Under the pieces are notes generated by a model. It made no database searches. It saw only the letters and a list, made by a program, of their open reading frames with translations, and had not been told where the DNA came from. Shown here in pieces: positions 1 through 64,000 of a DNA stretch of 64,000 nt. This DNA comes from Planctomycetota bacterium (GTDB lineage: Bacteria; Planctomycetota; Phycisphaerae; UBA1845; UTPLA1): the NCBI GenBank assembly GCA_016235815.1, contig JACRIM010000060.1, forward strand, positions 1 through 64,000. Reading direction: 5' to 3'. Within the stretch, counting starts at the first letter, position 1; each line of letters starts with the position of its first letter. Position numbers and translations under genes: made by a program.

Positions 1-12
1 GGGGTGGAAAAT

Positions 13-36
13 TCGAAACGTCGAAAAGTCGAAATG
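13..36. repeat. 8-nt tandem repeat (TCGAAANG x3)
   Basis: Three consecutive octamers, TCGAAACG, TCGAAAAG and TCGAAATG. The same unit recurs at 376-407. It belongs to a set of degenerate 7-8 nt tandem repeats scattered through the window. Confidence 0.75.
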
Positions 37-375
37 AGGTGGCAAGGGATTCGAGGGGGCAAGGGGCCGAGGGGAAGTGGGACCCGCAAATGGCCGCAAA
101 TCGCGGTTTTTGGCCGCAAGAAGCCGCAACTTGTTGCGGGGGGTGGCGGGGGTGGAATGCGATGGGTCGCAACCGCAGCGTTTGCAGGGGGGCGCAGGTA
201 TGACCCGTGCGGCGCGACTTGTGTGTGTCGTGCTTGACCTGAACCATGGGCGCTCCTGTTGGTTGCCGGATTCTCTCTTTCTCCAACGACACCTATCAAT
301 CTTGCTCGGTGTTTCAGTCGGGTGTGATTTTGTTTGTAAGTCGCGGGCGGGCCGGGGGTTGGGATCGCTGAAACT

Positions 376-407
376 TCGAAAAGCCGAAACGTCGAAAAGT
401 CGAAATT
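376..407. repeat. 8-nt tandem repeat (TCGAAAAG x4)
   Basis: Four consecutive octamers, TCGAAAAG, CCGAAACG, TCGAAAAG and TCGAAATT. The unit is the same as at 13-36, 340 nt away, in the same orientation. Confidence 0.75.
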
Positions 408-431
408 GGCGGGCAGCAATTCCCGAGGTTG

Positions 432-2903
432 TCATTGGGCGGCGAGCAAGGCGGTGACGAAGGGTTCGAGGTCGGGGGGATTGATGGTGTTGTCGGCGTT
501 GAAGTCGGCGATGTAGAGGTCACCGGGGTCGGTGGAAGCGGTGAGGATGGCAGTGATGAAGGGGGCGATGTCGAGGGCGTCGAGTTTGCCGTCGCCGGAC
601 AGGTCGCCGGGGATGAATCCCCAGATGCGAATGTTGTCGAGTACGACGGAGCCGCCGGGGGTGTTGTCGGTGCGGAGGACGAAGGTGAGGCTGGCGGTTG
701 TTCCGGCGGCATGGCCGACATAGATCGCGCCGCTGGAGCGGAGTTGGCCGACGGCGAGTGAAATTGAAGCGTTGTCGTAGTAGAGGATTTCGTCGTTGAG
801 GTAGACGGTGAGGGATTCGTCGCCGCGTGGGTCGCGGAACATGTAGTCTAACTTAAGCTGCGACACCTTAGCGGGCCAGGCGATGTCTTTGAAGAACGAT
901 GCCTCGCCATCCTCGCTCATTACAAGGCAGATGTTGGCCGGATCGGTGGGATCGGCGCCGATGACAAGTTGGGAGTTGGTCCCCTGCCAAGAGGCGGCAT
1001 CATCAAGGGCGTCGTGAAGCAACAGGCCCATTCCCGCAAGGTTTGGATCTGTTGTTGATCCAGTACCCATTCGCGCTGTAGAACAAGCCGTGCAATTGCT
1101 TCCCGGGCCTTGGAAACTGCCCGAGTTAGAATTACATTCCGACGAACTCGTGATTTCGCATCCGTATGGATAACAACAAGCACCCGCTCCGGTCATGTAG
1201 AATTTGTAATAATTGCTTTCATAGAAGTATCCAGTCGGGAATTGATCTACGTCAAGTATTGAGATGGGTTGATTGTCAAACTCTGTAGTAAAGATTTTGC
1301 CGGGTATCGCCAGTGGATACCAACCCCAAGGAATTTGATTTTCCGGGACACAAGAAGGGTCACACCCGTGTATCCATGTATGAGCAACAAAAGAACATGC
1401 ATACTCAGGAAGGTCATGAAGGAGAACATTGGTCCCACCGTTTTTTAACGGAGCCCGTCCTACACCGAGTGGGGACGAAAGCGTGTAGTAAAAGAAGGCC
1501 AGCGCGTTCACTGATGATGGGACGATCAGCTCTTGCGTGTCGATGCCCGCGATCCTGGGGGTATCCAGGGCGGTTAGCGAGTCAATTGGATAGGTGGCAC
1601 TCAATTCCCGGGCGGTTTGACCCAAGAGTCCGCCTCCGTGTGAATGGCCGATGAAGTGCAACTCGCTTCCTATCTGGCCATTGTTCGCCTGGATTAAGTC
1701 CTTGAGGGCCAGCGTCAATGCGCTTCCTTCTTCTTTTGCCTTCTTACCGGATTTGTAGGCATCTTGGTATATTTTCTCCAAGTCAGATGCAGCACTTAGA
1801 ATTGCGTCGCGACTCCTATTCGCCAAGGCTAACGATCCGCCCTGAAATAGCCCTTGATAAAACAAGTTTTGTAGATTCTGCCACAGAGTTGCAGCCGTCA
1901 CGAGAAATTGATCTGGTACATCGCACTTTTCGTTCGGATCGGCCGAAACAGCCCAATCCCATGCATAGATGTTCGATTGATGCACGCGCTGACGAATCGC
2001 GCAGGCGATCGAAGACATTGCGAAGGCCTGGTTTTGACATGGCGGCTTGCTCACTCCAATTCCATCGAGTGCTCCATCCCAGCCGTGAGCGAGAATGTAT
2101 GTCGGCCAGTTCGGATTCGGCGTCAACGCAACTGTCGCCTGTTGAAACGTACCACTTCCTTCGTTCCACGGCCAAAGATGGCTGGGCGAACTAAGTGGGG
2201 GACGTGGCGGGGGCAGGCCGGGTGGCGGCTGGTTTGCTGGCGGAGTCAGCGCACACATCGGTGCAACGGCGGAGACGGGGTTGGAGAGCGGACTTGTGAG
2301 TGCGCCGAAGCGGGCGCGGATTTTGTAGGTGTAGGTTGCGCCGGCGGAGAGGCCATTGATGTTCCAGAAGGTGATGCCGTTGGTTTGGGTGGTAAAGATC
2401 AGGGCGTTGTTGCGGAAGATGTCATAGTTCGTGGCTCCGGGGGCGGCGGTCCAGGTGAGGCGGATGCCGGGGGTGATGCCGTTGCATTGGGGAACGGCCG
2501 AGTTGAGTGTCGGGGCGGCTTGGGGGACGTTCATGGAGAAGAGTTCGGAGTCGCCCCAGGCGCGGTTGATGTTGCGGGTGTCGAGCGATGTGGGCTGGCT
2601 ATCGGAGTAGGCCGGGGCGATGAAAGTGAGCGAGGTGTTGAGGTTGAAGGCGGCGCTGTCGGCGAATGTGGGGACGGTGGTGGTGAGGGCGGTGTTGATA
2701 TTGAATGGGGCGCTGTCGGTGAAGGTTGGGGCGGTGTAGGTCGATTGGGTGTTCATGGGAAAGGGGGCGCTGTCGGTGGAGGTGAGGTCGGCGCGCGCGG
2801 GGCAGAGGGTAATTGCCGGCGCGATGCACAAAAGCGCAATCGAAAAAGCTCGGTTCTGCGAACCGAGGCGAAACGGGATGCCAATACGGCGCTTGTGGAT
2901 CAT
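432..2903 (-). CDS. Secreted lipase-like alpha/beta-hydrolase with FN3-like domain and dockerin-like tail
   Basis: An 823-aa exported multidomain protein. A signal peptide spans about residues 1-37. Four degenerate 18-aa repeats carrying 'DSAPFNINT'-type motifs cover about 40-115. A fibronectin-III-like domain covers about 130-215, and a Pro-rich linker follows. The alpha/beta-hydrolase region (about 235-560) carries GHSHGG with the probable nucleophile Ser421. After it come a Cys-rich 'GACCYPYGC' module, a beta-rich region, and two C-terminal dockerin/EF-hand-like repeats ('GDLSGDGKLDALD'). The start is chosen because AGGAGG lies seven bases upstream, and because the longer frame would run through the transposase gene. 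The ATG overlaps the transposase stop codon as ATGA, so the two are probably co-translated. Substrate is unknown. Lipase or esterase activity is inferred from the GxSxG motif only. Confidence 0.8.
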   Translation of the reverse strand: MIHKRRIGIPFRLGSQNRAFSIALLCIAPAITLCPARADLTSTDSAPFPMNTQSTYTAPTFTDSAPFNINTALTTTVPTFADSAAFNLNTSLTFIAPAYSDSQPTSLDTRNINRAWGDSELFSMNVPQAAPTLNSAVPQCNGITPGIRLTWTAAPGATNYDIFRNNALIFTTQTNGITFWNINGLSAGATYTYKIRARFGALTSPLSNPVSAVAPMCALTPPANQPPPGLPPPRPPLSSPSHLWPWNEGSGTFQQATVALTPNPNWPTYILAHGWDGALDGIGVSKPPCQNQAFAMSSIACAIRQRVHQSNIYAWDWAVSADPNEKCDVPDQFLVTAATLWQNLQNLFYQGLFQGGSLALANRSRDAILSAASDLEKIYQDAYKSGKKAKEEGSALTLALKDLIQANNGQIGSELHFIGHSHGGGLLGQTARELSATYPIDSLTALDTPRIAGIDTQELIVPSSVNALAFFYYTLSSPLGVGRAPLKNGGTNVLLHDLPEYACSFVAHTWIHGCDPSCVPENQIPWGWYPLAIPGKIFTTEFDNQPISILDVDQFPTGYFYESNYYKFYMTGAGACCYPYGCEITSSSECNSNSGSFQGPGSNCTACSTARMGTGSTTDPNLAGMGLLLHDALDDAASWQGTNSQLVIGADPTDPANICLVMSEDGEASFFKDIAWPAKVSQLKLDYMFRDPRGDESLTVYLNDEILYYDNASISLAVGQLRSSGAIYVGHAAGTTASLTFVLRTDNTPGGSVVLDNIRIWGFIPGDLSGDGKLDALDIAPFITAILTASTDPGDLYIADFNADNTINPPDLEPFVTALLAAQ

Positions 2904-2938
2904 TTGCGCGCCTCCTGGTTCGCCGCGGTTCGCAGAAC
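2849..2938. repeat. Inverted repeats at the RAYT/lipase junction (REP-like candidate)
   Basis: GTTCTGCGAACC at 2853-2864 is matched by its exact reverse complement at 2927-2938. The left copy is itself a 7-bp palindrome (2849-2867, loop CTGCG). The pair straddles the transposase stop codon and the lipase start codon. RAYT genes are classically flanked by REP palindromes, so these are candidate REPs. That link is inferred. Confidence 0.5.
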
Positions 2939-3625
2939 AGCGATCTGCTTCGCCGCGAACACTGGCGAGACGGCTGTGCCACAAGTGCCGGTGAACGGCG
3001 TTACGAAGCTCCAATTTTGTTTGCGCTTGCCTTCCTTCACGGGGTTCATTTCGACGTAGTGGATGCGTCCGACGATCTCTTCGTCCGTGAAAAGAAAAAC
3101 CTTGCGGCAGTCCGCGCCCCAGGGCGTTGGAGGCGTTTCGCCGGGCGGGGCGAAGCTGGCCAGCGGATGAAGGTTGCTCGCGGCCAGCTCCGTGCTGGCT
3201 CCGGCCTTGAGCAGACGAACGACTTGTTCGATGCGGTAGGAATGCCGCGCGATCACCAAGTGGACGTGCTGCGGCAGGATCGCGCAGGCGTACACGATGT
3301 GGCCGCATTTGGCCACGATGCGGGCAAAGGCCCGGGCGACGACCTGGGCTTGGCGGCCGTCGAAGACGACGGGCGGATACTTCAAAGCCCGCTTGGCGGC
3401 AAGGCGGGCCTGGATGTCATGCGGCTTGCGGGCGACGGAGCGGCGTGAATCGGTTTTCGTGGCGGGGCCGAATTGGAAAATGGCGGGCGAGCCGACGAAA
3501 TCGGAGTTGCTCCCGCGCGGATCATTGGGCAGCCAGAATCCGTAGGCGCAGAAGATGACGTGATAGGCGATGACGGGGCGCTGCGCGTCGCGAGAGTCGG
3601 CGATGACTTTGAGTTCCTGGTTCAT
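2900..3625 (-). CDS. REP-associated tyrosine transposase (RAYT, Y1_Tnp family)
   Basis: A 241-aa IS200/IS605-like Y1 transposase of the RAYT type. Near the N-terminus is 'YHVIFCAYGFWLPNDPRGS', typical of this group. The HUH metal-binding motif appears as 'QHVHLV' with His120 and His122. 'IHYVEMNPVKEG' near the C-terminus matches the conserved Y-x-x-x-NP-x-x-x-G segment. Known RAYTs nick and rejoin single-stranded DNA at REP hairpins and are domesticated rather than selfish. The frame is intact with no terminal IS ends. It overlaps the downstream lipase gene by ATGA and is flanked by inverted repeats at its 3' end. The palindrome-rich island at 4774-6485 lies on the other side of the next gene, which makes this the natural candidate for processing those hairpins (inference). 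Confidence 0.85.
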   Translation of the reverse strand: MNQELKVIADSRDAQRPVIAYHVIFCAYGFWLPNDPRGSNSDFVGSPAIFQFGPATKTDSRRSVARKPHDIQARLAAKRALKYPPVVFDGRQAQVVARAFARIVAKCGHIVYACAILPQHVHLVIARHSYRIEQVVRLLKAGASTELAASNLHPLASFAPPGETPPTPWGADCRKVFLFTDEEIVGRIHYVEMNPVKEGKRKQNWSFVTPFTGTCGTAVSPVFAAKQIAVLRTAANQEARK

Positions 3626-3702
3626 TCAATCTGACCGTTTCTCAAAATAATTTCGATCCTCGCTGCGCTCGGAAAAAAGTGTAAAAAGGCAAAGTACAAA
3701 AA

Positions 3703-4773
3703 CTAATTTGAGTCCAGGACCAGACGGAATCCATAGTTGTTGTTCCGAGTGGCGGGCGTGCTGTAGTTGCGGAACGTCGACTGGCAGTCCGTGGCGCTGT
3801 AGTTCCACGCGCCGCCGCGATTCACACGATACCCAGGCTGGTAGTCAGAGCTTGTCCATTCCCAGAGGTTGCCGCTCATGTCGTAGCAGCCGAAGAAGCT
3901 TTTGGAATCGACCGTGCCGCCGGTGCCGTTGTAATGGCCGACTTCCGACGCGCTGCCGACGCAGTAGACCGAGCCATTGTGATGATTGGCCCGTGTACAG
4001 TCGATGCTGTTGCTTTGGAAACAGTAGTACCAGTAGATGTTCTGAACGTTGTCCCAGGCGGCGGCCTTTTCCCACTCCTGCTCGGTGGGCAGGCGGTAGG
4101 TACGGCTGTCGCGAGCGCTGAGCCAGGCGGCGAAGGCCTCGGCGTCCAACGCGCTCACCCAGCGAATGGGGTAATTCTGTTTTCCAATATAGACGGCGTA
4201 GGTGACGGCAGGTGGTGTGCCGTTGCGAGTGATTTCCATGCTGGGGTGGTAGTGGTCGCCGTTTTGGTCGGCGCTATTTAGGTATTCGCAATATCGCTGA
4301 TTCGTCACTTCGTATTTGTCGATGAGGAATGGCCCAACATAAATCTGCGATTGGACATTGCCCTGATATGGAAAAGTTCCTCCGGGGACGAGGACCATGT
4401 TGGTGCCGAGGCCGTCGTCGGCGAAGACGCGGACCTTGAAGCTGCCGGTCTTGCCGGGGATGTCGGCACCGGCGTCCCAGACGATTGCTTTGGCAGCACC
4501 GGGGCTGACGTTGGGGCCGATGGCACCGGTGTAGGTCATGGCGGGGATGTTCCAGCTGGTGCCGCCGTCGGAACTGACGACGAACCAGACGGTGCAGGGG
4601 CCGGTGGCGGCGAGGTCGTAGGTGATGTCGACCAGGCGCGATTGGTCGGGCCGCTGGGCGGCGGTGACGTTGGTGACGGTGGGGCCGGCCCATACGGCGG
4701 TGGGAGAAAAAAAGGCACAGAGGCATACAGGCGCTAAGGCACGGAGGGGGTTGGTTGAGAGCAGGCGCTTCAT
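3703..4773 (-). CDS. Secreted formylglycine-generating-enzyme-like (FGE-sulfatase domain) protein
   Basis: A 356-aa protein with a signal peptide at about residues 1-30, a beta-sandwich-like N-terminal segment (about 30-130) and an FGE-sulfatase domain. Family hallmarks are 'PFLIDKYEVTNQRYCEYLN', 'YRLPTEQEWEKAA', 'YDMSGNLWEW' and 'RGGAW..GFRLV'. In true formylglycine-generating enzymes two active-site cysteines follow the RGGS/A segment. Here only the second is present (in 'ATDCQSTFRN') and the first position is Tyr, so sulfatase activation is unlikely. The start MKRLL is chosen because CGGAGACC lies just upstream and it opens a normal signal peptide; an in-frame ATG at 4809 is an alternative. 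Role unknown. Planctomycetes carry many such secreted paralogues. Confidence 0.8.
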   Translation of the reverse strand: MKRLLSTNPLRALAPVCLCAFFSPTAVWAGPTVTNVTAAQRPDQSRLVDITYDLAATGPCTVWFVVSSDGGTSWNIPAMTYTGAIGPNVSPGAAKAIVWDAGADIPGKTGSFKVRVFADDGLGTNMVLVPGGTFPYQGNVQSQIYVGPFLIDKYEVTNQRYCEYLNSADQNGDHYHPSMEITRNGTPPAVTYAVYIGKQNYPIRWVSALDAEAFAAWLSARDSRTYRLPTEQEWEKAAAWDNVQNIYWYYCFQSNSIDCTRANHHNGSVYCVGSASEVGHYNGTGGTVDSKSFFGCYDMSGNLWEWTSSDYQPGYRVNRGGAWNYSATDCQSTFRNYSTPATRNNNYGFRLVLDSN

Positions 4774-4854
4774 GGCGGGGTCTCCGAAAAAAGGTGACGC
4801 AGTGCGCATTGGGGGGATTATACCAAAAAGACCGGTGGAAGGGGAGAGCCGATG

Positions 4855-4882
4855 GACAATTGACAGTTGACAATGGACAACG
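4855..4882. repeat. 7-nt tandem repeat (GACAATT type, x4)
   Basis: Four consecutive heptamers, GACAATT, GACAGTT, GACAATG and GACAACG. A related array lies at 4979-5006. The format resembles the heptameric STRR repeats described from filamentous cyanobacteria; any relation is only by form. Confidence 0.75.
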
Positions 4883-4978
4883 GGGAGGCAATGGACAGTG
4901 ATTGAGGCGCGGGATGGGATTGTCTCCAAGGCGACTCAATGACCCGCTGGGAGTGGGTGCGAGGGGGGAGGGCCAATG

Positions 4979-5006
4979 GATAATTGATAATGGACAATGG
5001 ATAGCG
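4979..5006. repeat. 7-nt tandem repeat (GATAATT type, x4)
   Basis: Four heptamers, GATAATT, GATAATG, GACAATG and GATAGCG, in the same orientation as the array at 4855-4882 and clearly the same family. Confidence 0.7.
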
Positions 5007-5204
5007 GTGCACCAGCCTATATTAAAGCTTTTTGGGCTTGGGGGTGCGATGTGGGGCGCGGGCGAGGTGTTAGGGCGTGGGTTAGGCCGCCCTTTCAGGG
5101 CTTTATTGGGATGGGCGATTTTTTCCTGGTGCGTTGCACCAGGCTGGAGCGCACCGTTGGTGCTTGTTGATTCGAACCTGTCGAGGACGAGGTGTGTTAT
5201 TGGG

Positions 5205-5259
5205 GAATTGGTACCGGTGGTTGAAACCACCGGCTACGAACGTGCGCCCTGCCGGGCGG
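5205..5259. repeat. Composite double-hairpin element, copy 1
   Basis: Hairpin 1 is CCGGTGGT-TGAA-ACCACCGG (5214-5233). After GCTACGAACGTG comes hairpin 2, CGCCC-TGCC-GGGCG. The element recurs at 5756-5816 with one stem mismatch and at 23436-23482 with a different stem. It leads directly into a GGGATTGTCTCC unit. Confidence 0.8.
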
Positions 5260-5420
5260 TGTAGGTGCGAGAAGGGATTGTCTCCTGGGCGTCTCTGCGA
5301 CTCGCTGGTGGTGCGTGCGAGAAGGGATTGTCTCCCAGGCGACTCTTCGACTCGCACGAGCAAGAAGGGATTGTCTCCCAGGCGACTCTCCGACTCGCAC
5401 GAGCAAGCCCGCACCAGCGA

Positions 5421-5450
5421 CCACGGGTCAACGAGTTGACCCATGCCACC
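5421..5450. repeat. Perfect 8-bp palindromic element, copy 1
   Basis: GGGTCAAC-GA-GTTGACCC (5425-5442) inside a longer conserved string running from CCACGGG to CATGCCACC. An identical copy lies at 6065-6095. Confidence 0.75.
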
Positions 5451-5475
5451 CTTGCTTTCACCGTTTGTATGAAGT

Positions 5476-5564
5476 CCGGCTGAAGCCGGCTTGGGGAGTT
5501 TGTTGGGGCACCTTGGACCACCAACTGAAGTTGGTGGCAAAGGCGGGCCGGCTGAAGCCCGGCC
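5476..5564. repeat. Three consecutive TGAA-loop hairpins
   Basis: CCGGC-TGAA-GCCGG (5476-5489 core), CCACCAAC-TGAA-GTTGGTGG (5518-5537) and GGCCGGC-TGAA-GCCCGGCC with one bulged base (5546-5564). Stem sequences differ completely while pairing and loop are kept, which argues for a structured, mobile or processed element. Confidence 0.75.
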
Positions 5565-5695
5565 AGGAGGATTGCGATAACGATGGCTATGGCGATGCGT
5601 GCGGGTGCAGTGCGGAGCGCGGTGATATGAACGGCGATGGGCTGGTCAATGCGCTGGACACGCAACTGTTTGTGGAGCGGTTTTTGCGGCCGTAG
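5565..5695 (+). pseudogene. Orphan 3' fragment of a TSP3/dockerin-type secreted protein gene
   Basis: The plus-strand frame reads 'DCDNDGYGDACGCS', a thrombospondin type-3-like calcium motif, then 'GDMNGDGLVNALDTQLFV' and a stop. This is the ending seen on secreted proteins elsewhere in the window. Upstream in the same frame there is only repeat sequence with the TGAA-loop hairpins, and no signal peptide or body domain. I read it as the C-terminal remnant of a gene whose 5' part was lost or replaced by repeats. A small expressed peptide cannot be excluded but has no start signal. Confidence 0.6.
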
Positions 5696-5755
5696 GGGGT
5701 GATGCGGGCGGGCGGCGGAGTTCGTGCGTCCTCCGGACGCAGGGGGTTATTGGGG

Positions 5756-5816
5756 GAATTGGTACCGGCGGTTGACACCACCGGCTACGAGCGTGCGCCC
5801 TGCCGGGCGGTGTAGG
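5756..5816. repeat. Composite double-hairpin element, copy 2
   Basis: Nearly identical to the element at 5205-5259. Hairpin 1 has one unpaired position (CCGGCGG against CCACCGG) and a TGAC loop. Hairpin 2, CGCCC-TGCC-GGGCG, is unchanged. As in copy 1 it runs into a GGGATTGTCTCC unit, so about 100 bp are duplicated. Confidence 0.8.
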
Positions 5817-5824
5817 TGCGAGAA

Positions 5825-5976
5825 GGGATTGTCTCCTGGGCGTCTCTTCGACTCGCACGAGCAATGAGCGGAGGGTGCGCGGGATGGGATTGTCTCCCAG
5901 GCGACTCTGCGACCCGCTGGTGGTGCGTGCGAGAAGGGATTGTCTCCCAGGCGACTCTTCGACTCGCACGAGCAAG
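5825..5976. repeat. GGGATTGTCTCC repeat units, cluster 2 (3 copies)
   Basis: Cores at 5825, 5886 and 5936, spaced 61 and 50 nt. The trailing halves match the two unit types of cluster 1. A decayed relative may lie at about 6131-6175. Confidence 0.75.
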
Positions 5977-6064
5977 TTTTCGGCCTGTGCGATTGCCGCG
6001 GCGAATCTTCGACTTGCGCTGTGCGGCTCGGTGTGCAGAATTGTCGGCGCGTTACCTTGAGCTG

Positions 6065-6095
6065 CCACGGGTCAACGAGTTGACCCATGCCACCC
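6065..6095. repeat. Perfect 8-bp palindromic element, copy 2
   Basis: GGGTCAAC-GA-GTTGACCC at 6069-6086, with the same flanks CCAC and CATGCCACCC as the copy at 5421-5450. Confidence 0.75.
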
Positions 6096-6485
6096 GGAAG
6101 GCGATGCGCGATGGAAGCTGGATTGGTACGCGGGAATGGATTCCCAAGACGATGCATGCGAGAAAGGATTCTCCGCACAAGGGGGACCCCACCCTTTCGG
6201 GGCTTCCTCCTCGGGCGCTCCTCAATCCGCTTCGCAACAGAATTTCGCATGAACCATAGTATGTGCTTTGCAGCCGTGAGGTTACGCGACATGCCACCAG
6301 GCTTGCGCCAGGTGCTCAGATTGTGCGAATTCGCGCGTTCATGCGAAACGTTGTTCCCAAGGGGAGGAAGTGCGCTTACCCACCTCGCCACGGCGAGTCG
6401 CCTTTGGAGACCTTGCCCTCCCCTTATCAAGGGGAGGGGATGGGGGCAACATCACTCTGGATTATCGATTTGGCTGGATAACCGA

Positions 6486-7736
6486 TTAGACCCAGCCGCG
6501 GAGTTTGCAGGCCTCGGCTACGCGCGTGACCGCCACCATGTAGGCCGCCAGTCGCATGTGGACGCGGGCTTTTTCGCGGGTGTTGTACACGGCGTCGAAG
6601 GCATCGGTCATGCGGCGGTCGAGCTGCTGGTGCACGTCGGCAAGTGACCAGTAGTAGTTGTAGGTGTTCTGCACCTGCTCGAAGTAGCTGACGGTGACGC
6701 CGCCGGCGTTGGCCATGAAGTCGGGCAGAACGAGAATGCCTTTGTTGTGCAGGATCGCGTCGGCCTCGGGCGTTGTCGGGCCGTTGGCCAGTTCGCAACT
6801 GATCTTGGCCTTGATGTTGTTGGCGTTGGCGGAGGTGATGACGCCCTCCAGGGCCGAGGGATAGAGAATATCCACATCGAGTTCGAGCAGATCGCTGTTG
6901 CTGATCGGCGAGGTGCCGGGAAAGCCCTCGACCTTGCCGGTCTCCAGCTTGTATTTCACGATGGCCTGGGCGTCGATGCCGTTCTTGCAGATGACGCCGC
7001 CGCGCGAATCGCTGACGGCCACCAGCTTGCCGCCGCCGAGGATTTCCTTGTGCAAGGTCGCGGCGAACTGGCCGGCATTGCCGAAGCCCTGAATGGCGTA
7101 GCTGGCTTTGCCCGCGTCGATCTTGAGTTTCTTCGCGGCCTCGCGGACGCAATAGACGCCGCCGCGGGCCGTTGCATCGCCGCGGCCTTCGGAACCGCCG
7201 AGCGGGAGGGGCTTGCCGGTGATCATGCCGGGATGGCTGTGGCCGACGATGGTCTCGTACTCGTCCATCATCCACGCCATGATTTGCGGCGTGGTGTAGA
7301 CATCGGGCGCGGGCACGTCGCGATGGACGCCGAGTTCCTTGCCGACAGCGCGGATGTAGCCGCGGGCGAGGCGTTCCTTTTCACCTTCGGAAAGTTCCTT
7401 CGGGTTGCAGACGATGCCGCCCTTGCCGCCGCCGAGGGGGATGTTCACGGCGGCGCACTTCCATGTCATCCACGCGGCGAGGGCGCGGACGGTGTCGATA
7501 GTCTCATCGGGATGCCAGCGGATGCCGCCCTTGGTCGGGCCGCGGGCGTTGTTGTATTGGACTCGGTAGCCGTGAAAGATGCGGGTTGCGCCGTTGTCCA
7601 TCTTGACGGGGATCGTGAAGTGGTACTCACGCATGGGCCAGCGCAGGAGTTCGTGGGTGGCGGGGTCGAGGCCGAGCTTCTTGGCGGCCTCATCGAGTTG
7701 TTGCTGGGCGATTTTGAACGGGTTCATGTCTGACAT
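6486..7736 (-). CDS. gdhA: Glutamate dehydrogenase (Glu/Leu/Phe/Val dehydrogenase family)
   Basis: A 416-aa enzyme of the usual length. It converts glutamate to 2-oxoglutarate and ammonia, or the reverse, with NAD(P). The N-terminal dimerisation/substrate domain has 'GPTKGGIRWHP', 'MTWKCA' and 'PLGGGKGG' with the conserved lysines (Lys69, Lys93, Lys105). 'DVPAPDVYT' follows, and the Rossmann domain has 'IQGFGNAGQFAA'. The ATG opening MSDMNPFK is preceded by AAGGAGT at good spacing, so the 74 upstream codons of the open frame are not used. Coenzyme preference cannot be read from the sequence with certainty. It is transcribed away from the Gly/Ser-rich gene at 8020, and the 283-nt gap between them must hold both promoters. 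Confidence 0.95.
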   Translation of the reverse strand: MSDMNPFKIAQQQLDEAAKKLGLDPATHELLRWPMREYHFTIPVKMDNGATRIFHGYRVQYNNARGPTKGGIRWHPDETIDTVRALAAWMTWKCAAVNIPLGGGKGGIVCNPKELSEGEKERLARGYIRAVGKELGVHRDVPAPDVYTTPQIMAWMMDEYETIVGHSHPGMITGKPLPLGGSEGRGDATARGGVYCVREAAKKLKIDAGKASYAIQGFGNAGQFAATLHKEILGGGKLVAVSDSRGGVICKNGIDAQAIVKYKLETGKVEGFPGTSPISNSDLLELDVDILYPSALEGVITSANANNIKAKISCELANGPTTPEADAILHNKGILVLPDFMANAGGVTVSYFEQVQNTYNYYWSLADVHQQLDRRMTDAFDAVYNTREKARVHMRLAAYMVAVTRVAEACKLRGWV

Positions 7737-8019
7737 GGAAATACTCCTTTTTGCTGGCCGGGATCGTAACGCCTCCACGTAAGGCAACAATAGCAAGGGG
7801 TGTGCCAGAGCGTTTGCGGCATGGCAGGCCTTTAGGGGCCGTTCCCGCAGGTTCTGCCGGGGCGGGGTGTGGAAGTTTCCCGATCCGGCGTGGAGAAATC
7901 CCTTATGGGCGGGTGAAAGGCCGCTTTCGTCGTTGGACGTCCCCCGTGGCTTTTGCATCCAAACCGGCCGACCGATGTACTAGAATAGGGTACTCGGCCC
8001 CTACCCGGAGGTTCCGCGC

Positions 8020-9429
8020 ATGCGACGGTCTGGCTATTGGTGGATGACAGGCTTGGTGCTGTTGGCGACCCCCTTGATGGGGCAGGAGATGGCGCATCTC
8101 CAGCGGATGATGCCCACCAAGCTGAACCCCAATCGGCCGGCGACGCGCGATGCGATCTCTGGATTGCTGCACTATCCGAAAGACGTGCGACTTGCGGCGC
8201 TCGAGTTATCGCAATTCCCCGACCTGGTCATCAACCTTCGTTATATCGACCCATCGACTCCGGGCGTGCTGCGAGATTTGACGCGCGGTTATCCGAGTTC
8301 CGTTCAGCAGGCGGCCACGATCGTGACGCAGCGCGGCGACGCCATCGCAACGCTTCAGCAAAATCTCCTTGCGTTGACGAGCCTTGGACGGGCCTACGTG
8401 CAGGACCGCGCGGGGGTCGGCGTGCTCATTGATCAGATGTGCGCCGCCGAGGCGCAGGAGTCCAAACCCGCGCTTGACGGCTGGGCCAAGCGCATGGCGG
8501 AGAATGCGACAGGGTCGCAGCAGCTTTCGGCGGCATCGGGCGAATTGGCGGCGCAGGTCGGCGGCATGAACTTTCAGAGTGACGCGCTGCCGACGCCGCA
8601 GCAGGTTCAGTTCATCCTTGACCATCCCGATCGGTACGGCGAGTTGGCCGTGCTGATCATGGATCAATGGGAAACCGAGGGCACGCCCGAGCCATTTCGC
8701 AAGGCGGTGGACATGTGGTACGCGGCGCATCGCGACGTGCTGCCCGAGTCGTTCTCGGGTGATGCGGCAACCAAGCTCAAGGTGTTGCGTGAGGCTGTGG
8801 CGTTTGAGCATCGCTATGCCGAGGCCGTTGCCAAGACGCAGTACGGCCCGGCGCCTACTCGACTCGAATTCATGGAGAGTACTGAAAAGGATTTCCCAAC
8901 GCTTGTTGAAATGCGCCAGGCGCATCAGTTTGCACTCGCGAACTCCAAGCCGGTAAAGGTCGCCGGCGGCCCGTGGACGGGGTCGGGCGGCCGGGGAGGC
9001 TCATCGCGAGGCAGTGGCTCATCCGGTTCCAGCAGCATGATGGGCTCGTCGCGCAGCTCGCGTTCGTCGCGCGGAACGGGCACGGGACTCAGTACCGGCG
9101 TGGTCGGTGGATCGCGCGGGCGCAACTCGCGAAACTCCCGCGACGGCAATTCCAGTTCCAATTCCAATTCTTCCTCAAACCGTCGGCGAAACTCGCGAAG
9201 TGGATCCAACAGCGGCGGTGGCTTCGGCGGCTCCGGCGGATTTGGTGGTTCGGGAGGATCCGGTGGGTTCGGAGGTTCGGGCGGGTTCGGAGGTTCGGGT
9301 GGATTTGGAGGCGGCTCCGGCGGATTTGGGGGCGGCTCCGGGGGATTCGGAGGCGGCTCCGGCAGGAGCAGTGGCAGCAGCTTCGGCTCAGGCGGCTCGC
9401 GATCGTCGCGAAGCTCGTTCGGTCAATAA
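8020..9429 (+). CDS. Secreted protein of unknown function with Gly/Ser-rich C-terminus
   Basis: 469 aa. A signal peptide at about 1-21 ends in 'LMGQ'. A helical region of about 280 residues with no recognised domain follows, then a 150-residue low-complexity tail of Ser/Arg and then GGFGGSGGF-type repeats. CGGAGG lies eight bases before the ATG. I do not recognise the family. Tails of this sort occur on surface or cell-wall-associated proteins and may be disordered or sticky. The tail-coding DNA is internally repetitive, so its copy number could vary between strains. Confidence 0.75.
   Translation: MRRSGYWWMTGLVLLATPLMGQEMAHLQRMMPTKLNPNRPATRDAISGLLHYPKDVRLAALELSQFPDLVINLRYIDPSTPGVLRDLTRGYPSSVQQAATIVTQRGDAIATLQQNLLALTSLGRAYVQDRAGVGVLIDQMCAAEAQESKPALDGWAKRMAENATGSQQLSAASGELAAQVGGMNFQSDALPTPQQVQFILDHPDRYGELAVLIMDQWETEGTPEPFRKAVDMWYAAHRDVLPESFSGDAATKLKVLREAVAFEHRYAEAVAKTQYGPAPTRLEFMESTEKDFPTLVEMRQAHQFALANSKPVKVAGGPWTGSGGRGGSSRGSGSSGSSSMMGSSRSSRSSRGTGTGLSTGVVGGSRGRNSRNSRDGNSSSNSNSSSNRRRNSRSGSNSGGGFGGSGGFGGSGGSGGFGGSGGFGGSGGFGGGSGGFGGGSGGFGGGSGRSSGSSFGSGGSRSSRSSFGQ
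9217..9366. repeat. Degenerate GGATTTGGAGGC-type coding repeats
   Basis: About ten tandem variants of a 9-15 nt unit encoding Gly-Phe-Gly-Gly-Ser, inside the gene that starts at 8020. Synonymous variation between units suggests an old expansion under protein-level constraint. Confidence 0.6.
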
Positions 9430-9487
9430 GTCATGAATCGTTGGGGCATTGCTTTTCACTTGAAGTGATCCTGCGCGCATTCGGGGC

Positions 9488-10408
9488 CTACGACCGCGCA
9501 CCGGCCGGGCGCATTGCAGGCGGCCAAATGGTTCGCAGCGAGGTGAGGATGGTTCGCGTCGCGAAGGATTTGTTCAGCGTATAGAAGTGGATGCCGGGGG
9601 CTCCGCGCTGCAACAGGTCGAGGCATTGGGCCGTTGCATAGGCGACGCCGAGGCTGAGCACCGCGTCGTCCTTGTCCTTCAGTGCGTCGAGTTCGGTCAG
9701 CAGGCTCTGCGGAATCGATGCTCCACACATCTGCGTAAAGCGGCGAATCTGCTCCACGTTTGTGATCGGCATGATGCCCGGGATGATGGGCACGCCGATT
9801 CCGGCGGCGCGGACGCGCGACACGAAGTTGAAATAGGCGTTGTTATCGAAGAAGAGCTGGGTGACGAGGAACTCGGCGCCGGCGTCGACCTTGCGCTGCA
9901 GGTTCGCCAGGTCGCGGTCGAGATCGCGCGTGCCGTCGGGCCGGGTGCATTCGACGTGGCCCTCGGGATAGCAGGCGCCTCCGATGCAGGCGTTCATGTG
10001 TTGGCGGACAAACGCGGCGAGTTCGTTCGCATAACCGAACCCTTCGGCGGTGGCGACGAAAGAGGATTCACCCTTGGGCGGATCGCCGCGGAGGGCGAGG
10101 ACATTTTCCACGCCGGCCGCCTGCAGGCGCTGCAGGATCGCGGCGATTTCGCTTTTTGAGGAACCGACGCAGGTCAGGTGCGCCATGGCCTCGATGCCAT
10201 AATGCCGCTGGATTTCACCGACCAGTTCGATCGTTCGGTCGCGCGTGCTGCCGCCGGCACCATAGGTCACGGAGACAAACGTGGGGTTTAGATCGCGCAG
10301 GGCGCGGACGGACTCTCGCAAGGTTGCCAGCCCGGCGTCGGTCTTCGGCGGAAAGAACTCGAAAGAGAAGCACGGCCGGCCGGTGGAGAGGAGTTCGCGT
10401 ATTCGCAT
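9488..10408 (-). CDS. metF: Methylenetetrahydrofolate reductase
   Basis: 306 aa, the usual bacterial MetF length. It reduces 5,10-methylene-THF to 5-methyl-THF for methionine synthesis, using FAD. Family motifs are 'FSFEFFPPKT' at the N-terminus, 'FVSVTYGAGGSTRDRT', 'VLALRGDPP', 'FLVTQLFFDN' and 'GIMPI'. The start MRIREL sits just before the conserved FEFFPPK block; the longer open frame upstream runs into the DUF192 gene. The gap to that gene (10437) is 28 nt on the same strand, so the two may be co-transcribed. No riboswitch is visible. Confidence 0.93.
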   Translation of the reverse strand: MRIRELLSTGRPCFSFEFFPPKTDAGLATLRESVRALRDLNPTFVSVTYGAGGSTRDRTIELVGEIQRHYGIEAMAHLTCVGSSKSEIAAILQRLQAAGVENVLALRGDPPKGESSFVATAEGFGYANELAAFVRQHMNACIGGACYPEGHVECTRPDGTRDLDRDLANLQRKVDAGAEFLVTQLFFDNNAYFNFVSRVRAAGIGVPIIPGIMPITNVEQIRRFTQMCGASIPQSLLTELDALKDKDDAVLSLGVAYATAQCLDLLQRGAPGIHFYTLNKSFATRTILTSLRTIWPPAMRPAGARS

Positions 10409-10436
10409 GGTGAGAGTATATCGGCCGGTCGGGCGG

Positions 10437-10931
10437 CTAATTGAACAGGTCGGCGGGGATTTCCACGTGATCCCCTTCTTTGATGCCCTTGGCGGCGAAC
10501 TGGCCGGAGCGGACTTCAAGGGCGAAGCGGGCCGGCTCAATTGAGTTGTAGCCGAACTCCTGCAGGGGCTGCATGGTGTAGGTTTTTACGATGGTGCCGT
10601 CGGAACGGATATAGGCGATATCCAGCGGGATGATCGTGTTGCGCATCCAGAAGTTGAGCTGACGGTCGTAGGGGAAGATGAAGATCATGCCCTTGTCGGT
10701 GGTCAGTTCGGCCTCGGTGACGTTCATCAGGCCGAGCTGCTCTTTTTCGGCGCTGTCGGCGATCCATGCCGTGTACGTGGCCTTGCCGGTGATGGTGATG
10801 GGCGTTGTGCGCATCGCCGAGAGGTTGTTCTTCTGCGTGGAGCCGCGGGGAATATCGCAGGCGGGAAATGAGAGCGTCGCGCCGAAGATCATGGCGAGCA
10901 TCGTAACGCGGCGGGTGAGACGTCGGCGCAT
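10437..10931 (-). CDS. DUF192 family putative lipoprotein
   Basis: 164 aa. The N-terminal signal sequence ends at 'LSFPAC', compatible with a lipobox though the -2 Pro is unusual. The DUF192 core is clear: 'EQLGLMNVTEAEL', 'GMIFIFPYDRQLNFWMRNT' and 'IPLDIAYI'. Members are small beta-rich envelope or secreted proteins without an established biochemical role. The ATG is 4 nt beyond the stop of the LolA-like gene on the same strand, so the two probably form a translationally linked operon. The open frame that continues upstream is a shadow of that neighbour. Confidence 0.85.
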   Translation of the reverse strand: MRRRLTRRVTMLAMIFGATLSFPACDIPRGSTQKNNLSAMRTTPITITGKATYTAWIADSAEKEQLGLMNVTEAELTTDKGMIFIFPYDRQLNFWMRNTIIPLDIAYIRSDGTIVKTYTMQPLQEFGYNSIEPARFALEVRSGQFAAKGIKEGDHVEIPADLFN

Positions 10932-10935
10932 AAGC

Positions 10936-11769
10936 TCACTTCGGGGGTTGGGCTGCCGCAGGGTCGAGGGGTTCCACGGAAACGGTGAAGTCCTTGGGTT
11001 CATCGAGTTTGAAACGCGATCCGGCCGGCGCGGCGGAGATGTCCACGTCTTTGAAATCGACTTCGATCCGGCTGTCGTCTTCGACGCGCTCGGTGACGAT
11101 TCGGACGGGAAGCTCCAAGGTCCGATCGATGAACATTTCGACACGTTTGTACTTAGCCGCGAGATTTGTATTCGGCAGCGGCACGCAATGCAGATGATCG
11201 GTGTTTCGGGGGTCGCCAAGGATGAAGTCGGCGAGTTCGATCTTGAATTGACTAAGCATGGCCTCGCGCTTCTGGCCGAAGGGCAGCGGGAACGGGCCTT
11301 TGCCAATTTCAAACGGGTCTTGCGTTTCACCGGGACGGGTCGCTTCACGCTTGATGATGGTCTTGGACTTGTCGTTTCGTTCGATAAGCCATTGGCCGTC
11401 AAAGGCGAAATGCTCGCCAACGTCGCGCACGACGCCGGCAGCGCGGAGCTTGCTGAAATGCACGAGGAACCTGGAGTTCGGCTCGCCGCGGGCAAAGAGC
11501 AATTCGCCCTCTTTCGCGGTCAGGTCTTGGACAGGGTCAACGACGACGTGCCGATAGTCGATCTTGCAGGCAAGACCTTTGATCGCCTTCCCCTTGGATT
11601 CCAGGCGATCGAGGATTTGATCGACCTTGGCATTGCCGGAGGTTGATTTGCCGGGCGTCGTGGAGGCGGCAGGCTGGGACGATGCCTTCGGCTGGTCGTC
11701 CATCGCGCGGCAACTACCTGAAACGAACGCGGTGACGAGCAGCATGATTGGGACGACGGGACGAAGCAT
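10936..11769 (-). CDS. LolA-like putative lipoprotein
   Basis: 277 aa. A short signal sequence ends in 'AFVSGSC', a plausible lipobox. The mature part has a Ser/Thr/Pro linker and then a beta-rich domain. Features such as 'GELLFARGEPNSRFLVHF', 'FAFDGQWLIERND', and later 'VEMFIDRTLELPVRIV' and 'DSRIEVDFKDVDI', resemble the LolA/LppX-type half-barrel that binds lipoprotein acyl chains. The assignment is by pattern and not certain. It is the first gene of a two-gene unit with the DUF192 protein. Confidence 0.7.
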   Translation of the reverse strand: MLRPVVPIMLLVTAFVSGSCRAMDDQPKASSQPAASTTPGKSTSGNAKVDQILDRLESKGKAIKGLACKIDYRHVVVDPVQDLTAKEGELLFARGEPNSRFLVHFSKLRAAGVVRDVGEHFAFDGQWLIERNDKSKTIIKREATRPGETQDPFEIGKGPFPLPFGQKREAMLSQFKIELADFILGDPRNTDHLHCVPLPNTNLAAKYKRVEMFIDRTLELPVRIVTERVEDDSRIEVDFKDVDISAAPAGSRFKLDEPKDFTVSVEPLDPAAAQPPK

Positions 11770-11813
11770 GGTCGCGGATTGTAGGTTGGGGCTTGAAGCT
11801 CGGCAAAACGAAA

Positions 11814-12407
11814 TCATGCGATGCCCATGAGTGGGAGAAGCTCCTTCAGGGAGTTGATCACGTGATCGGCTTCATCGGCCCAATCCGGCCGTTTCAAAGA
11901 CGGGTCGTGGAAAAGCACACTGGTCGAACCGGCCGCGTTGGCGCAGATCAGATCGAATCGGAAGTCCCCCACTGCCCACGTGTCGGTCGGTGAAACGGCG
12001 AACGCCCGGCAGATGTCGTGGATCGGCTCGGGCGAGGGCTTCATGGGGCCGTCCTCGCGTGCCCGAATGAAGTCAAAGGCCAGACCATGCTTGTCCATGA
12101 AATGCCGGGCCGACCATCGCGAGTTTCGGGTCATTAGCGCCACGGGTATCCCCCCTGCTCGAATGGCCGCGACCACCTCCACGGCAAACGGCTGCAGGCG
12201 GCTGGCCTCGGCGGCCTCGATCTCGTGGCGATGGAGAATGGCCTCGGCCCGAGCACGTTCCGCCGGGGGCATTTGCAGCACGGCCTCCAGAATCGGTTCG
12301 TTCGGCAGGCCGATCTCGGCGCGAATGGCATCAAAATCGATGGTCGCGACGGTCAACGTGCCGTCCAGGTCGAAAATGACAGCGCGGGGACGTGAGGCGA
12401 TAGACAT
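11814..12407 (-). CDS. HAD-superfamily hydrolase (phosphoglycolate-phosphatase-like)
   Basis: 197 aa, a typical length for a HAD subfamily IA phosphatase. Motif I is 'VIFDLDGTLT', with both Asp present. A helical cap follows. Motif II is 'LMTRNS', Lys is in 'GPMKPSPEPI', and motif III/IV is 'WAVGDFRFDLICANAAG'. It likely dephosphorylates a small phosphometabolite; the substrate cannot be named. The start MSIASRP is chosen because motif I follows it closely; an ATG at 12425 is also possible. It diverges from the polysaccharide deacetylase gene. Confidence 0.85.
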   Translation of the reverse strand: MSIASRPRAVIFDLDGTLTVATIDFDAIRAEIGLPNEPILEAVLQMPPAERARAEAILHRHEIEAAEASRLQPFAVEVVAAIRAGGIPVALMTRNSRWSARHFMDKHGLAFDFIRAREDGPMKPSPEPIHDICRAFAVSPTDTWAVGDFRFDLICANAAGSTSVLFHDPSLKRPDWADEADHVINSLKELLPLMGIA

Positions 12408-12494
12408 CAGCACAGTGTAGGTCATTGGGACCGGCGGCGAGTAACTCAAGACGAACCAATGGAATCCGCCGATGTAGACCGGACAGGTTGTGCC

Positions 12495-13430
12495 ATGGAT
12501 TCGGCGATTGCCACGGAGTTGGGCAGGGATGCCCCGGGTGCTGCATTGCGACGCTGCGACGCTCCCGGAATGGAGTTCTGGTGCGCGCCAAATTCCACGG
12601 AAACCACGCCTGCAAACGTTTTCACGGTCGATCTGGAGGACTGGCCCATCGCCGTCCTCGGGCCGAACCAGCCGGTCAGCCATCGCGTCGTTGAGAATAC
12701 CAAGCGATGCCTGCAACTCCTGGCATGGCATCAGGTCAAGGCGACCTTTTTCGTTCTCACCAAGGTCGCCGAACAGTTCCCGTCGCTTGTTCGGGAGGTC
12801 CATGCCGAGGGGCACGAGATCGCCTCGCATGGACACGGGCATGAACTGCTTACCACGATCAGCCCGCGCCGATTCAGGGACGATGTCCAGCGAAGCATCG
12901 ATATTCTGACCGCGATCACAGGTCAGCGGCCCATCGGGTATCGAGCGCCGGCCTTTTCGGTCGTGGAGCAGACCCGCTGGGCCGGGCCGATTCTTGAAGA
13001 GTTGGGGTTTAAGTACAGTTCGAGCATTTTTCCGATTCTCCACCGCCGCTATGGCATCCCGACTGCTCCCCGGACCATTCACCGCTGGGCCGAGTCACGA
13101 TTGATCGAATGCCCCCCCGCCAGCTTTCGAATGCTGGGCACGAATTGGCCAATGGCCGGCGGCGGGTACTTTCGGTTGCTGCCGAGCTGGGTCATTCGGG
13201 CAGCGGTGAGAAACCTGAACCGAAACCGACAGCCGGCGATTCTCTATATGCACCCGTATGAACTGGATGTCGGCGGCGTGGCGGCCCATCGGGAGAGTGG
13301 CGTCCAATGCGGGCGATTCCGCGAGGTGACGCAGGAGCTGTTCCGCGGCCGAATGGAACGGCGATTGCACCGGCTCTTTGACTCGTTCCGCTTCACCACG
13401 ATGCGCGACCTATTGCGATACGCACTATGA
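12495..13430 (+). CDS. Polysaccharide deacetylase, XrtA/PEP-CTERM-associated type
   Basis: 311 aa from this start; an ATG 36 nt upstream (12459) is an alternative. NodB-type deacetylase motifs: 'VFTVDLEDWP', 'KATFFVLTKVAEQFP', 'EIASHGHGHELL' with the metal-binding histidines, and 'GYRAPAFSV'. The C-terminal half ('LYMHPYELD') resembles the DUF3473 region found in deacetylases of the exosortase-A/PEP-CTERM exopolysaccharide loci. It would remove N-acetyl groups from an extracellular polysaccharide. No exosortase is in this window, but a PEP-CTERM protein is encoded at 20001. Confidence 0.85.
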   Translation: MDSAIATELGRDAPGAALRRCDAPGMEFWCAPNSTETTPANVFTVDLEDWPIAVLGPNQPVSHRVVENTKRCLQLLAWHQVKATFFVLTKVAEQFPSLVREVHAEGHEIASHGHGHELLTTISPRRFRDDVQRSIDILTAITGQRPIGYRAPAFSVVEQTRWAGPILEELGFKYSSSIFPILHRRYGIPTAPRTIHRWAESRLIECPPASFRMLGTNWPMAGGGYFRLLPSWVIRAAVRNLNRNRQPAILYMHPYELDVGGVAAHRESGVQCGRFREVTQELFRGRMERRLHRLFDSFRFTTMRDLLRYAL

Positions 13431-13473
13431 AACACGCTTGGATTCAGCCGCCGCACCGTCTATTCTAAATACG

Positions 13474-14172
13474 ATGCCCCGCCGTTCGCGCCAAACAACT
13501 CCACTGAACTACTTTCAGATCGTACGCTGGGCGCTAATTACCATTCTGGTCTGCTACATTGGGTATCGCGTCGTGGGCCGATCTCCGTATCGTGGCGAGG
13601 GCATTCCGGCGACGGAGCGACTGGCGTCCGCTGACACGCTACCGCGCGACGTTCGCGAGCGGTTGGAGTTGGTGGGTTGGAAGGAACACGTCGGCGATCG
13701 GCTCGGCCTGTGGGTGACGGCACGGTGGCAACGGCTCATCGGCATCGAGGCGGGCGTCGTGCGGTTTGTGTATCCCTGCTCGACCGCGGCAAAGGGCCTG
13801 GGCAATCAGGAAGGGTCCAATCAAACGCCGCTCGGCTGGCACACCATCGTCGAGCGCATCGGCGACGGACTGCCCGAGGGGGCGATCATGAGTGAGCGAA
13901 AGTTCACCGGGAAGGTCTGGCTGCCGGGGCAGGTGACGGAGAAGGATTATGTGCTCTCGCGAATCCTGTGGCTGCGCGGTTCGGAACCGGGAATCAACGC
14001 CGGTCAGGGAGTCGATTCATACGATCGCTACATCTACATTCACGGCACGCCGGCTGAGGAAAAAATCGGCTCTCCGGCGTCGATGGGTTGTGTGCGCCTA
14101 AAGAATCGGGATGTGATTGCGGTGTATGAGGTCGCTCCCATTGGAACACCCGTCCTCGTCACTGAATGGTAA
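13474..14172 (+). CDS. L,D-transpeptidase (YkuD domain)
   Basis: 232 aa. A single N-terminal membrane segment lies at about residues 17-30 and the catalytic domain faces the periplasm. The YkuD signature is present as 'YIYIHGTPAEE' followed by 'SPASMGCVRLKNRDV', with the nucleophilic Cys in GCVR. These enzymes make 3-3 peptidoglycan cross-links or attach proteins to peptidoglycan. A peptidoglycan role fits other planctomycetes that keep a thin wall. The start MPRRSRQ is chosen because upstream codons overlap the deacetylase gene. It follows that gene by 43 nt, so they may be co-transcribed. Confidence 0.88.
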   Translation: MPRRSRQTTPLNYFQIVRWALITILVCYIGYRVVGRSPYRGEGIPATERLASADTLPRDVRERLELVGWKEHVGDRLGLWVTARWQRLIGIEAGVVRFVYPCSTAAKGLGNQEGSNQTPLGWHTIVERIGDGLPEGAIMSERKFTGKVWLPGQVTEKDYVLSRILWLRGSEPGINAGQGVDSYDRYIYIHGTPAEEKIGSPASMGCVRLKNRDVIAVYEVAPIGTPVLVTEW

Positions 14173-14207
14173 AGGACTTCTTAAGTCCCTAATGGAATGC
14201 CGCCGCT

Positions 14208-14235
14208 TTGTTTCGGGATGGCACTCGGGTAGAAT
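14208..14235 (+). promoter_or_regulatory. Candidate sigma70-type promoter
   Basis: TTGTTT, 16 nt, TAGAAT. The -10 box ends about 40 nt before the ATG of the LVIVD-repeat protein gene at 14276. It is assigned by consensus match only. Confidence 0.4.
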
Positions 14236-14275
14236 AGAGGTCGTTGGTTGGTCCCCCTCGTATCAGGAACCGCAC

Positions 14276-15730
14276 ATGCATCATTTTGTTCTGCGTTACC
14301 GCCTCGCCTTGATCCTCGTGTCCACGGCATTCATCATTCCGATTCCGGTTCTTGGGCACCCGGACGAAGATCTCAGCGAGGCGCTTGATCCGGCCATCGA
14401 GGCGCAACACAACCACGATGCAGAGCCGGCCTACCCTGGACCCGGTTGGTCATCCGGCCAAGGCGGGCAGCCGGGGGTTACGTTTCCGGCGAACGGCGTG
14501 CAGTTGCTGAGTTGGCTCACGGTTACGGATTTTGGATCTCAGAACACAAGCGGGAGCACCGTCGAAGGGTACGTGTCGCCATCGGGCCGTGAATACGCGT
14601 TGATGGGCATCTCGTGCGGGACGGGTTTCGTGGACGTGACGGACCCGACCAACCCCGTCATCGTCGGTTTCGTTGCCGGGCCCTGCAGTCTGTGGCGCGA
14701 CATACGTACGTATCAAGACCATGCCTACGCCGTCAGCGAAGGAGGCGAGGGCGTTCAGATCATCGACCTGTCGCAAATCGATGCCGGCATCGTCACGTAC
14801 GAGGGACGTATCACCGCTCCAAACGCCCACCAGATTTCATCCCACACGATTGAAGTCAATCAACAGAGTGGCTATCTGTATCGATGCGGCGGCGGCAGCA
14901 CCAAGGGTGTGAAGATTTACAGCCTCGCCAATCCGGCTGCACCGGCGCATGTGAATACCATCTTCGCGACGCGGTATGTGCATGAGTGTCAGGTCGTCAC
15001 CTACGACTCCGGAACCTATGCCGGCCGGGAGATTGCCTTCATGTACAACGACACGGGTTCCGGCGGTGGGACACCGAGCCTCGGGATCATTGACGTTACG
15101 GACAAAATGAACCCGATCGAGATGTCGAACTATCAATACCCCGGCGGCGGGTTCTCACATCAGGGCTGGCTTTCGACGGACAGACAGTATGTTTTTCTTG
15201 ATGACGAGTTTGATGAAAACAATCTCGGGATTCCGACCACGACACACGTCATCAGCGTCAGCAATCTCTCAAACCCCGTTCAGGTGGCCACGTTTACCAA
15301 CGGCTCGCCCTCCATCGACCACAATCAGTATGTGAAGGGTTCGCGGTTGTTCCAATCCAATTACCGAAGCGGGCTTCGAATCTGGGATGTAACGAATCCA
15401 ACATCTCCGACGGAGATGGCCTGGTTCGATACGTATCCGGATAACGACTCACCCAACTACAACAGTCTGTGGGACAATTATCCGTATCTCCCCAGCGGTA
15501 TCATTCTCGGGAGCGATATCGAGAAGGGGCTTTTTATTTGGTGTGCAGACCCGCGGGGTGACATGGATCACGATGGCCGCGTGACGGTCACGGATATTCC
15601 CCTGTTTGTTGCCGACCTGCTGAGCGACACCCCACCCGTCCGGGCCTGCGGGGGCGCGGACATGAACAACGACATCGCCGTGGACGGCCTCGATCTGGCC
15701 GGATTTGTCGCTGCGTTGGTTTCGCCGTAG
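14276..15730 (+). CDS. Choice-of-anchor B family surface protein (LVIVD repeats) with dockerin-like tail
   Basis: 484 aa. Signal peptide at about 1-27. The body has LVIVD-type beta-propeller repeats, recognisable as 'GFVDVTDPTNPVIVGFV', 'VQIIDLSQID', 'GIIDVTDKMNPIEMS' and 'LRIWDVTNPTSPTEMAWF'. The C-terminus carries two EF-hand/dockerin-like loops, 'GDMDHDGRVTVTDI' and 'ADMNNDIAVDGLDLAGF', as in the lipase-like protein. Propellers of this kind are extracellular and often called choice-of-anchor B proteins. The role is unknown. The start is the first ATG giving a clean signal peptide; the longer open frame overlaps the upstream L,D-transpeptidase gene. Confidence 0.85.
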   Translation: MHHFVLRYRLALILVSTAFIIPIPVLGHPDEDLSEALDPAIEAQHNHDAEPAYPGPGWSSGQGGQPGVTFPANGVQLLSWLTVTDFGSQNTSGSTVEGYVSPSGREYALMGISCGTGFVDVTDPTNPVIVGFVAGPCSLWRDIRTYQDHAYAVSEGGEGVQIIDLSQIDAGIVTYEGRITAPNAHQISSHTIEVNQQSGYLYRCGGGSTKGVKIYSLANPAAPAHVNTIFATRYVHECQVVTYDSGTYAGREIAFMYNDTGSGGGTPSLGIIDVTDKMNPIEMSNYQYPGGGFSHQGWLSTDRQYVFLDDEFDENNLGIPTTTHVISVSNLSNPVQVATFTNGSPSIDHNQYVKGSRLFQSNYRSGLRIWDVTNPTSPTEMAWFDTYPDNDSPNYNSLWDNYPYLPSGIILGSDIEKGLFIWCADPRGDMDHDGRVTVTDIPLFVADLLSDTPPVRACGGADMNNDIAVDGLDLAGFVAALVSP

Positions 15731-15788
15731 CGTAGCATCGTGTTTGGGGGCGGATCGGACCGGGGCACTCTTCAGAAGAAATCCTCGA

Positions 15789-17084
15789 ATGAGCAGTACG
15801 ACGCCTCCAAGTCTTTCAACCCATGACAAATGGGACCACCACGAAAAGCACATCGCCGACCTGCGCGCCGTGCTTGAAGTATCACGCAGCCTTGGTGCTA
15901 CGGCCGAATTGATCCCTCTGCTCCGCATCGTGGAAAAAGCGGCGCTTTCGGTGCTGGAATGCGAACGCGCCACCGTGTTTATCCTCGACAGCGAGCGCCA
16001 GGAGTTGTACAGCCGGCTGGCGACGGGGGTCGATGAGATTCGCTTTCCGGCCGACAAAGGAATTGCCGGCGAAGTCGTACGCACGGGCGAGATTATCAAT
16101 GTGCCCGATGCCTACGCCGACCCGCGCTTCAACCCGGAGATCGATCGTAAGACCGGCTTCCGCACGCGAAACATGATCACGTTTCCCCTGCTGGGCTTCG
16201 ACAATTCCATCGTCGGAGTCCTGCAAGTACTGAACAAATCCGACGGGCACTTCGATCCGTGGGATTATGAACTGGTCAAGATGTTCGGAGCGCAGGTGGG
16301 TGTCGCGGTACAGCGGCAACTGCTCCTTGAGCACTACGCTGAGAAGCAGCGCATTGAGCGCGACCTCAACATCGCCCGCGACATTCAGCAGGGCCTGCTT
16401 CCTGATTCGGATGCAAAGTTGGACGGCTTTGACATCGCCGGATGGAACAAGCCGGCCGACCAGACCGGCGGCGATTGTTACGATTATCTTCCCCTGTCGG
16501 ATAACAGCCTTGCCGTGACCATCGCCGATGCGACGGGCCACGGCATCGGTCCCGCGTTGATGATCGCCGAATGCCGGGCGCTGTTTCGTGCGACCATTTC
16601 CATGTCGCACAATCTGGCCGAGGCGGTGACGCGGGTGAATAACCTGCTTTGCGAAGATTTGCCGGACGACCGTTTTGTGACGGCCTTCTTCGGCCTTATT
16701 GAGCCGAAGACGAGCAGCCTGTTGTATATCAGTGCCGGCCATGGGCCGATTATCAAGTACATCCGCGCCACGGACGAGATCATCGAGCTCAAGGCCAATG
16801 GCGTGCCGCTCGGTATCATGGCGGACATCCCGTTCAGCGACCCCGACAACTTCCACATGGAGCCGGGCGACATGATGATTGTCATCACCGACGGCTTTTT
16901 CGAGTGGCAACGGGATGACCGGGAGCAGTTCGGTCTTGAGCGAACGTATAATTTGATCCGCGCAAACCGCGACAAGCCGTGCAAAGAAATCATCGCCCTG
17001 CTGCATAAGGCCGTCCTCGACTTCGCCCCCGGCTCGGTCCAGGCGGATGATTTGACGGCGGTGATGATTAAGCGCGAGAAATAG
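15789..17084 (+). CDS. GAF-domain SpoIIE/PPM-type serine phosphatase (RsbU-like)
   Basis: 431 aa, cytoplasmic. An N-terminal coiled segment is followed by a GAF domain (about 25-190: 'CERATVFILDSERQELYSR', 'VGVLQVLNKSDG'), a short linker helix ('RDLNIARDIQQGLLPD') and a SpoIIE/PP2C phosphatase domain (about 220-430) with 'TGGDCYDYLPL', 'ADATGHGIGPALM', 'DDRFVTAFFG' and 'ADDLTAVM'. Metal-binding Asp residues are present in each. Such proteins dephosphorylate anti-anti-sigma factors in partner-switching pathways in response to a GAF-sensed signal. No STAS or anti-sigma partner is encoded nearby. The start MSSTTPP is chosen because the upstream frame overlaps the previous gene. Confidence 0.92.
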   Translation: MSSTTPPSLSTHDKWDHHEKHIADLRAVLEVSRSLGATAELIPLLRIVEKAALSVLECERATVFILDSERQELYSRLATGVDEIRFPADKGIAGEVVRTGEIINVPDAYADPRFNPEIDRKTGFRTRNMITFPLLGFDNSIVGVLQVLNKSDGHFDPWDYELVKMFGAQVGVAVQRQLLLEHYAEKQRIERDLNIARDIQQGLLPDSDAKLDGFDIAGWNKPADQTGGDCYDYLPLSDNSLAVTIADATGHGIGPALMIAECRALFRATISMSHNLAEAVTRVNNLLCEDLPDDRFVTAFFGLIEPKTSSLLYISAGHGPIIKYIRATDEIIELKANGVPLGIMADIPFSDPDNFHMEPGDMMIVITDGFFEWQRDDREQFGLERTYNLIRANRDKPCKEIIALLHKAVLDFAPGSVQADDLTAVMIKREK

Positions 17085-17127
17085 ATTTGCTACTGTGACC
17101 CATTGGTAGTCCTTAAACCGCCCGTCT

Positions 17128-18573
17128 TCATAGCATCGGTGTCGCCAACCGTGCCAGTCCTGCCGTCAGTCGTTCCCGATAGGTCCACGCGGCGAGGTCG
17201 GCCCGCGTGATGCGATGGCTGCGAACGAGGAGCTTGTCGAAATCGGCCTGTAACTCACGGGTCGGCTCGGCGTCGTAGAGCATCGTCGTCAGTTCAAAAT
17301 TAATCCGGAAACTACGTTCGTCCATATTTGCCGAGCCGACCATCGCCCAGCGACCGTCGATAATGACGACTTTGGAGTGCAGCAAGGCGTATTCGTATTC
17401 ATACACCTCAACGCCCGCCTCAAGCAGATCCTCGTAGCAGCTTCGCCCTGCCCATAGCACGATGCGGTGATTCGACTTCGATGGAATCATCAGTCGCACG
17501 CGAACGCCGCGCAGCGAGGCTGTCTGAAGGGTCAGCACCATCGCATGGTCCGGCACGAAGTATGGTGTAAGCAGGCAGACGTCATTCAGGGCGTCGCCGA
17601 CGGCACCAAAAAGAAGCTGGTACAGACCATGCGGCCGACGATCCGGCCCGCTTGGAATAATCTGCGCCGCAATCCGCCCGACCGCCTTCGGCTCCGGAAA
17701 GTATTTTGGCGCTGAAATATCCTCGCCGGCAGCGAAATGCCAATCCTCTGCAAACACCTCCTGCAACTGCGCCACGCTCGGCCCGATCAGGCGCAGGTGC
17801 GTGTCGCGCCAGGGACCGTATTTTTTCTTACGTCCAAGGTACTCATCGCCGATGTTCTGACTCCCCGTGAACCCGACGCGGCCGTCCACGACGACAAGTT
17901 TGCGATGATTACGAAAGTTCAGGCTTAGCCGACGGCTCGACAATCCCCAGGGCAAGAACCATGCAACTTTCACACCGGCCTTGCGCATCGGGGCCAGGAA
18001 GGAACGCCCTATCCACCACGATCCAACGGCGTCGATGAGCAGACGCACTTCCACGCCTTCCTGCGCCTTTCGAATCAGGAGATCGCGGAAGGCACGACCG
18101 GTGTCATCGGGGGCGAAGATGTAATACTCAAGGTGAACATGCTGCTGGGCCTCTTCGATGGCGAGGGACAGGGCGAGAAACGTCGCCTCGGCATCCTGGT
18201 AGATCGTCACGTCGTTGCCCCGCGTCACGACGGTTTCGCCGACACGGGAGGCCAACCGAATGAGCGATCGCTGGGCCGCGTCAAGCTCCGGCACGTTCAG
18301 GGCATCGTGATCTGCCAGGAGTCGGGCGCGTTGGGCCAGTGCGACGCGGATGGCCTGCCGCCGTCGCGCGCGCCGCCGCACCTTTCGCTGCACCGGCACA
18401 TTTCCCATTAACAGGTAAAACGCCAGACCCACGCCGGGGAGTAGCAACAGGGCGAGAATCCACGCAAGCATCCCACGGGCTTCACGCCGCGTGCGAAGGG
18501 TGTGCTCGACTCCTGCCAGCGCGCCAAGCGTGGAGAGGATCGAAAGGACGGTCCATACCGTGGATGCAGTCAT
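17128..18573 (-). CDS. cls: Cardiolipin synthase
   Basis: 481 aa, standard bacterial Cls length. Two N-terminal membrane segments ('VWTVLSILSTLGALAG' and 'LAWILALLLLPGVGLAFYL') are followed by two phospholipase-D domains. The HKD motifs are intact: 'NHRKLVVVDGRVGFTGSQN' and 'LLHSKVVIIDGRWAMVGSAN'. The enzyme condenses two phosphatidylglycerols to cardiolipin and glycerol at the inner membrane. It is followed on the same strand, in the upstream direction, by an aminotransferase gene 35 nt away, so the two may be co-transcribed. Confidence 0.92.
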   Translation of the reverse strand: MTASTVWTVLSILSTLGALAGVEHTLRTRREARGMLAWILALLLLPGVGLAFYLLMGNVPVQRKVRRRARRRQAIRVALAQRARLLADHDALNVPELDAAQRSLIRLASRVGETVVTRGNDVTIYQDAEATFLALSLAIEEAQQHVHLEYYIFAPDDTGRAFRDLLIRKAQEGVEVRLLIDAVGSWWIGRSFLAPMRKAGVKVAWFLPWGLSSRRLSLNFRNHRKLVVVDGRVGFTGSQNIGDEYLGRKKKYGPWRDTHLRLIGPSVAQLQEVFAEDWHFAAGEDISAPKYFPEPKAVGRIAAQIIPSGPDRRPHGLYQLLFGAVGDALNDVCLLTPYFVPDHAMVLTLQTASLRGVRVRLMIPSKSNHRIVLWAGRSCYEDLLEAGVEVYEYEYALLHSKVVIIDGRWAMVGSANMDERSFRINFELTTMLYDAEPTRELQADFDKLLVRSHRITRADLAAWTYRERLTAGLARLATPML

Positions 18574-18607
18574 GTAAGGAGAGTGCTAACCGAGGAAGGC
18601 AACGTAA

Positions 18608-19738
18608 TCAATGCGCCGGCAAATGCTCGACCAGTTGGTCGATCTCATCCTCGGTGTTGTAGAAGTGCGGGCTCGCACGAAGGCGGCCGAGGCGCGTCGC
18701 AATAATGGTGCGATATTCTTGTCGGAGGTGGTCGACGATGCCCGCGTGGTCGTGCTTGGCAGAGACGAAGGCGACGATGCCGCTCTCTTCGCCGGGCTGC
18801 CGCGAACTCACCACGCGGTACCCTTTGGAACGAACGCCCTCGACGAGCCGATCGGTCAGCATTCGCACGCGATCCCAGATCTGGTTGACTCCAAGCTCCA
18901 GCAGCCATTCGATCGACGCACCCAACCCCCAGATTCCGGCCATGTTGTAGCTGCCGCCGTCAAAACGGCGGGCATCGTCACGGAATTCCATGCGATAGTT
19001 GCCGAAGTTCTGGCAATCTTTCATGCCAAGCCAACCGACACTGGACGGTCGTAACAGGCCGAGCAACTCGTGCCGGCAATAGAACAGGCCCGCACCTTCA
19101 GGACCGAGCAGCCACTTGTGTCCGTCGGCCGAGAGAAAATCGATCTTCATTGCCCGCACGTCGATCGGCACGACGCCAAGGGCCTGAATGGCATCAACGC
19201 AAAACAGCACGCCGCGCTGCTGGCAGTAGTTCCCCAGGGCGGCGAGGTCGGTTCGGAAACCGCTGCCGAATTGAACGGCCGACACCGTGACCACGCGCGT
19301 GCGTTCGTCGATAAGTTCAATCAGTCGCTCGTATGGAATGCGGGCGTTGTCCTCGGGGACCATTTTCACCTGAACGCCGTGACTTCGAAGGTTCATCCAC
19401 GGATAGATGTTTGCGGGGAACTCGGCCCCCGTGGTGACGATGTTGTCGCCTTTGGAGAATTGCAGTCCGTTGGCGACGTAGGAAATGCCCGTGCTGGTGT
19501 TTGGTACGAACGTGACTTCTTCGGAGTGGCAGTTCAGCAGTTTTCCGGCCAATTGGCGAACGCGCCTGGCTTCCGGGTAGATTCCGCTGCGTGCGTAGGC
19601 GTGGCTCTCGGCTTCTTCGATGAATCGGCGCATGGCTGCGCCGGCACGACCGGAGATCGGGGCAACTGCCGCATGATCCATAAAGCTGTATTGCCGCGCG
19701 ACCGGCATCTCAGCTCGAATGGTCTGAATTTCCAGCAT
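18608..19738 (-). CDS. Class V aminotransferase / cysteine desulfurase-like PLP enzyme
   Basis: 376 aa. Fold-type I PLP enzyme with 'VTFVPNTSTGISYVANGL' near the cofactor phosphate, 'VVTVSAVQFGSGFRTDL', 'FCVDAIQALGVVPIDV' and the Schiff-base lysine in 'SADGHKWLLGPEGAGLFY'. The length and the GHKWL context match class V enzymes such as SufS/CsdA-like desulfurases or isopenicillin-epimerase-like proteins. The C-terminal conserved Cys loop of true SufS is not evident, so the substrate is left open. The start MLEIQT is taken because the extension upstream is not conserved-looking. Confidence 0.85.
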   Translation of the reverse strand: MLEIQTIRAEMPVARQYSFMDHAAVAPISGRAGAAMRRFIEEAESHAYARSGIYPEARRVRQLAGKLLNCHSEEVTFVPNTSTGISYVANGLQFSKGDNIVTTGAEFPANIYPWMNLRSHGVQVKMVPEDNARIPYERLIELIDERTRVVTVSAVQFGSGFRTDLAALGNYCQQRGVLFCVDAIQALGVVPIDVRAMKIDFLSADGHKWLLGPEGAGLFYCRHELLGLLRPSSVGWLGMKDCQNFGNYRMEFRDDARRFDGGSYNMAGIWGLGASIEWLLELGVNQIWDRVRMLTDRLVEGVRSKGYRVVSSRQPGEESGIVAFVSAKHDHAGIVDHLRQEYRTIIATRLGRLRASPHFYNTEDEIDQLVEHLPAH

Positions 19739-19942
19739 CGTTGAATCCCGTCCTGTGCGAGGACACGCCAAACGACGACGTCTGAGCGAATCCTAGCGCA
19801 CCAGCCTGCATTCCGTCTACCAGTCTACGTTTCGAGACGCCGCGTTTCCAATGGTCCTGTGGACAAGTTTTCTCTCGTGTGCACTCCAGGAAGGTGGAAT
19901 CCACATGCGAATGAAATATCGGGCCGAGCATTGGCACGGCGC

Positions 19943-19971
19943 AATAAAAAAGCCCCGTGAGATCGCGGGGC
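19943..19971 (-). terminator. Intrinsic terminator of the PEP-CTERM protein gene
   Basis: Read on the minus strand: GCCCCGCG, loop, CGGGGC, then TTTTTTATT. The hairpin is 19952-19971 and the T-run 19945-19951. It lies 30 nt past the stop codon at 20001. This is the clearest factor-independent terminator in the window. Confidence 0.85.
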
Positions 19972-20000
19972 ACCAAGCTATTTGGAATGAATCGCCCGCG

Positions 20001-21149
20001 CTAGGGAAGGCGCCGCTCCGCTTCTCGGAGGACTCGCATCGAAACGGCCGCGGCGGCCAGCAAAACCAAGGTTCCCGGTTCGGGGACGGTTCCGCTGACG
20101 GGGTCTCCCAGTGAAGAAACGCCGACGCCGTCCGTGACGCCCGCGGCGATCGCCGCGTCAACGTAACCCGGATCGACTCCTGTTGGCGGTGCATTGTAAC
20201 TGGTGAGGCTCAGGCCCTCGAAACCAGCGACGGTCTCGGGCAATCCGTTTTGGAGAAATCCAAGCGGATCACTCATGAATGCCGCGACCAGCATTTGCTG
20301 GAAGAGAAACTGCATGTCGGCGTCACTGATTTTTTCCCCATTGTTGATCCGAGCCATCAACTCGTCGGCCCGCTTGTCCTTGGGTGGAGCGGCAGAAATG
20401 ATTGAACCCGGGGCCGCGAGGAGCGAATTACCCGTGGATTGGAATACGCCGGCGATTGCGTCAAAGACGATGTTGCCAGTCAGATGAAGCGGACCGGTGT
20501 CAAAATCCGTGATTTGTTCATTCTGCAGAACAACGCCTTCGGCGGTGGACTGGCCGACATTGGTTATCCGCATGTTGACGTCGTAAAAACCGAGGGCGTT
20601 GATTTTTCCATTGGAATCGACCGAGAGGTTGCCATTCCAATTGAAGTTCTGCACACCGGTGTCCATGATGACGTTGTAGTTCAGGGGCGCCGTGGCAAAA
20701 TTTGTTTGTCCGCTGAAGATGTCGAATGCGCGCTGGCCGGTCCGTGTGCTGAACGAGACTTCGGGGATCACCCGCGTTGTGAAACCGATCCGATTGTGAA
20801 TGCCGACCGGCTGCGTGGAGCCGAGAATGGTGGGATCACGACCTAGCTGCACCTTGAACGCACCGAGATCCAGTGTGTTGGGGTTGTCGAAGGAGTCTGG
20901 GCCGAAGAAGCGGAACGTATCATAGGCCCATCCGTCGCCGCCGCGGTTGTATTCGATGCGCTGGTCAAACAGGTTGTTGTCAAAGAGCGGACCGCCCTGG
21001 GGATTGGAAAGAAAGTCGCGATCTCCGCTGTACTCCGTGGAGCGAAACAAGAGGCGTTGCAGGCCTCCGAATTGGGCGTTGGCGTCGGTTGCAGCGACGA
21101 GACTTGTGAGCGTAATGATCAGGACCGAGATGCTTCTTTGTGTCGTCAT
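20001..21149 (-). CDS. PEP-CTERM sorting-domain secreted protein
   Basis: 382 aa. Signal peptide at about 1-25 ending 'DANAQ'. A long beta-rich body of unknown function spans about 26-345. The C-terminal sorting signal is 'VPEPGTLVLLAAAAVSM' followed by the basic run 'RVLREAERR'. Proteins with this tripartite tail are cleaved and anchored or released by exosortase (XrtA or relatives). AGGAG stands nine bases before the ATG, and a strong terminator follows. It is monocistronic by context. The body resembles other planctomycete PEP-CTERM proteins only in composition. Confidence 0.85.
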   Translation of the reverse strand: MTTQRSISVLIITLTSLVAATDANAQFGGLQRLLFRSTEYSGDRDFLSNPQGGPLFDNNLFDQRIEYNRGGDGWAYDTFRFFGPDSFDNPNTLDLGAFKVQLGRDPTILGSTQPVGIHNRIGFTTRVIPEVSFSTRTGQRAFDIFSGQTNFATAPLNYNVIMDTGVQNFNWNGNLSVDSNGKINALGFYDVNMRITNVGQSTAEGVVLQNEQITDFDTGPLHLTGNIVFDAIAGVFQSTGNSLLAAPGSIISAAPPKDKRADELMARINNGEKISDADMQFLFQQMLVAAFMSDPLGFLQNGLPETVAGFEGLSLTSYNAPPTGVDPGYVDAAIAAGVTDGVGVSSLGDPVSGTVPEPGTLVLLAAAAVSMRVLREAERRLP

Positions 21150-21405
21150 GGCGCGAATACTCCTGGTGCATTGTGATATCGGCGGCGGCGTGCCTCTCAT
21201 TGAGACCGAAGAAATCGACGAAACCGGAGCACCATGGGCGACATGCGTCCAATAATGAAATCGCGTCGGGTAACGCTGGGGCTTGGGCGGGCGCAAACGT
21301 GCGACGAATCCTACCAATCCTGTCGAAATCGATGCGGCGATTCTTGCCGGTTCCGTGGCGCCACGGCGATGGTCTTTGCCGCCCTCTTTGCCCTATGCTG
21401 CCCGC

Positions 21406-22680
21406 GTGGCAATCGAGGACACCCAATGGGATGTGGCCATTGTCGGCGGAGGCGCCGCGGGCCTCGCCACGGCCATTTTCGCGGCTCGCGCTGCACCGCG
21501 TTTGCGCGTCGTCATCCTTGACGGCGCGACGAAACTCGGCGCGAAGATCCTTGTCAGCGGAGGTGGACGCTGCAATGTCACCAATGTTCGCGTTACGCCC
21601 GCTGATTATTGGGGAGGCAGCCGGAACATTATCAAGAAGATCCTCGCGGCGCTTTCGGTTGAGGACACGATCGCATTCTTCCGCGAATTGAATGTTCCGC
21701 TTCACGAAGAGCCGACCGGAAAGCTATTCCCCGACTCCAACTCGGCGCGGACGGTGCTGGACGCCTTGCTTCGCGAGGCAACATCGCGAAACGTGCGAAT
21801 CATTACGGACCATCGAGTCACCACGATCCACGCACTCAACGGCCCACGATTCGGCTTTGAAGTCGTCACCGCTGCCGAAACCATCTCCGCCGGCTGCGTC
21901 GTTCTTGCCACTGGCGGCCTTTCCTTTCCGAAGACCGGCAGCGACGGCGGCGGCTACGAACTCGCCCGACAACTCGGCCACACCCTTTGCTCGACCACCC
22001 CCGGACTTGACCCCCTGCTGCTCGACGGCAATTTCCACACCGCCCTTTCCGGCCTAACGCAGGAGGTTGAACTCACGATTCGGGTGGACGGCGAGTCCCC
22101 CCAGCACTTGCGTGGTTCGCTCCTCTGGACCCACTTCGGCGTCAGCGGCCCGGCGGCCATGAATACCTCGCGCGTCTGGAATCGTGCCCGGCTTGATAAA
22201 CGACCTGTCATTGTCACCGCCAATTTATTTCCCGATGACGATTTCGCAACACTGGAGAAGCGGCTTCTCGATCTCGGTGCTGAACACCCCAAGTCACAGG
22301 TCGCAACGGTGTTGGCTATGCTGCTGCCGGCCCGACAGGCCGACGCCGTACTTGCTGCACTGAGCCTTCGACCTACCACGCAAATGTCTCAGTTTCCCCG
22401 TGACGATCGGCGACGGCTGATCAACGCCCTGCTTGCCTGGCCGATGCCGATTCGGGGCACGCGCGGCTATGCTTACGCCGAGGTGACGGCCGGCGGGGTT
22501 CCGCTGACTGAAATCAACCCTGCGACGATGGAGTCCCGCGTTTGCCCGGGGCTGTACTTGGTTGGAGAAATTCTGGACGTGGACGGGCGGATCGGCGGGT
22601 TTAACTTTCAATGGGCCTGGTCGGGCGGATACGTCGCCGGAAAGGCCTTGGCGGCGCGACACGCCCAGCGCGGTATATGA
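21406..22680 (+). CDS. BaiN/HI0933-family FAD-dependent oxidoreductase
   Basis: 424 aa with a GTG start, matching the family's ~410-aa length. The FAD-binding site is 'VAIVGGGAAGLATAIFAA', followed by 'GAKILVSGGGRCNVTN', diagnostic of the HI0933/YhiN/BaiN group. 'VLATGGLSFPKTGSDGGGYELA' and the C-terminal 'EVTAGGVPLTEINPATMES' plus 'LYLVGEILDVDGRIGGFNFQWAWSSG'-like ending (here 'FQWAWSGGYVAGKA') are also diagnostic. The activity of most members is undefined; BaiN reduces bile acids. The GTG is chosen because the glycine loop follows within 10 residues and the longer frame has no start signal. Confidence 0.9.
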   Translation: MAIEDTQWDVAIVGGGAAGLATAIFAARAAPRLRVVILDGATKLGAKILVSGGGRCNVTNVRVTPADYWGGSRNIIKKILAALSVEDTIAFFRELNVPLHEEPTGKLFPDSNSARTVLDALLREATSRNVRIITDHRVTTIHALNGPRFGFEVVTAAETISAGCVVLATGGLSFPKTGSDGGGYELARQLGHTLCSTTPGLDPLLLDGNFHTALSGLTQEVELTIRVDGESPQHLRGSLLWTHFGVSGPAAMNTSRVWNRARLDKRPVIVTANLFPDDDFATLEKRLLDLGAEHPKSQVATVLAMLLPARQADAVLAALSLRPTTQMSQFPRDDRRRLINALLAWPMPIRGTRGYAYAEVTAGGVPLTEINPATMESRVCPGLYLVGEILDVDGRIGGFNFQWAWSGGYVAGKALAARHAQRGI

Positions 22681-22708
22681 GAGATATATGCACGGCACAG
22701 GAGATCGC

Positions 22709-23389
22709 ATGAAGTGGTTTCGACTGACGGCGAGCGGATGCCTCGTCGTGGTGGCGGCGGTATGGTCACTGGTGACGTTTGGCAGTCGCGAAGTGGCCCG
22801 GCTGACCGAGCGTACGCAGCAGCTTGAAATCGAGAAACGCGAATTGCGCGAACACGTTCGCCGGCTTGGTACGTCGAAGCGGGTGGCACAGATCGACATC
22901 ATCGGTCAACACAGCACCGAGGCAGGCCAGACCTTCACACGCCTCCGTTGGCAAGAGTATGCCGCCGATGGTAGTCTCAAGGCACCGATTCAGGCGGAGA
23001 TCATCGGCAAGCAGATGTACGTCGAGGCGATGATCGTTAAGTTTGATCCCGAGCGGATCAAGAAGGACTCCAACGACGGTGAGAGCGTCGCCCTGTTCCG
23101 CCGCGTCTTCGGCGACCAACAGAACCCGCAGTGGGGCTACGACCTCACGATCAATCTTACGCCGGATGAGCGTGAGAATGACGCGAACCGGGCGTTGTGG
23201 AAGCGTTTCTGGGAACTGGTTGAGAATCCGCAAGCCGCACAGGCCATGGGCGTGCGCGTGGCCCAATGCGAGGCGCCGGCCGTGCCGGTGAAGATGGGGC
23301 AGACGTGGGAGGTTTCGCTGGATGTGATTGGGGGGTTGAATTTGAAGAAGATTCGGGATGGAGGGGAAGTTGTGAAAGAGCCGGGGTAG
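22709..23389 (+). CDS. Membrane-anchored protein with coiled coil, unknown function
   Basis: 226 aa. One N-terminal transmembrane helix (about 7-25) is followed by a short coiled coil ('VARLTERTQQLEIEKRELR') and a globular domain of about 170 residues with the phrase 'QHSTEAGQTFTRLRWQEY'. I do not recognise the family. The topology suggests a periplasmic or cytoplasmic-face bitopic protein. ACAGGAG sits six bases before the ATG. It starts 28 nt after the flavoprotein gene on the same strand and is probably co-transcribed with it. Confidence 0.7.
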   Translation: MKWFRLTASGCLVVVAAVWSLVTFGSREVARLTERTQQLEIEKRELREHVRRLGTSKRVAQIDIIGQHSTEAGQTFTRLRWQEYAADGSLKAPIQAEIIGKQMYVEAMIVKFDPERIKKDSNDGESVALFRRVFGDQQNPQWGYDLTINLTPDERENDANRALWKRFWELVENPQAAQAMGVRVAQCEAPAVPVKMGQTWEVSLDVIGGLNLKKIRDGGEVVKEPG

Positions 23390-23435
23390 GCGCAATGGGT
23401 GCGCTTCGGGCGGAGAAAAGTCATTGGTATTCCAT

Positions 23436-23482
23436 GTACCAGTGGCTGAAGCCACTGGCTACGATCGTGCGCCCTTCGGGCG
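23436..23482. repeat. Composite double-hairpin element, copy 3
   Basis: CCAGTGGC-TGAA-GCCACTGG (23439-23458), GCTACGATCGTG, then CGCCC-TTC-GGGCG. This is the arrangement of the elements at 5205 and 5756 but with a different, still perfectly paired, first stem. It lies between two convergent genes and ends 6 nt before the aminotransferase stop, so it could also influence transcript ends. Confidence 0.8.
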
Positions 23483-23488
23483 AAGTGC

Positions 23489-24718
23489 TTAGGCCCGCGC
23501 AGCCCATGTCACCAGTCGGTCGACGGCGGCGTTGAGCGTTTCTTCCTTCTTGCAGAAGCAGAAGCGGGTTTGCTTGTGGCCCAGCGAGGGTGGGTTGTAG
23601 AAGCTGCTACCGGGGACGGTGGCGACGCCGCCTTCCTTTACCAGCCGCATCGCGAAGGCGGTGTCGTCTTCTCCGGGTCGGAGGAACGGCGTGAGGTCTA
23701 CCATGATGTAGTACGCGCCTTCGGGGTAGAAGCCCTCGAAGCCGGCTCGCTGTAACCCGGCCCACATCACGTCGCGGCGATGCGTGTATTCCATGTTCAA
23801 TTGCTCGTAGAAACTTCGTGGCATCCGCAGCGCGGCCGCTCCCGCAATCTGCATGGGATGCGGTGCGCCGACGGTGAGGAAGTCGTGAACCTTGCGAATC
23901 GCGGCGGTGATCGGCGGTGAGGCGATGGCACAGGCGACGCGCCAGCCGGTGACGCTGTAGGTCTTCGACATGCCGCTGATCGTGATCGTCCGCTCGGCCA
24001 TGCCGGGGAGCGTGGCGATGCTGATGTGCTTTCGGCCGTCGTAGAGGATGTGTTCGTATATTTCGTCGGTGACGGCGAGGACGTCGTGCTTGATGCAGAG
24101 GTCGGCGATGAGTTGAAGCTCGTCGCGGGTGTAGACCTTGCCGGTCGGGTTGTTGGGCGTGTTGACGATGATGGCGCGGGTCTTGTTGTTGAAGGCGGCG
24201 CGGAGTTCGTCGGGGTCGAAAACGAAGGAGACCTGAGTCTCGAGTCCTGAGTCTTGAGGCGCTGTCACGTGCAGCGTCACATATCTGGGAGCCGCTCCGC
24301 AGAGGATGGCGTCGGCGCCGTAGTTTTCGTAGAACGGGGAGGTGACGATTACTTCATCGCCGGGGTTCACCGTCGCGAGCAGCGTTGACATCATCGCCTC
24401 GGTCGTGCCGCAGCAGATGGTGACCTGTGTGTTGGGATCGATCTCCATGCCGTTGAACCAGCGGACCTTCTCGGCCAGCGCCTCGACCATGGCCGGCGCG
24501 CCCCACGTGCGGGCGTATTGGTTGTAGCCATCGCGGATCGCCTTGCAACAGGCCTCCTGCAGCTCCGGCGGTGTGGGAAAATCGGGAAAGCCCTGGGCGA
24601 GGTTGACGCCGTTGTGGGCGAGGCAGACTTGCGTCATCTTGCGAATGACGGACTCTTCAAAGAGGGCCGCCTTTTGCGAGACGTATTGGTGAACGTTGGT
24701 CGGATTCGTGGCGAGCAT
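23489..24718 (-). CDS. Class I/II aminotransferase (aspartate/methionine aminotransferase-like)
   Basis: 409 aa. PLP fold-type I enzyme with 'VNLAQGFPDFPTP', 'CCGTTEAMMSTLLA', 'IIVNTPNNPTGKVY', 'DEIYEHILYDG', the Schiff-base lysine in 'TITISGMSKTYSVTGWRVA' and the C-terminal 'RFCFCKKEETL'. The 'NLAQGFPDF' and 'GMSKTY' wording fits kynurenine/methionine-type YbdL aminotransferases as well as aspartate ones. An in-frame insertion of a 7-nt repeat (24234-24258) adds 'QDSGLETQ' in the middle of a variable loop. The start is the ATG before 'LATNPTNVHQ'; the upstream open frame has no ribosome site. Confidence 0.88.
   Translation of the reverse strand: MLATNPTNVHQYVSQKAALFEESVIRKMTQVCLAHNGVNLAQGFPDFPTPPELQEACCKAIRDGYNQYARTWGAPAMVEALAEKVRWFNGMEIDPNTQVTICCGTTEAMMSTLLATVNPGDEVIVTSPFYENYGADAILCGAAPRYVTLHVTAPQDSGLETQVSFVFDPDELRAAFNNKTRAIIVNTPNNPTGKVYTRDELQLIADLCIKHDVLAVTDEIYEHILYDGRKHISIATLPGMAERTITISGMSKTYSVTGWRVACAIASPPITAAIRKVHDFLTVGAPHPMQIAGAAALRMPRSFYEQLNMEYTHRRDVMWAGLQRAGFEGFYPEGAYYIMVDLTPFLRPGEDDTAFAMRLVKEGGVATVPGSSFYNPPSLGHKQTRFCFCKKEETLNAAVDRLVTWAARA
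24234..24258. repeat. 7-nt tandem repeat inside the aminotransferase gene
   Basis: Three heptamers, TGAGTCT, CGAGTCC and TGAGTCT, then TGAGG. Twenty-one nucleotides equals seven codons, so the reading frame is kept. Confidence 0.7.
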
Positions 24719-24746
24719 TCGGCAAGTATAGCGGATGGGACTGTAA

Positions 24747-26993
24747 TTACGGGGGCCAGAGGTGAAGGTCGTGAACCCACATGTATGCAAACGGGAATTC
24801 AGGTACTCGCTCCGGGGCACGAATGTTCTTTCGTTTCATGGCCTCGATGGCATCGACATTGAGTTGAACTACGGTAGGCCTATTTGCGAGTGATGCGGTG
24901 GTGAGATTCGCTAATCGATATACCACCACGTCATTGTTGAAGCTGCGAACCCGATCCGCGGCGCCGCTTCTGCAAAGTTCTTCCATCCACTCGATCTCAA
25001 TCGGAAAGCCGTCGGCATCGTGGCTGATATTGATCGTCAACATGGGAAACATGCGCACGGAATGGACCATGACGTATTCGATCTGCTTTTCGCGTAGATT
25101 GTCCAGCCACACCTGTGGGTTCATGACAAAGCGATCCATCGCCGGTTCAGCTGTGTTCGGGCGACTCATGGTCTCGGGCTTTGTCCTGGCGAAGTCGTGA
25201 AACCGGCCGCCCGTGGGCAGCGTCGCGGGGCAATAGTTCACCTGGTTCTCAAAGGAACGGCCAAGGAGGAAATACGGGATGTTTGTACCGACGTAAGCGA
25301 TTCTGGTGTTGTGAAGCGATTCGTCGCACCAATCCCATGCTTCGGTGATCGACGATCCAAATACGGGATCTTTCCATTCATGACGCCAACTTGCCAGTAG
25401 TTGAGACCTTGTGTCAACCAGTTTGGTTCGCGACATCCAATCCAACCAAGTCGGCGCAAAGGACATCACTCCGCAAGCGAAGAGGGTCGCCGACAGCATG
25501 AAGGGCGTCTTTCGCATCGAGCGAAGGGCCGAACCAATTGAGATGACGACGAGCATTATTGGGCCGATGGCAAATCGGTGATCTTGAAAAGGCAACAGCC
25601 ACCAGAATGCGGCAAGTAGCAGGAGGCTCAGTATCTGCAATGCGAGCGTTGTACGCTCCCGACGAAGCCATGCGCCGGCTGCGATTGCGAGAAAGAGCAG
25701 CGCTGAAGACGCCCCCCCTGCTGCGACAATCCAGCGATGCCAGTTCGAATCGCTAAGTTGCTCGGCGAAACCCGCCAAACGCGTATCGCCTCGGACTGAC
25801 TGCCACAACACGCGCGGCAGTGCACGCGCTCCCTCGTTTCGACGGGCGTTCATCGGCGAGTTAGCCATTTGCTCGTGGCCGTACGCTCCTGAAAAGATCG
25901 TCGCGCCCGCCATCGAGACTTCCATCGGGTAGACCGGGTTTCCGGTGACCAGCCAATTGCGCACATGCCACGATGGACCGATGGTAAATGCCGCAGCGCT
26001 CGCCATACTAAGAACGGCGGAACGAAAGCGTGTGCGATCTCGGCGCCTTAGTACACACCACGCAATCATCGGAAACAGCGGAACTAGAAATGCCAGAGCA
26101 AGAAACTTCGTGCCAAGAAATGCCCCGAGCGAGAGTAGCAATCCCACGGCATCGGCCTGTGACGACGTGCGACGGAATCTCAGCGAATACAAGACAATGC
26201 ATAACAAGTGCGCGGCCAGCGCCACGTCGACCAACGCTGTCGCTGCCTGCATCGCGGGACCGGGAAGTGCAGCCACGGCAATCGTAACGAGCAGACGGTG
26301 GTTTCGTCGCAATCGCATTTCTCGAGCGATGGACCATGTCGCCGCGAGCAGGAGCAGCCAATATGGAAACTGTCCACCTCGCGCCAACCAATCCGCTCGA
26401 AACGGCAGCATGAGCGCGGCGTAATAGACCTCCGTCGACGATGGTGCGTAGTCCGGAATCGGCCCGCCACACCATGTCGGAATGATCGAGATGGCGTGGT
26501 CTTGTACCCACCGCGCCGGGAAGAATAGGTGATAGGTCAGCGTGTCGTACACGTACTCGGGGCTCCAGACGGCCTGCCAGAGCACGACCAGAATGAGCGG
26601 TGCGAATAGTATTGCCGCCTTCCAGTGAATTCGCGGGCATGTGCAATCGGCTGGTATTGAAAACAGTGCGAGGATACTGAACACCGCGGCGGCAATGTAA
26701 AGACTCGGAGTAACGAAAACGCTCAATGCGCCGAGGAATATTCCGAGACAGACCCACAGTGCGAAGTAAACCTGCATGGTGAGAACGACGTCGGCCGACG
26801 AGGCACGCCGCGACGTGGCTCCTGCAAGTCCTCGCGCCACGCACCATGCCGCACAAATCGACGCAATGTGGGCTCCCCCAAAAGCGACCCAAGCCCAGGC
26901 TCCCGGTGGCTTGCCGCTGCTGACCGCCAGGGTCGAGATGATCCCACAGAGGACGCCGACGATCCGAACAGGGCTCAGTTGAAGGCGGGGCAC
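24747..26993 (-). CDS. Large polytopic membrane protein, GT-C glycosyltransferase-like
   Basis: 748 aa. About twelve hydrophobic segments run from residue 7 to about 530, then a ~215-residue soluble C-terminal part. After the fourth segment is a periplasmic loop with 'VYDTLTYHLFFPARWVQ'. An acidic residue in the first large loop and many helices are typical of GT-C/ArnT-like lipid-linked sugar transferases, but no family signature is certain. The GTG start is preceded by CGGAGTAAAC at acceptable distance; no earlier ATG exists. It diverges from mutS. It may act in cell-envelope glycosylation (inference). Confidence 0.7.
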   Translation of the reverse strand: MPRLQLSPVRIVGVLCGIISTLAVSSGKPPGAWAWVAFGGAHIASICAAWCVARGLAGATSRRASSADVVLTMQVYFALWVCLGIFLGALSVFVTPSLYIAAAVFSILALFSIPADCTCPRIHWKAAILFAPLILVVLWQAVWSPEYVYDTLTYHLFFPARWVQDHAISIIPTWCGGPIPDYAPSSTEVYYAALMLPFRADWLARGGQFPYWLLLLAATWSIAREMRLRRNHRLLVTIAVAALPGPAMQAATALVDVALAAHLLCIVLYSLRFRRTSSQADAVGLLLSLGAFLGTKFLALAFLVPLFPMIAWCVLRRRDRTRFRSAVLSMASAAAFTIGPSWHVRNWLVTGNPVYPMEVSMAGATIFSGAYGHEQMANSPMNARRNEGARALPRVLWQSVRGDTRLAGFAEQLSDSNWHRWIVAAGGASSALLFLAIAAGAWLRRERTTLALQILSLLLLAAFWWLLPFQDHRFAIGPIMLVVISIGSALRSMRKTPFMLSATLFACGVMSFAPTWLDWMSRTKLVDTRSQLLASWRHEWKDPVFGSSITEAWDWCDESLHNTRIAYVGTNIPYFLLGRSFENQVNYCPATLPTGGRFHDFARTKPETMSRPNTAEPAMDRFVMNPQVWLDNLREKQIEYVMVHSVRMFPMLTINISHDADGFPIEIEWMEELCRSGAADRVRSFNNDVVVYRLANLTTASLANRPTVVQLNVDAIEAMKRKNIRAPERVPEFPFAYMWVHDLHLWPP

Positions 26994-27093
26994 TCGGTGT
27001 TTACTCCGGTTTTCACAGGCCGAATCGGGTTACTTGCCGGTCGCTCCCGATCCTCGTAGATTCAGGCGTTCCCATCGTATCGGAGCGAAGGAC

Positions 27094-29922
27094 TTGAAGC
27101 AGCCCGCGACCATCCCTGCCGCCGACGCGGCCGCGCCATCCAATGACGCCCCACCAACCGGCGGGCAGAAGGCGCCGCGCGCCAAGGCACGCCCGGAAGA
27201 CCGACCCGCATCGACCATTACGCCGGCCATGCGGCAATATCTTGAACAGAAGGCCAAAGTCGGAGATGCGATCCTGCTTTTTCGTATGGGGGACTTCTAC
27301 GAAACCTTTTACGACGATGCAAAGACAATCGCCCGCGTGCTCGGCCTCACTCTGACGGCGCGGGATAAGAACAGTGAGTCGCCTGTGCCGCTTGCGGGAG
27401 TGCCCTACCACAGCGTCGATCGCTACGTCGCCCGCCTTGTTCGCGCAGGGTACAAGGTCGCCATCAGTGAGCAAGTTGAAGACCCCAAGACGGCCAAGGG
27501 CGTCGTTCGTCGCGAGGTCGTCCGCATCATTACGCCGGGTACCTTGACCGACGAAACGCTTCTTGAGGAACGCGAAGGGAATTATCTCGCCGCGCTGTGC
27601 CCGCAGGGCAAGACGCTCAGCGGAGGTCGCGTCGGTCTCGCCTGTGTCGAACTTTCCAGCGGACGATTTTTCGCGGAGATGCTGGAGGCCGAACAGGTGC
27701 CGGATGAGCTGGCCCGCTGGCAGCCGGCGGAGTTGCTCATCCCCGAGGCCACGATTGACGCCGCTGATCCGCTTGTGGAGCGGATTCGTGAGTCGCTTGG
27801 CGTGGCGGTATCGCCAAGGGCGGCTCACGTCTTCGACGTGCATCTCGCAAAATCGCGACTGTGTGAACACTTCAATGTCTCGGGTTTGGCCGGCTTTGGT
27901 TTCGACGCGTTTGACGCCTCGCTTTGCGCGGCGGCGGCCGTGCTGGAGTATTTGCAGGAAACGCAAAAGGCCGCCCTGACGCACATCCTCAAGATTGAAC
28001 CTCGCGACACGTCGACCTGTGTCATGATCGACCAGGTGACGCTGCGTTCACTCGAAGTTGAACGCACCATCCGCGATGGTTCGCGGATCGGCTCGCTGCT
28101 CGATGCCGTTGACCTCACCGTGAATCCGATGGGTTCGCGCAGACTGCGCGATTGGCTGTGTTTCCCTCTGCGCGAGGTTGCCGCGATTCGTCGGCGTCAA
28201 CAGGCGGTTACTGATCTGCGCAATCAGCCGGATCGCCTCAACGCCCTGCGAGAGCTGATCAAGGACATCGGCGATCTCGAACGCATTCTCGCCCGCGTCG
28301 GCGTGGGCCGGGTATCGCCGCGCGACATGGCCGGGCTGGGACGGGCGTTGCTGGTGTGCGACGACATCCGAGGCGTGATCGGCGCCGGCCTTGCAGGTGG
28401 GGACACTTCAACTGCCGCCAACGATTTGCTTTCCACATGCGGACTTGCGATTTCCGGCCTGAACGAACTTGGCGGTTATCTATCGACTGCTCTCAAAGAC
28501 GACGCCCCGCCCGTCGCCCGGGAAGGCGGCTTCATTGCCGATGGATTCAACGCGGAACTCGATCGCCTTCGAACGATGGGCCGTGACGGGGCGGCGTGGC
28601 TCGCTGAGTATCAGGTCCGCGAGTCGCAGCGCACCGGCATCCCGACGCTGAAAGTCGCCTACAACTCGGTCTTTGGCTACTACATCGAAATCACCCATCA
28701 GCATCGCGACAAAGTCCCGCCGGAGTACGTGCGGAAACAGACTGTCCGAAATGCCGAGCGGTACATCACGGATGAATTGAAGAAGTACGAAAATGAGGCA
28801 TTGGGCGCTGCCGACCGGGCGATTCAACTGGAGTTGGAACTCTTCGAGCAGATTCGCGGAAACGTGGTGGCGGAGCTGGCTCGGTTGCAGGGCGCGGCGG
28901 ATGCACTCGCGAATTTGGATGTGCTGGCGGGATTGGCGGAGTTGAGTCGACGCAGGGATTATTGTCGGCCGGAGTTCGCGAATGGGGACCGGGGGACCGG
29001 GGGATCGGGGGACCAGCGCGCGAGCCTGCTCAATATCATTGACGGGCGGCATCCGGTGCTGGACCTTGTGCTCGCCGAGCGGTTTGTGCCGAATGACTGC
29101 GCGTTGTCGTCGGACGGCGATCAACTGGTGATTATCACCGGGCCGAATATGGCGGGTAAATCGACTTACATTCGCCAAGTGGCGCTGTTAACTCTGCTTG
29201 CTCATACTGGGAGTTTCGTGCCGGCCAAATCCATGCGGTTGTCACCGGTGGATCGGATCTTCGCCCGCGTCGGCGCCTCCGACGAACTGGCCCGCGGCCA
29301 CTCGACCTTCATGGTTGAAATGGTCGAAACCGCTCGCATCCTGAACAATGCCACCGCCGACTCGCTCGTCATCCTTGATGAGATCGGTCGCGGGACGAGT
29401 ACCTACGATGGGCTGGCCATCGCGTGGGCTATTACAGAGCACCTTGCACAAAAAATCGGATGCCGAACGCTCTTCGCCACGCATTACCACGAACTGACCG
29501 AACTGGCCGACCAGCTTCGCGGCGTTGCGAATTACAACGTTGCCGTGCGCGAGCAACTGCGCCCCGCCGGAGCAGGCCGGGATGTGGTCTTTCTACACAA
29601 GATCGTCCCTGGGCCGACCGACCGAAGCTATGGCGTGCATGTCGCCGGAATGGCGGGCCTGCCGCGATCGGTGGTGCGACGAAGTGAGAGCGTGCTGACC
29701 AAGCTTGAGTCGCGATTTTCCGAGCGGTCTGCCAAGGGACTGCGCGAGGGGCCTGCCGCAGATCCCGATCAGTTGACGCTGTTTTCGGCTGGCGCTGACT
29801 TGCCCCCTTGGTGGAAGGAGCTCGTGGACTCGCTTGATTCGACGGACATTGAACGAACCACGCCGATCGACGCCCTGGCGATTTTGGAGCGGCTGAAGGC
29901 GATCGCCCGCGACCGGACTTGA
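27094..29922 (+). CDS. mutS: DNA mismatch repair protein MutS
   Basis: 942 aa from a TTG preceded by CGGAGCGA. An ATG at 27229 would give 897 aa but would cut into the conserved 'TPAMRQYL' block, so the longer form is preferred. The mismatch-binding domain has the Phe-x-Glu motif in 'MGDFYETFYDDAK'. Connector, lever and clamp domains follow. The ATPase has Walker A 'GPNMAGKST' (about residue 683), 'RVGASDELARGHSTFMVEM', Walker B 'LVILDEIGRGTST' and 'FATHYHELTEL'. It recognises mismatches in DNA. Odd points are the TTG start, a 45-residue Ala/Pro-rich N-terminal extension, and an in-frame 8-nt tandem repeat (28984-29014) encoding 'GDRGTGGSGD'. Confidence 0.93.
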   Translation: MKQPATIPAADAAAPSNDAPPTGGQKAPRAKARPEDRPASTITPAMRQYLEQKAKVGDAILLFRMGDFYETFYDDAKTIARVLGLTLTARDKNSESPVPLAGVPYHSVDRYVARLVRAGYKVAISEQVEDPKTAKGVVRREVVRIITPGTLTDETLLEEREGNYLAALCPQGKTLSGGRVGLACVELSSGRFFAEMLEAEQVPDELARWQPAELLIPEATIDAADPLVERIRESLGVAVSPRAAHVFDVHLAKSRLCEHFNVSGLAGFGFDAFDASLCAAAAVLEYLQETQKAALTHILKIEPRDTSTCVMIDQVTLRSLEVERTIRDGSRIGSLLDAVDLTVNPMGSRRLRDWLCFPLREVAAIRRRQQAVTDLRNQPDRLNALRELIKDIGDLERILARVGVGRVSPRDMAGLGRALLVCDDIRGVIGAGLAGGDTSTAANDLLSTCGLAISGLNELGGYLSTALKDDAPPVAREGGFIADGFNAELDRLRTMGRDGAAWLAEYQVRESQRTGIPTLKVAYNSVFGYYIEITHQHRDKVPPEYVRKQTVRNAERYITDELKKYENEALGAADRAIQLELELFEQIRGNVVAELARLQGAADALANLDVLAGLAELSRRRDYCRPEFANGDRGTGGSGDQRASLLNIIDGRHPVLDLVLAERFVPNDCALSSDGDQLVIITGPNMAGKSTYIRQVALLTLLAHTGSFVPAKSMRLSPVDRIFARVGASDELARGHSTFMVEMVETARILNNATADSLVILDEIGRGTSTYDGLAIAWAITEHLAQKIGCRTLFATHYHELTELADQLRGVANYNVAVREQLRPAGAGRDVVFLHKIVPGPTDRSYGVHVAGMAGLPRSVVRRSESVLTKLESRFSERSAKGLREGPAADPDQLTLFSAGADLPPWWKELVDSLDSTDIERTTPIDALAILERLKAIARDRT
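28984..29014. repeat. 8-nt G-rich tandem repeat / G-quadruplex motif inside mutS
   Basis: Four G-tracts of 4, 5, 5 and 5 bases separated by ACC, ACC and ATC form a canonical G4 motif on the coding strand. The unit is GGGGGACC repeated with one variant. The array is in frame. Confidence 0.75.
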
Positions 29923-29988
29923 AAAACGGAGACCTGTTGGCGACACTTCCGGCTCGGGCGCTTGTGCCGGCTGTTCAGAAAGACTTGC

Positions 29989-30807
29989 ATGAATCGAACC
30001 CTGTGGTCGCTTGTTTTGATCGGAATGGTCTCGATGGTCGGTTGCGCCGACCCGAAGGAGAAGTTCGGCCACACGTGGTACATCGACGGCGCCGGCAATT
30101 GGGGCTTCGGCGTGCTGGATGTGCCGGTCGGTCTTGAACAAGCCGGGTACAAGGGATTGGTCACGAATCATCACTGGTCATTGACGCTTAATCCGGCCCT
30201 TGATCAAACGCTGCGTTTCATCGCTCGAGGTTCCGGTAGCGTGTTGGCCGGCGGTATTCAGGATTTTCTTAAACGCTATCCCGATGCGGATGCAAATATT
30301 ATTGCCTTGTCTGCGGGGACGGGCGTCGCCATTTGGGCTGTCGAAGACCTGAAGCCGCCGGCGAAGGTCAACAATGTGATTCTCGTCGGGGCGAGTATTT
30401 CGAGCAGCTACGACGTACGCAAAGCACTGGCGAACATGAAGGGCAACATCTACGTCTATTATGCCGCGAGCGATCCAGTGCTTCAGGGGCCTGTTCGTTT
30501 GCTAGGAACCATTGATGGGAAGTTCGACGACGCAGCGGGATTGGTTGGCCTGCGCGGACCCGGCGCGTCCGGCGGGCGCGTTCGAAACATTGGCTGGAGC
30601 TCGAAGTATGAAAGCCTCGGCTGGACCGGTGGCCACGCGGACTGCACCAATTCGCGCTTCGTGAAGGCGGAGATTTCCAAGCACATTGTCCGCCACGGCC
30701 CCACGCGCAAATCGACGCCTACCTCGGCACCGAGCGAGTCGCCGGACAAGATGCCGATTACCGAAGAGGAAGCGCCAAAACCACAGGCAACTTCACTCCC
30801 AGAGTGA
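29989..30807 (+). CDS. Lipoprotein with alpha/beta-hydrolase-like fold (paralogue of the gene at 33831)
   Basis: 272 aa. Lipoprotein signal ending 'SMVGC'. The mature part reads 'WYIDGAGNWGFG', 'GLEQAGYKGLV', 'ALSAGTGVAIWAVEDL' and later 'GGHADCTNSRFVKAEI'. The G-x-S-A-G-T elbow and overall order resemble alpha/beta-hydrolases with Ser as the likely nucleophile and the late His as catalytic partner. The gene at 33831-34622 shares 'DGAG', 'AGYKG', 'LSAGT' and 'GSHTGVTSGDF' at matching places, so the two are paralogues. The C-terminus is a Pro/Ser-rich tail. Substrate unknown. It starts 66 nt after mutS on the same strand. Confidence 0.75.
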   Translation: MNRTLWSLVLIGMVSMVGCADPKEKFGHTWYIDGAGNWGFGVLDVPVGLEQAGYKGLVTNHHWSLTLNPALDQTLRFIARGSGSVLAGGIQDFLKRYPDADANIIALSAGTGVAIWAVEDLKPPAKVNNVILVGASISSSYDVRKALANMKGNIYVYYAASDPVLQGPVRLLGTIDGKFDDAAGLVGLRGPGASGGRVRNIGWSSKYESLGWTGGHADCTNSRFVKAEISKHIVRHGPTRKSTPTSAPSESPDKMPITEEEAPKPQATSLPE

Positions 30808-30816
30808 ATTGGATGC

Positions 30817-31962
30817 TTACTTCACCTTGCAGGTGATGGTTTTCATCTTCTGATCTTCGACGTCGAGCGTGAAGCCGTCGAATTTCATCTCCACGAGGTG
30901 TTCGGTGAAGTTCTCGGCGGTCATGTGCGTTTGCACCGTGTATTTCACGATGCCCTTGGCGCCATCTTTGGTCACTTCTTCGACGCCTTCGACCGCTTCC
31001 AAGGCCTTCTTGATGGCGATGGATTGCTTGATGTCGGCCACATTGCCGACCTCGATGACGATATCGCCCTGACCACCGGCCGTACCGCGGGCCCAGGCTT
31101 CAAGCAGGTCATAAACGCTCGAATCCGCCAGCTTTTGGCCGGTCTTTTCAAGTGTCTGACGGGCGCCGGCCGGTCCGGCCACGCGCGACCCACCGCGAGT
31201 GCCTGTCATCGTGTTGGAAAAGATCGCGTCGGCCGTCTCGGTCCAAAAAGCCTGAATCGTGACATCCGTTTCCCACATGTTCAGATCGACGCCGGCGGCG
31301 GTTGTCTTCTGGGGGCCGCTGGCGCGTGACGTGCCTTTGATATACACCGCCGCGCCGTAGCTTGACGCCAAGGCCTTCAGCGCCGCCGTGTCATCACTCA
31401 AAGCGGCTGCCTCGGCCTTCTTGCGGTCGATGTCTTTCATCTGACCGGGGTTCACGAGTTTGAAGCCGAGGTTGAGGAGTTTTCGCTCAATGGCCGTCCC
31501 GAGAATGCTGTCGAGTTGGATGGTTTCACGACTTGGCTCTGCACGATCAAGGTCGTGGATGATCTCCGTGAAAACCACCATGATCTTTGGTCGCCCGAGC
31601 TGTTTGAGCAGGATCGCCACTTCACCCCATGTGGCGTCGACGAGTTTCTTGCTGACCGTGGCCTCGATGTCGATGCTGTAGATACCCTGCGACGACCCTT
31701 CCTTGATGACCTTGTAGTCCTTAACCAGCGCGCTGGCCCGCGAGATGACCACGTCGGACTCCAGAGCGAAGTCCTTCGTTTTGGTCTTGCTGAATACCTC
31801 GGTGTTCACGCGCTCAATGGCGCGGCGTTGGGCGTCTTTGAGGGCGGCATCCTTGCTGATTCCCTGTCCTTGCACCTTCACGACCACAACATCGTCATCG
31901 GCGCGAACGGGGAGTGAAATAGCAACGAATACGAATGCGGCAAGCGTAAGGCGGCGAATCAT
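30817..31962 (-). CDS. Secreted FlgT/CsgG-like protein of unknown function
   Basis: 381 aa. Signal peptide at about 1-21 ('VAISLPVRADD'). The N-terminal part, 'KVQGQGISKDAALKDAQRRA' and 'YSIDIEATVSKKLV', matches the pattern of FlgT-N/LPP20-type domains. The middle ('GAAVYIKGTSRA' and 'MWETDVTIQAFW') resembles the CsgG/FlgT-middle nucleoside-hydrolase-like fold. Such proteins sit in the periplasm or outer membrane and scaffold larger assemblies. No flagellar or curli gene is present here. The call is by pattern. AGGAG is seven bases before the ATG. It is convergent with the lipoprotein gene at 29989, with nine bases between. Confidence 0.65.
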   Translation of the reverse strand: MIRRLTLAAFVFVAISLPVRADDDVVVVKVQGQGISKDAALKDAQRRAIERVNTEVFSKTKTKDFALESDVVISRASALVKDYKVIKEGSSQGIYSIDIEATVSKKLVDATWGEVAILLKQLGRPKIMVVFTEIIHDLDRAEPSRETIQLDSILGTAIERKLLNLGFKLVNPGQMKDIDRKKAEAAALSDDTAALKALASSYGAAVYIKGTSRASGPQKTTAAGVDLNMWETDVTIQAFWTETADAIFSNTMTGTRGGSRVAGPAGARQTLEKTGQKLADSSVYDLLEAWARGTAGGQGDIVIEVGNVADIKQSIAIKKALEAVEGVEEVTKDGAKGIVKYTVQTHMTAENFTEHLVEMKFDGFTLDVEDQKMKTITCKVK

Positions 31963-32082
31963 GGCAATCTCCTGGGCGAGGGTGGATCGATCACACGCCC
32001 GGATTCTGCCGGTCCATTGCTGAATGGTCAAGCAAGCAACGCCATTCGATCGATTCGCTCGCGTTCCAGCGTCCCGTCGGCA

Positions 32083-32652
32083 CTATGGCTGCTTCTTGGC
32101 GTCAAAATCCAATGACGCCGAATTGATGCAATACCGCAACCGTGTCGGCATCGGTCCGTCGTCAAAAACGTGGCCGAGGTGCGCCCCACACCGGCTGCAC
32201 GTCACTTCGGTGCGCACCATTCCGTGGCTCTTATCGACATGCTCGTCGATCATTTTGCCGTCCGCCGGCTTGGAGAAACTCGGCCAGCCGCAGCCGGAGT
32301 CGAACTTGGAATCCGACGTGAAAAGTTCCGCACCACAGACGACGCACGTGTAGGCGCCCTTCTCATGATGATTCCAGAATTTGCCGGTGAAGGCCCGCTC
32401 CGTGCCCTTTTCCTGCGTCACATGAAACTGCTCGGGCGTCAGACGCTTTTTCAGTTCGTCCTGATTCACGGGCGTCTTGGCGGATTTCTCGCTCATCACG
32501 GCTCCTTTGTAATTCGGTTCGATGGATGCATCGGCGGCGGGCAGCGACTTTGTTTCTGATGGTGTGCAGGAATCCGGACATTTTTCGCCGGAAGAACATG
32601 CCCACCACGTTGCCAATCCGAGTCCCAGTGAAAATGCCGCAAGACGGTACAT
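32083..32652 (-). CDS. msrB: Peptide-methionine (R)-S-oxide reductase, exported form with possible internal start
   Basis: 189 aa. MsrB core: '[18 protein letters not shown]', two zinc Cys pairs ('CVVCGAELF' and '[15 protein letters not shown]'), '[10 protein letters not shown]' and the catalytic Cys in '[11 protein letters not shown]'. It reduces methionine-R-sulfoxide in proteins. The long form carries a hydrophobic export signal (about 1-19) and a Cys-containing linker, with GAAAGGA upstream of its ATG. A second ATG at 32496 has a strong AAAGGAG five to six bases upstream and opens '[15 protein letters not shown]', a normal cytoplasmic MsrB start. Both periplasmic and cytoplasmic forms may be made from one gene. 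Confidence 0.92.
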
Positions 32653-32712
32653 GGGTCGTTCCTTTCGCCGGCATCGATCCTGTCGAACGCGATCCGCGTC
32701 GAGAGGCCGCCG

Positions 32713-33834
32713 TTAGGCGGGCCGGATACCTACCCTAACCGTCCGGGACTTGTGATGTATTCCCAACAAAGTGAGCCGATAAAGCGCTCCCGAAGGCCCG
32801 GCGAAGACGGCGGAGCGCCCCAGCTTCAACCCCCGAATCTTTTTCATGCGTTCCTTGCCCATGTAGAGGTCGAAATCCGCCTCATCATCATCGTCCGTGT
32901 CTCTCAGGAGGATCGTAATGCCCTCGATCGCCGCCATCCCACGAGAAAGCGACTTGTCCGTGAGGCTCATCGACTCCATTACGATGAACTCGCTCCGACC
33001 ACCGTCTCGCACATCCGGCTTGCGGATCGGCGGCCTTGCGGGCTTGCGAGTGACGACTTTTGCACGAGGAGCCTCGTCATCGGGTCGCTGCGTCGTGGGT
33101 CTAACGATCGGCTTTTCCGGCACCTGCTCCACGGGTGCGGGCGTCAGCCGCACGGATGGCTCTTGATACACGGAATCCCGCTCGTCACGGCCAGGCTCTT
33201 CGACGGGATTCTCGCGTTCGGGAATTTCGGCGGGCGGCCGTCGGGACAAGCGTAGCTCTGCATTCGGCGACGTCGTCGAATCATCTTGCTCCTTCGATGT
33301 GGATGGCTTTGGCGCCGGGCTTGCCATTGCCACCTGCGACATTTCATCGACGGGCTTGTCAGGCGTATCGGGTTCAAGCGGTGCAGGCTCAATTTGTTCG
33401 CGGCGCGGCGGCTTCAGCGCCGAGGCCAACGCCACCGGCCCGCGCCGCATCCATTCCGTGCGGGCCGACGCAATTTGATCATGGTGCTGCAATTCAATTT
33501 GCCGAATAAGCTGGGCGGTGGTCGTTGAATTCGGCTGAATATCGAGTGCCTTCATCAGCATTCGCCAGGCTTCGCCGTAATTCCCGGCGTCCATCTCGAG
33601 AAGCGCCTGCGATTCCCAATACGCACTGGCGCTCGCTCGCACCCGGGCCATGCCCGAGGCAGGCGCGCCGCCGCGCGTAGTTGCCGCCGCCTTGCAATAT
33701 TGGTCGTAAGCGACGTGCGGTTCGCCGCGATCCTCGGCTCGTCGCCCTTCGTTGTACGATTTTCCCACGCTACAGCCGGGAAGCATTGCTCCCCATACGA
33801 CGACGAATGAAGCTCGCAGGAGAATCCGCATCAT
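32713..33834 (-). CDS. Lipoprotein with TPR-like segment and Pro-rich linker
   Basis: 373 aa. Lipobox 'MLPGC' after a 20-residue signal. Residues 25-125 form a TPR-like helical region ('GEPHVAYDQYCKAA' and 'GNYGEAWRMLMKALDIQPN'). A ~130-residue Pro/Glu/Arg-rich linker follows, and a ~90-residue C-terminal beta domain ending 'LTLLGIHHKSRTVRVGI'. Function unknown; the design suggests an envelope-spanning adaptor. The ATG overlaps the stop of the upstream lipoprotein gene as ATGA, indicating coupling. It is the last gene of the ferredoxin-lipoprotein-lipoprotein unit. Confidence 0.7.
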   Translation of the reverse strand: MMRILLRASFVVVWGAMLPGCSVGKSYNEGRRAEDRGEPHVAYDQYCKAAATTRGGAPASGMARVRASASAYWESQALLEMDAGNYGEAWRMLMKALDIQPNSTTTAQLIRQIELQHHDQIASARTEWMRRGPVALASALKPPRREQIEPAPLEPDTPDKPVDEMSQVAMASPAPKPSTSKEQDDSTTSPNAELRLSRRPPAEIPERENPVEEPGRDERDSVYQEPSVRLTPAPVEQVPEKPIVRPTTQRPDDEAPRAKVVTRKPARPPIRKPDVRDGGRSEFIVMESMSLTDKSLSRGMAAIEGITILLRDTDDDDEADFDLYMGKERMKKIRGLKLGRSAVFAGPSGALYRLTLLGIHHKSRTVRVGIRPA

Positions 33835-34622
33835 CGACCGCTCCCGGATGCAAGCCGTTGCACCACCGGCCGGTCCAATGGATAGGGATCCGTCGAGAAG
33901 ATTCGCGGTGCTATCACGGCGGCAATGAAATCGCCGCTGGTGACGCCCGTATGGCTCCCGCTCCAGTCGAAACTCGCGAACGATGGCTGCCATGGAATGT
34001 TGATTACTCGCGCATACGCCGCATGGGCTTCCGCCGAGCCTTTTCTGGGGAACTTGAAACCGTGCTCGCCCGCCGGCGGCCCCGGCTTTCCGTCGGCATT
34101 CACGGCCAGCGACCCCACAATTCCATCATGCGTGCTGCACGTGGCATAGAGATTTCGCCGAACGTGCCGCATGATTGCGGTCAGGTCGCGTTCGGCCGAC
34201 ACCGACGGCGAGAGCAGCACGACGTTGTCTACCTGCACGCCATCGGGCAACTCCTCCAACGCGGACAGAATGACCGCCGTGCCCGCGGACAGTCCCATGA
34301 CATTGATTGCGCCGCTGGCGTCGTTCTTGCGGACGAGTTCGATTTTTTCAGCGAGTCGCCGGGCGACCACCTTACTATTCGCCGTAATGAAGTGATCCGG
34401 TGCGGGGCCGAGGAACGAGCTCCATACAAAAACATCGTATCCCCCCTTGTAGCCCGCCTTGCGCAACCCGCTTTCGACCGCCCCGCCGCTGGCATACCAG
34501 CCCGCGCCATCGAGGAAAAAGACAATCGGTCCCCGTGTCGGATTGGCGCAACCCGACCCCAGCGCGAGCAGCATGACTGTCGCGAACCAGCGTAAGCGAA
34601 CGCGCGATCGAACGATGTGCAT
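33831..34622 (-). CDS. Lipoprotein with alpha/beta-hydrolase-like fold (paralogue of the gene at 29989)
   Basis: 263 aa. Lipobox 'LGSGC'. The body reads 'FFLDGAGWYASGG', 'GLRKAGYKGGYDVFVW' and 'VMGLSAGTAVILSALEEL', later 'FASFDWSGSHTGVTSGDF'. The GLSAGT nucleophile elbow, oxyanion-like DGAG and late His match the plus-strand lipoprotein 3 kb away, so this is a duplicated gene pair of unknown substrate. It is the middle gene of a three-gene unit, starting 11 nt after the ferredoxin stop and overlapping the next gene by ATGA. Confidence 0.75.
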   Translation of the reverse strand: MHIVRSRVRLRWFATVMLLALGSGCANPTRGPIVFFLDGAGWYASGGAVESGLRKAGYKGGYDVFVWSSFLGPAPDHFITANSKVVARRLAEKIELVRKNDASGAINVMGLSAGTAVILSALEELPDGVQVDNVVLLSPSVSAERDLTAIMRHVRRNLYATCSTHDGIVGSLAVNADGKPGPPAGEHGFKFPRKGSAEAHAAYARVINIPWQPSFASFDWSGSHTGVTSGDFIAAVIAPRIFSTDPYPLDRPVVQRLASGSGR

Positions 34623-34633
34623 TGCGATCTGAA

Positions 34634-34987
34634 TCAGGTTCCGCCCGGCTCGGGAATGTCCCAACCCTTGTCCTTCTCCCGCTTCTGAATCTGCTCCAGC
34701 GTCAACGCGCCGGGGAGGGCATCCTTTTTGGCGGTGATGTTGGTGCCCTTTTTGAACAGCTCGCGGTTTTTCTCCGTCCACTCCTTGTACGGCTCGGGAA
34801 CTTCATCCTCGGTGTAAATGGCGTGGATCGGGCATTCGGGAATGCACAGGCCGCAGTCGATGCAGGTGTCGGGGTCGATTACGAGCATGGCCGGGGTGGT
34901 GGTCTCCCAGAAGCATTCCACGGGGCAAACCGTGGCGCAATCGGTATAGCGACAATCAACGCAGCGTTCCGTGACAACGTGTGCCAT
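34634..34987 (-). CDS. Ferredoxin, FdxA-like (two Fe-S clusters)
   Basis: 117 aa. 'CVDCRYTDCATVCPVECF' and 'CIDCGLCIPECPIHAI' give two ferredoxin cluster motifs; the first, with its C-x2-C-x4-C-x3-CP spacing, is of the 7Fe type that usually holds a 3Fe-4S cluster. A ~55-residue acidic C-terminal extension ends 'GWDIPEPGGT'. It is a soluble electron carrier. AAAGGAC precedes the ATG at normal spacing. It heads an operon with two lipoproteins, an odd pairing with no obvious functional link. Confidence 0.9.
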   Translation of the reverse strand: MAHVVTERCVDCRYTDCATVCPVECFWETTTPAMLVIDPDTCIDCGLCIPECPIHAIYTEDEVPEPYKEWTEKNRELFKKGTNITAKKDALPGALTLEQIQKREKDKGWDIPEPGGT

Positions 34988-35218
34988 GGTGGAGGTCCTT
35001 TGAAATCGCTCCCTCGGGCTTCGACCATCCGGGGTCCGACGCCGTCCGGGAGGTTTGACAGCGGGTATGAGACAATGTCTTGGCCCGCGCGTCAATACGG
35101 GCAGGGCATGGTTTTGCAAGCAAATGTTCCATCTCCGAGAACGCAAGGACTAAGACTGCCCCCACCCGAGCCGTTTCCGATAAAGAGAATCAGTTTGGGT
35201 GGGCCTTAGCGGGATTCC

Positions 35219-37594
35219 CTATGGAACCAAGAGTCGGATGAAACCTGGGACGTCCGCACCGTCGACATTTCCGTCGACGACGACGTCGCCGCGAAGGATG
35301 CTGCAGCCGAGGTACATCGTGGAATAACTCGCCGGATCGAGAAGCGCCAATATGAAGGGATCGACATCAAGCAGGTCGACCGCGCAGTCGCAGTTCATAT
35401 TGCCAAGGATCGGACAACCCGCTCCGGTAAACACGTAAGCCGCACCCGAAGTCGAGGCGTTGTTGTTACCCTGGTCGCCGTTGACCCCCGTTGCATTGCT
35501 CGACTCGCCGTGCGCACCAATCAACACCGTGTCGCCCGATACCGCCACCGAGACACCAAAACTGTCGCTCGTCCCCGTATTCGACGCCTTGAGATAGGCC
35601 TGCTGGCTCCATAACCCGCCGTTACGGAGAAATGCATATGCGGCACCGGAATTAAACAGGCTGTTGTCGGCCTGGTTGCCATCTATTCCTGTTGAGTTAC
35701 TGTCTTCGGCATAGGCACCGATCACGATTGTATCGCCTGACACCCCCACCACCCGACCGAATTCGTCGAAGGATCCGGTATTGGACGCCTTGAGATAGGC
35801 CTGTTGTGACCACGCTGCGCCATTTCGAAAGAAGACATAGGCCGCCCCGGAATCAATTCCACTGTTGTCGGCCTGGTTGCCGTTGACACCGGTGGCGCTG
35901 CTGTCTTCCTGATTCGCGCCAACCACAATCGTATCGGCGGAGAGTGCCACCGCAAAACCAAAGTAGTCATTAGGCCCGGGGTTGGAGGCTTTCAGGTAGG
36001 AATGATGGCTCCAAGTCGTTCCGCTGCGGACTAGGACGTACGCCGCGCCGGCGCCAAAGAGGTTATTGTTGGTCTGGTTGCCGTTCACTCCCACCGAGAT
36101 GCTGGCCTCTTGCGGCGCTCCGAGCACCAGCGTGTCGCCATCCAACGCCACCGAATAGCCGAACCAGTCAAAGGAGTCGGTGTTTGAGGCCTTGACGTAG
36201 GCCTGCTGGGTCCAAGCCGTACCGTTGCGGACGAAGATGTAGGCCGCGCCGGAATCTGAAGCACTGTTGTCGCTCTGGTTGCCATTTATCCCCATGGCAC
36301 CGCTGTCTTCATTAGCCGCTCCGACCGCCACCGTATCGCCCGAAATGGCTACAGACCGGCCAAAGGCGTCGTTGGCCCCGGTGTTCGAGGCCTTAAGGTA
36401 GGCCTGCTGGCTCCAGGTTGTGCCGTTACGAACGAAGACGTACACGGCACCGGCACTTGAAGCGCTGTTGTCGAACTGATCGCCATTCACCCCGGTGGCG
36501 TTGCTGGCCTCGCGGAGCGCCCCGACCACCACAGTGTCACCCGACACGGCAACCGACCAGCCAAAGTTGTCACTTACATCAGGATTCGACGCCTTGAGGT
36601 AGGCCTGCTGACTCCAGACGCCTCCATTGCGGACGAAAACGTAGGCCGCCCCCGAACCCGAAAGGCTGTTGTCGGCCTGATTGCCATTTACGCCCGTGGC
36701 GTTGCTGTCCTCCTGATACGCTCCAACGACGAGTGTGTCACCGGAGATGGCCACGGCATTGCCGAAGACGTCAAATTCGCCTGTGTTTGACGCCTTGAGG
36801 TAGGCCTGTTGAGCAATAGGGTCGATCGTGAGCGGGTAGTTTGCGCCGTTGTCATCCACGGTGATACGCAGGCGCCCCGCGGCCACCTCGAACCATGCCG
36901 GTAGCGAGATTCCATCGGCATCCAATACCTGGAGTTTGTTGTAACTTACTACCGCTGTGCCGGAATGGTCAACAAACGACACGCCGCGGCCGTCGCGATT
37001 AACTCGTGGTTGCAATTCGCCGCGAATCCAAAGTGTTAATTGAAGGAATGCCGCGCTTCCACATGGACGCGTGTACACGAAGTATCCATGCTCCAATCCC
37101 TGCTGGCTGTTCATGTACCATTCGGTAAGCGCAGCGTCCCATTCGTATTCAAAACGAGGCCCGCACGCGCAAGGGGTCGGTGTTAATCGTGCGACGGGAC
37201 GTTGGGCTCCCGCGCGGCCGTAGCATTCCAACTCCATGCCCCACGACCAGCTCCCCATGTCCGGCGTCGTAAGAAAGCCGCGACCATCGAATTGGGTTCG
37301 CCATTGCTGGACCGGGTTTCGCGCGTGGTAACCGTCGTCCGCGGCGCACACGGAGTGGCGATGCTCGTCGTACGCAGCGCGAATTCGCTCCCATTCGAAT
37401 TCTGAGCCACCGTGAGTCACTCGATTAAGGTTCGTCCGAGTGCGCTTTCCTGGTGGCGACGCATTCAGCGACGATGCGGTCAACCATGAAATCAGGAGTA
37501 GCGCGATGCCGGCGACTGCCGTGCGCTTGAATCTGGATCGGGGTGTCAGCCAAGCGATCGGAGTCTCGACGCAAACGTGTGACATTCGAATCAT
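35219..37594 (-). CDS. Secreted FG-GAP-repeat protein with dockerin-like tail
   Basis: 791 aa. Signal peptide at about 1-46. A ~220-residue N-terminal domain with many aromatic residues ends 'YPLTIDPIAQQ'. Seven FG-GAP repeats of about 66 residues follow, each containing 'DxFGxxVAxSGDTxVVGA', 'GVNGNQxDNS' and 'GAAYVFVRNG'. The last ~60 residues hold two calcium-loop-like segments ('DCAVDLLDVDPF' and 'GDVVVDGNVDGADVPGF'). The repeats would form a beta-propeller, extracellular. GAGGAGG precedes the ATG, and a candidate promoter lies at 37690-37718. Role unknown; adhesion or polymer binding is a guess from the architecture. Confidence 0.85.
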   Translation of the reverse strand: MIRMSHVCVETPIAWLTPRSRFKRTAVAGIALLLISWLTASSLNASPPGKRTRTNLNRVTHGGSEFEWERIRAAYDEHRHSVCAADDGYHARNPVQQWRTQFDGRGFLTTPDMGSWSWGMELECYGRAGAQRPVARLTPTPCACGPRFEYEWDAALTEWYMNSQQGLEHGYFVYTRPCGSAAFLQLTLWIRGELQPRVNRDGRGVSFVDHSGTAVVSYNKLQVLDADGISLPAWFEVAAGRLRITVDDNGANYPLTIDPIAQQAYLKASNTGEFDVFGNAVAISGDTLVVGAYQEDSNATGVNGNQADNSLSGSGAAYVFVRNGGVWSQQAYLKASNPDVSDNFGWSVAVSGDTVVVGALREASNATGVNGDQFDNSASSAGAVYVFVRNGTTWSQQAYLKASNTGANDAFGRSVAISGDTVAVGAANEDSGAMGINGNQSDNSASDSGAAYIFVRNGTAWTQQAYVKASNTDSFDWFGYSVALDGDTLVLGAPQEASISVGVNGNQTNNNLFGAGAAYVLVRSGTTWSHHSYLKASNPGPNDYFGFAVALSADTIVVGANQEDSSATGVNGNQADNSGIDSGAAYVFFRNGAAWSQQAYLKASNTGSFDEFGRVVGVSGDTIVIGAYAEDSNSTGIDGNQADNSLFNSGAAYAFLRNGGLWSQQAYLKASNTGTSDSFGVSVAVSGDTVLIGAHGESSNATGVNGDQGNNNASTSGAAYVFTGAGCPILGNMNCDCAVDLLDVDPFILALLDPASYSTMYLGCSILRGDVVVDGNVDGADVPGFIRLLVP
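35425..36815. repeat. Seven ~200-bp coding repeats (FG-GAP units)
   Basis: The tag CTTGAGGTAGGCCTGCTG or a close variant recurs about every 200 bp (near 35590, 35790, 35990, 36190, 36393, 36593 and 36796). DNA identity is high enough for recombination between units to change copy number. Confidence 0.8.
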
Positions 37595-37919
37595 GACGAG
37601 TCCTCCTCAGTACTCGGCCGTTTCGGCAATCACAAACAGGTATTGTTCACGGCTCTGTTTTGCCGAATGGGCGTGGATCAATATGGGCCATTATACCGAG
37701 ATTGCATTCTTTGTTGAAGGTGCAATAGGCAACGCCGGGAAATTGAATGTTCCCCGCGGCCTACCAGGCCCGGCTCGCCCTGCTCAAGCGTTACGAACCG
37801 ATTGGGCCCTCGCTATCACCGCCCCGGCTTGCTAATCCGGGCGGAAGACCAGATGATCCGAAGATTCGAATAGGGCGGCAACGAATCAGCCCTTAATAAG
37901 ATCACCATTGAGGCAGCCA
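37595..37919. other. Divergent intergenic region with a candidate promoter
   Basis: It separates the FG-GAP gene (minus) and the ureohydrolase gene (plus). It holds the minus-strand promoter candidate at 37690-37718 and a GC-rich segment at 37760-37870 with several short dyads, none a convincing tRNA or known ncRNA. AGGGC/GCCCT at about 37873-37894 could form a small stem. Confidence 0.5.
37690..37718 (-). promoter_or_regulatory. Candidate sigma70-type promoter for the FG-GAP gene
   Basis: Read on the minus strand: TTCAAC, 17 nt, TATAAT. The -10 box is a perfect consensus; the -35 box matches at three of six positions. It would give an untranslated leader of about 90 nt. Confidence 0.5.
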
Positions 37920-38804
37920 GTGGCAACCATTCCAGACAATTTCCTCGGACTCCCCGACGACGATTGCGACTACCGAAGGTCCAAGTATGCCGTGCTCTCC
38001 GTCCCCTACGACAGCACGGTGAGCTACCAGGTCGGAACCCGACGCGGACCACGGGCCATCATCACGGCCAGTCAGCAAGTCGAGCTTTTCGACGAGGAAT
38101 ACGAACGCGAGTTCTACGACGCCGGCGTGGCGACGCTGCCGCCGCTCGCGCCGAACATGGCCGGCCCGAAACAGATGTGCGAGGACATTTACGCCGCGGC
38201 GAAAAAGGTCGTGGCCGATCGGAAGTTTCTGATCACACTCGGCGGCGAGCACTCGATTACCCCTCCACTGGTTAAGGCCGTGATCGCGAAGCACAAGAAA
38301 TTGAGTGTGCTTCAAGTCGACGCCCATGCCGACCTCCGCGAAAGCTACGAAGACACGCCACACTCCCACGCCTGCGCCATGCGCCGCGTCTGGGAAATGG
38401 GAGTGCCGGTCGTTGGCGTCGGCATTCGCAATTACAGCCTCGACGAGCATCGGTTTATGAAGAAGCGGAAGATTTCGGTCATCTCATCGCGGCAGACGCG
38501 CGAGGATCCGGATTGGATCGAACGGGCCGTCGACGCGCTGAGCGAAAATGTCTATGTCACCATCGACATTGACGGCTTCGATCCGGCGTATGCCCCCGGC
38601 ACGGGCACGCCGGAGCCGGGTGGAATGGACTGGTTTCAGGTGAGCGATCTCTTAAAGGCCGTTGCAATGAGCCGGCGAATTGTCGCGGCGGACGTGGTCG
38701 AGGTGCTGCCGCTTCCGGGAAGCGCGCAAACGGAGTTTCTTGCGGCGAAGTTGATTTACAAACTGATCGCACATATCGAAGCGAGCAAACCACGTCGGCA
38801 ATAA
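37920..38804 (+). CDS. Agmatinase/arginase family ureohydrolase
   Basis: 294 aa with a GTG start preceded by TTGAGG; a TTG twelve bases upstream is an alternative. Dinuclear manganese site residues are all present: 'LGGEHSITPP', 'VLQVDAHADLR', and 'TIDIDGFDPAYAPGTGTPEPG'; 'ADVVEVLP' near the end carries the conserved Glu. Such enzymes split agmatine to putrescine and urea, or act on arginine, guanidinobutyrate or similar substrates. Agmatinase is the most frequent activity of this length class, but the substrate is not proven by the motifs, so no symbol is given. No other polyamine gene lies nearby. Confidence 0.9.
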   Translation: MATIPDNFLGLPDDDCDYRRSKYAVLSVPYDSTVSYQVGTRRGPRAIITASQQVELFDEEYEREFYDAGVATLPPLAPNMAGPKQMCEDIYAAAKKVVADRKFLITLGGEHSITPPLVKAVIAKHKKLSVLQVDAHADLRESYEDTPHSHACAMRRVWEMGVPVVGVGIRNYSLDEHRFMKKRKISVISSRQTREDPDWIERAVDALSENVYVTIDIDGFDPAYAPGTGTPEPGGMDWFQVSDLLKAVAMSRRIVAADVVEVLPLPGSAQTEFLAAKLIYKLIAHIEASKPRRQ

Positions 38805-38817
38805 GCCAGGAAGTCGC

Positions 38818-39279
38818 TCACCCGCGCTTGTTGTCTAGATTGTCGAGATACTCCATCTCCCGATCAAGATCATTCGCCGCATGGCGCGCCCGCAAAAGAC
38901 TCCGGACACGGGTCAGCAGGTCGACACGATTGACCGGCTTGGTGATAAAGTCGTTTGTCCCAACCTCCACACCGCGCTCGATGTCGGCCATCTCGTGCAA
39001 GGCCGTCACCATGATGATCGGAATGTCCTGCGTGGCCGGGTCGCCCTTGAGCTTCTTGCAGACTTCGAACCCGCTCATTTTCGGCATCATGATGTCCAGG
39101 AGGATGAGGTCGGGCCGATCCGCGGCCACTTTCTCCAATGCCTCCATGCCGTTGTAGGCGTGGACAATGGTCGCGTCGGGCAATTCCTCAAGATAGGCCT
39201 CCAACAGCTCAAGATTCTGAGCGTTGTCATCGACGATCAGGATCTTGCTCGGCGGCAATGGCTGGTCACCTGCACTCAT
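38818..39279 (-). CDS. Single-domain response regulator (REC only)
   Basis: 153 aa. A receiver domain covers nearly the whole length: acidic pair in 'ILIVDDNAQN', phospho-acceptor Asp in 'LILLDIMMPKMSGFEVC', Thr in 'IIMVTALHE', Lys in 'DFITKPVNRVDLLTRV'. A short charged helical tail follows. With no output domain it must act by protein contact, as CheY- or phosphorelay-type regulators do. AAGGAG precedes the ATG. It lies between the ureohydrolase (convergent) and the metallophosphoesterase-like gene (same strand, 23 nt upstream); no kinase is adjacent. Confidence 0.92.
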   Translation of the reverse strand: MSAGDQPLPPSKILIVDDNAQNLELLEAYLEELPDATIVHAYNGMEALEKVAADRPDLILLDIMMPKMSGFEVCKKLKGDPATQDIPIIMVTALHEMADIERGVEVGTNDFITKPVNRVDLLTRVRSLLRARHAANDLDREMEYLDNLDNKRG

Positions 39280-39302
39280 GACTCACTCCTTACGTCGATG
39301 GC

Positions 39303-41222
39303 CTACGACTTGCTGGACAGCATCACGTCAAACGTCGTCAATCGCGCCAGCGGATCTTCCAGGAAGTACACCTGCACTGCATGAATGCCGGGGCTGACGC
39401 GCCGCAAGTCCAAGACAAGCGGCAGGCTGACGGTCTGACCAGGCTCAAGTGTCAGCGGCATGCGCGGCGCCGCCTTGCGATCAAGATGCAGTTCCGACCC
39501 ATTCACGCGTACCACCGGCCTGCAGGTCAGTGGTGATTTCCCGCGATTCGTCAGCTTCAGGCTCGCGGGTGAGTCGCACGTCGCAAAGGCAAGGCCGAAG
39601 TCGCTTGACTGTTTTGTGAAGACCCACTCCCGCGACCCCTCCAAATCGACATCCACCGGCAATGCGGGCGGCACGTCTTCGGCATTCGTTGCAGCCATAA
39701 CACGAACCGCTCCCTTGTCCGGCAGTGTCACGGCAACGTCGCAGGCCCAATACTTCCCGCAATCCAGCGTTTGGATCAATTGTCCCGGCGCCACGCCGGG
39801 TCGATCGCCTCCGCGCTTGGCCACTCGCAGCCAGACGTGGGCATCGGCGAATGACTGGTTTAGCGCGTTCTGCACCGTGGCGACAACGCGCGATTGGCTT
39901 CCGTCGTTTGGTCCTTCGTAATAGGTCCGAAGTCGCCCCGTCGGAATCGAGTGCTGGAGCTTTTCCGTCGCCGTGTCATCGGGGTAGGTGTAGGCAACCT
40001 GGTCTCCATCCACTTCGATGACACGATAGTGCGAGACGCCGGTCGCCAGGTCGCGAAGCGCCGTGCTGGATTGATGCGTCCGAATGAACTGCATTCCGCC
40101 CGCGTCCTTCAGCTTGTCGGCGAATTCTTTATAGTCCCAGTCAGAGGAGCCGCCCGCGATAAACAGCTTGATCTTGTGATCTTTGATGAAGTCAGCCAGC
40201 TTCCCGCCTTCGCGCCAGATGTCGATGAGTGACAGTTCGTCACTGTTGGCGCAGAGGAAGTTGAACTTGCGGCCTTTGTTACGGCGTAAGTCGTTCTCTA
40301 CCCACTGGATCTGACTGATGTCCTGGTCGATGGGGTTTGCAGGATGATCCAAGAGCAGCAGACCGTGGTAATTACCGTAGTCGATCTTGTCCACCGGCTT
40401 GCTGGCGACCATCTTGGTAAAGCTGGCCTCGTGATCGTGCGCGCCGCACAGCAGAAACACCGGTGCGGTGAACTGCTCGAAGTATTTCAGAACCCGCGTC
40501 CAACTTCCCGCGTCGTCCCTCGCCCGTGCCCATTCGGTGTAGTCGCCGGTCGCGATTATGAATTCGGGGGCAAGCACATTAATCTCTCGCGGCAGCATTT
40601 CATCAAAAGCCGGGGCCGTGAGATCTCCCACGTTCATGTTGGACAGGTGGACGAATCGGAATTTCGACTTGAACGCATCGACAACCTTAACGCTTCGGCG
40701 CGAGGCAAAGGTCCCCCGCTCAGTCTTCACTTCGACGTCATAAAGCCCCGGCTCGACGGTCCCGGGGATTTGCAAGAGCAAACTGCAATACTGTTCGTTG
40801 TACGAGGGGGGCGTCGTGGGTTTTAGCGCTACTCGAATCTCCGGCTCCATCGCATGTCTTAGCGCGAAACTAATATCCCCGCTCACATCCGCGGGCAGCC
40901 TCATGACAAAATAAAACGTTTCACCCGATGTGATGAAGATCGGTCGGCCCTGTGAAGGCTCCTGGATAATCGCCGATTGTTCGTCCGTACTGGTCGATTT
41001 TCCCGTACTGTGAGTGCCTCGCGCCTCGCCGCTTCCTTTTTCACTGGTTGCCTTTTCCGGATTGGGCTTGCCCGGCTCAATGTCCCGGATGGCTGCCTTC
41101 TTCACCGGTGCGGAATCGGCGTTTCCCTTCGTCGGAGCGGGTTGTTGGCCATTGGCCGCGCCGCCCATGGCAAGAATCAGACAAATCACTCCCCAGATCA
41201 ATCGATGGTCGCCCGCGCGCAT
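39303..41222 (-). CDS. Secreted metallophosphoesterase-fold protein with degenerate active site
   Basis: 639 aa. Signal peptide at about 1-25, a low-complexity linker (about 27-90), a beta domain (about 95-180), a calcineurin-like phosphoesterase region (about 187-420) and a C-terminal beta region. The fold is recognised from 'FIIATGDYTEW' (GDxxE) and 'VFLLCGAHDHEA' (G-x-HD). However, motif I reads 'HLSNMNVGD' where D-x-H is expected (Asn195 and Asn197). The GNH Asn is Ala261, and the late GHxH reads 'GGSSDWD'. Metal binding is therefore probably impaired. It may be a pseudoenzyme or binding protein. Co-directional with the REC protein downstream. Confidence 0.7.
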   Translation of the reverse strand: MRAGDHRLIWGVICLILAMGGAANGQQPAPTKGNADSAPVKKAAIRDIEPGKPNPEKATSEKGSGEARGTHSTGKSTSTDEQSAIIQEPSQGRPIFITSGETFYFVMRLPADVSGDISFALRHAMEPEIRVALKPTTPPSYNEQYCSLLLQIPGTVEPGLYDVEVKTERGTFASRRSVKVVDAFKSKFRFVHLSNMNVGDLTAPAFDEMLPREINVLAPEFIIATGDYTEWARARDDAGSWTRVLKYFEQFTAPVFLLCGAHDHEASFTKMVASKPVDKIDYGNYHGLLLLDHPANPIDQDISQIQWVENDLRRNKGRKFNFLCANSDELSLIDIWREGGKLADFIKDHKIKLFIAGGSSDWDYKEFADKLKDAGGMQFIRTHQSSTALRDLATGVSHYRVIEVDGDQVAYTYPDDTATEKLQHSIPTGRLRTYYEGPNDGSQSRVVATVQNALNQSFADAHVWLRVAKRGGDRPGVAPGQLIQTLDCGKYWACDVAVTLPDKGAVRVMAATNAEDVPPALPVDVDLEGSREWVFTKQSSDFGLAFATCDSPASLKLTNRGKSPLTCRPVVRVNGSELHLDRKAAPRMPLTLEPGQTVSLPLVLDLRRVSPGIHAVQVYFLEDPLARLTTFDVMLSSKS

Positions 41223-41365
41223 GAATGATTCCTTTCAAATTTCTCGCGGATTTCGTTGAAGCCGCGAGACGGACGGGTATGATAATCGATGAACACACAA
41301 CGGGCCATCGTGCCCCCTTGGAACGCGCCCATCGCGCGTGCGTGTCGACTCGCAGGAGATCAGAC

Positions 41366-42325
41366 ATGGCGGGGACTAGGCCGTATCGCATTGTCGTGGC
41401 GGAACCCTACGACTCCGCAGCCCTCGCACGGCTGCAGGAGATCGGTGAGGTCACCGTTCTGCCTGATTCCGCCCCCGAAAGCCTTTTGGCCGCGATTCCC
41501 ACCGCCGATGCCCTCTGCGTCCGCGCGAAGGCCCACGTGACGGCGCGAATCATCGAGGCCGGCACGAATCTAAAGGTCATTGCGCGCGCCAGCCCGACAG
41601 TCGACCACATTGATCTCCGCGCCGCACGCAAACGTAGCATTCCGGTCGTCTACGCCCCGCATGTTGCCGTTGGATCCACGGCCGAGTTCACGCTCGCCCT
41701 CATCCTGAGCGCCCATCGGCGAATCTGTTACTTCGACAAACAAATGCGCGACGGGAAATTCGATGCCCTACGATCCCCCGCCGGACACGAGCTTTCCAAT
41801 TACAAGCTCGGATTCCTCGGCGTGGACCCTGTCGCCGAATCGCTTGGCCGCATTTGTTCAACCGCGCTCGGCATGCCCATTCTCTATCATGATCCCTCCG
41901 GTCGAACGCCGACCGACTTTGCCGGCACGGCCCGTTCCCTCGACGAACTTCTCAACGAGGCGGACATCCTGTCGCTTCACCTCCCGGCCACGCCGTCGAC
42001 CAAGGGCATCCTCAATGCCGCGCGCATCGCGCTGCTCAAGCAGTCGGCCATCGTCGTCAATACGTGTCGCGGCAGCCTGGTTGACACAACCGCCCTCGCC
42101 CAGGCGCTCAAGCGACGCGCCATCGGCGGGGCCGCGCTGGACGTCTTCGAGACCGAGCCACTTCCCAGTGATCACCCCATCCGCCACGCGCCACAATGCA
42201 TCCTCACCCCCCATGTGGCGGGCGCCACCCTGGATGCGAGCGCCGAGCGATTCAACGTCGCCGAGGATGTGATCCGCGTTTTGTCCGGTAAATCTCCGCT
42301 TCACGCATTCGATCCGCTGGAATGA
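41366..42325 (+). CDS. D-isomer-specific 2-hydroxyacid dehydrogenase family protein with altered glycine loop
   Basis: 319 aa. The catalytic triad is in place: Arg235 in 'VVNTCRGSLVD', Glu264 in 'VFETEPLPSDHP' and His283 in 'LTPHVAGATLD'. Overall order matches SerA-type phosphoglycerate dehydrogenases without the ACT domain. The NAD-binding loop, normally G-x-G-x-x-G, reads 'LGFLGVDPVAESLG': the second and third glycines are Asp154 and Ala157. 'RASPTVDHID' also departs from the usual RAGVGVDNID. Activity with NAD is doubtful or altered. CAGGAG precedes the ATG. The longer open frame upstream overlaps the promoter region of the divergent gene. Confidence 0.85.
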   Translation: MAGTRPYRIVVAEPYDSAALARLQEIGEVTVLPDSAPESLLAAIPTADALCVRAKAHVTARIIEAGTNLKVIARASPTVDHIDLRAARKRSIPVVYAPHVAVGSTAEFTLALILSAHRRICYFDKQMRDGKFDALRSPAGHELSNYKLGFLGVDPVAESLGRICSTALGMPILYHDPSGRTPTDFAGTARSLDELLNEADILSLHLPATPSTKGILNAARIALLKQSAIVVNTCRGSLVDTTALAQALKRRAIGGAALDVFETEPLPSDHPIRHAPQCILTPHVAGATLDASAERFNVAEDVIRVLSGKSPLHAFDPLE

Positions 42326-42449
42326 TTTCGCGGAGCGCAGACGATCCGCCGATCATTTGCCGCGACAAGGTTCAAATACATGGCTCGCGCGGGGACCCGT
42401 CATCGCGATTTCGGCCCTTCGACTTCTCGGCTACGATTCTCGCTGAGCA

Positions 42450-43406
42450 ATGAATTCGCCGATTAACCTTACCCACGAACGAATCCTGATTACCGGCGCC
42501 GCCGGATTCCTTGGTCGCCATGTCGTTGCGGAGCTTCGAACGGCAGGAATACGCGAGAACCACATCCTTGCACCCCGTCAGTCGGAATACGACCTGACGG
42601 ACGCCACGCAGGTGGTTCGGATGTTTGACGAATTGAAACCGACGATGGTGCTGCATTTGGCGGCACAGGTCGGAGGCATCGGCGCCAACCGTGACAACCC
42701 CGGCCGATTCTTCTACGCCAACCTGGCGATGGGGATGAACCTCATCGAAAACGCTCGGCGTATGGGGCTGAAAAAGTTCGTGCAAATCGGAACGGTCTGC
42801 TCCTATCCGAAATTCGCCCCGGTCCCCTTCCGCGAGGCGGATTTGTGGAACGGCTATCCGGAGGAGACAAACGCCCCTTATGGCGTCGCCAAGAAGGCGC
42901 TATTGGTCATGTTGCAGGGCTACCGGGCGCAGTACGGCCTCAACGGCATCTTCCTGATGCCGGTTAATTTGTACGGCCCCTACGACAACTTTGACCTTCA
43001 GGCCGGCCACGTGATCCCCGCGCTGATTCGAAAGTTCGTTGAGGCTCGACGAGCGGGAGCGTCCAACGTGACGGTCTGGGGAACCGGCAACGTGAGCCGT
43101 GAGTTCTTGTATGTGGAAGATTGTGCCCGGGCCATCGTTCTGGCGACGCAGCGATACGACGGCGCAGACCCCGTCAACGTTGGCGCGGGCTTCGAGATCA
43201 CCATCGCCGACTTGGTGGACAAGATTCGCACGCTGACGGGCTATCAGGGCAAGGTGGTTTGGGACTCATCGAAGCCCGACGGCCAACCGAGGCGGATGCT
43301 CGACACCTCGCGAGCCGAAGATCGCTTCGGATTCAAAGCGCAGATCAGCTTCGATGATGGACTTCGACGGACCATCGCATGGTTCGAATCAACGGCCAAA
43401 AAATAA
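42450..43406 (+). CDS. fcl: GDP-L-fucose synthase
   Basis: 318 aa, the family's usual length. NAD(P)-binding '[15 protein letters not shown]'; '[19 protein letters not shown]' and '[19 protein letters not shown]' are characteristic of GDP-fucose synthase (WcaG/Fcl). The catalytic Tyr-x3-Lys is in '[11 protein letters not shown]', and '[11 protein letters not shown]' follows. The enzyme epimerises and reduces GDP-4-keto-6-deoxymannose to GDP-L-fucose for surface glycans. The partner GDP-mannose dehydratase gene is not in the window. It starts 124 nt after the dehydrogenase gene. Confidence 0.92.
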
Positions 43407-43420
43407 AACGAAACCGGAGC

Positions 43421-44080
43421 TTAGCGCGACACCACTTTGGCGACCGGCACGCTCGGCGTGCCGACCGCACGCTTCGGCACGGGCCGACGCACAATCTTGT
43501 GGGCGTGCTGCGTTTCGGAGTAGTCGACGGTCTCGACGTGGTTGAGACCGGCTTCACGCACCGCCGCAATGACATTTGCCTTGGTGACCGTGCGGATGCT
43601 CTTGGGCAGAACGACCCAGATCGCGCCGTTGGGATTGAGGCTCTCACTGAGGTCCTCGATCTTTTGCAATTCGCTGGGGCGCTCGACGCCGAGCATGACC
43701 ATGTCACAGGTCGCCATTGGATTCGTCACCATGCGCGTGCGCTTCGACTCCAATGAATGAATCAACTCGCTGTCATCCAGGTTCAACACGCGAACGTGCT
43801 GCCCTTCCTTGACGCCGAGCTTGTCGGCAAGCGTGCGCGGCAGGGAAATGTAATCCATCCATGACTCGGCCTTGCGAACTTCGCCGAGGCCGATCGACAC
43901 GGGGTTTCCGTGGAACGAGAAAAGAATGGTGTCAGCCTCGCGCCGGGCGTTGGTGGCCTCGGTCAGGCGGAAGCGGTACTTGGTCGACCCTGAAAAGTCG
44001 ATGTAATCCGCCTCCATGCGGACTTTGCCGGCATAGGTCTCCTTGCCGACTTTGAGTTTGCAGGCTGATTCCATAGCCAT
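43421..44080 (-). CDS. Protein of unknown function with DUF3052-like C-terminal half
   Basis: 219 aa, soluble. The first half ('KVGKETYAGKVRMEADYIDF' and 'GQHVRVLNLDDSELIHSL') is beta-rich and unassigned. The second half ('LNPNGAIWVVLPKSIRTVT', 'AVREAGLNHVETVDYSET' and 'AHKIVRR') has the pattern of DUF3052, a small domain of unknown role. AAGGAAAC precedes the ATG. It is convergent with the GDP-fucose synthase gene, with 14 nt between. A candidate promoter is at 44264-44292. Confidence 0.65.
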   Translation of the reverse strand: MAMESACKLKVGKETYAGKVRMEADYIDFSGSTKYRFRLTEATNARREADTILFSFHGNPVSIGLGEVRKAESWMDYISLPRTLADKLGVKEGQHVRVLNLDDSELIHSLESKRTRMVTNPMATCDMVMLGVERPSELQKIEDLSESLNPNGAIWVVLPKSIRTVTKANVIAAVREAGLNHVETVDYSETQHAHKIVRRPVPKRAVGTPSVPVAKVVSR

Positions 44081-44392
44081 GGTAGTTTCCTTCTTGGTTC
44101 GCTCTGCCGCTTCGTGTGGCCGCCCGAACAGCAACGCCACGAGAACGGTCGCGAGGCCTTTTGCCTCCGGGCCTTACGGATGCGCGCTGGCAAGGTTCAC
44201 GCCAAGGGCCGGAAATAATCCGCCTGAGACGTCGTGAAGCCTCGCCCCCAAACGCAAGGCCGGATTATATACTCAAAACGAAAAAGCGGAAAGTGGAATA
44301 AAGAACCCGTGGCGATTTGAAGAAATGGGGGCAATTCGGCGCGCCTGTGTACGTGGCGATCGCCCATTGCTCGTGCGGGTACGTGTGAATTG
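44081..44392. other. Intergenic region upstream of the DUF3052-like gene
   Basis: It holds a candidate minus-strand promoter and an A-rich degenerate ~8-nt repeat at 44275-44301 (AAAACGAA, AAAGCGGA, AAGTGGAA). No gene is supported. Confidence 0.5.
44264..44292 (-). promoter_or_regulatory. Candidate sigma70-type promoter
   Basis: Read on the minus strand: TTTCCG, 17 nt, TATAAT, giving a ~175-nt leader for the gene starting at 44080. The -10 box is a perfect match, the -35 box weak. Confidence 0.4.
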
Positions 44393-46360
<1,968 letters not shown>

Positions 46361-46482
46361 GACAGACTCCAGTGGAGGGTGAGGGTTCGCCTGCACTCTG
46401 CGCGTCGGCGAATTATAAGGATCGGCCAGTCTGGTGCCAGACACGGGTGGTGAGTACGCGGCGAACACCGTACCATAGCCGC

Positions 46483-48045
46483 ATGAATCCGCCGCAAACC
46501 CCCGCCGACTATTTCAAATTCTGCCCCGGCGAGGAGCACATTAAGATATCTAATGCGATCTGTCGCGGACGGCGAAAGACGAGTTTCCCCAAATGTGTTA
46601 GTTGCCAGTTCAACGACGACCTGAAACCCGGCGGCGCGGTCGCGTCCATGCCGTCGCTCCGCAATACGGCACACGTGGAGGCTGTCTTTCAGGCTGAGCA
46701 AATCTGTGCAACAACGCCGACGCCGCTATCGACCGATGTCGCCTGGCGCATCGGCCACGCCGCGGGGCAATACCTGCATGGAAAACTTCGCGGCTATGAA
46801 CGTGCGCACCCCGGTTCGAAATCGGTGGTTGTCGCCCGTGATCTTCGCTCCAGCGGCAGCGCCCTCGTCCTCTCGCTCACGGATGGAATCCGCTCCGTCG
46901 GGATGGATGTCATCGACCTCGGCGTCGTCGACACGCCGCAACTTTTCTACGCTGTAAATCACTTCAATGCGTGCGGCGGAATCATCGCGACGGGAGCCAC
47001 CGCACCAACGGATTACAACGGATTCAAACTCTGTGCCGCCAAGGCTTCGCCCATTTCGGATCAAACGGGGTTGGCCGGCATTCGCGACATTGCCCTTCGC
47101 GTTCCACGGCACCAGACCGGCGTGCAGGCTCGCATTCGAGAAGACAGCGTCGCCACGGAGTACCAGGCATTTGTCCGAAGCGCGTTGGTCGGCGGTGCGG
47201 TGAAACGGCCGCTCAAGGTTGTTTTCGACGCGGCCAATGGCGTCGCGGCCCGCTGGGCGCCCGTGCTCTTTGAAGGCCTCGGCCCGATCTCGCTTGAACC
47301 GGTGAATTTTGAGATCATGGAGCCGTTCGTTCACGATCCTGACCCGACCATTCCGGCAAACACGGCGCAATTACGAAAGCGCGTGAAAGAAACCGGCGCC
47401 GACCTCGGCGTTGCGTTCTCCGGCGATGCATCGCAATGCGCCTTCGTCGATGAAAAAGGCGCCATCGTACCGACCGATGTTGTCGGGGCACTCCTGGCGC
47501 GGGCCTATCTCGAGCGTCATCGCGGCGCGCCCATCGTGCTGGATGTGCGATCGAGCATCATCCTCATTGACGAGATTGAACGCGCCGGAGGCATCGCCCT
47601 GCGGGAACGCGTCGGCTACCACCACATGCGAAAGCGAATGGGCGAGGCGAATGCGGTATTCGGTGTTGATTGGAGCGGCCGGTACTATTTCCGTGAACAC
47701 TACGGGTGCGAATCGGCCTTCTACGCAACGATGCAGCTAATCAATCTTCTCAGCACGGGCGGCCGCTCACTCGCGGAACTCGTGCAGCCCCTGGCCCGTT
47801 TCCGATCCTCCGGCGAAGTGGCGATGCGCTGTGCAAGCCCTGAGATTGCGATTGAGCGCTTCGTGCAGTCGCACGGCGACGCTCAGATCGACCGGCTGGA
47901 CGGTGCGACGATTCGCTACCCCGACTGGCGGGCCCATCTTCGCACCCGGGATGGCGAAGGCGCACTTCGCGTCGTGGTGGAGGCGAGGACGAAGAAACTG
48001 ATGGAGCAAAAGTTGAAGGACTTCGACGCGGGCTCAGAAACGTAG
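46483..48045 (+). CDS. Phosphohexomutase-fold protein lacking catalytic residues, with Cys4 N-terminus
   Basis: 520 aa. Alpha-D-phosphohexomutase fold: '[14 protein letters not shown]', '[14 protein letters not shown]', '[11 protein letters not shown]' and the C-terminal phosphate-binding-like loop. The catalytic loop, normally TASHNPxxYNGxK, reads '[13 protein letters not shown]' (170-182), so the phosphoserine is Ala172. The metal loop DGDxDR reads 'SGDASQ' (313-318). The sugar loop GEMSGH reads 'GVDWSGR' (394-400). The ~60-residue N-terminal extension contains Cys14, Cys27, Cys38 and Cys41 ('FPKCVSC'), a zinc-site-like spacing. Mutase activity is therefore unlikely. A binding or regulatory role is inferred. 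The frame is intact and codon use normal, so this is not a decaying pseudogene. Convergent with the kinase gene. Confidence 0.8.
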
Positions 48046-48056
48046 TGCCATTCCGT

Positions 48057-48884
48057 TCACGCCGTTTTGGCGATCTTGTCGAAGGTCACTTCGAGCCGGT
48101 CCTTCACGATTTGCATGGAGTCGGGACGATTCATCCGATCCGGCTGGCAGCAGTCTTCAATCAACTTGAGCAGTGTCGGATCGATCTGTCGAGGCTGGTC
48201 ATTGGTCGGGTTGCGCCAGCGATCGAGGTTGATGTGGCCGGTAGACCCGGCGGAGGAGTTCAACTCCGTCTCAACCGAGACGCCGAGGAAGATCTTGTGC
48301 ATGGTCGCACCGAGGCCGAAGACATCGGTGCGGGCGTCGAGGATTTGTCGCTCGACCTGCTCCTTGGCGATGAAGTCCTTGGTGCCCTGTATGCGCTCCT
48401 TCTTGGTGAACATGGCGCAGGCCTGGCCGAAGTCGATGATGGTTGGGCGGCCGCTTTTTGCACAGAGGATGTTGTGCGGCTTCAGGTCGGCATGGACAAA
48501 CCCGCGCTTGTGCAGGTCGAGAAGGCCGTCAGAGCAGTGCCAGAAGACCTTGATGAGCAACGGGATGTCTCCGGACTCAGCAAACTTGTCGAGCTGAATA
48601 CCGTCGACATAGCCGAGGATGTTGTAGGCCTCCACGGCGCGAAGCTTGCGTTTGATGATGCCGTACTCCCATGATTTTCGGAGGACGGGATGGTTGTTAT
48701 GGACGCCGACGTCGAATTCGTTTTTGAGCTGGCGGACTTGCGACTCCCAATTGGGGGCGGAGGCGGCGACGTACTTCTTGCAGTACATCTTGCCGTCTTT
48801 GGCGTCGCGCATGAGGGAGACTTTGGTGCCGGCGCCGACGCCCAATTCCCGCACGAACATCAGATTTTCGAGTTTCTTGGACAT
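48057..48884 (-). CDS. Soluble serine/threonine protein kinase
   Basis: 275 aa, a bare kinase domain without membrane helix or sensor. The glycine loop is 'ELGVGAGTKVSL', the ATP lysine is in 'KMYCKKYV', the catalytic loop 'FVHADLKPHNIL' (HxDxxxxN), 'IIDFGQACAMF' (DFG), and 'ARTDVFGLGATMHKIFLG' marks the F-helix. His-Ala-Asp replaces His-Arg-Asp, so it is not an RD kinase. The start MSKKLENL is the first ATG before the domain; the open frame extends to a GTG at 48986 without a ribosome site. Convergent with the phosphohexomutase-like gene with 11 nt between. Target unknown. Confidence 0.88.
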   Translation of the reverse strand: MSKKLENLMFVRELGVGAGTKVSLMRDAKDGKMYCKKYVAASAPNWESQVRQLKNEFDVGVHNNHPVLRKSWEYGIIKRKLRAVEAYNILGYVDGIQLDKFAESGDIPLLIKVFWHCSDGLLDLHKRGFVHADLKPHNILCAKSGRPTIIDFGQACAMFTKKERIQGTKDFIAKEQVERQILDARTDVFGLGATMHKIFLGVSVETELNSSAGSTGHINLDRWRNPTNDQPRQIDPTLLKLIEDCCQPDRMNRPDSMQIVKDRLEVTFDKIAKTA

Positions 48885-49526
48885 TCGCAGTCCGTAGCCA
48901 ATCCGCTGGAGTAACGCATGGCCGATGATGCCAAGGCGGGGGCCGCGCGACCGATTAACAGTCGCATTGGTCGCCCCAAAAACCACGATGCCTGCATTTC
49001 CGGGTCCTGCCCTGGGATAAGGCCGGGCCGTTTCGGAGCAGGATCGTCGTCATATCGGCAAGATCGATTCCTCGTCGGAGACCCCGATCCAACGGGGTTA
49101 TGCGTCGTGAAAAAATATCAAGCACCGCACTATCAATGGAGTGGGTGGTCTGTCGCTGGGCCGAACTGCGAGGGAATGGATCGAAAATGACGGTTTTATG
49201 CGGACGGCCTCTCGCGGCGGACCTCTCCCACGTTCACCATACTATAAAGTCCGGCCAGATGTCTTTCCAGTGGGTTCGGAAAGAATTCCTCGGGAACGCC
49301 GTAATCCATATCTAACCGCAGCATGAAAAGCCGCACGGCGGGCAACATCAGTCAAAAATGTCAAATCGCGCAGCTTCACCCAACTTAGATCTGAAACGGT
49401 GGGCAGGATTACCCGATATGGGGCCGCAAACACGGCTGTTGGGGCCACCCTGGCGTGGCACAGCGAATGCCCTGTGAAAAGTGCCTCGCAGGCTACCGGA
49501 GCAAGAACCGGCAGGAGGGTGCCTCT
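48885..49526. other. Intergenic region with no supported gene
   Basis: About 640 nt upstream of the kinase gene. Several short open frames exist on both strands (for example 48918-49190 plus and 49242-49448 minus), but none has a ribosome site and recognisable composition together. No convincing ncRNA or terminator is visible. Confidence 0.5.
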
Positions 49527-49679
49527 GTGGAATTAACACGAAACGCTCACCCAACAGGATCATGGCGGTCACTCCGTCGGGCCTTTAATTGGGTCCGCTG
49601 GCTGTTCCAGCCTGCCGCTGAGTTCGAATGCCGCAACGACGGCTGCCCCTGTTGCTGCTACGAAGACGACGAAGACTAA
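49527..49679 (+). CDS. Candidate 50-aa small protein with Cys-rich acidic tail
   Basis: GTG start with CAGGAGGG eight bases upstream, a strong ribosome site. The middle is basic and aromatic ('RSLRRAFNWVRWLFQP'), a possible amphipathic helix, and the end is 'CRNDGCPCCCYEDDED' with five cysteines, a possible metal site. The stop overlaps the stop region of the convergent sirtuin gene by four bases. No homologue is recognised. Evidence is the start signal and the unusual C-terminus. Confidence 0.4.
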   Translation: MELTRNAHPTGSWRSLRRAFNWVRWLFQPAAEFECRNDGCPCCCYEDDED

Positions 49680-50446
49680 CTTCCTTTCGGCCATAACCGC
49701 TGCATGGCCGCCGTCATCGTCTCGCCGATCCCCGCATGGATGACCAAATCCGCAATGGAATCCAACGGCGTAGGCTCGCGATTGATGATCACCAGGATCG
49801 CGCCGCCGCGTTTTGCCGCTTCGGGCAACGCCGCCGCTGGGTGAACGACCAGACTCGAACCCATCGAGATAAAAAGATCGCAGTTCATTGACAGCGCCGC
49901 CGCCTCGTTCCACACGTTGGTCGGCAAATCCTGACCGAACGACACTGTCATTGACTTTAGCAACCCCCCGCACTGATCACAGATAAACTCCTCTTCTCCA
50001 TCGTCAAGTCGCCGCTGAATCGCTTCTGCGGGCCATCGTTTGTCGCACGACAGGCAGTGCACCTTCATGGCCGTTCCGTGAACTTCCACCACTTTTCGAC
50101 TTCCGGCCCGCTGATGCAGTTCGTCAATGTTCTGCGTAATGACGGCATGGATGTGCCCGCGCTTCTCCAACTCCACCAAGGCCTGATGTCCGAAATTCGG
50201 CATTGCGTTGAGAAACGTTGGAATTAGTTCTCGCCGCATCCGCCAGAATCGCCGACGTTCGCTCTCATCCGCCAGAAAATCCTGAAACAAGACCGGCTTA
50301 TTGCGCGTCCATAACCCCCCGGGGCTGCGAAAATCTTCGATACCGCTTTCCGTGCTGATGCCCGCGCCGGTGAACGCGACGCCGCGTTTCGATGAGCGAA
50401 TCATCTCCGCCAGTTTATCAATCAGAACGTCATTCACCGCCGACAC
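49676..50446 (-). CDS. cobB: NAD-dependent protein deacylase, sirtuin family
   Basis: 256 aa. NAD-binding 'VAFTGAGISTESGIEDFRSPGGLW', 'VITQNIDELHQRAG' and the catalytic His in 'VVEVHGTAMKVHC'. The zinc site is 'CLSC' and 'CDQC', then 'MGSSLVVHPAAALP'. It removes acyl groups from lysines with NAD consumption; Acs is a known substrate in other bacteria. The GTG start is chosen because CCGGAGGTG stands at good spacing, the glycine loop follows, and a longer frame would overlap the EamA gene. It begins 4 nt after that gene's stop, so the two form an operon. Confidence 0.9.
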   Translation of the reverse strand: MSAVNDVLIDKLAEMIRSSKRGVAFTGAGISTESGIEDFRSPGGLWTRNKPVLFQDFLADESERRRFWRMRRELIPTFLNAMPNFGHQALVELEKRGHIHAVITQNIDELHQRAGSRKVVEVHGTAMKVHCLSCDKRWPAEAIQRRLDDGEEEFICDQCGGLLKSMTVSFGQDLPTNVWNEAAALSMNCDLFISMGSSLVVHPAAALPEAAKRGGAILVIINREPTPLDSIADLVIHAGIGETMTAAMQRLWPKGS

Positions 50447-50450
50447 GGCT

Positions 50451-52504
<2,054 letters not shown>

Positions 52505-52545
52505 CGTCGGTTTCGCCGGGCGAATCGCATTGCCGTGGAGTCTTG

Positions 52546-52839
52546 CTACGCGAACGCCGCCGCCTGATCCTCGGCGACGAGGCGCTGGTATTTCTCCTGC
52601 GCCATGACTTGCTCGGTCGGCACCATGGTGATCACATCCCACGGGCAAACCTGGGCACACAGCTTGCAGCCGATGCAGGTTTGCAAGTCGATCGTGCAGA
52701 TTCCCATTGCATAGCGCGGATTCAGGGGGTCGCGAATTTTGTCGATGCAATCGACCGGACATACCGTGACACACGCATCACAGCCGGTGCATAGATCTTC
52801 GTCGAGGATAGCGAGTTGTTTAGGAAGCTTTTTGGCCAT
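52546..52839 (-). CDS. Ferredoxin with two 4Fe-4S clusters
   Basis: 97 aa. 'CTGCDACVTVCPVDCI' and 'CIGCKLCAQVCPWDVI' give two standard C-x2-C-x2-C-x3-CP motifs, eight cysteines for two 4Fe-4S clusters. It is a soluble low-potential electron carrier. It differs in length and first-cluster spacing from the ferredoxin at 34634. Convergent with mdh, 41 nt away. A role beside central metabolism is plausible but no oxidoreductase partner is adjacent. Confidence 0.9.
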   Translation of the reverse strand: MAKKLPKQLAILDEDLCTGCDACVTVCPVDCIDKIRDPLNPRYAMGICTIDLQTCIGCKLCAQVCPWDVITMVPTEQVMAQEKYQRLVAEDQAAAFA

Positions 52840-52974
52840 TGGCGGTCGGGGAGAACTCTAAACCTTCATTCTTGTCGCGGCGCAAATTCCATTGAGAGCA
52901 CCCTGTGGCGCCTCGAACGTCGCAGTGTCGCCCTGCCCGCGATTCTGAAAAAGAGAATAGGGGTGAACGGACGG

Positions 52975-53835
52975 CTAGGCAAGACCCTGTGTGGAGCCGG
53001 TCTTGGCCTCGGAACTCAGGCCGCGTCGAGTAAGCGATTCTCGCAGGAGTTCCGCATTGGGTACGGTCGATTCGCCGTTACCAGCCGCTCGCGCCGCGCG
53101 AGAGATCCGCGTGTTGGCGGTCGTGACTTCGACCATGCGGGCCTCCACTTCCTCCAGCGACTCCTCTTCCAGCACCGGCATCGGCCGCTTGCTGTTCTGA
53201 ATCCGCTCGTCGGCTTGACCTGAGATCAACTCATTGGTCGTGACGACGATGGCCCCCTTGGCGTCCATCTGGCGGAGCGAAAGCTCCGAATCGGCCGAAC
53301 TCCAGTACCCGCAGGCATCGCTGACGACGACAACCCGGTGTCTGCGAATCAGCAGGCCAAGCACGGCGGCCTTTACGCAATACTCCGTCACAACGCCGAA
53401 CACGACGATGTGATTGACATCAAGGTTATTCACCAGCCGATCCGCTTTCGGATTATTAAGGAAATCGCGGTCGCGCTTGGTGAAGATGACCTGCTGAAAC
53501 CGGCGAAAGATGTCGCCGGGAACATCGATGGTGTTGTCGCCATACAAAAGGATCCGTTTCGGCAGAAGCGTAAACGGAATTTTCTTTTGCCCGCCGGAAC
53601 GATCAACGCAGTGGAGTGGTAAACCGCGGACATGCTCGCCGGGACGATGGGCCTCGAGGCTGGATATCACCGGGAGTCTCGTGTTACGCGCCCAATTCAT
53701 AAGATTACGAATATTCGGCAGCGCTTCCTTCCGATTGCTGACAGGCAGGGCGCCTTTCGGCAAAAGGAAATCGCACTGCGTGTTGAGGTCAACGAGAACC
53801 CGATTGATCGGACCGCTTCGAGTTGAGTGACTCAT
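52975..53835 (-). CDS. Isochorismatase-fold cysteine hydrolase
   Basis: 286 aa. Catalytic Asp in 'VLVDLNTQCDFLLPKGAL', the Lys in 'VIFTKRDRDFL', and the nucleophilic Cys in 'IVVFGVVTEYCVKAAVLGLL'. This Asp-Lys-Cys triad is shared by isochorismatases, nicotinamidases and related amidases. 'FFLPKGAL'-like wording near the N-terminus recalls nicotinamidase, but the metal-site residues are not evident, so the substrate is left open. The ~80-residue C-terminal extension is charged and partly coiled ('LEEESLEEVEARM'). If it is a nicotinamidase, it would recycle the sirtuin product nicotinamide; that is speculation. AGAGGGGA precedes the ATG. Confidence 0.82.
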   Translation of the reverse strand: MSHSTRSGPINRVLVDLNTQCDFLLPKGALPVSNRKEALPNIRNLMNWARNTRLPVISSLEAHRPGEHVRGLPLHCVDRSGGQKKIPFTLLPKRILLYGDNTIDVPGDIFRRFQQVIFTKRDRDFLNNPKADRLVNNLDVNHIVVFGVVTEYCVKAAVLGLLIRRHRVVVVSDACGYWSSADSELSLRQMDAKGAIVVTTNELISGQADERIQNSKRPMPVLEEESLEEVEARMVEVTTANTRISRAARAAGNGESTVPNAELLRESLTRRGLSSEAKTGSTQGLA

Positions 53836-54246
53836 TCCCCTCTCCCCACGATGCATCGGTTCACGCGAGCGCAAGGCTCTGTCGGCGGTGCAGACACGCC
53901 GTATAAACCGTTGCCACCAAATTATGCACGAAGGGAAAGGCGCTTACGAACCAAGCGGACGTGTATTGCTTCAATCGGCCTTCCCCTTGCCGACGGAGAA
54001 TCTTACCCCCGGTTATTTCCAAAGGCGAGTCAAGTTCGCAAGAAAAACTCGCCACACCACCTTAACAATTCGGGCCTCACGGTATTCGGGACTAGCTGAG
54101 GGTGAAATGATAGCGCGCCGCCGACATCCTTCAGAACGAATTGCCCGCAAAGTTCTCCCATATTCTCAAGTTATCAATACCAACCTGCGTTTTTCAGACG
54201 AAAATCAAGGTTTGATAATGAAACCAAACGCGAGGACAATCCGGGA
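53836..54246. other. Intergenic region with no supported gene
   Basis: About 410 nt between the divergent isochorismatase-fold gene and the lipoprotein gene. It contains A+T-richer segments near 54160-54225 that could hold the lipoprotein promoter, but no box pair is convincing. Confidence 0.45.
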
Positions 54247-55206
54247 ATGAGGAAACTTCGCATGGGCCTCCGACGCTGGGCACCGCTGACCATCTCGGTC
54301 CTTCTTTGTGCGATCGCACAAGGCTGTGGCCGCATGGAATGGAATTGGGACCTCGCATGGTGGAAAGAACCGAAGCGCGTTGTCCCACCCTCCAAACCCG
54401 ATTCGACTCGGCATAACACCGAACCCACCCACCACACGGAGAATCGAGCCGCGCCACTCGACGCGCCGCCCGAACAAGGTCCATCGCCGGCCGACCAGCT
54501 TGTAAACGCCCGAAAAGAAGCGAGGCCCTTTTATCAGTTGTATCTCGTCTCGGAGACGGACGGAAAACCCGTAGAGCGCGGCGAGCGAGTTCAGAAGTTG
54601 AAACATGTTGGCGCCCGGACGTGTGCCTTGGCCCTCGAATCGCTTTGCGTTCCGCTCGGCCGCTCAAGCAATACAACCGAGTGTTACCTGATTTACGAAG
54701 ACCGCAACGAGTTTGAGGCCGCGCTCGCGCTCGCCCCGTTGTTGGATGTCCCGGTCAACACGGCGCCTGGAAGCGGAGCCGGCGGCGACCCGTTTTCTTC
54801 CGGTGTGGGCGCGTATTACGCCGTGATCGAGAAAGGGCCGATTGTCGAACGATCGTTAATTGAAGCAGCCGACAAGCGACTGGCGGAGGCCGTTCAGTCG
54901 CCGCACCTATCCACCGTACAGCGTTGGACCGCGAGCATCCTCGCCGCACGACTGATGATGGATTACAAATATGACTATCCAGCGGCACGAAGCTACTGTA
55001 TGCAGGCCGAACGGCTGTGCACGGCAGGCACACTCGAATTGTTCACCGCGTGGTACTGGAGGGCCGAGGCCCTGAATCAGGAAGGCAATACCACCGAAGC
55101 GGCGGGCCTGCGACGCCGCATCGACGAGACCTACGGCCCAACCGTCACGCGATCACAGCTCATTCAACGGGGAAAGTCGGAACGGCCGGCCGTGAAAACG
55201 CCCTAG
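54247..55206 (+). CDS. Putative TPR-like lipoprotein of unknown function
   Basis: 319 aa. Basic N-terminus, hydrophobic stretch and 'CAIAQGC' lipobox-like site at about residue 27. A Pro/His-rich linker follows to about 75. A domain with 'VGARTCALALESLCVPLG' and 'LIYEDRNEFEAALALAPL' comes next. The C-terminal helices 'RSYCMQAERLCTAGTLELF' and 'YWRAEALNQEGNTTEAAGL' have TPR rhythm. No family recognised. It may be an outer-membrane-associated protein-interaction module. Confidence 0.65.
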   Translation: MRKLRMGLRRWAPLTISVLLCAIAQGCGRMEWNWDLAWWKEPKRVVPPSKPDSTRHNTEPTHHTENRAAPLDAPPEQGPSPADQLVNARKEARPFYQLYLVSETDGKPVERGERVQKLKHVGARTCALALESLCVPLGRSSNTTECYLIYEDRNEFEAALALAPLLDVPVNTAPGSGAGGDPFSSGVGAYYAVIEKGPIVERSLIEAADKRLAEAVQSPHLSTVQRWTASILAARLMMDYKYDYPAARSYCMQAERLCTAGTLELFTAWYWRAEALNQEGNTTEAAGLRRRIDETYGPTVTRSQLIQRGKSERPAVKTP

Positions 55207-55245
55207 CGGCGTCCATGACCCGGCGTGTGTCGCGAATACGCGCCA

Positions 55246-55413
55246 TCATGCAAGCGAGAATTCCGGCTCTATCACCATTGCTGAAAATGGCTGGACCGCC
55301 TCCAGTTGCCGGAGGTAATCGCTCAACTCGTTTTCAGTGAAACACTGAAGGAACTCGCGACGGGCCGAGGCATTCAGGGTCATGATCCGCTCGATCATCT
55401 CGCGCTTCGACAT
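55246..55413 (-). CDS. Small 55-aa helical protein
   Basis: ATG preceded by CGGAG nine to ten bases upstream. The protein opens 'MSKREMIERIMTLNASARRE' and continues 'FLQCFTENELSDYLRQLEAV', a strongly helical, charged, protein-like sequence. Length and pattern suggest a conserved small-protein family. It is too short for most gene finders and lies alone on the minus strand between a lipoprotein gene and a methyltransferase gene on the other strand. Function unknown. Confidence 0.6.
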   Translation of the reverse strand: MSKREMIERIMTLNASARREFLQCFTENELSDYLRQLEAVQPFSAMVIEPEFSLA

Positions 55414-55586
55414 GGGGATGTGCTCCGAATAGACGGGCGATCAACCCCGAGGAACGGCGGTCGGGTTTCGCAGCCGCAGAGGGGTATCGGACGGGTATCC
55501 GCGTCGACTTTAGATCGACGTTTCACGAATGCTTGAGGCGTGTAAGCCCAACATCTATAGTACGCCCGGAGGGTGGTGAATCACGG

Positions 55587-56309
55587 ATGATGAAGCTCGA
55601 ACCGGCAAAAGCGGCAGTCCCTGTGCCGCACCAACGCCCCGGCACCAACGTTGTGAAGAACAACGCGCGCAGTCAATTTGATTCCTGGGCGCACGGTTAC
55701 GACCATTCCATCGTCCAGCGCCTCCTCTTCCAGCCTGCTTATCGGATGTTCATGGAGGAACTATTCGCCTGGCGTCGTGACGACCCACGCCCCTTTGACC
55801 TCCTCGACATCGGCTGCGGCACCGGTACATGGATCGCGATGGTGGCCGCTACCGCCCTTCCCTCGCGCCGGCTCGTCGGGCTGGATTACTCATGGAACAT
55901 GTGCGCCAAAGCGCACGGAAAATCGCAGGCCATTCCTGAAGAGAGCCGCCCGCAATTCGTGCGCGGCGACTCTGAGCATCTGCCCTATGCTGACGGCTCG
56001 TTTGACGTCGTGACCTGCAGCCATTCATTTCACCATTATCCGCATCAGGACGCCGTGATCCGGGAGATGCACCGCATTCTCCGACCGGGCGGACGACTGA
56101 TGCTTATCGATGGTTTTCGTGACAATGTCATCGGTTGGGTCTTGTTCGACGTGTTCATCACCCGCGCTGAGAGCAGCCCCGAGGCCCGCGTGTTTCACGC
56201 GCCGTGGAATCTGATGCGGCGGTATTTTGCAGATGCAGGATTTCGCGATATCCATCAGCGCAAAACGGGAATCTGGGCGCCCATGTTCCTGACCGTGGGC
56301 GTAGCCTGA
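55587..56309 (+). CDS. Class I SAM-dependent methyltransferase (UbiE/methyltransferase-11 type)
   Basis: 240 aa. 'FDSWAHGYDHSI' opening; motif I 'LLDIGCGTGTWIAMVA'; motif II region 'RLVGLDYSWNMCAKA'; 'FVRGDSEHLPYADGSFDVV'; 'EMHRILRPGGRLMLIDGF'. These are standard for methyltransferase-11 enzymes acting on small molecules or lipids such as quinone precursors. Substrate not determinable. The start is the first of two adjacent ATGs. It ends 41 nt before the histidine kinase gene on the same strand, so it may be the first gene of that operon. Confidence 0.88.
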   Translation: MMKLEPAKAAVPVPHQRPGTNVVKNNARSQFDSWAHGYDHSIVQRLLFQPAYRMFMEELFAWRRDDPRPFDLLDIGCGTGTWIAMVAATALPSRRLVGLDYSWNMCAKAHGKSQAIPEESRPQFVRGDSEHLPYADGSFDVVTCSHSFHHYPHQDAVIREMHRILRPGGRLMLIDGFRDNVIGWVLFDVFITRAESSPEARVFHAPWNLMRRYFADAGFRDIHQRKTGIWAPMFLTVGVA

Positions 56310-56350
56310 CAAGGCGCCGATGTGTTGTTGTCGGGCCGTTGAGAGAACTA

Positions 56351-59300
56351 ATGCGAGCGCGCCTGTTAATTGGGATGATCGTGTCGGCCGTCGCCGCCGG
56401 CCCCTTCTCGCCGCCGATCACCTGCTTCGGCCAGAGCACACAGCCCCACGGAACGCAGTGGATCCTGATCTTGCATTCCTATGAGGCCGGTCGACGATTT
56501 TCCGAGCTGCAGGAGCGCGGCGTTCGCGACGCGTTATTCGAAAGGTCGGACCGCTCCATCCGATTTGAAACCGAGTACCTTGACGTCGAGAAAAACAACT
56601 CAGCGGAGTACCTTCACACCTTTGCAGAACTCTTGCGAGGAAAATACTCACGAAACCCGCCAAGTGTCATCGTGGCAATCGACACGCCTGCGGTGACGTT
56701 CGTTATCGAACAATGTGATTCCGTGTTCCCGGGCATTCCTGTTGTCTACTCCGGATTGATGCCCGGCTTCGACCGGACTCGATTGGCCGGTCGTAACATT
56801 ACCGGAGTCCCGGAGAGGATCACAATTCGCCCCACCGTGGAACTTGCGCTTCATCAGTACTCCCAGGTCCGACATGTCCTGATTATCTCGCCCAGCGGAC
56901 CAATGGGTAACGAGCTGACGGAAATCGGAACCCGAGAATGTGTTGATCTCGCCAAGACCATCACGATCCAATGGATGCATCCCGAAACCGCGTCCGAGTT
57001 GCGATCGTGCTTTGCCGACGCTCCGCCCGATGCGGCCATTGTCTTCCTCGGCTTTTTTGATTGGAGCGGCGTACTCTGGGGCAACAATCAAATACTGGGC
57101 GAAATCGTCGCCATGGCCAAGTGCCCGGTGTACACGGTGTATGACGCATTCATTGGCCAGGGCGTCATCGGGGGATATGTCACCAGCGGTCGACGCGAAG
57201 GCCGCGCCGCGGGCGCGTTGGTTGCTCGCGTTCTTAAGGGGGAATCCGCAAGAGACATTCCGGCGGCCGAGGGCGAGTCTTTGGCATACGTATTTGATCA
57301 CCGCGAACTAAAGAGGCGCGGCATTTCCATCGAGAGTCTCCCGCCAAACAGCGATCTGCTTTTTGTCACGGCGCCGTATTGGCAGGAGCACGCGGGGAGA
57401 ATCACCGGGGCCTTGGTTATTTCCCTTGCCGAGGCTGGAATCATCGCAGTTCTGATCATTCAACGCCGGCGGCGAGTGGCCGCGGAAAAAATTGCGGCCA
57501 TACACGAAAAGCGGTATCGATTGCTTTTTGAAGAAAATGTGGCCGGCGCTTTCCTTTCCAGCGCGGATGGAACCGTCCGCGAGAGCAATCGCGCGTTCGC
57601 CCAGATTTTTGGATTCAAGACTGTCGAGGAGGCAAACAACGCGCCGGTCAGCGCGTTCTATGCCGACCTTCGCGATCGCGATGCATACCTGGACAGGCTT
57701 CGTAATGAAGGCATGCTCCGCGATTATGAACATCACTTTCGGCGGCCCGACGGCACGGATGGATATGCCCTTGAAAATGTGCGAATGCTACCACACGAAT
57801 GGGGCGTCAAGGATGTTTTTTTTGGAACGATTGTTGACATCACCGAACAAAAGAAGGCGACCGACGCGCTTCGTGAGAGTGAGGCGCGGCTGCGCGCCAT
57901 TTTTGATAATGCCGGTGTTGGAATCGCGGAGATTGACGTCACGAGCCGCATCGTCGGCGCGAACCATGCCTTTGCCAAAATGCTGGGATACGAACCGAGC
58001 GAGCTCATCGGGAAACGAGTGCCAGACATCAGCCACCCAAGCGAAATGGTCAAAAATGCCGAGCTGGTGGCCCGGGCGATTCATGGCGAAATCGACCGAT
58101 ACAGCCTGCGAAAGCGATACTTCACAAAAGACGGGCGTGAAGTGTGGGGCGATTTGACGGCGGTGTTGCGCCGCGATGACGCCGGAAAGCCACTCTCCAT
58201 CGTCAGCGTGATCAGGGATGTGACGGAACGTGTTCGTGATGAAGCGTTCACGGCCGGTGTGCAACGCATCCTGGAACATATTGCAACCGGGCATGAACTG
58301 GGCGTCGTGATGGACGAAGCCGTTGCCGTACTTGAACAACGACTCAGCGACTCCATTTGTTCGGTTCTCCTTTGCGACGAAGCGGCGGGAACCGTGTCGG
58401 TTGGGGCCATGCGTTGCCCTGCGCCGGACTTCGAGGCGGCCATCAATAAATTGAGCGTGGTAAAGGGCGCCCCTGTTGCTGTCGTCGCAGAGCCAAACGC
58501 CGGCGTTGCGATCAATGAAGACGAAGGACGTGACCCGATCGCGGCAACATTGCGGCCCTTGGCGCACGAGCACGGCTTCCGGACGTGTTGGTCGCGACCG
58601 ATTTTCGGATCCGGCAGCCACATGCTCGGCACGATCGCAAGTTGTTACCGGGACCCGAAGCGCCCGTCCTCGGATGAACTGGCCTCCATCGAGAAAATTG
58701 CCCGTGTGGTTGGCATTGCGATTGAGCGAGACAGAGCCCGCGAAGCCTTACGGTCAAGCGAGGCTCGATTTCGCATGATCCTGGACAACGAACCGGAATG
58801 CGTGAAGGTGGTTTCGCGCGACGGTCGTTTGATGGAGATGAATCCGGCCGGGCTTCACATGATCGAGGCCGATTCACTGGATCAGGTGCAAGGCCGCCTG
58901 GTCAGAGATTTGGTTCATGCGGATGATTTTCGCATCTATGCGGAACTGCACGATCGAGTATGCCGAGGCGCGACCGGCGCGGCGGAATTCCGAATACGCG
59001 GCCTGAAGGGCACCGAGCGATTTATGGAAACCAGCGCAGTGCCATGGCGCAACGATCGCGGCGCCATCATCGGCGTCTTAAGTGTCACACGCGACATCAC
59101 GCTACGAAAGCAGGCCGAGGACAACCTGAGGGCATCGCGGGACGAAATGGAGGCACGGGTGGTGGAGCGCACCGCCGAACTTGCGTCGGCGAATCAATCC
59201 CTGCGGGATGAAAACGCTGAACGTCGTCGGGCCGAGGAAAAACTAAGGGAAAGCGAAGAACGATTTCGCCTGTTGTTCAACTCCACGTTCGAAGGAATCT

Positions 59301-60340
59301 TGCTCCACCACGATGGGATCATTCTGGAAGCCAATGAGTCTGTCATCAGGATGTTCCGCTATGACCGGAGCGAATTACTGCACATGACGCGAGATCGCCT
59401 GATCGCGGGCAGTCGTCACCCGAATTCAATCGGTACACTCCGGGGACTTGGAGCCGACGATTCCGTGACGTCGATCACGACCACGGGCATCCGTAAGGAC
59501 GGCTCGCGTTTCCCAATCGAGATGCAGACAAAGGAAATCCCGTTTGAATCAAGTGTCGTCTGTGTGACGGCGATCCGAGACCTGACCGAACAGCAAAAAG
59601 CAAGAGAATTGATCGAAGTCCATCGCGAAGAACTGGCTCATGTTCAACGGCTCTCCACGATGGGCGAAATGGCCACCGGCCTGGCTCACGAACTCAATCA
59701 GCCCCTTGCCGCGATCAAGAACTATACACAGGGCAGCGTCCGCCGCTTGATGGCGGCGCAACCGGAAATTGCCCCCGTCGTTCAAGCCATGGAGGCCGTC
59801 GCCGACCAGGCGCAGCGAGCCAGTGAAATCGTTCGCCGAATCCGGGAGATGGTGCGGAAACGCGAACCGCAGGCATCCATTTACGATCTTGTCCAGCTTT
59901 GCCGAAACGCAGTCGTCATGCTCGAAAGCGAACTCAACCGAAGCGGCGTTACCATTTTGTACGACCTGCCCCGTGAGCCGGTTTGCGTAAAGGTGGACCG
60001 TGTGCAAATGGAACAAGTACTCGTCAACATACTGAAGAATGCGAGTGAGGCGATGGGCGATCAACCCGGGGATCAACGGTGGATTCGCCTGTCCATTGAC
60101 CCCACGAAAAGCGACGTTATAACGCTCGTGATTGATGACAACGGCCCCGGTATTCCAGAGCCATTGCGAAGCCGGGTTTTCGATGCGTTCTTTTCGACCA
60201 AGGATCAGGGGATGGGGATGGGGTTATCGATTAGTCGTTCCATTGTCGAAGCGCACGGCGGCCGGCTTGTTGCACAAGCCACGGAAAACGGTGGGGCCTC
60301 GTTTACCATCGTTCTTCCGAGGGATCAGGAGATCGCGTGA
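56351..60340 (+). CDS. Membrane PAS/GAF histidine kinase with periplasmic ABC-substrate-binding-like sensor
   Basis: 1329 aa. Signal or anchor at 1-25. A periplasmic ABC_sub_bind-type domain at about 38-330 ('LILHSYEAGRRFSELQERG', 'IPVVYSGLMPGFD' and 'GGYVTSGRREGRAAGALVA'). Transmembrane helix at about 352-372. PAS at about 385-510 and 513-630, GAF at about 640-790, PAS at about 805-920, coiled coil to about 970, PAS to about 1090. The HisKA phospho-acceptor is His1113 in 'GLAHELNQPLAAIKNY'. The HATPase has 'NILKNASEAM', 'DDNGPGIP' and 'GMGMGLSISRSIVEAHGG'. The transmitter is of the FixL type. It overlaps its response regulator gene by GTGA. The ligand of the periplasmic domain is unknown; related domains bind small organic solutes. 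Confidence 0.9.
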   Translation: MRARLLIGMIVSAVAAGPFSPPITCFGQSTQPHGTQWILILHSYEAGRRFSELQERGVRDALFERSDRSIRFETEYLDVEKNNSAEYLHTFAELLRGKYSRNPPSVIVAIDTPAVTFVIEQCDSVFPGIPVVYSGLMPGFDRTRLAGRNITGVPERITIRPTVELALHQYSQVRHVLIISPSGPMGNELTEIGTRECVDLAKTITIQWMHPETASELRSCFADAPPDAAIVFLGFFDWSGVLWGNNQILGEIVAMAKCPVYTVYDAFIGQGVIGGYVTSGRREGRAAGALVARVLKGESARDIPAAEGESLAYVFDHRELKRRGISIESLPPNSDLLFVTAPYWQEHAGRITGALVISLAEAGIIAVLIIQRRRRVAAEKIAAIHEKRYRLLFEENVAGAFLSSADGTVRESNRAFAQIFGFKTVEEANNAPVSAFYADLRDRDAYLDRLRNEGMLRDYEHHFRRPDGTDGYALENVRMLPHEWGVKDVFFGTIVDITEQKKATDALRESEARLRAIFDNAGVGIAEIDVTSRIVGANHAFAKMLGYEPSELIGKRVPDISHPSEMVKNAELVARAIHGEIDRYSLRKRYFTKDGREVWGDLTAVLRRDDAGKPLSIVSVIRDVTERVRDEAFTAGVQRILEHIATGHELGVVMDEAVAVLEQRLSDSICSVLLCDEAAGTVSVGAMRCPAPDFEAAINKLSVVKGAPVAVVAEPNAGVAINEDEGRDPIAATLRPLAHEHGFRTCWSRPIFGSGSHMLGTIASCYRDPKRPSSDELASIEKIARVVGIAIERDRAREALRSSEARFRMILDNEPECVKVVSRDGRLMEMNPAGLHMIEADSLDQVQGRLVRDLVHADDFRIYAELHDRVCRGATGAAEFRIRGLKGTERFMETSAVPWRNDRGAIIGVLSVTRDITLRKQAEDNLRASRDEMEARVVERTAELASANQSLRDENAERRRAEEKLRESEERFRLLFNSTFEGILLHHDGIILEANESVIRMFRYDRSELLHMTRDRLIAGSRHPNSIGTLRGLGADDSVTSITTTGIRKDGSRFPIEMQTKEIPFESSVVCVTAIRDLTEQQKARELIEVHREELAHVQRLSTMGEMATGLAHELNQPLAAIKNYTQGSVRRLMAAQPEIAPVVQAMEAVADQAQRASEIVRRIREMVRKREPQASIYDLVQLCRNAVVMLESELNRSGVTILYDLPREPVCVKVDRVQMEQVLVNILKNASEAMGDQPGDQRWIRLSIDPTKSDVITLVIDDNGPGIPEPLRSRVFDAFFSTKDQGMGMGLSISRSIVEAHGGRLVAQATENGGASFTIVLPRDQEIA

Positions 60341-60981
60341 TCGATATGTCACCCATTGTCTATGTCGTGGACGACGATCCCGCCGTACGCAACTCCATGC
60401 GTTGGCTTCTCGAATCAGCCCGTTTTGCAACACAAACGTATGAATCCGCGCGCGCCTTTCTCGCCGACTATCGGCGCGACCGTCCCGGTTGTCTCTTGCT
60501 TGACGTTCGAATGCCCGAAATGAGCGGTCTCGAATTACAGGCCACGCTGGTTGGCCAACCATCACTATTGCCGATCATTATTGTCACCGGCCATGCCGAC
60601 GTTCCCATGGCCGTACGGGCGTTAAAACAAGGTGCCTTCGATTTTCTCGAAAAACCCTGCAACGACGAATCCCTTCTTTCCGTCGTGCAACGGGCCCTTG
60701 ATTTCGATATTCAGCGATTCGATTCGGATCGACGGGTGGAGGACATACTGCACCGGTTGGCCCTGCTCACCCCCCGGGAGTCCGAAGTGTTGCAGTTGGT
60801 CGTCGATGGAAACTCAAACAAAGAAATGGCCGCGCAGCTCGGCCTTTCCTCCAAAACCATCGAAGTCCACCGATCGCACCTCATGACCAAGATGAGAGCC
60901 GGTTCCGTCGCTGAATTGGTCCAAATGCATGTTGCCGCTGCTTCCCACAGGAAACGCCACGAGTTGGAGCGGGTGTCTTAA
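60337..60981 (+). CDS. FixJ/NarL-type response regulator
   Basis: 214 aa. Receiver domain with acidic pair in 'VYVVDDDPAVRNSM', phospho-Asp in 'CLLLDVRMPEMSGLELQ', Thr in 'IIIVTGHADVPMAV' and Lys in 'AFDFLEKPCND'. The LuxR-type helix-turn-helix is 'LTPRESEVLQLVVDGNSNKE' with 'LSSKTIEVHRSHLMTKM'. It binds DNA when phosphorylated by the upstream kinase, as in FixL-FixJ. The GTG start overlaps the kinase stop (GTGA) and has AGGAG at good spacing; an in-frame ATG lies nine bases later. Confidence 0.93.
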   Translation: MIDMSPIVYVVDDDPAVRNSMRWLLESARFATQTYESARAFLADYRRDRPGCLLLDVRMPEMSGLELQATLVGQPSLLPIIIVTGHADVPMAVRALKQGAFDFLEKPCNDESLLSVVQRALDFDIQRFDSDRRVEDILHRLALLTPRESEVLQLVVDGNSNKEMAAQLGLSSKTIEVHRSHLMTKMRAGSVAELVQMHVAAASHRKRHELERVS

Positions 60982-61016
60982 GTGTGATCGATGAGACAAC
61001 TCTGCGAGAACTGGTA

Positions 61017-61901
61017 ATGATGGCTTACGCAAAGCACAACGTCGCGTATTATTTGATCGTACTTTCGGTCATTCCAACCATCGGTTGCCACCGCTATCAC
61101 CTGACAGTGGATGATGTCTTTCGACCCACCGCCGGACCATGTGTCCTCGCCGCGCACATCGAAGCACACGCGCAAAGCGGTCGGCGCACTCCCTATTCCG
61201 GAGCAATGGTTCGTTTTTTCAATCATGACCAACTCGTCGGCCAGGCGCGAACGGATTCGGACGGCGTTGCTGCATTGTCCATCTCACTCCCGGAGGATGT
61301 AACACACTATCGTGCGGAAGCCGATGTCCAGGGCGAACGATGTACGATGGAAGGTCTCCTCTTTTCATTTCCCAGGGATCGCACGGTGATCGTGTGCGAC
61401 ATTGATGGAACGATTTCGATGACGCATTATCGCGAACTTGTTCTCGATTCCCGCGACGACATGTGGTCGAAGCCGTTTCCGGATTCAGCCGAGGTGCTTA
61501 CGGAGTTAAGCGCTCGATTCGGCCTTGTGTACCTTACGGCCCGGCCCGGGTTTTTGTTGGAGAAAACAAAACGTTGGCTACGTGCAAACGGATTCCCCGT
61601 GGCTCCTGTCGTCACAACCCCGGGCCTGGCCCAAAGTCTCGGCGTGGAAAAATTCAAATCCGGTCGCATTATGTATTTCAAGAGACTCATCAGCACGGTC
61701 GGCATCGGCATCGGAAACGCCGACACCGATTCCGAGGCCTATGCCATGAACGACCTGCTTCCGCTTTTGATTGATGACCGCGACACCAAGGCCTTTCGTT
61801 CCCATGCCATTGTGCTCAAGAATTGGCGCTCGGTTCAGGCATTCTTTCACGCAAATGACACGATCCTTTCAAATCCGGATCGACTTAAACGCGCTGGATA
61901 A
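61017..61901 (+). CDS. Lipoprotein with LNS2/App1-type HAD phosphatase domain
   Basis: 294 aa. Lipoprotein signal 'YYLIVLSVIPTIGC'. An N-terminal beta-sandwich-like region (about 30-115) contains 'GAMVRFFNHDQLVGQARTD'. A HAD domain follows: motif I 'VIVCDIDGTISMTH', motif II 'VYLTARPGFLLEKTKRWL', Lys in 'KSGRIMYFKRLIS', and acidic motif 'GIGNADTDSEAYA'. This arrangement resembles LNS2 (lipin/Smp2, Nir2) and bacterial App1-like phosphatidate phosphatases. It would act at the outer leaflet or periplasmic face. A GTG at 60984, two bases after the regulator stop, is an alternative start. Third gene of the kinase-regulator unit. Confidence 0.8.
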   Translation: MMAYAKHNVAYYLIVLSVIPTIGCHRYHLTVDDVFRPTAGPCVLAAHIEAHAQSGRRTPYSGAMVRFFNHDQLVGQARTDSDGVAALSISLPEDVTHYRAEADVQGERCTMEGLLFSFPRDRTVIVCDIDGTISMTHYRELVLDSRDDMWSKPFPDSAEVLTELSARFGLVYLTARPGFLLEKTKRWLRANGFPVAPVVTTPGLAQSLGVEKFKSGRIMYFKRLISTVGIGIGNADTDSEAYAMNDLLPLLIDDRDTKAFRSHAIVLKNWRSVQAFFHANDTILSNPDRLKRAG

Positions 61902-62525
61902 CGAAGAAATGATCCAACGCCCCATTATTCGGTACCAACGGAGCGGCTGAGTGCTAAGCGACCGGGCAAAAGTTCTCTAAAGGCGTACAGTCCGCAGCGT
62001 CTCTTTGTTAATCCCGTGTACGCTAATAACAGGCATAACCAGTTCCACAATTACGCACACCAGGGCACGCCGCGCTTGATTCGACAGTTGAAATCTCCGG
62101 GCGGAAATCCGGGATCGCGGTGGCGTATGTATCGCTGAATGATGGCCGGCACTCTTGGGCGTGTGGGGCGAAACGACATAACTTCAGTCCCGGAAAGCTC
62201 TTACACTCGGAAGTTTTTGGACATTCCCTCTTGCAGTTCCCACTACGCACCCTATACTAACTGGTCTCTCTGCACCGAAGGCGTAAACGGGTTGATCGGG
62301 TGCGGGACTGGTCAACCCAACTAGATGGCTTTCGACGGCGGACAGTCCCCCGGACAAACAAGCAGGCGTCGCGCGGCTCAGTGGGTGCTTTGATCCGTCT
62401 CGTTTTACAAACGAATGCGGTTGTTCTCCCAGAAGATCGGACCTCCATCCGATTCGACGATTCCGCGCGCCCCCTTTGCAGAACCCATTTCGATGTAGTC
62501 ACGACGCAGGCAGGAAAGGATCCCC
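61902..62525. other. Intergenic region holding the rpoB leader
   Basis: It contains the rpoB promoter candidate at 62231-62258 and a ~260-nt leader. On the minus strand, 62023-62250 has a Cys-rich open frame with a GTG but no ribosome site. No ribosomal protein gene (rplJ or rplL) is present, although these usually precede rpoB. Confidence 0.6.
62231..62258 (+). promoter_or_regulatory. Candidate sigma70-type promoter of rpoB
   Basis: TTGCAG, 16 nt, TATACT. The transcription start would fall near 62265, about 260 nt before the rpoB ATG. Assigned by consensus match only. Confidence 0.5.
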
Positions 62526-64000
62526 ATGGTCGTTAAGGAAATTCGTAACTTTGGAAAGCTCGGCGATGCCATGCCGGTGCCGAATCTCATCGAGATTCAG
62601 GTCGGCTCTTACAAGCGATTCCTCCAGGCCGATGCGACGTCGGAAAAGCGCACACCGACGGGCCTCGAAGGTCTCTTCCGCGAAGTCTTTCCGATCACCA
62701 GCTACGACGAGAACATTTGCCTCGAGTATCTCGAGTACTCCCTCGGTAAGCCGCGCTACACGACGGATGAGTGTCGTCAGCTTCGCCTGACCTATGGCAT
62801 GCCCCTTCGTGTCCGCCTGCGCCTCACGCGCCGCGACAAGGACGAGGTCTCCGACGAGTGGGTGTATCTTGGTGAAATCCCCATCATGATTGGCGGTGGC
62901 GAGTTCGTCATCAACGGCGCCGAGCGCGTCATCGTGTCGCAGCTACACCGATCACCGGGTGTGGACTTTATCAAGGAAACGCTTGAGGCCGACCGTCCGC
63001 TCCATGCATGCCGCATCATTCCCGAGCGCGGCAGTTGGATCGAAGTCAACATCACCCGTAAAGACGTCATGGCGGTCCGCATCGACCAGTCGAGCAAGAT
63101 CGCCGCGACCACCTTCCTCCGCGCCATGGACCCCAAGTTCGGCGCTGATGAAGCCATCATCCGCGAGTTCTACCAGACCAAGGTCGTCCGCATTGCCAAC
63201 CTCAAGCCCGACATGTACGTCGTTCACGACGTCTGGCCGGAAGAAGAAGGCAGCGACGGCGAACCGCTCGTCCGCGCCGCCTGCCAGATCGGCGATGCCC
63301 TCGGCCGCATTCAGGCCGGCAGCCTTAAGCAGTTGGAAGTCATCGAGAAGGTCGCCGATCCGCTGATTCTCAACACGCTGGCCGAAGACAACTGTCACAG
63401 CCACGAAGACGCGTTGATGAAGATCTACAAGAGCCTGCGCCCCGGAAACCCGGCGCAGCTCGACAAGGCCGTCAAGCTCTTCTTCGAACGCTTCTACGAC
63501 GACAACCGCTATCGCCTCGGCCGTGTGGGTCGATTCCGAATCAACCGAAAGTTCGGCCTCTCCATTCCGGCGGCGATGAACACGCTGACCGCATCGGACT
63601 TCGTCGCGTGCCTGCGGTATCTGATGGACCTCCGCAGCCAGGATCGCGTCGGCTTCTCGATCCCGTCGCGCATGCCCTTCGAGTTGTGCGCCCTGCAGTG
63701 GACGCGAGAATTGGCAACGCAGGTCAATCGCTATCTCGCCAAGGGTCATATCCTTAAAGACCCCAAACAAAACATCGAACTCGGCTCGCTCGACGGTATC
63801 AGGGACGGCCGAAAAAAAATGCAGCCGACGGATGTCATCAAGGAACTGCAACGCCAGCTTCGCGGCCTCTTCGACATGCCGACCGAATGGGCGCCGACAA
63901 GCTCACTCGATATGGAAGTGCTCCGACCGCTCATGGGCCGCAGCAAGACCGACCGCGACGCTGAAGTGACCAAGATGGCGCGAGATTTCGTGGTTGCCAC
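62526..64000 (+). CDS. rpoB: RNA polymerase beta subunit, N-terminal part (runs off the window)
   Basis: 491 complete codons are visible. AAAGGA lies six bases before the ATG. The opening 'VPNLIEIQVGSYKRFLQ' and the protrusion/lobe segments 'EIPIMIGGGEFVINGAERV' and 'VSQLHRSPGVDFI' are diagnostic of bacterial RpoB. The visible part ends within the lobe region before the rifampicin-binding region. The enzyme is essential for transcription. Upstream is the LNS2 lipoprotein gene rather than rplL, so the common rplKAJL-rpoBC order is broken here, and a strong own promoter is expected. Confidence 0.95.
   Translation, partial: MVVKEIRNFGKLGDAMPVPNLIEIQVGSYKRFLQADATSEKRTPTGLEGLFREVFPITSYDENICLEYLEYSLGKPRYTTDECRQLRLTYGMPLRVRLRLTRRDKDEVSDEWVYLGEIPIMIGGGEFVINGAERVIVSQLHRSPGVDFIKETLEADRPLHACRIIPERGSWIEVNITRKDVMAVRIDQSSKIAATTFLRAMDPKFGADEAIIREFYQTKVVRIANLKPDMYVVHDVWPEEEGSDGEPLVRAACQIGDALGRIQAGSLKQLEVIEKVADPLILNTLAEDNCHSHEDALMKIYKSLRPGNPAQLDKAVKLFFERFYDDNRYRLGRVGRFRINRKFGLSIPAAMNTLTASDFVACLRYLMDLRSQDRVGFSIPSRMPFELCALQWTRELATQVNRYLAKGHILKDPKQNIELGSLDGIRDGRKKMQPTDVIKELQRQLRGLFDMPTEWAPTSSLDMEVLRPLMGRSKTDRDAEVTKMARDFVVA

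Follow-up and report, generated by a model that had tools for sequence, protein, structure and literature searches.

Why would a bacterium keep a full-length phosphohexomutase homologue in which the catalytic groups have been replaced? The question is raised by a gene in the stretch of DNA analysed here (64,000 nucleotides, referred to as the window), which the original prediction described as an intact, retained frame, perhaps turned to sugar-phosphate sensing. The gene, its features and its neighbours are listed in Table 1. As a start codon, the ATG at 46483 fits better than the alternative GTG upstream at 46372, because conservation begins only at residues 9-14.

Table 1. Coordinates in the window of the mutase homologue, its sequence features and the neighbouring genes.
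Feature	Position	Strand	Residues	Remarks
Pseudo-phosphohexomutase CDS	46483..48045	+	520 aa	ORF call, Pfam, structure model (pLDDT 90)
Four-cysteine module	46516..46620	+	12-46	CPGEE-x-KISNA-x-C-x-GRR..KC.xCQFNDD; invariant Cys
Degenerate phosphoserine loop	46990..47007	+	170-175	TGATAP for TASHNP
Degenerate metal loop	47419..47436	+	313-318	SGDASQ for DGDADR (X. citri DGDFDR)
Remodelled sugar loop	47662..47682	+	394-400	GVDWSGR for GGELSGH (X. citri GGEMSAH)
Degenerate phosphate-binding loop	47941..47970	+	487-496	Replaces R.SNTEPLLR
NAD-dependent epimerase	42450..43406			
DUF3052-like protein	43421..44140			Downstream of acs
acs, acetyl-CoA synthetase	44393..46468	-		
Protein kinase	48057..48986	-		PF00069

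By fold and homology, the window protein belongs to the alpha-D-phosphohexomutase superfamily. PGM_PMM domains I, II and III all match above the Pfam cut-offs and are followed by the C-terminal domain, and the NCBIfam PMM/PGM models give strong E-values, which nevertheless remain below the equivalog cut-offs. In an AlphaFold2 model computed with 47 sequences, the first 40 residues have a pLDDT of about 75-89, and residues 58-520 adopt the four-domain fold of Pseudomonas aeruginosa PMM/PGM (1k35; Z about 50) and of Xanthomonas citri PGM (5bmn), the closest fold with a TM score of 0.92, at about 30% sequence identity.

We assigned the loops by alignment to the X. citri PGM sequence and took the roles of the four active-site loops (phosphoserine, metal, sugar and phosphate) from PMC6443537. 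Ala172 stands at the position of Ser97, the phosphoryl-transfer serine of the X. citri enzyme. In the sugar loop, Glu is replaced by Asp and His by Arg, whereas Ser is retained, and the phosphate-binding SNTEP reads RDGEG. The loss of the catalytic serine, the replacement of DGDxDR and the change in the sugar loop had all been predicted and are borne out by the alignment with X. citri PGM; that the phosphate-binding loop is lost as well had been overlooked. Thus, the combination that marks an active PMM/PGM (the Ser of TASHNP, DGDxDR, the sugar Glu/Ser/His loop and SNTEP) is not found in the window protein. Unlike 1k35 and 5bmn, it has no phosphoserine, metal loop, sugar Glu or phosphate loop, and it carries an extra N-terminus with four cysteines. 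The protein looks as though it lacks mutase chemistry, in which case its automatic annotation as a phosphomannomutase would be wrong.

The change is not confined to a single copy. Among 61 genomes from the order to which the window belongs, 58 have a match to the window protein, and in most of these the match is a close orthologue. The loops are intact (TASHNP, DGDADR, GELSGH, SNTEP) in families f2, f3, f4, f6, f7, f8 and part of f5. Family f1, a group of uncultured Phycisphaerae-type bacteria to which the window belongs, includes 14 genomes that encode a protein without the serine (the dead copies), two (G009 and G011) with intact loops, and one (G015), 97% complete, without the gene; not every member of the family therefore needs the homologue. 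All 40 aligned rows with intact loops have the serine, which is missing from each of the 14 dead rows of f1, a difference far beyond chance; its place is taken by Gly in 13 of them and by Ala in the window copy. In a tree of 63 rows, from which the N-terminus and the four catalytic loops were left out, the 14 dead rows form one clade with a support of 100/100, and the two active proteins are sister to it within a family clade supported at 100/99. The original prediction had named a lone decaying copy with normal close homologues as the finding that would overturn it, which is not what this clade represents. At least four further losses, some of them partial, were found elsewhere in the order (G020, G051/G048, G040/L121 and G028), and a parsimony count on the tree gives five changes. 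Assembly error is not the cause, because dead copies sit in single-contig assemblies (G002, G013 and G014). A search of viral contigs gave no relative. One locus recorded as belonging to an Alphaproteobacteria bacterium (L110) has a four-Cys mutase that matches those of Phycisphaerae and is probably mislabelled.

The loops were not lost all at once. The core of the phosphate loop is gone in all 14 dead rows of the family, and four replacements on the stem of the clade have been kept: S172G (13/14), E396D (12/14), H400R (12/14) and D410E (14/14). DGDADR, in contrast, is still intact in two members (G001 and G012); therefore, the loss of the metal site came later and more than once, and SGDASQ is peculiar to the window copy. 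A search for a new conserved motif of the dead clade was unsuccessful, as most residues that distinguish the clade also occur in at least one of the two active sisters. By this comparison, the shared residues mark the family and not the loss, whereas the four stem replacements are specific.

Could the gene be a slowly decaying relic, which lost its constraint when another phosphoglucomutase took over and is drifting towards loss? The dead-clade branches are longer than those of the active enzymes, the identity of the body domains among dead rows is about 50% (43-57%, compared with 63-66% among active rows), the phosphate and metal loops vary freely, and G015 has lost the gene. However, full-length frames are found in 14 genomes of many genera, the single-contig assemblies among them, and the module is better conserved among dead rows (76%) than among active ones (70%). 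The dN/dS ratio is low in both close pairs of dead copies (0.05 for G014/G006 and 0.16 for G002/G013) and is 0.02-0.04 over their first 50 codons; these pairs are other members of the clade, as even the closest relatives of the window copy do not exceed 52% identity. Because of the low dN/dS, the conservation of the module and the retention of the four stem replacements, the pattern of selection read from these alignments is not one of free decay. Hence, the view that the retained protein is not decaying stands, and a relic is improbable. Judged by sequence, the window protein is a real, conserved pseudoenzyme.

The proposed sugar-phosphate sensing calls for a remodelled cleft that can still hold a sugar phosphate or a different anion, with the four-Cys module passing the signal on. 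Several basic residues of the dead clade are in line with such a role: Arg122 is retained in 14/14 rows, Arg487 in 12/14 and Arg496 in 9/14, and His400 has become Arg in 12/14. Moreover, herring PGM5 is inactive yet binds glucose-1-phosphate (PMC7761743). Nevertheless, none of the 14 rows has kept the Glu that contacts the sugar or the Asn/Thr of the phosphate anchor, in contrast to PGM5 with its intact substrate site, and no new loop sequence is conserved. Canonical ligand binding is unlikely because these anchor and sugar residues are gone from all 14, and the prediction of sensing fares poorly, although as a whole we consider a sensor somewhat less improbable than a relic. An enzyme with a changed chemistry that does not need the phosphoserine would also explain the kept fold and the conservation of the pocket residues that were replaced on the stem. 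The metal ligands are, however, lost in most members, the window copy included, the catalytic Arg/Lys/His positions vary, and no new conserved catalytic set is seen in the dead clade, which leaves this explanation scarcely credible.

The module was the other striking element of the original prediction. Cys14, Cys27, Cys38 and Cys41 are present as stated and invariant in 28 aligned orthologues. Throughout the order, the four-Cys N-terminus is found wherever the orthologue has its N-terminus, in active and dead forms alike. Hence, the cysteine pattern could be discarded as a mark of the dead form, and the proposed check whether all homologues sharing it lack the serine gives a negative answer. 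The module has no Pfam match and no convincing sequence relative in the PDB, and a model of it in isolation (pLDDT 54) was too poor for a fold search; it is probably metal-binding.

A phylum-wide search located the module fused to the N-terminus of the mutase in families f55 and f83 and in Scalindua; in these distant lineages, Scalindua included, the enzymes are active. The four-Cys PMM/PGM proteins of the order's other families and of Scalindua are homologous to the window protein and share its module and architecture, but unlike it they have intact TASHNP, DGDADR, GELSGH and SNTEP. In three distant planctomycete contigs (G089, G133 and G113), the module is encoded by a small ORF of its own that immediately precedes the mutase gene, with a gap of about 30 bases in G089, and in two further cases (G081 and G127) the separate module and the mutase gene are on different contigs. 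As module and mutase are fused in some lineages and adjacent in others, they appear to be partners, and the distribution suggests that this functional partnership predates the loss of catalysis. At one locus (L212:7482-9126), about 30 bases lie between a small ORF that encodes the four cysteines on its own and the active mutase gene downstream of it, a candidate two-gene operon.

The genomes also differ in their other mutases. That of the window encodes GlmM (TIGR03990, above the cut-off) and a 589-aa phosphoglucomutase with intact TASHNP, DPDADR and SGTEP, which we take to be of the PgcA/PGM2 kind. Counting only mutases beyond GlmM, of the 589-aa kind or, in G003, G028 and G048, of an 800-900-aa kind, 18 of 19 genomes that carry a dead copy have a further phosphoglucomutase, compared with 6 of the 32 whose copy is intact, or 7-8 of 32 if a classical PGM in G009 and an unclassified PGM in G021 are included. 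Fisher's test on 18/19 versus 6/32 gives p = 1e-7 for rows that are related to each other; tree-aware pairs of second mutase and loss give 2-4 concordant and 0 discordant cases, which is not significant alone, and the link rests on about 5 independent changes. The exception is G004 (75% complete), in which a second copy, itself doubtful, is the only further phosphoglucomutase found. This copy (L047, on the 3.1-kb contig G004:C181) is an active four-Cys mutase that groups with family f7 (100/99) and is likely a contaminant or a transfer. The 800-900-aa phosphoglucomutase-like protein (L181, L182, L187 and L190), with the motifs SASHND.RYNG.K and DPD[AS]DRCG, occurs in genomes without the 589-aa kind, some of which (G031, G049 and G055) have no four-Cys mutase either.

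The most likely explanation, to which we assign a probability of about 0.65, is that the window protein is a dead orthologue of the Phycisphaerae PMM/PGM, descended from an ancestor with two functions; the catalysis would have passed to another enzyme, and the module-based, non-catalytic role would have been kept. In this ancestor, mutase catalysis would have coexisted with a non-catalytic function based on the module together with the mutase fold. With another phosphoglucomutase present, catalysis would have become dispensable. Ser172, Glu396 and His400 of the sugar loop, Asp410 and the phosphate loop would then have changed on the stem of the dead clade, and the metal loop would have eroded later, in separate lineages. 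The protein would be kept for its second role, in which the module may dock a partner, a protein or a nucleic acid, and the fold may serve as a scaffold; the step from a dead enzyme to a scaffold or regulator is one that we infer.

Inactive and regulatory members of the superfamily are known. PGM5 (aciculin) is an inactive vertebrate phosphoglucomutase with an intact substrate-binding site (PMC7761743). The planctomycete protein resembles it as a superfamily member that, by its sequence, would have no mutase activity and would be kept for a non-catalytic role. It differs in that PGM5 belongs to the PGM1 branch and has kept the substrate residues, whereas the planctomycete protein has independently lost its loops, the predicted substrate loops among them, and carries the four-Cys module. 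A limited search of the literature revealed no bacterial clade of inactive phosphohexomutases, vertebrate PGM5 being the known case. A precedent for the mutase fold as a regulator is provided by GlmM, which inhibits the c-di-AMP cyclase CdaA (PMC8573169, 7olh). There, a bacterial phosphohexomutase fold acts on a partner protein, as the window protein might by analogy, although GlmM is also an active enzyme. A diadenylate cyclase was considered as the partner here, but with 30 of 31 relatives encoding a member of that family, its presence is uninformative.

The planctomycete set amounts to a natural experiment: the tag is common to active and dead orthologues, about five losses arose independently, and in some lineages the tag is a separate gene. 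With it, whether a housekeeping mutase also has a non-catalytic role becomes a directly testable question. More tentatively, module and mutase fold together may be a regulatory unit of planctomycetes that has not been described before and that already had both functions in the active ancestor, so that the repeated loss of catalysis isolates a moonlighting function; we consider this less likely than not. If true, that function could be, for example, the control of polysaccharide or central carbon metabolism via a metal- or redox-sensing tag, which no known system has.

As predicted, the gene lies between those of an acetyl-CoA synthetase, transcribed divergently, and a Ser/Thr kinase. The suggested pairing with the kinase is not conserved, a kinase neighbour being present at 0 of 120 related loci. 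The kinase scores against PADLOC kinase models (MAD6 and PD-T4-6), matches that are generic for kinases. Acetyl-CoA synthetase itself could be the target of the window protein as a local regulator or partner. In agreement with this, the mutase gene has acs and the DUF3052-like gene in its vicinity in 9 of 14 dead-clade genomes, the window included, and in neither active sister. Yet five dead-clade genomes lack this arrangement. Within 1.5 kb, acs is kept at 7 of 14 family loci, and a control from the same family, the malate dehydrogenase gene with an adjacent transporter gene, stays together over the same distance at 6 of 16. Hardly above background, this linkage was rejected as a sign of function, and a role tied to acs is very improbable. 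The epimerase near the mutase gene, presumably GDP-fucose synthase-like, is not conserved there in relatives. The DUF3052-like gene is kept together with acs in eight other genomes of the family.
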